From Acidobacteriota bacterium (GTDB lineage Bacteria > Acidobacteriota > Blastocatellia > Chloracidobacteriales > Chloracidobacteriaceae): a stretch of DNA of 34,088 nucleotides. The notes below the pieces were generated by a model, which saw nothing but the letters and a program-made list of their open reading frames with translations, was not told the origin of the DNA and searched no databases. The position numbers were made by a program, and so were the translations under genes. This document shows, piece after piece, positions 1 through 34,088 of the stretch. The stretch lies in NCBI GenBank assembly GCA_016208495.1, contig JACQXX010000173.1, positions 1-34,088 of the forward strand. Direction: 5' to 3'. Each line of letters begins with the position of its first letter. The stretch's first letter is position 1.

Positions 1-44
1 GGCGTCGGTTGGGGGTTATGCGATGATACGTCCATCGATCTACT

Positions 45-105
45 CCTTTGTTTTGGTATGTTGAGACTCGAGTTCTCATATCTTCTAACATATACAAAAC
101 AAAGG
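45..105. repeat. Imperfect AT-rich inverted repeat
   Basis: The arm at 45-62 (beginning CCTTTGTTTTGG) is nearly complementary to the arm at 87-105 (ending CAAAACAAAGG). The outer 11 bp match perfectly and an inner 6 bp match follows after a one-base offset. The loop holds the 8-bp palindrome ACTCGAGT at 66-73. It lies immediately upstream of the broken RHS fragment and has much lower GC than the neighbouring genes. It could be a small palindromic insertion or a terminator-like hairpin. No gene was seen in 1-140. Confidence 0.55.
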
Positions 106-140
106 TTTAGATCAATTTTCAAAACTCGCAACCAGTTCAT

Positions 141-365
141 GCGGAGAACCGGATGCTGACAGCGACCGTCAACGGGGTCACGACGAACTACTTTTATGAT
201 GGCGAAGGCAAACGCATCAAGAAAATCGTCAATGGACAGGTGACCCGGTTAGGCTCGACGCGGGTGATTATCGACATGGCGGGACAGGTGGTGATAAGGC
301 AGGATTTCTATCCGTTCAGACAGGAAATCATATCAGCTTGTCGTCAAGGGCCATCAGTTCGCTAA
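141..365 (+). pseudogene. RHS/YD-repeat protein fragment
   Basis: The reading frame from AENR at 141 onward matches the classical RHS/YD-repeat consensus: AENRMLTATVNGVTT, then NYFYDGEGKRIKK, then a DFYPF motif typical of the end of an RHS core. Homology begins abruptly. Upstream in the same frame there is only a short unrelated stretch back to a stop at 108-110, where an intact protein would have hundreds more residues. Downstream the frame ends at 365 shortly after the DFYPF motif, without a core-to-tip junction or toxin domain. RHS proteins are large secreted or surface repeat proteins that carry variable C-terminal toxins. This is a decayed remnant, not a functional gene. The ATG at 153 lies inside the conserved repeat, so it should not be taken as a real start. 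Confidence 0.75.
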
Positions 366-455
366 GTTTATTTGGTTGAATCGTTTGACTGTTTTCTAAT
401 ACACGGATTTCGATGCAAATTGGTATTACAAACTGGTCTTCCTCAGTGGTTTGGT

Positions 456-2429
456 TTAAACCTTTCTGTGTTTCTTCTGACGGTGCGCGTTCGTTACCAG
501 CCGAATCTTAAACAGCAACATATCGCGCAACGATCTGGTTTGGGCAAAGGCGGCTTCGAGTTCCTCTTGTAACCAGTCTTCGCGATGGGAATGATCTTCA
601 TCCTTGTGGAGCGCGTGGTTGATTTCACGATTCAGGGCCCGGATGATGACTTCATAATTGGTTTGTTCACCGTGTTCCCCCAGCACCGCGGCCAGACTCC
701 CATCATCTTCCAGACCCAGTTCATAGAGGATAAACCCTGCCGCACGACGGATTTCCTGATTGAGCCGCTGGCGAAGTTTGGCGCGCTCCAAATCGGGTCG
801 CAACTCAAGAATGTGCGGGACCACGTCAGGTTCATCTCCAGATGATTGGGTTCGAACGTTCTTAATCTGTGGAACATCGGTTTCGGATGCCGCGTGGGTC
901 AATGTCGTGAGAATGGCCATAACTTCACCTCCGGTAACTTCCCGATAGCCGGTTTGAACGCTCAGGGTTGGGAGAAAAATATCAATATCCAATCCGGCAA
1001 TTTCTTGATCAATGATTGTGGGCAGGTTTGCGTCGTCTGTTTCAGTTGCTTCGTCTAACGATTCGCGTTCGGGCTGTGGTTCGGCTGAATGTCGAAAATG
1101 TCCCTGTTTTCGGGTCTCGCGTTTGAATTCAATCCAGAGCGGTTCGAGGTTGAGGCCGACGTGACCGACGATGTGAGCCAGGTTATCGCTGCCGTTGCCG
1201 TGGTCAATGCGGCGCAGTGTTCGCCCCACGAACTGGGCATAAGGAGAAAGCGAGCGGTAGGGTCGAAACACTGCGGCGACTGATACATTTGGATGGTCGT
1301 ATCCTTCACCCAGGATGCCCACCTGAACCATGCAGTCAAAATCCCCGCCTTCATACGCTTTGAGCCGGGCGTCGCGCTCTTCACGAGTCATTCCCTGGCT
1401 GGCCACATACGTCGCCCGGAGTCCAGCGGTGCAATACAGGGCCACCAGTTGTTGGGCATGACGAATGGAGCACGCAGCGGCAATCAATTGGTGAAAAATC
1501 TGATCCTGCCGCTTTTCATTTAACAGTGCGATGCTGTGGGCGACAATGGTTTGATTACAAACTTCGGAGAGAGCCACACCTTTGGAAAACCAGAATTCTT
1601 CGCGCAGCTTTGCAATTTCATCGAACGAAAACTCACGGGTCAAACCTTCGAGCGTAAAAGTTAACCGCGAAGCGACGGCATCCACGCGGACAACGTTTTT
1701 GATGTACTCGTTTTGGATGGCGCGTGAAAGCTGGTATTGATAAATCGAACGGGCACGAATCGGCTGGCTATCGCTGCGAAACGGCGTGGCGGTGAGATAC
1801 ACATTTTTGGCCGCTGGAAAGGACAGCGCAACCTTTTGCCACGATTCAGCCGGAACGTGGTGGGCTTCGTCAACAATGATGAAATCAAAAAATCGCTCGT
1901 CAAACACATCGAGCCAGCCGACCAGTTGCTGGATATTGGCCACCACAATGTCGGCTCGCAGGCAATCTTCGAGGCTTGTCCGACCACGTTCGAGCACGGT
2001 TACTTTTGGCAGTTCGGATGGGGTCGAAAAGATCTTGCACTTTAAGTAAAAGTTGCCGCGTTCGGAAAAACTTGTGTTTTCCGCCCAGGAAATCGACCGG
2101 ACCAGGGTATCGCGAACCGTGATATTTGGCGCCACAATCAACACCCGGCCACGGGCAATCCGAAACGGAGCAATACAGATAATGCCGGTTTTCCCGCACC
2201 CGGTGGGAATTTCAACCATGGCCGGCAATTTTTGGGCGTGGCTGAAATACCGTCGCAGGGCAAAATAAGCTTCTTCCTGCGGTTCGCGCAGGGTGGCATT
2301 TCCAAGGATTTTGGCCGGACTGAAGAAAAAAAAGCTGGCCAGTTCGGCATCCCGGCGGGCTCGCAGGATCGCCACCGCGGATTGGGATTCTGGGAGCGGT
2401 ATCCCAGATGTTTTTCGAAATTCGTCCAT
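456..2429 (-). CDS. DEAD/DEAH-box helicase, Res-type (superfamily 2)
   Basis: A 657-residue SF2 helicase or translocase. Visible motifs: Walker A IPTGCGKT at residues 74-81, DEAH at 187-190, motif III TAT at 213-215, and motif VI QFVGRTLRR at about 400. The pattern is closest to the ResIII/type III restriction-subunit family (Walker A, DEAHHVPAESW, LTATPFRSD), which couples ATP hydrolysis to movement on DNA or RNA. No nuclease or methylase domain is recognisable, and no restriction-modification partner lies next to it. The charged C-terminal 150 residues are of unknown function. The start at 2429 lacks a good Shine-Dalgarno. It is transcribed away from the TetR/efflux locus, so a divergent promoter region lies at 2430-2786. 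It could be a lone defence or repair helicase; the substrate cannot be told from sequence. Confidence 0.85.
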   Translation of the reverse strand: MDEFRKTSGIPLPESQSAVAILRARRDAELASFFFFSPAKILGNATLREPQEEAYFALRRYFSHAQKLPAMVEIPTGCGKTGIICIAPFRIARGRVLIVAPNITVRDTLVRSISWAENTSFSERGNFYLKCKIFSTPSELPKVTVLERGRTSLEDCLRADIVVANIQQLVGWLDVFDERFFDFIIVDEAHHVPAESWQKVALSFPAAKNVYLTATPFRSDSQPIRARSIYQYQLSRAIQNEYIKNVVRVDAVASRLTFTLEGLTREFSFDEIAKLREEFWFSKGVALSEVCNQTIVAHSIALLNEKRQDQIFHQLIAAACSIRHAQQLVALYCTAGLRATYVASQGMTREERDARLKAYEGGDFDCMVQVGILGEGYDHPNVSVAAVFRPYRSLSPYAQFVGRTLRRIDHGNGSDNLAHIVGHVGLNLEPLWIEFKRETRKQGHFRHSAEPQPERESLDEATETDDANLPTIIDQEIAGLDIDIFLPTLSVQTGYREVTGGEVMAILTTLTHAASETDVPQIKNVRTQSSGDEPDVVPHILELRPDLERAKLRQRLNQEIRRAAGFILYELGLEDDGSLAAVLGEHGEQTNYEVIIRALNREINHALHKDEDHSHREDWLQEELEAAFAQTRSLRDMLLFKIRLVTNAHRQKKHRKV

Positions 2430-2723
2430 TTTTTTTCTAACTATCTGTAATCAAAAGAGTTCGTCATCACCATTGAGTGTATGGAGATACCCCAGTGTCA
2501 GATTGTGAAGCGAAGCCGGAGGACTTCTGATCTGGTTGTTGCGTGCGGCTGACGGTTGGGAAAAGAAATGAATACCAGTGAAGCGAAGAGATCAGAACAT
2601 CTATTAGATGTGTATCACTTTGAAATGACCACAATATATCTGGTTTTAACCCATTACGGCGTAATCCTGCAAGTAAATTCTGAAGTTCCAGGAACATTTT
2701 ACAGTGATTTCAGGTATCCGGCG

Positions 2724-2752
2724 TTGTTTGTAAGTACTTACTTTGTTATCGT
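2724..2752 (+). promoter_or_regulatory. Candidate promoter with TetR-type operator
   Basis: A perfect 12-bp palindrome, GTAAGTACTTAC, lies at 2730-2741. It sits between a -35-like TTGTTT (2724-2729) and a -10-like TATCGT (2747-2752) separated by 17 nt, about 35 nt upstream of the TetR-family start at 2787. TetR repressors usually bind palindromes of this kind that overlap their own promoter. The palindrome is seen directly. The promoter boxes match consensus weakly and the regulatory role is inferred. The rest of 2430-2786 shows no gene. Confidence 0.5.
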
Positions 2753-2786
2753 AGCCGAAACTCGGTTTCGGAGATCCTCACCACCT

Positions 2787-3509
2787 ATGACAACCTTGCC
2801 TTCAAACAACCCGCTCCCAGATCAACCGCTGGTGGCAGCCCCCGGAAAACGCATGTCGGCTGAAAACCGGCGACGTCAAATCGCCCGCGTCGCAATGCGA
2901 CTCTTTGCGCAAAAAGGGTTTACCGGCACCACCACCAAGGAAATCGCTGGCCAGGCCGGCATCAGCGAAGCCATTATCTTTCGCCACTTTGCCACCAAAC
3001 AGGAACTCTATGCGGCGATCCTGGATGAAAAATCCATCGAAAACGAAGAAGACGCTTTCTGGCGCCTCATGCGTGATCTTGCCAGTCGTAAAGACGACCG
3101 CGCCTTCTTCCAGACCCTCGCCCAGCGCATCATCGAACGCCACCGTCAAGACAACACCTTTATGCGGCTGATGCTGTTTAGTGGGTTGGAAGGTCACGAA
3201 TTATCCGAGATGTTTTTTGAAACCCACGTTCAGGAAGTCTATTCCTTTTTGTGTGGGTACATCCGGCAGCGAATTGAAGATGGTGATTTTCAGGCTGTTG
3301 ACCCACTGCTGGCTGCCCGGTCCTTTATGGGAATGGCCATCCACCAATCACTGACCGAACAGTTATTTGAACGCAAAACGGCTGAGCGTCCAGATAGTCG
3401 GCACCTCGCCGAAGGGTTTACCAATTTATTTCTCAATGGGATTACGACTCCGTCACCAGCCGTTCAAGCCCGAAGCCGAAAGAAAACTCAGGTTGAACCG
3501 AAAGGATAA
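2787..3509 (+). CDS. TetR/AcrR-family transcriptional regulator
   Basis: A 240-residue regulator. The N-terminal DNA-binding domain is typical: RRRQIARVAMRLFAQKGF followed by TTTKEIAGQAGISEAIIFRHF and KQELYAAILDEK, a standard TetR helix-turn-helix. The C-terminal ligand-binding and dimerisation part (about residues 85-220) is helical and unspecific. The frame is open back to 2556, but the translated upstream part has no TetR homology and would cover the operator-like palindrome. The ATG at 2787 is therefore chosen; ATG 2853 is an alternative. The gene ends 9 nt before the adaptor gene, so the two are probably co-transcribed. By analogy with AcrR-type systems it would repress the efflux genes until a substrate binds; the ligand is unknown. 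Confidence 0.88.
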   Translation: MTTLPSNNPLPDQPLVAAPGKRMSAENRRRQIARVAMRLFAQKGFTGTTTKEIAGQAGISEAIIFRHFATKQELYAAILDEKSIENEEDAFWRLMRDLASRKDDRAFFQTLAQRIIERHRQDNTFMRLMLFSGLEGHELSEMFFETHVQEVYSFLCGYIRQRIEDGDFQAVDPLLAARSFMGMAIHQSLTEQLFERKTAERPDSRHLAEGFTNLFLNGITTPSPAVQARSRKKTQVEPKG

Positions 3510-3518
3510 AACACACCC

Positions 3519-4748
3519 ATGACCCGCATCGTCAAGCTCTCCTCCCTCTTTCTCCTTTTGATAGCGCTCGCGTCAGCGGGGTGTTCGCGAAAAAATACCA
3601 ATGCCGAAGCCGCACCGGGCAACAACGGCGCCCCAGCCACCCCAGCCGGCCCAGTTGAAATCAGAACCGCCACCGCCATTGAACGACTGATCGAACGCAA
3701 TATCGAGACCGTCGGCCAGCTTGTTGCGGATGACGAGGTTACCGTCAGTAGCCAGGTTCGCGGCGAAGTCTCTGAAATGAATATTGACCTGGGAAGTTTC
3801 GTCAAAGCGGGTCAGGTCATTGCCCGGATTTCACCCCAGGAGTATGAACTCAAACTCAAACAGGCCGAAGCCGCCCTCCAGCAAGCCTGTGCCAAAATTG
3901 GACTTACAGCGCCAAACCCAAACTTTGATATCGAACAGGCGCCGGAAGTAAAACAGGCCAAAGCGTCGCTTGATGAAACCAAACTGAAAATGGAACGCAC
4001 CCGCAAGTTGATTGAATCGGGCGACGTTTCCCAGGACCGCTGGGACACGGTCGAGATCAACCACCGAACGGCACTTGCCCGCTATGACGCGGCCCGCGAC
4101 AACATTCGCAACCAGTTGGCAACCATTGATCAACGGAGTGCCGAAGTTCAACTGGCTCGAAAGAATTTGAACGATTCGACCATTACCTCACCTATCTCCG
4201 GCACTGTCAGCCAAAAACTCACCTCACGCGGTGAATATATCAGCGAAATGGGCGGCAACCGGTCAATTGCAACCATTGTTCGCTCAAATCCGCTCCGGCT
4301 CCAGGCTGGAATTCCCGAAGTTGGCGTTTCATTTGTCAAACCCGGTGTCGGCGTGGATTTTACGGTGGATACTTACCCTGGGCGAACTTTCAAAGCCCAG
4401 GTTTCGCGAATTAGCCCGGATTTAAATGCTCAATCCCGATTGTTAATGGTTGAAGCCACGGCTGAAAATAATGAAGACATGCTCAAACCGGGTATGTTTG
4501 CCAAGGTGTTTGTCAAAACCACCAATAAAATTCCGGTCGTTTTGGTGCCGGTGGCATCCGTGACCTCAATTGCTGGTCTCAACAAAGTCTTTGTTGTCCA
4601 GCAAGATAAGGTCGTTGAACGACAGGTAAAACTGGGGTTGCGTGATGGCGATATGATCGAAATTACCGAAGGCGTGAAAAAAGACGAACCGGTTGCCGTT
4701 TCAAACCTCAGCCAGCTTTCAAATGGCGTGGCAGTGGCAACGAAATAA
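3519..4748 (+). CDS. RND efflux periplasmic adaptor (MFP/HlyD family)
   Basis: A 409-residue membrane-fusion protein linking an inner-membrane RND pump to an outer-membrane channel. The N-terminus has a hydrophobic segment ending ALASAGC, so Cys22 may be lipidated, although the residue at -3 is not the usual Leu. Next come the first lipoyl half (about 66-105, with GSFVKAGQVIARI), an alpha-helical coiled-coil hairpin (about 105-212) and the second lipoyl half (STITSPISGTVSQKL, about 218-240). Beta-barrel and membrane-proximal domains end in the GDMIEITEGVKKDEPV region. The length fits the family. It follows the TetR gene by 9 nt, and its permease partner lies about 1.1 kb downstream beyond the inserted dehydrogenase gene. 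Confidence 0.92.
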   Translation: MTRIVKLSSLFLLLIALASAGCSRKNTNAEAAPGNNGAPATPAGPVEIRTATAIERLIERNIETVGQLVADDEVTVSSQVRGEVSEMNIDLGSFVKAGQVIARISPQEYELKLKQAEAALQQACAKIGLTAPNPNFDIEQAPEVKQAKASLDETKLKMERTRKLIESGDVSQDRWDTVEINHRTALARYDAARDNIRNQLATIDQRSAEVQLARKNLNDSTITSPISGTVSQKLTSRGEYISEMGGNRSIATIVRSNPLRLQAGIPEVGVSFVKPGVGVDFTVDTYPGRTFKAQVSRISPDLNAQSRLLMVEATAENNEDMLKPGMFAKVFVKTTNKIPVVLVPVASVTSIAGLNKVFVVQQDKVVERQVKLGLRDGDMIEITEGVKKDEPVAVSNLSQLSNGVAVATK

Positions 4749-4757
4749 TACCATGTA

Positions 4758-4774
4758 GGGTTCAGGGTTCAGGG
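4758..4774 (+). repeat. GGGTTCA heptamer repeat (left of SDR gene)
   Basis: GGGTTCAGGGTTCAGGG directly follows the adaptor gene. The same unit, in the same orientation, recurs at 5638-5664 immediately after the dehydrogenase gene, so that gene is bracketed by direct copies. The inverse complement occurs at 5736-5788 and at 28134-28164. The remaining 4775-4870 shows no gene. Confidence 0.8.
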
Positions 4775-4870
4775 AAATACAAATTCTTCAATAATTTAGC
4801 CTCTCGAAAAAGCGAAGAGGTAAAATAGTGAAAAATGCTCTTTTCTGTTTAATTGGTGGAGGGAAGGCGC

Positions 4871-5638
4871 ATGAAACTGAAAGATAGTATTGTGGTCATG
4901 ACCGGGGCTTCGAGTGGGATTGGGGCGGCGGCGGCTCGTGAACTGGCTCGACAGGGTGCCGTGGTGGTCCTGGCTGCTCGGCGGGTGGATGATCTGACCC
5001 GGCTGGCTGATGAGATTGTACGCGAAGGCGGGCGGGCGCTGGCAATTCCGACTGACATCAGCCGCTATGCTGATATTCAGACGCTCTTTGAAAAAACCCT
5101 GGCGGCCTATGGCCGGGTTGATATTTTGATCAATAACGCTGGAATCGGTGGTGGAAAACCTCTGGCGGATATGTCGGATGTCGCGCTCGAAAATACCGTC
5201 GCCGTCAACCTGCTGGGCCCCGCACGCTGCGCCCGGGCGGCAATTCCTCAAATGCGACGCCAGGGAACCGGCCTGATCATCAATGTTGGCTCTGTGGCTG
5301 GGGAAGTCGCCACGCTGGGAATCTATTCGGCCACCAAGTTTGGATTGCGCGGGTTTAACGATGCCCTCCGGCGCGAACTCTGGCAGGACAACATTGATGT
5401 GGTGCTCATTGCTCCCGGTTTTATCCAAACCCCGATGACCAGCGGATTAAAAATCCCCATGCCAGGGCCTGAAGCCGTTGTGAATGCCATTCTCAGTGCC
5501 ATTCGTCGGCCACGACGAAAAATTGTAGTGCCGTGGGTCTATCGCCTGTTGATGTATTTTGGAAAACTAGCTCCCTGGCTGGTGGACCGAATCATTGGCA
5601 GCGACCAGGGCCGCCAAGCCTATACGGAACGTTCTTAG
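4871..5638 (+). CDS. Short-chain dehydrogenase/reductase (SDR)
   Basis: A 256-residue classical SDR, an NAD(P)-dependent oxidoreductase with a Rossmann fold. The cofactor motif TGASSGIG is at residues 11-18, NNAG at 88-91, a Ser in NVGSVAG near 141, and the YSATK active-site motif has Tyr152 and Lys156. The ATG at 4871 is chosen because GGAGGGAAGG (4857-4866) is a good ribosome-binding site; a TTG at 4853 would remove it. The C-terminus has a hydrophobic stretch (VYRLLMYFGKLAPWLV) that could touch the membrane, as in several SDRs acting on lipids or hydrophobic substrates. It is unusual for an SDR to lie between the adaptor and permease genes of an efflux operon. Direct heptamer repeats flank it on both sides. 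The substrate cannot be deduced. Confidence 0.9.
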   Translation: MKLKDSIVVMTGASSGIGAAAARELARQGAVVVLAARRVDDLTRLADEIVREGGRALAIPTDISRYADIQTLFEKTLAAYGRVDILINNAGIGGGKPLADMSDVALENTVAVNLLGPARCARAAIPQMRRQGTGLIINVGSVAGEVATLGIYSATKFGLRGFNDALRRELWQDNIDVVLIAPGFIQTPMTSGLKIPMPGPEAVVNAILSAIRRPRRKIVVPWVYRLLMYFGKLAPWLVDRIIGSDQGRQAYTERS

Positions 5639-5788
5639 GGTTCGGGGTTCAGGGTTCAGGGTTTGGGGTATCGGGAAAAATGATTTGAAAATGGCAAAAA
5701 ATCACCTGATACCATTTTCAGAGGAGATAAGTTTTCCCCGAACCCCGAACCCCGAACCCCGAACTCTGAACCCCGAACCCCGAACCCT
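5638..5788 (+). repeat. Inverted heptamer arrays (GGGTTCR / YGAACCC) upstream of the RND gene
   Basis: At 5638-5668 at least four G-tracts separated by 3-4 nt (unit GGGTTCR) follow the SDR stop codon and even share its last base. At 5736-5788 the complementary unit CCCCGAA recurs about seven times. The two arrays can pair into a long hairpin with a roughly 65-nt loop; the flanks GGTATC (5667-5672) and GATACC (5708-5713) add a further paired segment. The G-rich arm also satisfies the usual pattern for a four-tract G-quadruplex. The structure lies in the probable transcript between SDR and permease, where it could act as a partial terminator or an mRNA-processing element; that is inference. Confidence 0.8.
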
Positions 5789-5827
5789 TAGCCATGAATC
5801 TCAATTGAACGAAAGCATTCGAGTTCT

Positions 5828-8800
5828 ATGCAAAAACTTGCTGAAATTTGTATTCGTCGTCCGGTCTTTGCAACCATGCTGGTCACGTCATTATTTGTGA
5901 TTGGGGCCTTTGCCTACTTTCGGCTCGGTGTGGATTTATTCCCCAAAGTTGATTTGCCGACGGTGACCATTACCACCCGGCTTGATGGGGCTTCACCTGA
6001 AGAAGTTGAATCCCAAATCAGCAAGAAAGTCGAAGAAGCCGTCAACACCATCAGCGGTATTGATGAATTGCGGTCAGTTTCAGCCGAAGGGGTATCTCAG
6101 GTGTTTGTCACGTTTGCGCTGGAACGCGACGTGGATGAAGCCGCTCAGGATGTCCGTGACCGGGTCGGGCGAATCGTCGGCGACCTGCCGACTGATGTGG
6201 ACCCGCCCGTGATTGAAAAACTCGATCCTGACGCACAGCCCGTGTTATCGCTGGCGATTTCGGCCAATCGGAGTCCACGTGAAATCACCGACACGGCTGA
6301 CAAAATGATTAAGCAAAACCTGGAATCATTGAGTGGTGTCGGACAGGTCATTTTCATTGGCGACCGCAAGCGTGAAATCCAGGTGGTGCTCGATGCGCAG
6401 AAAGTGGCTTCGTACAACCTGAGTATAGACGCCATTAAACAGGCGCTTGGGGCCCAAAATGTTGAAATTCCAGGTGGCCGGATTGACCAGGGCCAGCACG
6501 AAGTCATTCTCAGAACACTTGGTCGAATCACCCAGGTCAGCGATTTTAACAACATTATTCTGGGTTCCCGTGATGGGCTTCCGATCTATGTCAAAGATGT
6601 CGGGTATGTTGAAGATGGCATCGAAGAACCCCGCTCCCTGGCCCGACTCGATGGCCAGCAAGCCGTGGTGCTGCTGATTCGAAAACAATCCGGCACCAAC
6701 ACCGTGGCCGTGGTCGAACACATCAAGGAACGACTGGCCACCATTCAGGCCATTTTGCCGCCGGACTATCGCATTCAAATCGCCCAGGACCAGTCTATTT
6801 TCATCACCGAAGCTTTTCATTCAGTTCAAGAGCACCTTGTTCTGGGCGGAATTTTAGCAGCAATTGTGGTTCTGGTCTTTTTGGGCAACTGGCGCTCAAC
6901 CATCATTTCGGCGATTGCCATTCCAGTTTCGATCATTTCCACATTTGCCTTGATGTATGCCATGGGCTTTACGCTCAACCGGATGACGATGCTCGCGTTG
7001 ACGCTTTCGGTCGGAATTGTGATTGATGACGCGGTGGTGGTGCTGGAAAACATCTTCCGGTTTGTGGAAGAAAAAAATATGTCTCCGATGGAGGCCGCGA
7101 AAGAAGCGACCGCTGACATCGGCCTGGCGGTTCTGGCGACCACGCTGTCACTGGTGATCATCTTTTTGCCGGTCGCTTTTATGGGCGGTATCGTGGGCCG
7201 CTTTATGTCCTCCTTTGGGTTTACTTCAGCCTTTGCCATTCTGGTCTCAATGCTGGTCAGCTTTACCCTGACCCCGATGCTGTGTTCGCGATTTCTGAAA
7301 GCTGAACACAAACACGAGGGCGAACCAGCCAAATCACGCAGCGGCGGTTTATATGGCATGATTGACCGCAGCTATACCTCAATGCTGAAATTTTCACTCA
7401 AGCACCCGATCCTGGTGATTGTGGTGTCGGTGGTGGTGGTGGTCTCAGTGGTGCCGGTGTTTCAGATCATTGGGAAGGATTTCTTGCCGCAGGATGACCA
7501 GAGCCGCTTTGAAGTCCTGGTCAAGCTCCCGGAAGGAAACTCGCTGGTGTCGGCCCAGGAACGCATCACCCAGATTGAAGAGGAAATCAAAAAGATTCCG
7601 CACGTCATCCACGTGCTTTCCACAATTGGGGGTGATGAGCAGCGGCGGGTTACCCGGGCAACGCTTTCGGTTGAACTCAAACCGATTTCCGAACGCAAGG
7701 AATCGCAGCCGAAATTGATGGACCTTGCCCGCAAAACCCTGGCGAAGTTTTCCGACATCGGGATTCAAATCCAGAATCCGGCGGCGATTACCGGTGGGGG
7801 ACAAACCAATGCCGATGTGCAATATGTCATTCGGGGACCTGAAATTGAAACCCTGACCGCCGCCTCGGCCAACCTGATGGGCTATATGCGTAACATCAAG
7901 GGTGTGGTGGACGTTGATTCCAACCTTGAAGTTGGCAAACCCGAAATGCGGGCCATTATCAATCGTCCAAAGGCTTCGGATTTAGGCGTCAACGTGGCTT
8001 CGATTGCTTCAGCCTTGCGCACCATGGTGGCGGGCGAAGTGGTTTCAAGCTATCGCGAAGGCGATGACCGGTATGACATCCGACTTCGGGTCGAGCCGGC
8101 GGATCGGGATAGTTCAGTTGCTTTGCTGAGAACCTACGTTCCGTCGTCAAAACTGGGGAATGTTCCCCTGAGCAACGTGGTCGCGATGCTGGACGGGACG
8201 GGACCAGCGCAAATCAATCGTTATAACCGGCAGCGGCAGGTCACGGTCACGGCAAACCTTCAACTGGGCCAGTCCCAATCGGTGGTGCTGACCGAAATCG
8301 AAAAGAAAATCAAAGAACTCAACCTCGGGCCTCAATACACGGCGGCGCCACAAGGCCGAAGCCGTGAACTGGGACGTGCCGCGCAAAATTTCGCGCTGGC
8401 GTTCATTTTGTCCTTTGTTTTTATGTACATGATTTTGGCGGCGCAGTTTGAAAGCTTTCTGCACCCGGTGACCATCCTGCTCAGTCTGCCCATGGCAATT
8501 CCCTTTGCCTTGCTTTCGCTCGTGCCATTTGGCCAGACGCTCAACATTTTTTCAGCGCTGGGAATTTTGATGTTGTTCGGGGTGGTGAAGAAAAACTCGA
8601 TTCTCCAAATTGACCATATCAACACGTTGCGGGCTGAGGGGATGCCACGCTTTGAAGCCATCGTTGCTGGTTGTCAAGATCGGTTGCGCCCAATTTTGAT
8701 GACCACTCTGGCGCTGGTGGCCGGGTTAATTCCAATGGCAGTTGGCCAGGGGGCCGGGTCAGGTGCGCTGCGCTCCGTGGCCATCATTGTCATTGGCGGC

Positions 8801-8968
8801 CAGTCGTTATGTTTGCTCTTGACGTTGCTCGCGACACCGGTGCTCTATGCCACCTTTGACACGCTGGTTCAGGTCTTTTCCTGGACCAACCTGGTGACTC
8901 AATTCGAAGGAATGAGTGACAGGGTGCGCGGAATGTTTGACAAAAAGCTGGTTCATACAGATGATTAA
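5828..8968 (+). CDS. RND multidrug/metabolite efflux permease (AcrB-like, HAE1-type)
   Basis: A 1046-residue inner-membrane proton-antiport pump of normal family length. It begins AEICIRRPVFATMLVTSLFVIGAF, the typical TM1 of hydrophobe/amphiphile efflux-1 pumps. TM4 carries the conserved acidic pair in GIVIDDAVVVLENIFR. The region ATTLSLVIIFLPVAFMGG and the C-terminal TM cluster (LFGVVKKNSILQIDH and GGQSLCLLLTLLATPVLY) are also typical. Two large periplasmic loops lie at about 35-335 and 565-870. It should form a trimer with the upstream adaptor and the downstream TolC-like channel. Substrates cannot be read from sequence, but the SDR between adaptor and pump suggests a modified hydrophobic metabolite as one possibility. 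The start ATG is weakly supported by a GAG at 5821. Confidence 0.95.
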   Translation: MQKLAEICIRRPVFATMLVTSLFVIGAFAYFRLGVDLFPKVDLPTVTITTRLDGASPEEVESQISKKVEEAVNTISGIDELRSVSAEGVSQVFVTFALERDVDEAAQDVRDRVGRIVGDLPTDVDPPVIEKLDPDAQPVLSLAISANRSPREITDTADKMIKQNLESLSGVGQVIFIGDRKREIQVVLDAQKVASYNLSIDAIKQALGAQNVEIPGGRIDQGQHEVILRTLGRITQVSDFNNIILGSRDGLPIYVKDVGYVEDGIEEPRSLARLDGQQAVVLLIRKQSGTNTVAVVEHIKERLATIQAILPPDYRIQIAQDQSIFITEAFHSVQEHLVLGGILAAIVVLVFLGNWRSTIISAIAIPVSIISTFALMYAMGFTLNRMTMLALTLSVGIVIDDAVVVLENIFRFVEEKNMSPMEAAKEATADIGLAVLATTLSLVIIFLPVAFMGGIVGRFMSSFGFTSAFAILVSMLVSFTLTPMLCSRFLKAEHKHEGEPAKSRSGGLYGMIDRSYTSMLKFSLKHPILVIVVSVVVVVSVVPVFQIIGKDFLPQDDQSRFEVLVKLPEGNSLVSAQERITQIEEEIKKIPHVIHVLSTIGGDEQRRVTRATLSVELKPISERKESQPKLMDLARKTLAKFSDIGIQIQNPAAITGGGQTNADVQYVIRGPEIETLTAASANLMGYMRNIKGVVDVDSNLEVGKPEMRAIINRPKASDLGVNVASIASALRTMVAGEVVSSYREGDDRYDIRLRVEPADRDSSVALLRTYVPSSKLGNVPLSNVVAMLDGTGPAQINRYNRQRQVTVTANLQLGQSQSVVLTEIEKKIKELNLGPQYTAAPQGRSRELGRAAQNFALAFILSFVFMYMILAAQFESFLHPVTILLSLPMAIPFALLSLVPFGQTLNIFSALGILMLFGVVKKNSILQIDHINTLRAEGMPRFEAIVAGCQDRLRPILMTTLALVAGLIPMAVGQGAGSGALRSVAIIVIGGQSLCLLLTLLATPVLYATFDTLVQVFSWTNLVTQFEGMSDRVRGMFDKKLVHTDD

Positions 8969-8984
8969 AACAATCGTTTTAATC
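8963..8984 (+). terminator. AT-rich hairpin overlapping the RND stop codon
   Basis: GATTAAAAC (8963-8971) and GTTTTAATC (8976-8984) form a perfect 9-bp stem with a 4-nt loop. The stop codon TAA (8966-8968) lies within the left arm. It is AT-rich with no downstream T-run, so it is a weak terminator at best; it may stabilise the 3' end of the permease transcript. Confidence 0.45.
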
Positions 8985-9017
8985 GTTCGTTTAACTATTG
9001 TATCGCGGTTTGAATCG

Positions 9018-9060
9018 AGGGCCTGAATCAATAAACTACGCAATCACGCGTTCAGGCCCT
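9018..9060 (+). other. GC-rich 10-bp inverted repeat ahead of the TolC gene
   Basis: AGGGCCTGAA (9018-9027) and TTCAGGCCCT (9051-9060) are perfectly complementary with a 23-nt loop. The hairpin ends 6 nt before the Shine-Dalgarno (AAAGGAG, 9066-9072) of the TolC-family gene. No U-tract follows, so it may be an attenuator or processing hairpin that tunes channel expression relative to the pump. Confidence 0.6.
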
Positions 9061-9081
9061 GAGTAAAAGGAGTCATTTGGC

Positions 9082-10953
9082 ATGTCTCACCCATCATCTT
9101 CCCGCCGGGCATTACGGACAGCAACTGCTGTTTTTGGTCTTGGGATATCACTTTTGGTTCCACACTCCCCGTTGATGGCGCAGGATCTGGCCGCCCATCA
9201 ACCAGGAACAGGCATTGTGGTTCAGTCACCAGCGCCCGCATCAGATCCTTCGCCGCAATCCCAATCAAGCGACGCCGCCGAACTCGCACGCAAACAGGCT
9301 GAAAATGAACCGCGTATCGGCGTGACCCCAGGTCGTTCAATGGGGTTGAGTTTGCAAAACGCGATTTTGATGGCGCTGGCCAAAAATCCGGACATTGAAA
9401 TCCAGCGGGTGGCGGTGCAGCAGGCGAATTATGATTTCGCCCGGTCGCGTGGCGCCTATGATTTGTTTCTTTCGTCGTCATTTTTTTATGAGACCAAAGC
9501 CGTGCCGACCGCATCGTTAATCGGAGGTGCTGGTGATTCGGGCGCGGTCACAACCGACACCTTTAACCAGACGCTCAATTTTAAACAGTTATTTAAATCA
9601 GGTGGGACGCTCTCGGTTGATTTCAATAATGGTCGTACCTCGACAGACAACGCGTTTACAGCGTTAAATCCCACGTACAATTCACAACTGAGTGCCACAT
9701 TCACTCAGCCGCTTCTAAAAAACTTCAAACTCGACAGTGCGCAGCGCCAAACGTTGCTGACCAAAAAACGGCTCGATATTTCTGATTCCCAGTTTCGGCA
9801 GCGTGTGATTGATATCATTGCCAATGTTCAGCGTGCCTACTGGGATCTGGTCTTTGCCAAACGGGATGTCGAAATCAAGGAAGAAGCCGTTAATCTGGCT
9901 CGCACCCAACTTGAACAAAACAAACGTTTTGTAGATGCTGGTACATTGGCGCCGGTTGAAATTGTTTCGGTTGAAGCCCAGTTGGAACAGCGCCAGGAAG
10001 ATGTTCTGATTTCGCTCGAACAGCTTACCCGGGCTGAAAATGCTCTCAAAAAGCTGATTTTGGAAAATCGAACTGACCCAATGTGGAATGAAGCGGTGTC
10101 TCCAACCGAGAAAATTCAACTGGAGCCGATCAGTTTTACCGTCACCGACGCAGTTGAAACCGCGCTCAAGAACCGACCCGAAATGGAACAGTTCCGGTTT
10201 CAGGGCGAGTTAAACAAAATCGAAACCGACTACTTTAAAAACCAGCTCAAACCACAGGTTGACCTGATCGCCAGTTATTCCCTGGCCGGGTTGGCTGGCA
10301 CCGTGCTTCCACCGCGGAATCCGTTTAGCGGGGGGTTCAACGCGGCGATTCTGGAACGGGTGAATTTGTTATCTTCGCAGCTTGGGGTTACCCCGGTGGT
10401 GATTCCACCATCAGGTCAAATTCCAGACTTTTTCTCCGGCGGATTGGGACAAAGCCTTGGAAACCTGTTTTCACGCAATTTCCGGGATGTGCGGGTTGGG
10501 GTTCAGTTTACCTTTCCGTGGCAAAATCGCGCCGCCAAAGCCGATTTGGGACGCTCACAGGCCCAAACCCGGCTCACCGAAGTTCAGCAAATCAAACAGG
10601 AATCCCAAATCGAATCAGAAGTTCGAGATGCGCTGCAGTCGGTTCAAACCGCTTCCAAGCGGGTCCAGGCGGCCCGGGCATCGCTCAAAGCCTCGGAATC
10701 CCAACTCGCCAGCGAAAAACGTCGTTTCGAAGTCGGTGAATCAACGACTTTTCTGGTGCTTGACCGTCAAAAAGCGCTTTCCGAAGCCCGTGGTCGCGAA
10801 TTACGTGCCATGACCGACTACAACAAAGCTGTGGCCGAATTACAGCGGGTGATGTCTATCACGCTCTCAGCTAACCGGTTACAGGTGAGTCCAGCTCAGG
10901 AAATCCAACCTTCTACCGCTGATACTGGCGGCCAGACATCTGACAAACCATAA
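9082..10953 (+). CDS. TolC-family outer-membrane efflux channel
   Basis: A 623-residue outer-membrane factor. A signal peptide runs to about residue 34 (FGLGISLLVPHSPLMAQ), followed by a low-complexity Pro/Ser/Gln linker (about 35-80). Two OEP domains follow. The first contains LSLQNAILMALAKNPDIEIQR (split here as LSLQNAILMAL then AKNPDIEIQR) and a long helix RAYWDLVFAKRDVEIKEEAV. The second contains AVETALKNRPEM and the paired helix around DALQSVQTASKRVQAARASL. It is longer than Escherichia coli TolC because of the linker and an insertion around 400-470. The start is supported by AAAGGAG at 9066-9072. It lies 113 nt after the permease and completes the tripartite pump; two hairpins lie in that gap. 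Confidence 0.92.
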   Translation: MSHPSSSRRALRTATAVFGLGISLLVPHSPLMAQDLAAHQPGTGIVVQSPAPASDPSPQSQSSDAAELARKQAENEPRIGVTPGRSMGLSLQNAILMALAKNPDIEIQRVAVQQANYDFARSRGAYDLFLSSSFFYETKAVPTASLIGGAGDSGAVTTDTFNQTLNFKQLFKSGGTLSVDFNNGRTSTDNAFTALNPTYNSQLSATFTQPLLKNFKLDSAQRQTLLTKKRLDISDSQFRQRVIDIIANVQRAYWDLVFAKRDVEIKEEAVNLARTQLEQNKRFVDAGTLAPVEIVSVEAQLEQRQEDVLISLEQLTRAENALKKLILENRTDPMWNEAVSPTEKIQLEPISFTVTDAVETALKNRPEMEQFRFQGELNKIETDYFKNQLKPQVDLIASYSLAGLAGTVLPPRNPFSGGFNAAILERVNLLSSQLGVTPVVIPPSGQIPDFFSGGLGQSLGNLFSRNFRDVRVGVQFTFPWQNRAAKADLGRSQAQTRLTEVQQIKQESQIESEVRDALQSVQTASKRVQAARASLKASESQLASEKRRFEVGESTTFLVLDRQKALSEARGRELRAMTDYNKAVAELQRVMSITLSANRLQVSPAQEIQPSTADTGGQTSDKP

Positions 10954-10988
10954 GGTTATCGGGTTGAAGACATCGGGCTGAAGAATTC

Positions 10989-11040
10989 GGGCTGAAGAAT
11001 TTGGGGACTTCCCCCATTTTCTTCAGCCCCTTTGTTTTCT
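10989..11040 (+). terminator. Rho-independent terminator closing the efflux locus
   Basis: GGGCTGAAGAA (10989-10999) pairs perfectly with TTCTTCAGCCC (11019-11029), with a further GGGG (11003-11006)/CCCC inner stem. The stem is followed by CCTTTGTTTTCT. A second, unpaired copy of the GGGCTGAAGAA unit precedes it at about 10975-10985, so the terminator is built from the same GGGCTGA unit found in the intergenic arrays at 17100-17245 and 22663-23206. Confidence 0.8.
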
Positions 11041-11146
11041 GCCATCATTCTTCCAATCAGTTCACCTATCACGATCTTCAACTATTTTTTACTCCAAAAA
11101 TCAAGATTTTGAGTTGAAATTTAAAGCCAGCCTCAGTAGGGTGTCA

Positions 11147-11228
11147 CAACGTTACGCGTTGCAGCACGGTGAACGTCTTTCTTTGCAAGCTTAAACAAGC
11201 TTTTTGGCCAACGGTGATTGTCACCGTG
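11147..11228 (+). promoter_or_regulatory. Candidate structured leader of the 11255 gene
   Basis: Several small hairpins are possible: AAGCTT (11187-11192) with AAGCTT (11197-11202) followed by TTT, and ACGGTGA (11211-11217) with TCACCGT (11221-11227), a 3-nt loop. CACGGTGA at 11165-11172 could pair with the same right arm instead, giving mutually exclusive structures like an attenuator. The rest of 11041-11254 holds no gene. The role is speculative. Confidence 0.3.
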
Positions 11229-11254
11229 GAATTGTCGCGTAGCGCTCCCTAAAC

Positions 11255-11854
11255 ATGAGCAAGATCAAGAATCCGGTTGAAAAGAAGCATCTTTCCCTGG
11301 TCAGAGACCGCTATGTGTTGGCTGAATATCCGCATGCCTTCCGTCGCCAATGGCCACAGAAGAAGAAAATTGCCACCCGCAAAGTGCGGCATGCCTTAAA
11401 CCAGCTAACCCATCAAACCATTGCCGGTGATGATCTTGAAGCCGGTGAAGCCAGATTTGACAAAGGCTTTTTCAACCGCCGCCAAAAGTTGACCAAATGG
11501 GGAACGCTTCCTCTTGGAGAGCAAATCAAGCGGACTTCAGACTTTCGCCTGGTCAGGTTCGCCTGGAACTACTTCAAAGAACCCTATGATTCACTCAAAC
11601 ATCGGGAAGGGTTTAAACGGGTCATTGAAACCCTGGTTCATGGAAAAACGGAGGTCTCAGCCAAACAGGCAACCTGGGTCAGATATTGGCTGATTGCAGA
11701 ACAGGTTGAAGCGAACCGAATTATCCATCCTAAATACTTTTCCTGGCGTTTGGGGAGAGCCAACTGGCTGGCGGCTTTTTTTGCCGATGAACCAGCCTAT
11801 CGCACGTTGCTCCAGGACTGGGTTGAGAGTTTTGACCTGGAGGTGATGGGTTAG
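11255..11854 (+). CDS. Hypothetical basic/aromatic protein, 199 aa
   Basis: I do not recognise this family. The 199-residue product is soluble, with no signal peptide or membrane segment. It is rich in Lys/Arg in its first 80 residues (PQKKKIATRKVRHALNQL) and in Trp/Phe/Tyr later, ending in an acidic segment (LQDWVESFDLEVMG). The predicted character is mainly alpha-helical. No clear Shine-Dalgarno precedes ATG 11255, and 214 nt of possibly structured leader lies upstream. It ends 20 nt before the zincin-like gene, so the two are probably co-expressed. The basic N-terminal half could bind nucleic acid, but nothing proves it. Confidence 0.65.
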   Translation: MSKIKNPVEKKHLSLVRDRYVLAEYPHAFRRQWPQKKKIATRKVRHALNQLTHQTIAGDDLEAGEARFDKGFFNRRQKLTKWGTLPLGEQIKRTSDFRLVRFAWNYFKEPYDSLKHREGFKRVIETLVHGKTEVSAKQATWVRYWLIAEQVEANRIIHPKYFSWRLGRANWLAAFFADEPAYRTLLQDWVESFDLEVMG

Positions 11855-11874
11855 ATTTTGAAAAGGGTAAATTT

Positions 11875-12510
11875 ATGAACCGCAAATTGACCACCTGGCG
11901 AAAGAACCGAAAACTCGGAGATGTGGCTGGTGGTCGAAAATGGCCAAAAATCGAAGACTGGATTATCAACCGGGAACATCCACTTCGGCCTCCTGTGGCT
12001 GGTGACAACCTGCCGCTGTTGATTGAAGAAAACCCATCGCGCGATTTCTTTTTTCCGGTTACCGCTCAGGAAATGCTGGCATGCCTCAAAAAATTCCCGA
12101 AATCAGACACCCACGGAATCACTCACCTTTGGTTCAAACGCCTTAAAAAGAAGGCACTTCTCAACTTTCGACGTCCGCTGGCTGAGTACATTGCTGGAAG
12201 CGGCGTGTATGTAATTGTTCTTTATCCCTGGCCAAAAGACATGCTGTTGCGATTTGGACCGCACCGTCCCAGCACGAAAATCCTGCGAAGTTATGCTCGT
12301 TGGACAACTGAGTTGATTCACCAGGACGGCGGCTGGTTTTTGCGATGGGACAGCGAACCACTCCGCGATTTTTATCTGAATGGTTTACTGGGGCACGAAA
12401 TTGGTCACCACCAGGACCCAAAGCTGTTGAGTAAAGCCAATGCCCGACACCGTGAAGAAACCGCCGAACAGTATGCCTTGCAATGGATTGCCCTAACTTC
12501 AAAATGGTAA
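11875..12510 (+). CDS. Putative zincin-like metalloprotein (HEXXH motif)
   Basis: The 211-residue product carries GHEIGHH at residues 173-179, which fits the HEXXH zinc-binding signature (His174, Glu175, His178). About 17 residues later comes EETAEQYAL (194-202), like the E..A[DE].YA segment that supplies the third ligand in many gluzincin-like proteases. No signal peptide is present, so it is probably cytoplasmic. The first 35 residues are basic. The family is not one I can name; small cytoplasmic zincins often sit in toxin-antitoxin or phage-regulation loci (M78/IrrE-like), but the rest of this sequence does not clearly match them. It follows the 199-aa gene by 20 nt and overlaps or abuts the next gene at ATGGTAA (12504-12510), which suggests translational coupling. 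Metalloprotease activity is inferred from the motif alone. Confidence 0.7.
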   Translation: MNRKLTTWRKNRKLGDVAGGRKWPKIEDWIINREHPLRPPVAGDNLPLLIEENPSRDFFFPVTAQEMLACLKKFPKSDTHGITHLWFKRLKKKALLNFRRPLAEYIAGSGVYVIVLYPWPKDMLLRFGPHRPSTKILRSYARWTTELIHQDGGWFLRWDSEPLRDFYLNGLLGHEIGHHQDPKLLSKANARHREETAEQYALQWIALTSKW

Positions 12511-12929
12511 ACCCAATGAATAACATTCAAAACCTTTTCACTCTTATTCGAGACTACCAGAATGCAGTTCGAACAGCCGTCACACTCCTTGAAGCGTCAG
12601 GTATTGCCAGACCAACAAGCTCCACTGCCTGGGTTGGAGTTGACATTCCCGAAATTGGGGAACTGTCAGGGGGCGTGCCATATTTTAAGCACGGGTTTGG
12701 CTGTGCGGTTTATTTGCCATCTGGGAAAGTGGACTTCGATTTTGGCGACGAAGGGCAAATTGACGGTTTCACCTGTAATCGGCTTCTGGGATTTGTAAAT
12801 GGACAGGTGGCAAGATACGGATTGGCGTCAGTTCAAGCCTTTGAAGCCACGTTTCAAGCTGCGGTGCAAACAGGCGACATCGTGCCTTCGGGGTACATTT
12901 TGTGCTATCTGAGAAATGATTTCGTTTGA
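12504..12929 (+). CDS. DUF6896-like small protein
   Basis: A product of about 141 residues. The start could be ATG 12504 (overlapping the previous stop), 12516, or 12483. None has a Shine-Dalgarno, so coupling to the upstream gene is likely. The core YFKHGFGCAVYLPSG then VDFDFGDEGQIDGFTCNRL resembles the HG.GC.V....G..D.DFG..G.IDGFD..RL pattern that I associate with DUF6896, from memory and not from a search. Proteins of this type are small, cytoplasmic, and often found as single genes next to polymorphic toxin or immunity genes. No catalytic motif is visible. Confidence 0.65.
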   Translation: MVNPMNNIQNLFTLIRDYQNAVRTAVTLLEASGIARPTSSTAWVGVDIPEIGELSGGVPYFKHGFGCAVYLPSGKVDFDFGDEGQIDGFTCNRLLGFVNGQVARYGLASVQAFEATFQAAVQTGDIVPSGYILCYLRNDFV

Positions 12930-12957
12930 GAATCTCTTTTAGGTCAAGAGCGGTTCT

Positions 12958-13200
12958 CGCCCGGATGGGCGGTGGAAAGTAGCCGGAGGGAAGCCTGCTT
13001 TGAGGCGCACCCTCCGGAATCCAAGAACAGACAATTTCGCGCCCGGATGGGCGCTGGACTAAAACCTCTGCGTCAATCTTGAACCTGAATCAAACATATC
13101 GTCCAGCGCCCATCCGGGCGCAAGACGAGACTGAACAGATCCGGTGGTAGCGCTCAAAGCAGCGCGACCACCGGCTACTCTCCAGCGCCCATCCGGGCGG
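12958..13200. repeat. Nested palindromic REP-like cluster
   Basis: Four copies of a CGCCCGGATGGGCGCTGGA-type unit are arranged as two direct (12958-12976 and 13039-13059) and two inverted (13101-13121 and 13181-13200). The middle pair is a perfect 21-bp inverted repeat with a 41-nt loop; the outer pair encloses it. Two further hairpins lie between: CCGGAGGG (12983-12990)/CCCTCCGG (13010-13017), and CCGGTGGT (13141-13148)/ACCACCGG (13167-13174). AGTAGCCGG (12979 on) is also complementary to CCGGCTACT (13171-13179). It fills the gap 12930-13249, with no gene. ACCACCGGCTA is also found in the larger elements at 22857-23086 and 28769-28990. Confidence 0.85.
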
Positions 13201-13249
13201 GGATAGTCAGGCCCACAAGATTGTTCCATGATAGAAATTTGAGGGAAAA

Positions 13250-13711
13250 ATGCTTGAACTCGACAACCCACGGTGGAACGAATTAGACAATGCCTATGAC
13301 ACCTTTTACTCCACTCAAGATTTCCTTCGGCGGTTATGGGCGGAGGCGCCAAATATTTCATCGGGTGAGTGGGCTGATTTCCTTGGTTCACTGTGCGCTG
13401 GAGGGCAGGTTCCCTCGGCTTCATTTGCTGCGATTCCACACGTGATCGAGGTTGCCAAACTTCGAAAACCCCAGGAACGGCCCATGTTTATGCTGGCGGT
13501 TTGTCTGGTTGAAGGCAATCGCCAGCGAAACAATGCACCAATTCCGCACGATCTGGAAGAAGCGTACCGGCAAGCAATTGAAGCAACCCCGCCGCTCCTG
13601 CTTGAGTGTCTGGCGCTTGATTGGGAATCGGAAAACCTCAGAATTTTGATGGCGACGCTGGCGGCCATTCAAGGGAAATTTGATGTTGTAGAGTTGTTAA
13701 TACCTGAATAA
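13250..13711 (+). CDS. HEAT-like/immunity-type small protein
   Basis: A 153-residue soluble protein. Its start is supported by GAGGGA 5 nt before ATG 13250. The layout W..LD.AY....DFLRRLW then EWADFLGSLCAGGQVPSAS and FAAIPHVIEVAKL resembles a family of small alpha-helical, HEAT-like proteins with the pattern of a Gly-x-(V/Y)-x-A-S-x-A-A-x-P-x-(L/V). Such proteins are frequent, unattached to an operon, in Actinobacteria and Myxobacteria, and are often annotated as immunity or hypothetical proteins. The assignment is from pattern memory. The second half (residues 85-153) is helical with acidic patches. It lies just after the palindrome cluster. Confidence 0.7.
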   Translation: MLELDNPRWNELDNAYDTFYSTQDFLRRLWAEAPNISSGEWADFLGSLCAGGQVPSASFAAIPHVIEVAKLRKPQERPMFMLAVCLVEGNRQRNNAPIPHDLEEAYRQAIEATPPLLLECLALDWESENLRILMATLAAIQGKFDVVELLIPE

Positions 13712-13735
13712 GCAGATTGAAAGGCAATCAATCCA

Positions 13736-14062
13736 ATGGGTTGGGTTACAGACGCACTCAAAGAACTCAAAGCTGGAAACACGGTTCAAATCCGTCCACA
13801 AGGTGGTTCCATGCGAGGCCGAATTGAAAGCGGTCAGCTCGTCACGCTCGAACCAGTTACAGGAACAGAAGTTGCGGTCGGTGATGTGGTTTTGGTTCGC
13901 TGGAAAGAAAACTACCTGCTGCATCTGGTCAAAGCCATTCAGGAAGAGCAAATCCTGATTGGAAACAACCTTGGAAAAGAAAACGGGTGGGTATCCGTCA
14001 ACGACATTGTGGCCAGGGTCGTTGAATCAGACCTTCGAACAAACCATTCAGAATCTGAATGA
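13736..14062 (+). CDS. S24/S26-fold peptidase-like protein
   Basis: A 108-residue protein whose sequence QIRPQGGSMRGRIESGQLVTLEP then VGDVVLVRWKENYLLHLV matches the signal-peptidase/LexA-like (S24/S26) fold. A Ser in GGSM (about residue 25) sits in the nucleophile position and a GDVV strand follows. The usual catalytic Lys is uncertain; Lys59 in VRWKENY or Lys68 in HLVKAIQ are candidates. No transmembrane helix is present, so it is not a normal signal peptidase; it may be a cytoplasmic auto-processing domain or a non-catalytic relative. It starts 25 nt after the previous gene. Confidence 0.8.
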   Translation: MGWVTDALKELKAGNTVQIRPQGGSMRGRIESGQLVTLEPVTGTEVAVGDVVLVRWKENYLLHLVKAIQEEQILIGNNLGKENGWVSVNDIVARVVESDLRTNHSESE

Positions 14063-14080
14063 AAGTCAATCTGGATAAGT

Positions 14081-14587
14081 ATGAATATCAGGTGGAATGA
14101 AATTCTATCAAACAAAGTCTTTTGGTCGGGCTACTATGCTCAATCAGAAGATACTCTTGAATTCCCATTGATGTGGCTTCAGCACTTCGGGTTAAATCAA
14201 TAATCAAACTTTGACCAGGAAGAATTAAATACAGCTAACCTCCCGGTTGATATTTTGCTCACCCAATATTCTCAAAATCAGTGGGAAGCCACATTTGATC
14301 AAGTTTATTTTCCTTTGCTACTCGAAAAATATTCACCGGTTACAGTTGCAGATGATCTTGCATTTGCACAACTCATGTTCCTAAAGGAACGGAAAGCAAC
14401 GGGTATCTTTAGGGAAAATGAAATTGAGCAATATTCCCAGATACTTCCCCTGTTCTCAGAAAAGCTTGTTTGGTTTGAAGATACCCAGTACGGGTGGGTA
14501 AACAAGGGTGGGTATTCACTCCGAAGTTATCATCCTGGAAACCTCAAAGTATTGAAGGCACTCCAGGATTTTTTTCGATCATTTTAG
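14081..14587 (+). pseudogene. Small gene interrupted by an in-frame stop
   Basis: ATG 14081 opens a 40-codon frame ending at TAA 14201-14203. The same frame continues without another stop from 14204 to 14587 (SNFDQEELNTANLPVDILL then LTQYSQNQWEATFDQVYF and so on). Joined, the two parts would give about 169 residues of ordinary composition, so the ochre codon most likely broke a real gene. If the second half were translated alone it would have to start at TTG 14255 without a recognisable ribosome-binding site. The family is not recognised; the second half is acidic/aromatic with YGWVNKGGYSLRSYHPGN near its end. It lies among immunity-like genes. A base-calling error at 14201-14203 is the alternative. 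Confidence 0.6.
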
Positions 14588-14630
14588 ATATCCATTGGGG
14601 GAGCCTCCAGGACAGTCAGGCTATTTTCCT

Positions 14631-15149
14631 ATGAACTACTACAAATACACCGACGAAGAAAGTCTCATTGGCCAGGGCACGCGCTATGTTGAAGTCAGCA
14701 ACCGGCGGGCGATGCGTGAAGTTACAGTGAACGGAGATCTGTTTTTAGGCTCCAACATTTGTTACCCGCGTTGGGGCTTGATCCTCGCGGAGGGTGCCAT
14801 TGACTATGATGGGATTGAGGAAATAACCGCGATTTCACCAGAAGAATTTGATGCCGTGTGGGCCAAACACCTGATGCACAATGCAGGTCGCTGGGCGGTT
14901 ATAAAACGGGCCTACCCAATTGATACCCAGGTCCAGGGATCGATTGCTGCGTTCTTCCCGCAAGGAGTGATTGTTGACCTTGGTGATAGCAGTACACTCG
15001 GGGTGGCAAATTACGCTGCCTGCAAAGCCTCCACCAACCCCAAGGGGATTTGGGCCAAACAGCAGATGAGTGCTGTTGTCCAGGGCTATGATGAACTCAA
15101 TCACTGGCTGGTACTCGACAAACCTCAGGTCCACAATGACCAGCGTTGA
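14631..15149 (+). CDS. DUF6881-like/S1-like fusion protein
   Basis: A 172-residue product from ATG 14631; an upstream TTG at 14595 would add 12 unconvincing residues. Residues 1-80 (YYKY then RYVEVSNRRAMREVTVNG and ISPEEFDAVWAKHL) resemble DUF6881-type proteins, which have a (Y)-(E)-V-R-.-V-.-(V) strand pair and an ISxEEFExVW ending. Residues 100-172 (VQGSIAAFFPQGVIVDLGD then LGVANYAACKAS and VVQGYDELNHWLVLDKPQV) look like an S1/OB-fold domain with the FPQGVIVDLGD strand typical of S1-like modules. Both parts are recalled patterns, not searched. Such small two-domain proteins are plausible immunity or RNA-binding proteins. Confidence 0.7.
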   Translation: MNYYKYTDEESLIGQGTRYVEVSNRRAMREVTVNGDLFLGSNICYPRWGLILAEGAIDYDGIEEITAISPEEFDAVWAKHLMHNAGRWAVIKRAYPIDTQVQGSIAAFFPQGVIVDLGDSSTLGVANYAACKASTNPKGIWAKQQMSAVVQGYDELNHWLVLDKPQVHNDQR

Positions 15150-15237
15150 GGTTGATTGAGCCAAAATCAAAGGACTTACAAGACTGAAAGGACTTAAAGA
15201 ACAAAGATCGAAGGACCAAAACCTGAAGATCATCCAA

Positions 15238-15272
15238 ATTCTTCATTCTCAATTCTTCATTCTTCATTCTTC
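15238..15272. repeat. ATTCTTC heptamer array
   Basis: Five consecutive 7-nt units of ATTCTTC (the second is a variant, ATTCTCA) lie between the convergent ends of the 14631 and 15257 genes. The stop codon of the minus-strand kinase and its last residues (MKNEE) are encoded inside this array. Confidence 0.8.
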
Positions 15273-16846
15273 ATGGCTTCCCTTTCGGCGGTGCCGGGCG
15301 GGTCAGTCGGTGCGGGTCGGAAATGAGCCACGGTTGGCAGCATATCAATGGACGGTTCGCCAATGGTCGGGTTGGAATGAAACATGCTTTTTGCCGCCGG
15401 GGTCAGGTCAGTTCCAGGAGTGGCAGGTTCACCGGTGTCAGGAAGTTGGATGGCATGGGTTTCCATCACAGACAGCACGGCTGGATTGAGCACACTCGTT
15501 CCAGAATTAACCTGCCCAATGTACTGCGCCACGACTTTGGAATAGGCTTCAGCAAACTCATGGGCCGTTGGACGGTCATCTGGTTTCCGGCTGATGGCAC
15601 GCATTACAACCTGTTCGATCTCAGGCAGAACATTTGGAAGTTGCTCGTGTAATGGAATCGGGTCTTTCTGCAGCCGACTGACCAGAAATTCAGCAAAATT
15701 GGAGATATCACCGTGAAAGGGCGATTTTCCGCTCAACATTTCATAGAGCATCACGCCCGCACTAAATACATCTGACCGGCCATCATACTTTTCGGCTTTG
15801 ATCCGTTCGGGTGCCGTGTAGGCCGGAGTTCCGACAACAGAACCCGTGACCGTTAAATGTGGAAGATCCCCTTTGGTCTCGTCTGCCAGCAGCTTGGCAA
15901 TCCCAAAATCCAGAACTTTGACCACTTCTCCGCCCGGCGTCTGATGGAGAAACACATTGTCCGGCTTGATGTCACGATGGACCATTCCCAATTCATGCAC
16001 GTGGACCAGCACGTCACACACTGGAATGATGATGTCACGACACCGAATCGGCGACAATTTTCCGGCTTCTTGCAGCGCCTGACGAAGCGAAACCCCGTGC
16101 AGCAACTCCATAATCAGGTACAGGATACCGTCACTTGAAATGCCTGAATCCAGGATCTGGATGGCGTTGGGGTGGTTGAGCCGGGTAGCTGAAATCCCTT
16201 CGCGTCGAAACCGCTCAATGGCTTTGGCGGAATCATTTCCTGGGTAGGGCTTGAAAATTTTGACCGCAATTGGACGATTGAGTTGGAGGTGGGTTCCGCG
16301 AAAAACCACACCAAAGCCTCCGGCGCCAATTTTTTCTTCAAGTCGGTATTTTCGATCCAGTATTTTGCCTGGCAGCACCTGGGCAAAAGCCGAGAAAATC
16401 CGGTCGGCCTGCACATGAGCGGCCTCAAGTTCCTGATTCTTCTTGCGAATTGTCCGCAGCGAATCCGCCAGTTTGAGCACCGTCCCAACACGTGCTTCAA
16501 GTTCAATCGGATCAACGGGTTTGCGAATGTAGTCAACGGCACCGACTTCCAACGCCGTCTTGAGGTTGACTGACGAAGTCATCACCCCGGTACACATAAT
16601 CACCGGAATATCCATCGTTTTGGAGCTGGCCTTTAACCGACGAATGAACTCAATTCCATCCATTTCCGGCATTTCCCAATCCGTGATAATGACATCAGGC
16701 ACTCTGGATTGGGCAATTTTGAGCGCCAGATTCCCATTTAGTGCCTGATACACTTCAAAATGGGCGTGGTAATGTTCAAACAAATCCACCAGGATGGTGA
16801 GGTTTTGCGGATCGTCATCCACAATGAGTACTTTGGGGCGGTTCAT
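15257..16846 (-). CDS. Response-regulator receiver/Ser-Thr protein kinase
   Basis: A 529-residue two-domain signalling protein. Residues 1-125 are a CheY-like receiver: acidic pocket DDD at 10-12, phospho-acceptor Asp56 in TDWEMPEMDG, and Lys109 in IRKPVDPIE. A short helical linker (about 125-155) leads to a Hanks-type kinase (about 165-440): Gly loop GAGGFG at 174-179, ATP-anchoring Lys196, HRD at 290-292 (MVHRDIKPDN) and DFG at 313-315. The C-terminal 85 residues are Pro/Thr-rich and probably disordered. The start at 16846 has a good ribosome site (GGAGGAA on the minus strand); the frame is open to 16969 but that part reads through repeat DNA. A receiver on a Ser/Thr kinase suggests that His-Asp phosphorelay input controls Ser/Thr phosphorylation. 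It lies downstream of the 1788-residue kinase-phosphatase in the same direction. Confidence 0.93.
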   Translation of the reverse strand: MNRPKVLIVDDDPQNLTILVDLFEHYHAHFEVYQALNGNLALKIAQSRVPDVIITDWEMPEMDGIEFIRRLKASSKTMDIPVIMCTGVMTSSVNLKTALEVGAVDYIRKPVDPIELEARVGTVLKLADSLRTIRKKNQELEAAHVQADRIFSAFAQVLPGKILDRKYRLEEKIGAGGFGVVFRGTHLQLNRPIAVKIFKPYPGNDSAKAIERFRREGISATRLNHPNAIQILDSGISSDGILYLIMELLHGVSLRQALQEAGKLSPIRCRDIIIPVCDVLVHVHELGMVHRDIKPDNVFLHQTPGGEVVKVLDFGIAKLLADETKGDLPHLTVTGSVVGTPAYTAPERIKAEKYDGRSDVFSAGVMLYEMLSGKSPFHGDISNFAEFLVSRLQKDPIPLHEQLPNVLPEIEQVVMRAISRKPDDRPTAHEFAEAYSKVVAQYIGQVNSGTSVLNPAVLSVMETHAIQLPDTGEPATPGTDLTPAAKSMFHSNPTIGEPSIDMLPTVAHFRPAPTDPPGTAEREAMKNEE

Positions 16847-16863
16847 GAACCGTTCCTCCGGAA

Positions 16864-17050
16864 GTCGGGCTGAAAACTTGGGACTTGGGGCTGAAGTCCC
16901 CATGCACGGCAAGCGAAGGACCCGTCCCTTTTTGACGTCGCCCTTGCGGGACCGTGGGCTTCGCACCACGGCTATTACACGACGACCCTACGGGCCTAAA
17001 ATCCTTCGCTTGATGCATATATGGGTCTGGGGCTGAAGACCCTGGGCGTG
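16864..17050. repeat. Palindromic intergenic element between the two kinases
   Basis: AAGCGAAGGA (16911-16920) is a perfect complement of TCCTTCGCTT (17002-17011). Inside are CCGTGG (16952-16957)/CCACGG (16966-16971) and paired CGTCG/CGACG segments. GGGCTGA-type units flank it on both sides (about 16868-16897 and 17032-17042). The interval 16847-17204 holds no gene and is essentially all repeat. The right edge, CTTGATGCA followed by ATATGGG, is similar to a sequence at 29001-29015 next to another palindromic element. Confidence 0.7.
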
Positions 17051-17099
17051 AAAAACATTTCAATCTTGTTGTTTTTAAACTCTAAGCCCTGGCGCCAAT

Positions 17100-17245
17100 G
17101 TCTTCAACCCTCAGCCCGTTTTCTTCAGCCCGAAGTTTTCAACCCGACGTTTTCAGCCCTCAGCCCTGAGCCCCCAGCCCTCTGGTTTTTTCAGCCCCAA
17201 GCCCTCAGCCCCAAGCCCTGGTTTTTTCAGCCCTCAGCCCCATTC
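17100..17245. repeat. CAGCCCT/GGGCTGA heptamer array
   Basis: Repeated CAGCCC-containing units, mostly 7 nt apart or multiples with T-rich spacers (GGTTTTTTCAGCCC occurs twice), run from about 17110 to 17243. The last part overlaps the 3' end of the 17205 gene and encodes its final residues (about MGLRAEKTRAWG). Complementary GGGCTGA arrays lie at 22663-22716. Confidence 0.75.
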
Positions 17246-20200
17246 TGATTCGGACTCCCACCAACGCAATGTCATCCCGCTGAGGAGTTTGTCCCTGATG
17301 GGCAGCAATGGCGGCAATGATGCGAGAGTGTTGTTCAGCCAGCGGCAATTGACAGTTGGCCTGCAGCAATTCCCTGACCCGCCGAGTTCCAAATTTCGAT
17401 TCGACGTCTCCGGGCTGGTCGGCCAGACCATCGGTACACAAATAAAAAGTCATTTCATCCAGAATCTCAATTCGATGCTCGGTAAAATGGCGAACGGCTT
17501 CTTTTTGGCGGCCTCCGATTGGTTTCCGGTCACCCTGGATTTCCTGAAAAACCCCTTTGTGATCAGCCAGATAGAGTGGACGCTTGGCACCGGCGAAGGT
17601 CACCAGATTGCGGCTGGCTTCGATACGAATGATGCCGATGTCCATGCCATCCTGTGAACTGGCTTCGCCTTCGTCCTGCCGGAGCGCCCGCCGGATGCCC
17701 ACGTGCAGGTGTTCGAGGATCAACCCCGGCGTGTGAACTTGTTTTTCAATCACGATTTGATTGAGCAGGCTGGTGCCAATCATGGACATCAACGCCCCCG
17801 GCACACCATGCCCGGTACAATCGGCCACGGCCAGCAGCAAGGCGCCGTCAACTTCCTGAAACCAATAGAAATCACCCGACACAATATCGCGTGGACGAAA
17901 CAGGATGAAATATTCCCCCAATGACTGCACCACGGGCTCATCGGCTGACAGAATCGCCTGTTGAATGCGCTCGGCGTAGCGGATGCTATCCAAAATCTGG
18001 GTATTTTTTTCTTTGATCTCAGCTTCTGACCGCTGGAGTTGCTCAACTGTAATCGTCAATTCAGCCGTGCGCTCTTTGACTTTTGATTCCAGGCTGGCAT
18101 AGAGCAAGGCGTTTTCAATTGACATGGCCGATTGCGCGGTCAACAGGTTCATCAATTCAACCCGCTGTGAAGTAAAAGCACCCCGAACCGATTTGTTTTC
18201 AAGGTATAAAATGGCGGTCAGTTTGCCTTGATTTTGCACCGGAAGGCAGAGCATCGAAGCCGGTTGCTCGTGTTCAATATAGGGATCCTTGGCAAAACGC
18301 CGGTCATCACTGATATTGTCGCACAAAACCAGTTCCTGGGTTCGGGCCACAAAATTGATCACGGTTTGAGGCAACGTCGTCGAGGCCGTCACCGGCTGGG
18401 ATTGCAACACCTGAATATGATCCAAATCGCCTTCACATTGGGCTTCAATGAAAAACTGGCCATCTTTAGGCAACAACAAGGCGGCTCGTTGCGCACCGGC
18501 ATTCCCGATTACCAGTCGGAGGATTTTGGTCAACAGCCGTTCGAGTACAATTTCACTCGAAATCACCTGTGAGGCCCGAATGACGGTATTCATGTCAATG
18601 GCCCCGGTTGAAGTACTGTCGGTTCGTGTCGAAGTGGTCACCACCGGCGATTGGAATTTCCCCGTGGCGGGGCCGCGAAACTCGGCAGGTCGGATCAGCA
18701 ACTCCGGGTGGTCGGCTTCAAACCGCTGCAAGACGCCCGTGGCGCCCCATCGAGTGTAGCCATAGCGGGCTTCCTCCAGGTACATGCGGGCAATTTTGGT
18801 TCGCCCAAGGCTGGCATAAAACCTGGCGGTGAGTTCGTTGGCCAGGGCTTCTTCCTGAATGTAGCCGTGTCGTTTGGCGAGTTCGAGAGCGGTGTCATAG
18901 GCCGCCATCGCCTCCGGAATTTTCCCTTCAAGCCCCAGTCGCTCAGCTTCGACCAGATGGAATTTGTGGGCAACATTTCCAGGGCATTTTCGCGCCCACA
19001 GACCAAGTTTGAGCTGGGTTGCCTCAACCTGTGCCAGCAATGCCGCTCGCTGCTCGCTGTCGGTTTTGGCAATCGCCAACCGGGCCAGGGCATCATAAAA
19101 ATGATACATGGGGATTGAGCCGGTGGAGTTCAATCCAGGAAGGTAGCGTCTGGTCAAATCGGCCTGCTCAATTGCTGCCTGATAGCGCTCAAAATAAATA
19201 CATAACTCAAGCTGATACAAATGGATCACACCCAGGAGCGCCGTATCTTTCTGGACTGCCGGGTTGGCCAGCAATTGGGTTGCGTTACAAGCATCCCCGA
19301 TCAAAAGTGCCGGGTCACTGGCCTTGCCCAGCAGATTTGACACGACCTGTTTCAAAATACTGATAGCAACTCCGGGTCGGGCCTGCTTCATGCGCTTGAG
19401 GAGATCGCCATACTTCACCAGGTTCTGGTACTGCAGGTTCAATTCAGTCCCGAGGTTGATTTCGCAGAGTGAAATCATCAACAGAAGCGACGTGGCATAT
19501 TCAAAATCACCCTGTTCCAGACCGCTTTTGTAGATTTCAATCAGCGGCGCCATACAGTCTTTCAGGTGGTCTTTCCAGTAACTCACCATGGCGTAGTGGA
19601 TCAGCGAAACCCGAATCCGGAGGTGTTCAGCGCCAAATTTTTCAATCAACTCTAACGCCAGCGTGCTGAATTCATAGCCCGCGTCAATGTTTTGAAGCCA
19701 GCCGCTCAGAAACAGTCCGTACGAAGCATAGGCTGAAACGGCAAGCGGCGTATTCCCGTGCAGCAGCGAGAGCTTGACCCGGTGCGCGACAATCAATGGA
19801 AATGTTTGCGGATAGGCGGCATAGGCGGCCACTCCGATCCGGGCCAGCATCTGTTGAGCCGCCAGTGCTGGCGGGTCGGTCATCACCGGCAGGTCAACCA
19901 GACTTTCAATCGGCCTTCCGTTGAGGAGCCGATTGAGTTCATGGAGGGCCCGGCCAATGTCTTCCTGGGTTGGTTGGAGCGGAAATTCAATCTCCAGCTT
20001 TTTGAGAAATTCGAGCGCAATGTCCACCGAATCCTTGAGCTGGTTTTGTGCAAACAGCGCCTGACTTCGGACGTCGTACACCTTCAATGTATCAAGGATT
20101 TCCCTGGCCTCGGTCATCACCACGGCGGCCAGCGTCTGCATTTGCTCATACTGGCCGCACAGGAAGGCCGCTTCGCAGGCATCGTTATACAACCTGAGTG

Positions 20201-22571
20201 TAAACTGATACTGATTGTGCCAGACGTCGGCGGGTAACAATTCAATGGCCGTTGAGAAATAATTGAGTGCTGGTTGAAAGGCGGCGGATTCGCGTGCCCG
20301 ACAGCCCGCCCGGTGGTTGAGTTCAGCCAGTTCAAACCGTTCGTGGTCAGTGGTCAACAATCCGGGGCCCGAATTGAGGTGATTGACGATTTCAAACAGG
20401 AGGTCTTCGAGCTGGTCCGCCGAGATTCCACTCAAGAGCCGCTGGCCCACCGTAAAGTGAATTTTTTCCAGGCTGGCCACCGGAATTAACGAATAGACCG
20501 CCTGCTGCACCCGGTCATGCGCAAATTTACACTCGATGGTTTCACGGGTGCGGTCACCCAAAATGCCATATTCAATCACCTGGTACCCATCACCCAGGGG
20601 CAAGATCAACCCCTCTCTGACCGCTTCCCGCAAATCAGTGATGATTTCGCGCTCGGTTTTGCCGGTTGCCAGCGATAACTTCAACAAATCAAACTGGTTC
20701 CCAAGGCAAGCCGCGATCCTGAGCACGTCAATCGTGGCGGGACTCAGCCGCTGGATGTTGGCGGTGATGAGTTCAACGACGTTGTCGGTAATCTCCGCTG
20801 CTCGAATCTGGTCAATATCCCAGATCCATTCAGCGGGTTCAGGATCAAACCAGATTAACTCGTCCTGGTTGAGGTGTTTTAAAAATTCGCTGGTGAAAAA
20901 CGGGTTGCCGGCGGCTTTTCCAAATACCAGTTCTGCCAATGGCGCAACGGCGGCTGGTGGCTGGTTGAGGGTATCGGCCACCAGGGCGGTCACTTCCTGG
21001 AGTCCAAGGGGCACCAGCTTGATGTCTGAAATGGAAGCTCCATTTTTCTGGGCTTCGTGAATCATCAACTGCAGCGGATGCCCTGGGTCAACTTCATTAT
21101 CACGATAGGCCCCGAGCACCAGCAGGTGGTGGATATCAACCGTTGAAATCAGCGTGCCAATCAATTTCAACGAATCCGGATCAGCCCATTGCAGATCATC
21201 CAAAAACAGCACCAGTGGATGATCCGCCTGGGCAAATACGCGAATGAAATTTTGAAACATCAAATTGAACCGGTTTCGGGTCTCGGTCGGTCCCAGTGAC
21301 ACAACGGGAGGCTGCGGTCCAATGATGAGTTCAACTTCGGGAATCACAGACGTGATCAATTCACCGTTGATGCCGAGGGCTTCGGTTAGTTCCTGACGCC
21401 ATTGGGCAATCTGGGACTCCGATTCCGTCAAAATTTGTCGAATCAGCGATTGAAACGCCTGAATGACCGAGGCATAAGGGACATTGCGTTGAAACTGGTT
21501 AAATTTCCCGCTGATGAAATAGCCGCGTTCCTCGGTAATAGGCTTAAAAAGTTCCTGCACCAGAGCTGATTTCCCAATTCCAGAATAGCCGGAAATGAGT
21601 CCAAGTTCTGACGTTCCGTCACTCACACGCCGAAACAGGCTCAGCAATTCAGCCGTCTCGGTTTCGCGTCCATACAATTTTTGGGGAATCTGAAACCGGT
21701 TGAGGATTTCGTGCCGCCCGAGCACAAACGGTGAGATCCGTCCGGTGTGCTCAAGCTGGCTCAGTGATTCGCGAAGGTCAAAGGCAACGCCTTCAGCACT
21801 TTGATACCGGTCTTCCGCCGCCTTGGCCATCAATTTCAGAATGATGTCAGAGACAATCTCCGGGATTTCAGGGTTCATCTGACCCGGAGGAATCGGGTCA
21901 ACCGCCAGATGACAATGCACCAGTTCCAGCAAATCACGGGACTGAAACGGGAGCTGGCCGGTAAAGAGTTCATACAACACCACGCCAAGCGAATATAAAT
22001 CGGTGCGGTAATCAAGCCCCCGGTTCATACGTCCGGTTTGTTCCGGCGAAATGTAGGCCAGCGTCCCTTCAAGCACATTCACGCTTTGAAATGCAGATTT
22101 TTCCAGGGCGAAATGGGTCGCGCTACCAAAATCAATCAACTTGAGAATGTCTTTGGTTGGGTTGAAAACAATGTTGCCCGGTGTGATGTCTTTGTGAATC
22201 ACATTGGCCTGATGGATCCGGCTCAAAATCCGGCTGACGCGAATTGCCAGCCGGAGTCCATCCGCCAGCGGGCAGGGCTGGTGGTGATACAACTGGTGCA
22301 GCGAACGTCCCCCGAAATCTTCGAGCAAAATCACCATTCGGTTTTCAAACTGCTCGATGCCAAAGACTTCAACCACACCCTCTCCAGCCAGGTTTCGAAG
22401 TAACTCGAATTCGCCTTGAAACCGGGCGAGTTGGGCGGTGGTCGGATATTCGTCCTTGATCATTTTGCCGATGATGGGCAGGCCGTCCTGGGCACGAGTT
22501 CCTCGAAAGACAATCGAATTCTCAGTCTCGTGCAGTACCGAGTTGAGTGTGTAAGCACTGAGCGAAATCAT
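17205..22571 (-). CDS. Ser/Thr kinase-AAA ATPase-GAF-SpoIIE phosphatase mega-protein
   Basis: A 1788-residue multidomain signalling protein. Residues 1-270 are a Hanks-type kinase with Lys36, an HKD catalytic loop (126-128, HKDITPGN; Arg of HRD replaced by Lys) and DFG at 147-149. The glycine-rich loop is degenerate, as is usual in this family. Residues about 295-600 are a predicted-ATPase module with Walker A GYSGIGKS (328-335) and Walker B LVLFLDDL (453-460). About 650-1270 is a long helical TPR-like region. About 1327-1490 is a GAF domain, followed by a coiled coil (about 1490-1540) and a SpoIIE/PP2C phosphatase (about 1547-1775; ADCTGHGVPGALMSMIG and RDDIALVGVRI). Related kinase-ATPase-GAF proteins usually end in a histidine kinase; here a PP2C phosphatase is the output. 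No good ribosome site is visible at 22571. The last residues are encoded by heptamer repeats. Confidence 0.93.
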   Translation of the reverse strand: MISLSAYTLNSVLHETENSIVFRGTRAQDGLPIIGKMIKDEYPTTAQLARFQGEFELLRNLAGEGVVEVFGIEQFENRMVILLEDFGGRSLHQLYHHQPCPLADGLRLAIRVSRILSRIHQANVIHKDITPGNIVFNPTKDILKLIDFGSATHFALEKSAFQSVNVLEGTLAYISPEQTGRMNRGLDYRTDLYSLGVVLYELFTGQLPFQSRDLLELVHCHLAVDPIPPGQMNPEIPEIVSDIILKLMAKAAEDRYQSAEGVAFDLRESLSQLEHTGRISPFVLGRHEILNRFQIPQKLYGRETETAELLSLFRRVSDGTSELGLISGYSGIGKSALVQELFKPITEERGYFISGKFNQFQRNVPYASVIQAFQSLIRQILTESESQIAQWRQELTEALGINGELITSVIPEVELIIGPQPPVVSLGPTETRNRFNLMFQNFIRVFAQADHPLVLFLDDLQWADPDSLKLIGTLISTVDIHHLLVLGAYRDNEVDPGHPLQLMIHEAQKNGASISDIKLVPLGLQEVTALVADTLNQPPAAVAPLAELVFGKAAGNPFFTSEFLKHLNQDELIWFDPEPAEWIWDIDQIRAAEITDNVVELITANIQRLSPATIDVLRIAACLGNQFDLLKLSLATGKTEREIITDLREAVREGLILPLGDGYQVIEYGILGDRTRETIECKFAHDRVQQAVYSLIPVASLEKIHFTVGQRLLSGISADQLEDLLFEIVNHLNSGPGLLTTDHERFELAELNHRAGCRARESAAFQPALNYFSTAIELLPADVWHNQYQFTLRLYNDACEAAFLCGQYEQMQTLAAVVMTEAREILDTLKVYDVRSQALFAQNQLKDSVDIALEFLKKLEIEFPLQPTQEDIGRALHELNRLLNGRPIESLVDLPVMTDPPALAAQQMLARIGVAAYAAYPQTFPLIVAHRVKLSLLHGNTPLAVSAYASYGLFLSGWLQNIDAGYEFSTLALELIEKFGAEHLRIRVSLIHYAMVSYWKDHLKDCMAPLIEIYKSGLEQGDFEYATSLLLMISLCEINLGTELNLQYQNLVKYGDLLKRMKQARPGVAISILKQVVSNLLGKASDPALLIGDACNATQLLANPAVQKDTALLGVIHLYQLELCIYFERYQAAIEQADLTRRYLPGLNSTGSIPMYHFYDALARLAIAKTDSEQRAALLAQVEATQLKLGLWARKCPGNVAHKFHLVEAERLGLEGKIPEAMAAYDTALELAKRHGYIQEEALANELTARFYASLGRTKIARMYLEEARYGYTRWGATGVLQRFEADHPELLIRPAEFRGPATGKFQSPVVTTSTRTDSTSTGAIDMNTVIRASQVISSEIVLERLLTKILRLVIGNAGAQRAALLLPKDGQFFIEAQCEGDLDHIQVLQSQPVTASTTLPQTVINFVARTQELVLCDNISDDRRFAKDPYIEHEQPASMLCLPVQNQGKLTAILYLENKSVRGAFTSQRVELMNLLTAQSAMSIENALLYASLESKVKERTAELTITVEQLQRSEAEIKEKNTQILDSIRYAERIQQAILSADEPVVQSLGEYFILFRPRDIVSGDFYWFQEVDGALLLAVADCTGHGVPGALMSMIGTSLLNQIVIEKQVHTPGLILEHLHVGIRRALRQDEGEASSQDGMDIGIIRIEASRNLVTFAGAKRPLYLADHKGVFQEIQGDRKPIGGRQKEAVRHFTEHRIEILDEMTFYLCTDGLADQPGDVESKFGTRRVRELLQANCQLPLAEQHSRIIAAIAAHQGQTPQRDDIALVGVRIRMGLRAEKTRAWG

Positions 22572-22662
22572 GGATTTGGTTGTTACGGCAGATGGGATTT
22601 TCGGATGGAAAAGCAGAACCGCTCAATTATGAATGATGAATTCTGAAAAGACCAACTGAATT

Positions 22663-22716
22663 GGGCTGAAGACTGAGGGCTGAGGGCTGAGGGCTGAAGA
22701 CTCGCAAGCTCGGGGC
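22663..22716. repeat. Left arm of long inverted repeat (three GGGCTGA units)
   Basis: This 54-nt segment contains three consecutive GGGCTGA-type heptamers followed by GACTCGCAAGCTCGGGGC. Its reverse complement is found at 23160-23206, identical except that the right arm has one heptamer less. Together they enclose the 230-bp palindromic element at 22857-23086. Four GGG tracts also make it a potential G-quadruplex. 22572-22662 has no gene. Confidence 0.85.
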
Positions 22717-22724
22717 AATCAAAG

Positions 22725-22752
22725 GGATGAGGGATGAAGGATGAGGGATGAA
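22725..22752. repeat. GGATGAR heptamer array
   Basis: Four contiguous 7-nt units alternate GGATGAG and GGATGAA. They sit between the left GGGCTGA arm and the large palindromic element. This is a third heptamer type in the same intergenic interval. Confidence 0.85.
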
Positions 22753-22856
22753 ATAAAACCAATTCTTTAGCCCAATGTCTTCAGCTCCAAGCTTTCAGTC
22801 TTTCACAGGTAGATTATTGATTACGTCCCAGTGGGATGAGAATGTGGTGAATTGGA

Positions 22857-23086
22857 TTGAGCATCCTGAAAGGCTGCCGTTCGGATAGCCGGTCGGTTGC
22901 GAGGTTTTGGGAGCTACCACCGGGAAAAACATTCATTTCCCTCACCCTCCGCGCTGCTTGCCCGCACCCTGCGGGGCACGGGCAAGCAGCGCGGAGGAAC
23001 AAGAGGGTGGCCATGGTGACCGGTGGTAGGCCCAAAGCGGCCAACCGACCGGCTATCCGAACGGCAGCGCTTCGCGGTGCAAAACC
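22857..23086. repeat. Large palindromic element, copy 1
   Basis: The outer part contains a perfect 26-bp inverted repeat (22874-22899 with 23042-23067). Next inward are CTACCACCGG (22914-22923)/CCGGTGGTAG (23020-23029), and at the core a perfect 19-bp stem (22946-22964 with 22979-22997) with an apex around CCCTGCGGGG. The ends TTGAGCATCCTGAAAGG (from 22857) and GCGGTGCAAAACC (to 23086) recur in copy 2 in reverse orientation. No transposase or ORF of its own is present; short ORFs across it are artefacts. It is MITE- or REPIN-like, and mobilisation in trans is an inference. Confidence 0.88.
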
Positions 23087-23159
23087 AAATTAAACCCTGA
23101 AAAGGCGTGGGCTCAAAAAACAACGGGCTGAAGAAAACAGGATTAACCCGTTGTCTTCA

Positions 23160-23206
23160 GCCCCGAGCTTGCGAGTCTTCAGCCCTCAGCCCTCAGTCTT
23201 CAGCCC
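23160..23206. repeat. Right arm of long inverted repeat (two GGGCTGA units)
   Basis: These 47 nt are the reverse complement of 22663-22716 minus one heptamer. The arm ends 5 nt before the stop codon of the 23212 gene. A short extra hairpin lies just upstream, where AACGGG (about 23123) can pair with CCCGTT (23147-23152). Confidence 0.85.
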
Positions 23207-23211
23207 CGAGC

Positions 23212-24144
23212 TTATTTCTTCTCCGGCTTGGGCTTATAGATGCCGTCAAAGGCTTTGGTCCAGGTCTTGCCGCCATCTGATGACTGGTTCCAAACCTGGT
23301 TGATGGTGCCGTCCGGGAGCTTTTTCCAGGTAATCTGATTTAACAGCCGGGTTGTTTGTCCAGGTTGTGGTTTGGCTTCACCACGCAAATCCATTACTCC
23401 GTCTTTAAATTCACCCGAAAGTTCCAAAATACTTCCAGTTACATCCACCCAGGTCTGTTTCCATTTCTTTTCAGTTTGATCATACACGTTAAAACTTTTG
23501 CCTTCATATGGGCTGAAAGGACGGGTGGAATAATTTTCAAAGATAATACAGTCGTTGAGAATTAACTGAATGCTGCTTTCACCGATTTTCTGCCCTGCCG
23601 GGTTAAACACGTCCCATTCACCAATCCAGAAATCAAACTGGCGGCATTCGGGACGGTCACAGGGTTTGGCCAGTAAGTGCGCCTGTTGAACGATAGGTTT
23701 AAATCGCTCATCATCGCGAACCGCCGCCAGGTCGGCATCAGTCTTGAGTTTGTCTTCGTTGCTGAACCCGGCTTTGACGGCCTGGTCTAGCCATTTCAGC
23801 GATTCATCTTTCTGGTTTAACCGACTATAGACACACCCAAGGTTAAACATTGCAAGTGGAATGTTGCCAAGTTCCACAGCCTTTAAATAAGCCGGGATCG
23901 CCGCTTCGAGTTTTCCCATCAATTGCAGTGACGTTCCAAGTTTAAACCAGGCTGCGGCATTCTTGGGTTCGGCTTTGGTCACTGCTTCAAATGCTTTGGC
24001 GGCTGCTTCCCATTTTTGCTCTTGATACAACTTGTTGGCTTCAACCGCTGCTGGGCTCTGAGCGCAAACAGTCCAATGATTTGCGCCAAAACAGACCACC
24101 ATCATCAAAACCAACACAAGACGGAACCATTTTTTGTTGTGCAT
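23212..24144 (-). CDS. Secreted TPR protein with DUF1579-like domain
   Basis: A 310-residue exported protein. A signal peptide runs to about residue 28 (LVLVLMMVVCFGANHWTVCAQ). Two to three TPR units follow (about 32-130: ANKLYQEQKWEAAAKAFEAV, then AWFKLGTSLQLMGKLEAAIP, then AMFNLGCVYSRLNQKDESLK). After a short linker, residues about 160-305 form a DUF1579-like beta-rich domain beginning CRQFDFWIGEWDVFNPAG and ending SSDGGKTWTKAFDGIYKPK. This architecture is common in Acidobacteria and the domain is lipocalin-like in character; the ligand is unknown. Several Cys pairs (CDRPEC) could form a disulphide. It lies 185 nt downstream of a TonB receptor, separated by octamer repeats. Confidence 0.85.
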   Translation of the reverse strand: MHNKKWFRLVLVLMMVVCFGANHWTVCAQSPAAVEANKLYQEQKWEAAAKAFEAVTKAEPKNAAAWFKLGTSLQLMGKLEAAIPAYLKAVELGNIPLAMFNLGCVYSRLNQKDESLKWLDQAVKAGFSNEDKLKTDADLAAVRDDERFKPIVQQAHLLAKPCDRPECRQFDFWIGEWDVFNPAGQKIGESSIQLILNDCIIFENYSTRPFSPYEGKSFNVYDQTEKKWKQTWVDVTGSILELSGEFKDGVMDLRGEAKPQPGQTTRLLNQITWKKLPDGTINQVWNQSSDGGKTWTKAFDGIYKPKPEKK

Positions 24145-24190
24145 TCAATTTCGTCTCCTCAATGTATGAATAGGGCCTGGACACTTTGTG

Positions 24191-24222
24191 AGCGAAGTAG
24201 CGAAGTAGCGAAGTAGCGAAGT
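24191..24222. repeat. AGCGAAGT octamer array
   Basis: Four perfect 8-nt units lie upstream of the TPR gene. Their complement, with a C/T difference that leaves G-U pairing in RNA, forms the array at 24284-24330, so the two can fold into a long hairpin in minus-strand RNA. Confidence 0.85.
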
Positions 24223-24283
24223 AGTTTAGTGTCAGACCTCAGATTGGTTTCTGTCAACCTATAAACTCTTTATCTCTGAATGT

Positions 24284-24330
24284 TTCACTACTTCACTATT
24301 TCACTACTTCACTACTTCACTATTTCACTT
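24284..24330. repeat. TTCACTAC/TTCACTAT octamer array, terminator-like
   Basis: About five 8-nt units of TTCACTAY begin at the stop codon of the minus-strand TonB receptor (24329-24331). On that transcript they read as an AGTGAAGT-type array followed about 60 nt later by ACTTCGCT units. The pair could serve as the 3' hairpin of the receptor mRNA. There is no typical U-tract. Confidence 0.8.
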
Positions 24331-27300
24331 AGAAAGTAATTTTCAGCGCCAGTTGGACGACCCGTGGGCTGTTTAACTGAAAGCCGATTTGACCAAAAGT
24401 GGTCGCGTTGATGTTTTGGTCAGCAAAGCCAAAAATTGGATGATTGGCAACGTTAAAGAATTCAGCCCGAAATTCGGTGTTGATGCGTTCGGTGATGCTG
24501 GTTCGCTTCATCACGCTGAAATCCCAGTTGAAAAACTGTGGGCCGTTGAACGGAAGCCGGGCCAGTGAACCAATCGTACCAGCGCCCGGATTGAAAAAGA
24601 CCTGCGAACTGAAAGGCGATTGACCATCCGCCGCCGTTCCACGTCCGTCACGGCCAATCACAGATGGATCAATAAAATACACGCCCCGATCAGTAAATTG
24701 AACGCCCAACAAGTCTTTGATTTGATCATTGGTGAGCGAGGTATTGGCGGTGTTGTTGGCTGATCGTCCACCCCGGTTCAGGGTGCCGCGACCAGAGGTG
24801 ATTGAGAATGGACTTCCGGTCTGCCACACCACGATTGATGTGACGGCCCATCCGCCCGCCAGTTTTTTCAAAATTGGGTTGCCGGGATTGAAGCGTTTCC
24901 CAGGTCCAAACGGCAACTCATAGATAGCATTGGCTTTGAAGATGTGTGGCACGTCGAGTTGTGACCGATTATACTCGACTGATTGCTGGTTAATGTCAAG
25001 AAATGGTTCGAAAATCACCTGCGTACTGGTACCAGGTGAATTGCTCAGGTTTTTGCTGAAGCTGTAATTGGCCTGGAAGGTCAACCCGTTCTCAAAGCGT
25101 TTGCGGAGTTCAACCTGCAGCCCATGGTAGTTTGATTCGGAGTAATTCCCCAACACATCCGCCACAAACGTGTTTGGATTGGCCACCAACTGGACGTTGC
25201 CTGCCAAACCGAACTGGTGATAGATCTGGGCCAAACTGCCGGCTTCCCCGCGTTGAATCAGCGGCTGAATGGTGCCGGTGTTGGTGAGCAATCCGCCGGC
25301 TACCAGGTTTGGAAACACAGTCAGTTGCTGACTGCCGGAAATATTTGGGTTAAACCGTGGATCAAAGCGACCAGTCTGCGCCAGGGCTAAAAACCCGTTC
25401 CGCTGTGCCCGGAGCACATCCGCCGCAAATCCATTGTTGGTCACGTCAACCTGGTTGAAGTCAATGCCCCGCACCAGATTCGTGCTCCGGTTGCCGACAT
25501 ACCGGACCGTCATGGTGAGCGACGAGGAAAGCTCGCGTTCGAGGCTCAGATTCCACTGGTGGAAGGACGGGGTTTCCAATTCTGAATCAATCCCAAATGC
25601 CGCCGAGGTGTTATCCTGGGTAAAGTTTGTCAGGTAAGGCCGTGGGACTTGTAATGAAGGGGTTTGAAACCGCGTTTGCAACAGCCGTGGAATATCATTG
25701 CTAATTGTTCCAAACAAACGATTTCGATTGATGGTTGCCGTTAATCCATTGTTATTGGTCACGGCATTGAGCGGAGCAGCAATCGCCTGATCGTTGACAT
25801 AAGCAATGGAGTAACCGCCGCGCAATACGGTTTGCCGACCCAGACCAGGAATATCCCAGGCAAAGCTCAAATTTGGCGCAAAATTGTTGCGATCCGGGTT
25901 GTTGAACCCACCGTCAACAAAATCAAGCTGGCCGTTTGGATCAAGCACGGCTTCGCGGGTGGTTCGGCCATTGAGGATCGGCAACAACCCCAGGTTGTCA
26001 CGTTCCCGGAGCGGTGATTGAAAGTCATACCGCAACCCCAAATTGACCGTTAACCGGGGGTTAACCCGCCAGGAATCAGTGACATAGCCTGAATACTGGT
26101 CAACCAGAAAGCGGCGCTGGTTCACCGCGCCTTGAGTATACCCCGAGTCTTTTGAAGTCACTTCGTAGGTCACCGTTCCGGCGGTAATCACGCCACCCAA
26201 AAACGCCAGCAAATTGTTGGCGGTGTTTAACTGGGTCGCATCAATGCCGCCTGGGAAATCACCCCCGACGAGTGGAATTTCAGCCGGAGTTTTCACGCCA
26301 AACCCAAGCGTAAAGGCTGGCGGTGAACCCGCACTAAAGAAAAACGGATTGGTCCGAATCCGGTCATACTGGCCGCCAAAGCGGACAAAATGTTCGCCTT
26401 TGGCCCACGAAGCCGAGTCAATAAATGACATGGTGGAAGTTGATCGGCCCTGGTTGGTAAACAAATTGACCGGATTGGTCACAATCGCCGGAATGACGAC
26501 CTGAAACGAACTGGTGTCAGCGTTTGAGTTAAAGAGCGGTTCGTTTCGGTTTCCACCCACGCGGAATTCATTGTTGAGATTGTTGGTGATCGTCCAAATC
26601 CAGGCACCGACGCCAAAATGGGTGACGTTGGTGTTGTTGACCCCTGGATTGAGCGAAAACGTCGTGTCAATGTCAGGTCGCTCGACCTGTTCACTGGCCC
26701 GGTTATACACACCTTCCAAACGGTGACGCGAATTGAGGAGAACATCCGTCCGAACCGTCATCGTGTTGCGATCCCAGTCCGAAGACTGGTTAAAGGCAAA
26801 ACCCGAAGTGTTTAACCCATCGCCGACCGTGCTGGCATTGACGTTGGTCGGAATCTGCCCGAGCAATCCCTGGCTAAACGGATCAACTGACAGGTTGCGC
26901 AAACCGAGCACATTGATTTTTCGAATCTGCCCCTGATTGTCGCGATAAGTGAAAATGCCATTTCGGGCATCCGGCAAAAAGGTCGTCGTCGTCGTCGGGC
27001 TGGCGGTTCGTTCGCGATAGCCTTCGTACACACCGAAAATAAAGATCTTATCCTTTTTAATCGGGCCGGAAACCGTGCCGCCAAACTGGTTACGGATTAA
27101 CTGCGGTTTGGCCACGCCCTGCAGATTATTGAAGAAATCGTTGGATCCAAGGGCGCTGTTGCGGTGAAATTCATAGAGTGAGCCGTGGTACTCGTTGGTG
27201 CCCGATGGCGTCACGGTTCGAATGGCCGAGGCACCGCCGGAAACTTCGGCACCGGCATTCTGTGAAATGACGCTAAATTCAGCGACCTGGGCCACGGTTG

Positions 27301-27991
27301 GACGATTGACCGCCAGATCAAGCGAATTTTCTCGGAACAGGTTGTCCTGAATGTTGATGCCATCCTGGGTCACCGTGGCCGTCGAAGCCCGCTGGCCATT
27401 GATCGTGGTTGTCACATTGGCGCGGGCACTGTTGGCGCCGCCTGCGACACCTGCTTGCAGTTGGATGAGTTGCAGCGGGTCACGACCGTTAAGGGGTAAA
27501 TCCTGTACCTGCTTCTGGTTGACGGTATTTTTGACTTCGGCGTTGGTCGTCTGGACCAGTTCTTCACCAGCGGCAACCGTCACCACATCGGTGGCGCCGC
27601 CAGCTTCAAGCGAAACCGAAAGCCCATATTCCTGACCGACGTCAACCTTGACGTTTTCAGTCACTGACTTTTTAAAGCCAGGAACTTCGATTGAAACCGT
27701 GTAAAACCCAACCGGAAGCTGGGGAAAAATGACAAACCCATCTTCGTTGGTGGTGGATGTCAGTTGTTGACCAGTGCCAAGATTGAGCAACTGGACTTCG
27801 GCCCCAGCCACAACGGCTCCGGATTGATCCTTGGCGGTTATCACCAGCCGGCCATTGGTACTTTGGGCCTGTACGACCCCAGAAAAAAAGAGAAGCGTAG
27901 CCAGAACCCAGCCGCAGTGTACCGCCAGAGAAGGCGCAAGCCACCCTTTTCCTGACAGATGATTCCCTGTCAAATTTCTGAAAAACTGCAT
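24329..27991 (-). CDS. TonB-dependent receptor with carboxypeptidase-regulatory-like domain (Oar-like)
   Basis: A 1220-residue outer-membrane receptor of the large acidobacterial type. A signal peptide ends near residue 42 (LLFFSGVVQAQ). A CarboxypepD_reg-like beta-sandwich (about 46-130; GRLVITAKDQSGAVVAGAEV) is followed by the plug (about 150-300; DLPLNGRDPLQLIQLQAG) and a beta-barrel ending in the C-terminal aromatic signature VVQLALKITF. The ATG at 27991 has a good GGGAGG site on the minus strand; the frame is open to 28174 but only through GGGTTCA repeat DNA. These proteins are thought to import polymers or large ligands, but the substrate cannot be read. A second receptor lies upstream on the same strand with a small barrel protein between. 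Confidence 0.93.
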   Translation of the reverse strand: MQFFRNLTGNHLSGKGWLAPSLAVHCGWVLATLLFFSGVVQAQSTNGRLVITAKDQSGAVVAGAEVQLLNLGTGQQLTSTTNEDGFVIFPQLPVGFYTVSIEVPGFKKSVTENVKVDVGQEYGLSVSLEAGGATDVVTVAAGEELVQTTNAEVKNTVNQKQVQDLPLNGRDPLQLIQLQAGVAGGANSARANVTTTINGQRASTATVTQDGINIQDNLFRENSLDLAVNRPTVAQVAEFSVISQNAGAEVSGGASAIRTVTPSGTNEYHGSLYEFHRNSALGSNDFFNNLQGVAKPQLIRNQFGGTVSGPIKKDKIFIFGVYEGYRERTASPTTTTTFLPDARNGIFTYRDNQGQIRKINVLGLRNLSVDPFSQGLLGQIPTNVNASTVGDGLNTSGFAFNQSSDWDRNTMTVRTDVLLNSRHRLEGVYNRASEQVERPDIDTTFSLNPGVNNTNVTHFGVGAWIWTITNNLNNEFRVGGNRNEPLFNSNADTSSFQVVIPAIVTNPVNLFTNQGRSTSTMSFIDSASWAKGEHFVRFGGQYDRIRTNPFFFSAGSPPAFTLGFGVKTPAEIPLVGGDFPGGIDATQLNTANNLLAFLGGVITAGTVTYEVTSKDSGYTQGAVNQRRFLVDQYSGYVTDSWRVNPRLTVNLGLRYDFQSPLRERDNLGLLPILNGRTTREAVLDPNGQLDFVDGGFNNPDRNNFAPNLSFAWDIPGLGRQTVLRGGYSIAYVNDQAIAAPLNAVTNNNGLTATINRNRLFGTISNDIPRLLQTRFQTPSLQVPRPYLTNFTQDNTSAAFGIDSELETPSFHQWNLSLERELSSSLTMTVRYVGNRSTNLVRGIDFNQVDVTNNGFAADVLRAQRNGFLALAQTGRFDPRFNPNISGSQQLTVFPNLVAGGLLTNTGTIQPLIQRGEAGSLAQIYHQFGLAGNVQLVANPNTFVADVLGNYSESNYHGLQVELRKRFENGLTFQANYSFSKNLSNSPGTSTQVIFEPFLDINQQSVEYNRSQLDVPHIFKANAIYELPFGPGKRFNPGNPILKKLAGGWAVTSIVVWQTGSPFSITSGRGTLNRGGRSANNTANTSLTNDQIKDLLGVQFTDRGVYFIDPSVIGRDGRGTAADGQSPFSSQVFFNPGAGTIGSLARLPFNGPQFFNWDFSVMKRTSITERINTEFRAEFFNVANHPIFGFADQNINATTFGQIGFQLNSPRVVQLALKITF

Positions 27992-28038
27992 AAAACCTCC
28001 CTCGGTGGGAAAAACTAGCCAAAAATTTGACCCAAAGG

Positions 28039-28060
28039 GCCGACAAGTCGGCGCACTCCA
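28039..28060 (-). repeat. TGGAGTGCG palindromic REP, copy 1
   Basis: On the minus strand this reads TGGAGTGCGCCGACTTGTCG then GC, with GCCGAC/GTCGGC pairing. Two related units occur at 32681-32704 and 32714-32737. It lies in the 5' region of the TonB receptor gene, about 50 nt upstream of its start. Confidence 0.75.
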
Positions 28061-28133
28061 AAGTTTTTGGCTGGTATTTATTTTTTGTTCGGGGAAATTG
28101 ATGTTCAGTGAAGCCCTTGAAGAAACAGTACTT

Positions 28134-28164
28134 CCCTGAACCCTGAACCCTGAACCCTGAACCC
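28134..28164. repeat. CCCTGAA (GGGTTCA) heptamer array
   Basis: Four CCCTGAA units plus a final CCC. On the minus strand, the coding strand of the surrounding genes, it presents five GGG tracts separated by 4 nt, a candidate G-quadruplex. The interval 27992-28186 between the receptor and barrel genes otherwise holds only the REP at 28039-28060. Confidence 0.85.
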
Positions 28165-28186
28165 TATTCAGCATTACAATCGGCGA

Positions 28187-28711
28187 TTACCGTTTTCCAA
28201 ATCGGAAAACAATTCCTGTGGAAAGCCGAAGGTGCGATTGCCGGCTATCGAGCAAATTTGTATGAAACAATTCGCCCTGAATCACGCGAACTGAAACCCG
28301 ATCCGTCATTTTGTAATCCAGCCCACCACCGCCAATAAAGGCGAAACCTGAACTATTCCCTGGATTTGACAGCTTGGCGCCACCAAACAGGAAATGTGCG
28401 AAGGGTGTTATTTTCGCGTCGGAGTGATAGGCAAACCGTGGCCCGAAAGTATAGGAATACATCGTGGTCCCTTCGCCGGCGTAGCCGCCAAAATCAGCCA
28501 CTAGCGACACCGCTTTATGAACAGTAGCGGCCACTGAAACGCTGGCACCATTGGCGTTGACGCCTTCTCCGGGAGCCGTGCCGTTGAGTCGGGTAAATGA
28601 ATATCCGGCAAACACTTCGGCTTTCGGAACTTCCTGGGCCATTCCCGCCCCTGTTCCAATCACCGCCCATACAACGGAGAAAAAAAGAATCCGTATAAAC
28701 TTATTCATCAT
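28187..28711 (-). CDS. Small outer-membrane beta-barrel protein
   Basis: A 174-residue exported protein with a signal peptide to about residue 25 (FFSVVWAVIGTGAGMAQ). Alternating hydrophobic/aromatic strands (EVFAGYSFTRL, YSYTFGPRFAYHS, ITPFAHFLFGGAKL, FAFIGGGGLDYKM) end in LRLSTGIVFRFGKR. It is like the 8-strand OmpA/OmpW-type barrels common in Acidobacteria. No periplasmic anchor domain follows. ATG 28711 is preceded by AGGAG at 7 nt spacing; a second ATG is at 28708. It lies between the two TonB receptors and may belong to the same outer-membrane function. Confidence 0.85.
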   Translation of the reverse strand: MMNKFIRILFFSVVWAVIGTGAGMAQEVPKAEVFAGYSFTRLNGTAPGEGVNANGASVSVAATVHKAVSLVADFGGYAGEGTTMYSYTFGPRFAYHSDAKITPFAHFLFGGAKLSNPGNSSGFAFIGGGGLDYKMTDRVSVRVIQGELFHTNLLDSRQSHLRLSTGIVFRFGKR

Positions 28712-28768
28712 AAAGGAACTCCTGTTGGTTATTCAGCACGGAAGATGTCTGGTCACGTGTCGGTTTTT

Positions 28769-28990
28769 GGTTTTGCACCGCGAAGCGTTGCCGTTCGGAT
28801 AGCCGGTCGGTTGGCTGCTTTGGGCCTACCACCGGATCCGAAGGCATCTTCCTCCTTTCTCCTCGTGTCGCCCGCGCCCCCTGCGGGGCGCGGACGACAC
28901 GAGGAGGGGGGACGAACCGTTTCCCGGTGGTAGCTCCCAAAACCTCGCAACCACCGGCTATCCGAACGGCAGCCTTTCAGGATGCTCAAC
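28769..28990. repeat. Large palindromic element, copy 2 (inverted relative to copy 1)
   Basis: Reverse complement of the 22857-23086 element at both ends: GGTTTTGCACCGCGAAGCG from 28769 and CCTTTCAGGATGCTCAA to 28990. The terminal inverted repeat is at 28789-28813 with 28948-28971 (one base deleted), then CTACCACCGG (28826-28835)/CCGGTGGTAG (28924-28933). The core stem differs in sequence from copy 1: CTCCTCGTGTCG (28859-28870)/CGACACGAGGAG (28895-28906) plus CCGCGCCCC (28872-28880)/GGGGCGCGG (28885-28893). It fills 28712-29000 upstream of the barrel gene. A separate hairpin, TGGGGT (29012-29017)/ACCCCA (29025-29030), follows. No gene lies in 28712-29115. Confidence 0.88.
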
Positions 28991-29115
28991 CCTTCCTTGG
29001 CTTGATGCACATGGGGTTTCGAAGACCCCACCCTGGACTACGAGCCTGCATTTGCTTCGCAGGTTAAAACCGAAAACTGGCTGTTGTATTAGCCTTTAGC
29101 CCATCTTCTTCCACA

Positions 29116-32100
29116 CTAAAACTCAAACCTCAGCGCAAGCTGGATGGTTCGCGGATTGCTGCTAAACCCTCTCTCTGAGCGATTAAAGTTTGGATCAGCC
29201 ACCAGAACTGTCCGGAACTGACTGCCACTGGTGGTGGAGATTGGGCTCACTCCATTTGGCGAACCAGGAATGTACTGTGGCGTGTTGGTCACGTTATAAA
29301 AATCAGCCCGGAATTGCAGCCGATAGTTTTCACGCAAAGGAATGGTCTTGAAGACTGAGAAGTCGAGGTTATTCACCCCTGGAAAACGCAATGTATTGCG
29401 ACCACTTGTGGCCAGTGCGCCAAGCCCGGCACGGATATATTCCGCATTTGGGTTTAAGGCGACATACGCCACGGTTTGTGGATTGCCCAGGGCCACCGTG
29501 TTGCCACGGCGATCCACGGCGATGATGTTGCTTCCGGTCCCACTGACACCACTCGCATTGCGGATGGTTCGGTCTCCGGCGGAATCTCCATTCAGGTTCG
29601 CGTCAATTCCGCTTTGCGGTGTGACCGGTTTCCCTGATTCAAAGGTCAGCGTTCCAGCTAGTTGCCAGCCACCAAGGGTATGCCGCACCAGTCTGTTTCC
29701 AGCCTGGGCAAAAAATGGGAGATCATAAATTGCTGAGGTGACAAACCGATGACGGCTATCGAGCGCCGAATTCCCTTTTTCGGCCTGGTAGTTTTGGAAA
29801 TCCTGTGACCGGCGTGGGTTGGTAAAGGTTGAGGCCAGTTCAGCCGTTGAATCATCCAGCAAGTGACTCCAGGTGTAGGCACTGGTGAGCTGGTATCCGT
29901 GGCTAAAGCGCTTGGTTAATGAGGCTGAAAACGCGTGGTAGGTTGAATTGCCATTTGGGGTAAACGCCACGACATTAGCTCCATTAAACCCGGCATCCCG
30001 GAATTTTGGAACATAGCTTTCAGTTCCGCCGAGCGCGTTCAAATCGGCCAGACTCAGTGAGAGACCATTCAATTGATCTGCCGACGGCATTTGTAAAAAG
30101 GTCGGGAGGTATCGGTTTTCATTGACCACCGGCTGGCGGTTAATGCGGTTCTGGGTAAACAGATTGATGCCTCGGGTTCCCAGATAGCGAAGCTCCAATC
30201 CCCAATCATCTTTGAGTTGCCGCTGAATGCTCAGGCTGTAGGAAATCGCCCGTGGCACTTTCTGATCCGGAATCCAGGCCGACGTAATGCTTCGCGCCAG
30301 AGCTGGATCCGTAATTGTTGGCCCGGCTGAAGGTAACCCACCATTGGCCAGGTAGTTTGGAATCGCGGCTGACGGCTGGGTGTTAACCGTCGCACTTTCC
30401 TGCGGCGTGGTTGAAAGCGTGTACAGATTGTCGAAAATCACGTCGTATCCAAGCGAGAAACCCGCCCGAATCGAGCTTTGTCCGGCATTCCCAAAGATTG
30501 TGTTGAGCAGTCCGTCCTTAAATTCAGGTGAATAGGCCAGACCGATTTTCGGAGCAAAGTTTTTCTTCTCAGCCGCAGGTTCGTTAAATTCAAGCACGCC
30601 GGGCACGCTTGAAATGCCATTGAGCACCTGCTGACGTGCTCCGAAAGGAACTTGCTGGTATTCGTAGCGCACACCCAGATTCAAGGTCAGATTCTGACGA
30701 AGTCGCCAGTCATCCTGGGCATAAACGTAGGCCAGCCACTGGTTGCCGTGATAGGGCCGGCCACCGACGTTGCGTTCCGCTAGAAAATCTGGGCTGATGT
30801 CGCGCAAAAACAGGTCGGTGTTTGAATATTGATAATCGCCCCGGACTCGTTGCACGAAAAAGCTGGTGCCAATCAATCGTCGGACATCGCCACCCAGCTT
30901 TAACGAATGGTTGCCCTTCACAATCGAGAAATTGTTAATGACCTGATAATTGACATCTTTCCCGATACTTGGAGCGCTTGAGTTCGGCCCGATGTCCAGA
31001 CCGAGGTCAAGCAATCCGATGTTTGGAAATACATCCAGGCCAGGAAACTTGAGGTTTGGAACCAAAATGTTTGGACCATCGGAACGGCGGAACGAAAACC
31101 GGAATTCGTTGTTCACGGTCCCTGAAAAACTATGCGTGTTGGCATAGGAAAACAGCCGGCCATCGGTTGGCACCAGCGAGAAAAACACTGGCAGGTTCGC
31201 CGCCGTGTCAATAATCCGTTCCCGATTATAGATAAAGCGCACCCGGTGCTGGGTCGCGTCGCTCTGCAAGAAGTCGAGGTTAATCACCAGGTTACGGCGA
31301 TTAAAGAAGGCCGGCGAATCAATCGCGACGTTGCCGATTGGAATTTGGCGGCCACCGACCGTGATTGAACCTGAATCATTGGCTGGCGCAACCGGGACAT
31401 ACTGGTTAAACACGCCCAGATTCGCCGCCGACAGCCCTGACAGACTGTTCAAAATCGCAAACCCTTCAGCGGTTGGGGTGGCGATGCCGCCCGCACCGGA
31501 AGCCTGACCAATTTGCATTCCTTCAAACGAAGTGAAGAAAAACAGCCGGTCCTTAATGATTGGCCCACCGATGTTGCCGCCGTTTCGGTTTTCGTCATAG
31601 CGCGCAAGCCGGGATTTTCCAGGCACGGTTTCACGGATGACACCTGCATTTTTCTGCAAGGTATCCAGAGCATTCAGAAACCGATTCCGAGAATACCAGT
31701 AGCCCGTCCCATGAAATTCATTCGAACCGCTTTTGGTCGTAGTGACAAATTGTCCACCGGTATTGCGGCCAAATTCGGCTGAATATTGATTGGCCAATAA
31801 TGAAAATTCAGCCACGACTTCAGGTGAAACATAGACTGATGGTCCAGTCACCGATTTGTCGTTGTTGTCAATTCCATCAGTAATAAAGTTGTTATTTCGC
31901 GAACGCTGTCCTCCGACCGACCCACCGGAGCCGACGCCGACGCCGCCGCTGCTGGTCACATTGGCTGACAGGAGCGCCAGGCTGTAAATTCCGTCGTTGG
32001 TGTTTGATCCATTCCCGGTTTGGGCCAGGTCAACCATCTGTCTGGAATTAAATGACTTGGCCAGCGTCGTTGTGGTTGATTGCACCAGTTCGGTGCCACC

Positions 32101-32508
32101 GGCGGAAACTTCAACCGTTTCGCCGGATTCCCCAACCGTCATGGTGATTGGAATATCGTTGGTGGTGTTTAAATTGACCCGGATGCCGCTGAGGGTTGCG
32201 GTTTTGAAGCTTTGCGCTTCAACCAGGAGCTGGTATTCGCCAACCAGCAAGTTATTGAACTGAAAGGCCCCATCTTCACCGCTTTGGACTGAAATGGTCC
32301 GATTCGTAGCCTTTTCGGTAATGGTGATTTTGGCGCCGCCGATGGAAGCGCCGGTTTCATCACGAACGATGCCGCGCACGTTTCCAAACGATTGCTGAGC
32401 CATCACCGGAGCGACAGCCAGAAAACAAACCGTAGCCAGTGTTGCCAGAAAGCACGCCACCCACCTGGTTGTCAGTCTGTCGCTCGGAAACACTCTTTTT
32501 TTCAACAT
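29116..32508 (-). CDS. TonB-dependent receptor with carboxypeptidase-regulatory-like domain (Oar-like)
   Basis: A 1130-residue receptor of the same architecture as the 24329 gene but divergent in sequence. The signal peptide ends near residue 38 (LAVAPVMAQQ). A CarboxypepD_reg-like domain spans about 42-125 (GNVRGIVRDETGASIGGAKI), then the plug (about 150-300, including GGQRSRNNNFITDGIDNNDK and EFGRNTGGQFVTTTKSGSNEFHG as separate stretches). The long barrel ends TIQLALRFEF, the C-terminal aromatic signature. It has a Gly/Ser-rich stretch (GGVGVGSGGSVGGQ) in the plug region. The start has a good GAGGAGA site on the minus strand. It is probably the first gene of the outer-membrane cluster that runs toward 23212, although repeats separate the genes. 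Confidence 0.93.
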   Translation of the reverse strand: MLKKRVFPSDRLTTRWVACFLATLATVCFLAVAPVMAQQSFGNVRGIVRDETGASIGGAKITITEKATNRTISVQSGEDGAFQFNNLLVGEYQLLVEAQSFKTATLSGIRVNLNTTNDIPITMTVGESGETVEVSAGGTELVQSTTTTLAKSFNSRQMVDLAQTGNGSNTNDGIYSLALLSANVTSSGGVGVGSGGSVGGQRSRNNNFITDGIDNNDKSVTGPSVYVSPEVVAEFSLLANQYSAEFGRNTGGQFVTTTKSGSNEFHGTGYWYSRNRFLNALDTLQKNAGVIRETVPGKSRLARYDENRNGGNIGGPIIKDRLFFFTSFEGMQIGQASGAGGIATPTAEGFAILNSLSGLSAANLGVFNQYVPVAPANDSGSITVGGRQIPIGNVAIDSPAFFNRRNLVINLDFLQSDATQHRVRFIYNRERIIDTAANLPVFFSLVPTDGRLFSYANTHSFSGTVNNEFRFSFRRSDGPNILVPNLKFPGLDVFPNIGLLDLGLDIGPNSSAPSIGKDVNYQVINNFSIVKGNHSLKLGGDVRRLIGTSFFVQRVRGDYQYSNTDLFLRDISPDFLAERNVGGRPYHGNQWLAYVYAQDDWRLRQNLTLNLGVRYEYQQVPFGARQQVLNGISSVPGVLEFNEPAAEKKNFAPKIGLAYSPEFKDGLLNTIFGNAGQSSIRAGFSLGYDVIFDNLYTLSTTPQESATVNTQPSAAIPNYLANGGLPSAGPTITDPALARSITSAWIPDQKVPRAISYSLSIQRQLKDDWGLELRYLGTRGINLFTQNRINRQPVVNENRYLPTFLQMPSADQLNGLSLSLADLNALGGTESYVPKFRDAGFNGANVVAFTPNGNSTYHAFSASLTKRFSHGYQLTSAYTWSHLLDDSTAELASTFTNPRRSQDFQNYQAEKGNSALDSRHRFVTSAIYDLPFFAQAGNRLVRHTLGGWQLAGTLTFESGKPVTPQSGIDANLNGDSAGDRTIRNASGVSGTGSNIIAVDRRGNTVALGNPQTVAYVALNPNAEYIRAGLGALATSGRNTLRFPGVNNLDFSVFKTIPLRENYRLQFRADFYNVTNTPQYIPGSPNGVSPISTTSGSQFRTVLVADPNFNRSERGFSSNPRTIQLALRFEF

Positions 32509-32611
32509 AGAAATTCTCTCCTCACCTGGATTGCTGTGTTTCCGTTTTTGATTTGAACTGGCGCCTGGAGAAAAACTTGCAGAAACACAAAGTCACGGTG
32601 CAGGAGAGAAT

Positions 32612-33367
32612 CTAAAGAGGATTGGGGAGGCTGAAACCGAACATGTCGTAAGCGGCACCAAACGCGGGGCGAGTGGGATTTGGAGTGCGGCGGCTTGACG
32701 CCGCTTTTCTATGTGGAGTGCGGCAGCTTGATGCCGCCGGTTCGACAATCACCGGGTAGGTCCGATTCGGCGCCGTTGCGGTCCGGCCATCCACCATCAC
32801 CGGACGATTTTGGCCGGCTTCAATTCCTTCCAGGACAAACATCCCGGCGCCGTCCGTCGTGGCACTCCGACCATCGAGCGAGACCGTTGCCCCTGGAATC
32901 GGTTCCATCTCGGTTGACAGCACACGACCCGTCAACGCGGTGCGGAGCAGCGGCTTGACCTGCAACGTCAGTTCCACCTCCCGGCGGACCATGCCTCCTC
33001 CAACCGCCGCTTCGCCTTCGACTATCAGCTTGTAGCTTCCTGGCGGCACTTTGCCTTTGGCCACCGCGACTTTCAGCGTTGCGGTCGCCCCGGCGGTAAT
33101 CCATTTCCGGTCAAAGGTTGCGGTCATTCCCTGGGGGACTTCCTTGAGTTTGAGTTCCACCAGCGATTGGAACAACTCGCCACCCGCATTGACGTGGATC
33201 ACATAGGCCGTTTCACTTCCATCCAGCACAAACGCTGTGTTTGGAACACCCACCAGCCGATAGCCAAACCCATCAACCTGAAACATATCCCGCGAACGCT
33301 CTGTCATTTCGACAATTGCTTTCATAAGCTTTCGGTTCTTTTCATAGTTTTGGGGATTATCTCTCAA
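32612..33367 (-). CDS. Probable truncated secreted-type protein with carboxypeptidase-regulatory-like domain
   Basis: A 251-residue frame. Residues about 45-140 look like an Ig-like/beta-sandwich domain (VELKLKEVPQGMTATFDRKW then GSYKLIVEGEAAVGGG). Residues about 143-205 form a CarboxypepD_reg-like unit (LTGRVLSTEMEPIPGATVSL, DGAGMFVLEGI). Such domains normally sit in large exported proteins, but there is no signal peptide here and the N-terminus lies at the junction with AT-rich DNA, so the front is probably missing. The last about 40 residues (after VEPAASS) are encoded by two REP palindromes and do not look like native protein. The start is uncertain: 33367, or ATG 33325. It may be non-functional. 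Confidence 0.6.
   Translation of the reverse strand: MRDNPQNYEKNRKLMKAIVEMTERSRDMFQVDGFGYRLVGVPNTAFVLDGSETAYVIHVNAGGELFQSLVELKLKEVPQGMTATFDRKWITAGATATLKVAVAKGKVPPGSYKLIVEGEAAVGGGMVRREVELTLQVKPLLRTALTGRVLSTEMEPIPGATVSLDGRSATTDGAGMFVLEGIEAGQNRPVMVDGRTATAPNRTYPVIVEPAASSCRTPHRKAASSRRTPNPTRPAFGAAYDMFGFSLPNPL
32681..32737 (+). repeat. TGGAGTGCG palindromic REP, copies 2 and 3
   Basis: TGGAGTGCGGCGGCTTGACG continuing CCGC at 32681-32704, and TGGAGTGCGGCAGCTTGATG continuing CCGC at 32714-32737. Each forms a GCGGC../GCCGC hairpin. They lie inside the 3' end of the 32612 frame and are related to 28039-28060. Peptides such as MECGGLTPLF read from them are typical spurious translations. Confidence 0.8.
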
Positions 33368-33410
33368 ATCAGTCGTTACTCTACTAACAAATTTTTTTCC
33401 TTCCGTTCTC

Positions 33411-33944
33411 TCAGTTAGTTTGTGTTTTTTTCTTGTAGGTCTGATTAGTTAATGGATCTTTAGTAATTAAAAAACGAAGGATTATACAAATTAATAGAAT
33501 TACCACTATATGTCTAAGTATTTGAAAATAGCAGAATACATAAAACACTCCGTATTCTCTTAAAAGGTAAAGGATGTAATCTTGAAACGCGTTGATAATG
33601 TTGTTAGAGTACGGATACCAGATGAGGATAAACCTTATATCTTGCTCGATAAGCTTAATCATTGCCAGGATGCTTAAAAATAAAGATAGGCAATAAATCT
33701 TTTTGTTCCTGAAGTTTATCCCAATTGATGTTAATAACACTAAAACTGGAACAATATATGCTGTTCGGCCTTCCATGAGAGGGTGAATAAAGCCAAACAG
33801 ATTTAGAATTATGATAGACATTCCTTGGTCATTACCTGGGGTTGATAAATAACTTTCCAGTGAATGAACTGTGACGTAAATATCAAGTATGCTAATCAGC
33901 AAAATACCTAGTTTTACTCTTTTTTCTGTATCAAGTAGTACCAT
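33411..33944 (-). CDS. AT-rich integral membrane protein of unknown function
   Basis: A 177-residue protein with about four membrane segments (VKLGILLISILDIYVTVHSL; GRTAYIVPVLVLLTSIGI; IYCLSLFLSILAMIKLI; ILRHIVVILLICIILRFLI) and a basic C-terminus (TYKKKTQTN). No conserved motif is recognisable. Its base composition is markedly AT-rich with codons unlike the rest of the window, pointing to recent acquisition. It follows the truncated 32612 gene in the opposite flow of decay, so this may be an insertion boundary. The ribosome site is weak (GGGAA). Confidence 0.6.
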   Translation of the reverse strand: MVLLDTEKRVKLGILLISILDIYVTVHSLESYLSTPGNDQGMSIIILNLFGFIHPLMEGRTAYIVPVLVLLTSIGINFRNKKIYCLSLFLSILAMIKLIEQDIRFILIWYPYSNNIINAFQDYILYLLREYGVFYVFCYFQILRHIVVILLICIILRFLITKDPLTNQTYKKKTQTN

Positions 33945-33973
33945 GGCTCAGCAATTCCCGGTGAGTCTGTAAA

Positions 33974-34088
33974 TGAAGAAAAGAAAGGAAAAAGGAAAAA
34001 GAGTTTCCGCGCTGAGAAGAGAAAAGAGAAAAGAGGGAGGAAGGGGAAAAAAGAGCAAGCGGGAAAGTAGGGGTGAGGAGGGCCGAAA
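33974..34088 (+). other. Near-pure purine tract at the window end
   Basis: Apart from a short TTTCCGCGCT stretch near 34004-34013 and isolated C/T, this segment is almost all A and G. No frame, hairpin or repeat unit explains it. It may be a genuine polypurine tract or a low-quality sequence end. Confidence 0.6.

Follow-up and report, generated by a model that had tools for sequence, protein, structure and literature searches.

A REPIN-like palindrome in an acidobacterial genome, probably derived from three-hairpin IS200-type loci and keeping its central hairpin as a fold

The window analysed here, a whole stretch of 34,088 nucleotides from an Acidobacteriota genome, carries two mutually inverted copies of a palindrome, at 22857-23086 and 28769-28990, as a sequence-only reading of this DNA had reported. 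A search of the source genome places them in a family of about 100 copies of an element of about 225 bases. We consider it probable that this is a tnpA-less, REPIN-like element that arose from three-hairpin IS200-type (HUH Y1) loci, and that the fold of its central hairpin (HP3) is kept by template switching, in which one arm is copied from the other. The earlier proposal was that the fold is 'preserved or regenerated' and the sequence is not. Many copies and a covariation test support it, and the evidence tilts towards 'regenerated', by template switching, over 'preserved'. The features of the window are as follows, type B denoting copies that lack the type-A ends described below.

22800-22822, + strand: outer left end of copy 1, a type-B end CTTTCACAGGTAGATTATTGATT; this left end is recognised in 13 of 21 type-B copies, copy 1 included
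22857-22923, + strand: left end unit of copy 1, with hp1 CCTGAAAGG (22865-22873) and hp2 (22889-22923)
22924-22945, + strand: left linker of copy 1, unpaired and variable
22946-22997, + strand: central hairpin HP3 of copy 1, arms 22946-22969 and 22974-22997, loop TGCG at 22970-22973; 24 bp with 2 mismatches
22998-23019, + strand: right linker of copy 1
23020-23086, + strand: right end unit of copy 1, with hp2' (23020-23052) and hp1' CGCTTCGCG (23068-23076)
23087-23104, + strand: outer right end of copy 1, placed by eye, presumed degenerate and missed by the end pattern
28752-28768, - strand: outer stretch on the right side of copy 2 (TCACGTGTCGGTTTTTG); its left outer end is unrecognised by the end pattern
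28769-28990, - strand: palindrome of copy 2, inverted relative to copy 1, with hp1' (28779-28787), hp2' (28803-28835), hp2 (28924-28957) and hp1 (28973-28981)
28859-28906, - strand: central hairpin HP3 of copy 2, arms 28859-28880 and 28885-28906, loop 28881-28884; 22 bp with 1 mismatch
13141-13177, + strand: lone unit (CCGGTGGTAGCGCTCAAAGCAGCGCGACCACCGGCTA) of a second, related hairpin family

Folded as single-stranded DNA, copy 1 reaches -93.2 kcal/mol (z -12.7) and copy 2 -85.5 kcal/mol (z -12.0), values equalled by none of 200 shuffles in either case. Both middle stems are self-complementary, as first read; the lengths then given, 19 bp for copy 1 and 12 plus 9 bp for copy 2, are replaced by those listed above. 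On the + strand the apex reads CCCTGCGGGG in both copies despite their inverted ends, so the loop is flipped relative to the ends (TGCG against GCAG). We reject a known RNA family, Rfam models having returned no match in the window at gathering scores. The second hairpin family has nine genome matches to the CCGGTGGTAGCGCTCAAAGCAGCGCGACCACCGGCTA unit at up to three mismatches, one of which adjoins another Y1 tnpA (L110).

An 18-nt core of the ends gave 100 and 85 matches in the source genome at up to three mismatches, against 12 and 3 for a reversed-pattern control, which rules out a family of exactly two copies. Among the matches listed, the ends form 93 clusters; pairing ends no more than 330 bases apart yielded 70 distinct elements with both ends, leaving 32 lone end matches unused. 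By a crude count made without gene calls, only 4 of the 70 lie within an open frame of at least 200 codons. A central stem of 18-30 bp is present in 54 of the 59 copies with a measured centre and is free of mismatches in 38 of these 54. When only the 18 bases next to the apex are compared, 37 distinct left arms occur among the 54 copies; a count of 53 distinct left arms over all 59 copies refers to arms of unequal measured length. Among 38 other genomes, a 230-bp query found no match (20 candidates were scored in each of G001 and G015). In a public genome set the 18-mer met 53 stretches, one match each, of which two lie in acidobacterial MAGs; we take these as chance because none matches the 67-nt ends at E ≤ 0.01.

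Copies with non-complementary centres, which the sequence-only reading had named as evidence against its claim, do occur, as a minority: about 12 of the 70 have damaged centres. Five of the 59 measured copies gave no long stem; among these, L017 and L058 nonetheless form long stems with bulges, unlike L004, L070 and L103. The centre was unmeasured in 11 of the 70, seven because they were short, contained N or were misplaced, and four for want of anchors (L021, L043, L091 and L097). By eye, seven of these 11 are deleted or replaced at the centre (L023, L028, L038, L043, L072, the first copy in L081, and L091), and L021 and L097 visibly keep the long stem.

Covariation of the central stem was assessed on an alignment of 47 distinct centres. 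Of 861 cells, 97.7% are paired, against 83.0% in shuffles; 16 of the 19 stem pairs have changed in both arms, with a covariation score of 0.396, compared with 0.120 for shuffles and 0.032-0.073 for slid structures. Cells changed on both sides number 106, against 17.9 in shuffles, and none of 500 shuffles reached 106. By hand count, 52 of these 106 (cells, not events) are exchanges without a wobble-paired intermediate, a point in favour of template switching. On a tree, 126 changes at paired positions share a branch; shuffling within branches gives 38.8 (at most 53). The tree-based and fixed-18-base counts use positions from the apex with gaps ignored, so single-base differences within runs of C make their difference counts too high.

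This degree of pairing is also what one would see if selection on the fold, as a single-stranded DNA substrate or an RNA, maintained HP3 through ordinary compensatory point mutations. The base composition, with arms at 82% GC and linkers at 52%, speaks for such selection, being unpredicted by neutral copying alone, as does the conservation of the hp1 fold, and by eye of the hp3 fold, across genera. We count the GC excess of the arms in favour of our own reading as well. We nevertheless regard selection on point mutations as an unlikely explanation; damaged centres persist, and the close copies described next depart from its expectation. The genome holds dozens of recent copies whose conserved flanks serve as a clock. 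They make it possible to ask how long stems stay perfect, through selection on point mutations or through arm-to-arm copying, since the two models here differ in countable predictions. The counts lean towards copying.

One cluster of close copies comprises 15 that differ from their consensus by 0.038 substitutions per site outside HP3. Compensated substitution pairs occur in four of the 15, against 0.18 expected (P(≥4) = 3e-5); even perfect selection on the fold predicts only 0.19 of the 15 copies with such a pair. Two of the four, L009 and L011, carry variants that the rest of the 70 lack, and for two copies the probability is about 0.014 (Poisson, by hand). If HP3 mutated at three times the surrounding rate, a count of four would be only slightly out of the ordinary (P 0.056). 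Divergence in the cluster is 0.043-0.054 for HP3 arms and 0.055 for linkers, the arms thus being no faster, and over all copies arms diverge less than linkers (0.232 against 0.435); on these grounds we reject, for now, hypermutation or active diversification of HP3.

Some features of the cluster resemble stepwise change. L092 has the right-arm base of L086 alone, as a one-sided step towards L086 would leave it, which favours selection on the fold and counts against template switching. Clean one-sided substitutions are seen in L092, L083, L057/L013 and L026, and a script reported 13 one-sided cells in six of the 15 copies, part of them owing to gap placement in C runs. The other two compensated variants recur, that of L020 in L007, L015, L070 and L093 and that of L086 in L071, L084, L092 and L103, so recombination could have supplied them.

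Recombination or gene conversion between copies would, more generally, move an old pool of stems onto different ends and create no new palindromic changes. That it acts in this family is indicated by L004, which joins two unlike arms, and the stem variants of L016 as well as of L020 and L086 recur in other copies, that of L031 also in L058. As the account of the family as a whole it seems quite improbable: the variants of L009 and L011 are absent from the rest of the 70 copies, the extension in L052 matches that copy's own opposite linker, and shuffling leaves the palindromic origin of the pool unexplained.

Template switching is favoured over point-by-point compensation by two further observations, free loop flips and linkers rewritten as the reverse complement. 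Loop orientation (TGC or GCA) requires 11 parsimony flips on the tree, against 11.25 for shuffled labels, over the 33 of 54 tips with these loops, the 21 tips with other loops being left out; the trees were built on about 170 sites, and the apparent freedom of flipping could partly be tree error. L052 has a right linker that reads as the reverse complement of its left one, giving a 30-bp stem, whereas in its close sisters L042 and L031 (5/161 and 4/161 differences when HP3 is left out) the stem is 21 bp long and the linker is a different one. By eye, the same rewriting distinguishes L018/L082 from L047 and L087 from L026. Selection on the fold requires neither loop inversion nor stems extended into linkers, as in L052 and L018.

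The link to a transposase comes from the end units. Each end of the palindrome holds two further hairpins, hp1 and hp2, and hp1 is paired at 3/3 positions in 136 of 139 ends examined. In the right hp2, GGTAG stands before GGCC-CAAAGC-GGCC; the hp2 of relatives begins TAGCC instead. In comparisons with up to 58 genomes, the source genome included, homologous TnpA genes of relatives are flanked in the order hp1-hp2-hp3-tnpA-hp3'-hp2'-hp1' (by eye; clearest at L177, also at L179 and L176), and the hp1 fold is kept across genera. Inverted hp2 pairs too closely spaced to hold a tnpA are present in G026, G047, G052, G022, G014 and G033; in 10 of 16 palindromes of relatives hp2 was mispaired, and these yielded no centre. 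In the source genome, four end-like units surround the TnpA gene of C102. Since the three-hairpin plan surrounds IS200-type TnpA in related genera and similar end units surround one TnpA in the source genome, we read the element as a REPIN-like derivative that lacks TnpA. End units were found at only one of nine Y1_Tnp loci of this genome, which counts against the link.

The proteins are about 150 aa long and occur as few, diverged copies per genome. That of C102 carries the motif YIHNQENHH, and Y---Q--HH appears in 23 of the 24 ORFs recognised at 32 loci, eight of which gave no ORF by pattern. The C102 protein reaches 62.8 bits against the IS200/IS605 TnpA model (cut-off 55) and 25.6 bits against REP_Tyr_transpos (cut-off 80), a model to which it alone of the genome's Y1 proteins was compared; for it we reject a classical RAYT. 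The Y motif is our reason for not favouring class 3.

The architecture suggests an ancestral plan of hp1-hp2-hp3-tnpA-hp3'-hp2'-hp1', from which tnpA would have been lost and hp3 and hp3' merged into HP3, the order of these events being our reconstruction. The sequence of hp2 is kept within a lineage, and hp2 is probably the contact of TnpA; HP3 would be kept as a fold only. The footprints point to HP3 becoming single-stranded or extruded during replication, whereupon the polymerase could switch template at the tip and copy one arm from the other. Such copying would erase a one-arm mutation or write it into both arms, often turning the loop, and copies would diverge while each remained a near-perfect, GC-rich palindrome.

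Many copies have a second context. In type A, 34 of the 70 lie inside elements of 206-406 bp with shared terminal inverted repeats, and 11 more have one such end. Identical TWA triplets flank 25 of the 34, against 14.9 with sides permuted (p 0.0002), and mismatch in nine. Type-A ends also bound a MITE of 178-232 bp without the palindrome, in 12 of 14 regions picked among the matches listed; no transposase for these ends was seen in the stretches looked at, and two of the 14 regions showed a single end in 4 kb. The family could accordingly be an ordinary DDE-transposase MITE family in which the palindrome is a passenger unlinked to TnpA, an explanation we hold to be rather doubtful. Type B, comprising 21 of the 70 copies, both window copies among them, has no type-A ends; 13 of the 21 have the distinct left end, and the other eight, copy 2 among them, have only the right stretch, which is common to type A. 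No direct repeat was detected in 13 testable type-B copies (p 0.82), and the three-hairpin plan of the core recurs in the tnpA flanks of other genera. We suggest that roughly half of the copies, or more, hitch-hiked in a MITE of DDE type flanked by TWA direct repeats, and that type B spread by single-stranded, 'REPIN-like' movement, to judge from the want of a visible target duplication.

A wider version, which we offer as a tentative possibility, is that subclass 1.2-like TnpA systems throughout the class spread three-hairpin palindromes, with hp1 and the central hairpin inherited as folds and template switching giving nearly every copy its own palindromic 'barcode'. If so, such stems may let long palindromes persist without recombination between identical repeats.

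Compensatory stem changes in REPINs have already been published, and so has template switching in RNA hairpins; new here are the group of TnpA, the architecture and a data set from within one genome on which hairpin maintenance can be tested. The first description of the window copies as unusual for a simple MITE was fair, but compensatory spacer changes are reported as common in REPINs by Bertels & Rainey 2011 (PMC3116915). Our element resembles REPINs in its inverted, conserved hairpin ends with a less conserved, folding spacer, its position mostly outside long frames, its roughly 100 copies and a tyrosine transposase gene flanked by similar end units. It differs in having two hairpins per end and a third at the centre, in its longer ends (67 nt, with a stem of 18-30 bp, against 16-mers) and in a linked transposase that is IS200-type by curated model and not RAYT/TnpA_REP. 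Sub-families of GTAG-tagged REPs with alternative complementary stem residues (PMC3733652) mean that a constant fold with a changing stem is known for REPs, and some RAYT genes are flanked by long inverted repeats that are not REPs. The accessible part of that paper gives stems of 5-13 bp and families defined by consensus, and describes no one-genome set with dozens of long stems.

Among TnpA_Y1 proteins, as treated in PMC6006769, those studied here resemble subclass 1.2 in their Y---Q--HH motif, length of about 150 aa and few, diverged copies per genome. Subclass 1.2 is reported mostly from Cyanobacteria and Bacteroidetes and as generally without typical terminal secondary structures, whereas the genes here are flanked by three-hairpin units (L176, L177, L179 and others) that are also dispersed as palindromes. 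Structured, dispersed ends are now tied to this subclass, which bears on how IS200-type transposases turned into REP/REPIN systems. In literature titles and abstracts, a search that leaves most subscription journals uncovered, we recognised neither subclass 1.2 palindromes nor template switching in REPINs. Class 3, which PMC6006769 describes as lying between IS and REPtron and for which it gives about 600 structures dispersed in Solibacter usitatus, is similar in its Y1 gene, partly acidobacterial distribution and dispersed flanking structures; it has Y----Q and CnGA feet, where the TnpA here has Y---Q--HH.

The closest parallel for the stem itself is the 2022 study of template switching (PMC8794818), which calls the role of the process in stem maintenance 'less clear'. 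Our copies share with its predicted footprints simultaneous compensatory changes, stem extension and loop inversion. That study concerns RNA genes compared across species, in which compensation with loop inversion is rare (6 of 9,931 cases); ours concerns copies of one DNA element within one genome, in which loop orientation is free.

The window holds one palindrome twice, at 22857-23086 (copy 1) and, in the opposite orientation, at 28769-28990 (copy 2), which bears out the inverted pair claimed in the sequence-only reading. Folding of these copies as single-stranded DNA gives z scores of -12.7 and -12.0, respectively, against shuffles. Each copy runs inward through hp1, hp2, a linker and a single central hairpin, HP3, and then outward in mirror-image order, the end hairpins being:

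hp1: outermost short hairpin of each copy, CCTGAAAGG or CGCGAAGCG type
hp2: longer hairpin, inward of hp1, CCGGTGGT...ACCACCGG type

The middle stems are each self-complementary, as had been noticed: the HP3 of copy 1 is 24 bp long with two mismatches, that of copy 2 is 22 bp long with one, and the loop of one copy is reversed against that of the other relative to the ends. Seven-base units such as CCCTGAA and GGGCTGA, in both orientations, are arrayed at 5634-5805, 10953-11010, 17100-17230, 22655-22716, 23160-23218 and 28117-28166; several are intergenic, and two, mutually inverted, bracket copy 1.

The source genome, a draft of 8.38 Mb in 177 contigs of which the window is contig 173, contains far more than two copies. 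An 18-nt end core at ≤3 mismatches gave 100+85 matches, against 12+3 for a control; element places form at least 93 clusters, and 70 distinct two-ended elements were extracted from the DNA fetched. Nine contigs (C14, C40, C68, C91, C125, C134, C139, C152 and C161) terminate no more than about 225 bases from the end core of a copy, as though assembly had halted at the hairpin. The palindrome sequence was absent from all 38 other genomes searched (family, order and class), and none of 53 single 18-mer matches in a public species set was accompanied by the remainder of an element end.

An HP3 of 18-30 bp is present in 54 of the 59 copies with a measured centre, free of mismatches in 38 of them, and the left arms, over 18 bases from the apex, take 37 different forms among these 54. 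Arms pair (ungapped) at 97.9% within their own copy and 58.7% across copies, and none of 10,000 re-pairings matched the observed value. Covariation across many copies is significant: in an alignment of 47 distinct centres, 97.7% of 861 cells are paired versus 83.0% when shuffled, 16 of 19 pairs have changed on both sides, and double-changed cells number 106 versus 17.9 (0/500 shuffles as high). The covariation score of 0.396 falls to 0.032-0.073 when the structure is slid by 1-3 columns, and RNAalifold agrees. A tree was built from the element outside HP3; on it, both sides of a pair changed on the same branch 126 times (ungapped positions), with 19 left-only and 20 right-only changes; within-branch position shuffles yield 38.8, with a maximum of 53.

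The proposal that the fold is preserved or regenerated thus holds for most measured copies, but a minority have non-complementary centres. Five of the 59 lack a long stem by measurement, L017 and L058 giving long bulged stems on folding and L004, L070 and L103 none, and in seven of the 11 unmeasured copies (L023, L028, L038, L043, L072, the first in L081, and L091) the centre appears by eye to be deleted or replaced, so that about 12 of 70 copies are damaged. In L043 (1325-1538) the entire centre is swapped for an unrelated AT-rich stretch bordered by AAGTACCTT and AAGGTACTT.

Four lines of evidence favour copying of one HP3 arm from the other. In a cluster of 15 close copies, with 0.038 differences per site from consensus outside HP3, the expected number of copies with a compensated pair under independent double mutation is 0.18 (0.19 even with all uncompensated copies removed), and four carry compensated substitutions (L086, L011, L009 and L020; P about 3e-5). 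The L086 and L020 variants are present in further copies and were therefore possibly imported by recombination, which would spread old stem variants onto different ends; L004 joins two unlike arms, so recombination between copies does occur. As an account of the compensated stems it is nevertheless unlikely, since the L009 and L011 variants occur in no other copy of the 70 (for two copies, P about 0.014; Poisson, by hand). Because two of four variants recur, we place slightly less confidence in template switching and slightly more in recombination. If the stem changed three times as fast, finding four compensated copies would be no more than mildly surprising (P 0.056), but the change rate of HP3 in the close copies (0.043-0.054) is no higher than that of the linkers (0.055), which speaks against such a stem.

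One-sided HP3 substitutions are also found (L092, L083, L057/L013 and L026), L092 having the right-arm base of the L086 variant without its left-arm partner. Exchanges with no possible wobble bridge make up 52 of the 106 double-changed cells (by hand; cells, not events). In L052 the left linker recurs on the right as its reverse complement, giving a 30-bp stem; its sisters L042 and L031, which outside HP3 differ by 5/161 and 4/161, have 21 bp and a different linker. By eye, L018/L082 compared with L047, and L087 compared with L026, look similar. Loops TGC and GCA, mutual reverse complements, swap in 11 parsimony flips on 33 tips, against 11.25 with shuffled labels; the remaining 21 of the 54 copies have other loops, and tree error may inflate the count. 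The high GC content of the arms (82%, linkers 52%) suggests that selection for stability is also at work. The element is probably a tnpA-less, REPIN-like palindrome in which one HP3 arm is recopied from the other by template switching.

Outside the palindrome, MITE terminal repeats (type A) are present at both ends in 34 of 70 copies and at one in 11. The triplet beside them (TTA or TAA) is identical on both sides in 25 of the 34, against 14.9 with permuted sides (p 0.0002). A separate, palindrome-free MITE of 178-232 bp, sharing the type-A ends GGGAGCGTTAAAAAACAACTTCC, occupies 12 of 14 regions picked among the matches listed (L199, L201, L202, L204-L212); its transposase was not found in the stretches inspected. 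Type-A ends are absent from 21 copies, including both window copies (type B), 13 with a distinct left end (CTTTCACGTGTAGGTTTTTGATT type) and 8 with only the right stretch, common to type A; 13 testable type-B copies showed no direct repeat (p 0.82). Four of the 70 fit neither type. The palindrome would predate the MITE in which many of its copies lie, or be independent of it.

Among nine Y1_Tnp matches in the genome, that on contig C102 is surrounded by four units resembling palindrome ends; after three of them comes AACAGGTT, which many copies also have in their linkers. Its product matches Pfam Y1_Tnp at 1e-23, has relatives with solved structures including ISHp608 TnpA, and scores 62.8 bits against a curated IS200/IS605-type model (cut-off 55). 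By the RAYT model it is not a RAYT (25.6 bits, cut-off 80). Of 58 genomes, the source genome counted, 35 have homologues (E ≤ 1e-20), several of these flanked, by eye, in the order hp1-hp2-hp3-tnpA-hp3'-hp2'-hp1', most clearly at L177. Allowing ≤3 mismatches, 16 of the 58 genomes contain the hp2 motif TAGCCGGTGGTGAAACCACCGG, some no more often than the control. Six genomes supplied 20 regions, 16 of which have two hp2 units in inverted orientation, and hairpins hp3 and hp3' were seen by eye in all six regions whose centre was extracted by script. The fold of hp1, too, is conserved, with a stem of ≥5 bp in 37 of 44 relatives' contexts (21 different stems; shuffles 3.4%) and, in the own genome, a 3-bp stem paired at 136 of 139 ends in five different sequences. 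Y---Q--HH occurs in 23 of 24 recognised ORFs from 32 loci; PMC6006769 gives it as the motif of TnpA_Y1 subclass 1.2, described there as generally without typical terminal structures. TnpA presumably mobilises the palindrome; the part played by hp2 and the steps by which the palindrome arose are likewise inferred.

In relatives, the hairpin units occur in direct tandem arrays as well, distinct from the inverted pairs and spaced about 55-70 bases (L192, L196, L178 and genome G025), in several cases around tnpA. A second hairpin family in the window (12958-13199) comprises CGCCCGGATGGGCG units and a unit CCGGTGGTAGCGCTCAAAGCAGCGCGACCACCGGCTA, which has nine genome-wide matches at ≤3 mismatches, one adjoining a Y1 tnpA (L110).

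The palindrome behaves like a REPIN; we do not class it as one because its single associated gene, that on C102, failed the RAYT test. Already in the literature are compensatory changes in the spacers of REPINs (PMC3116915), alternative complementary residues in the stems of REP families (PMC3733652) and the making of hairpins by template switching (PMC8794818). As far as the literature searched shows, dispersed three-hairpin palindromes tied to a subclass 1.2-like TnpA are new, as is a record within a single genome that lets the turnover of a hairpin be counted with its flanks as the clock.
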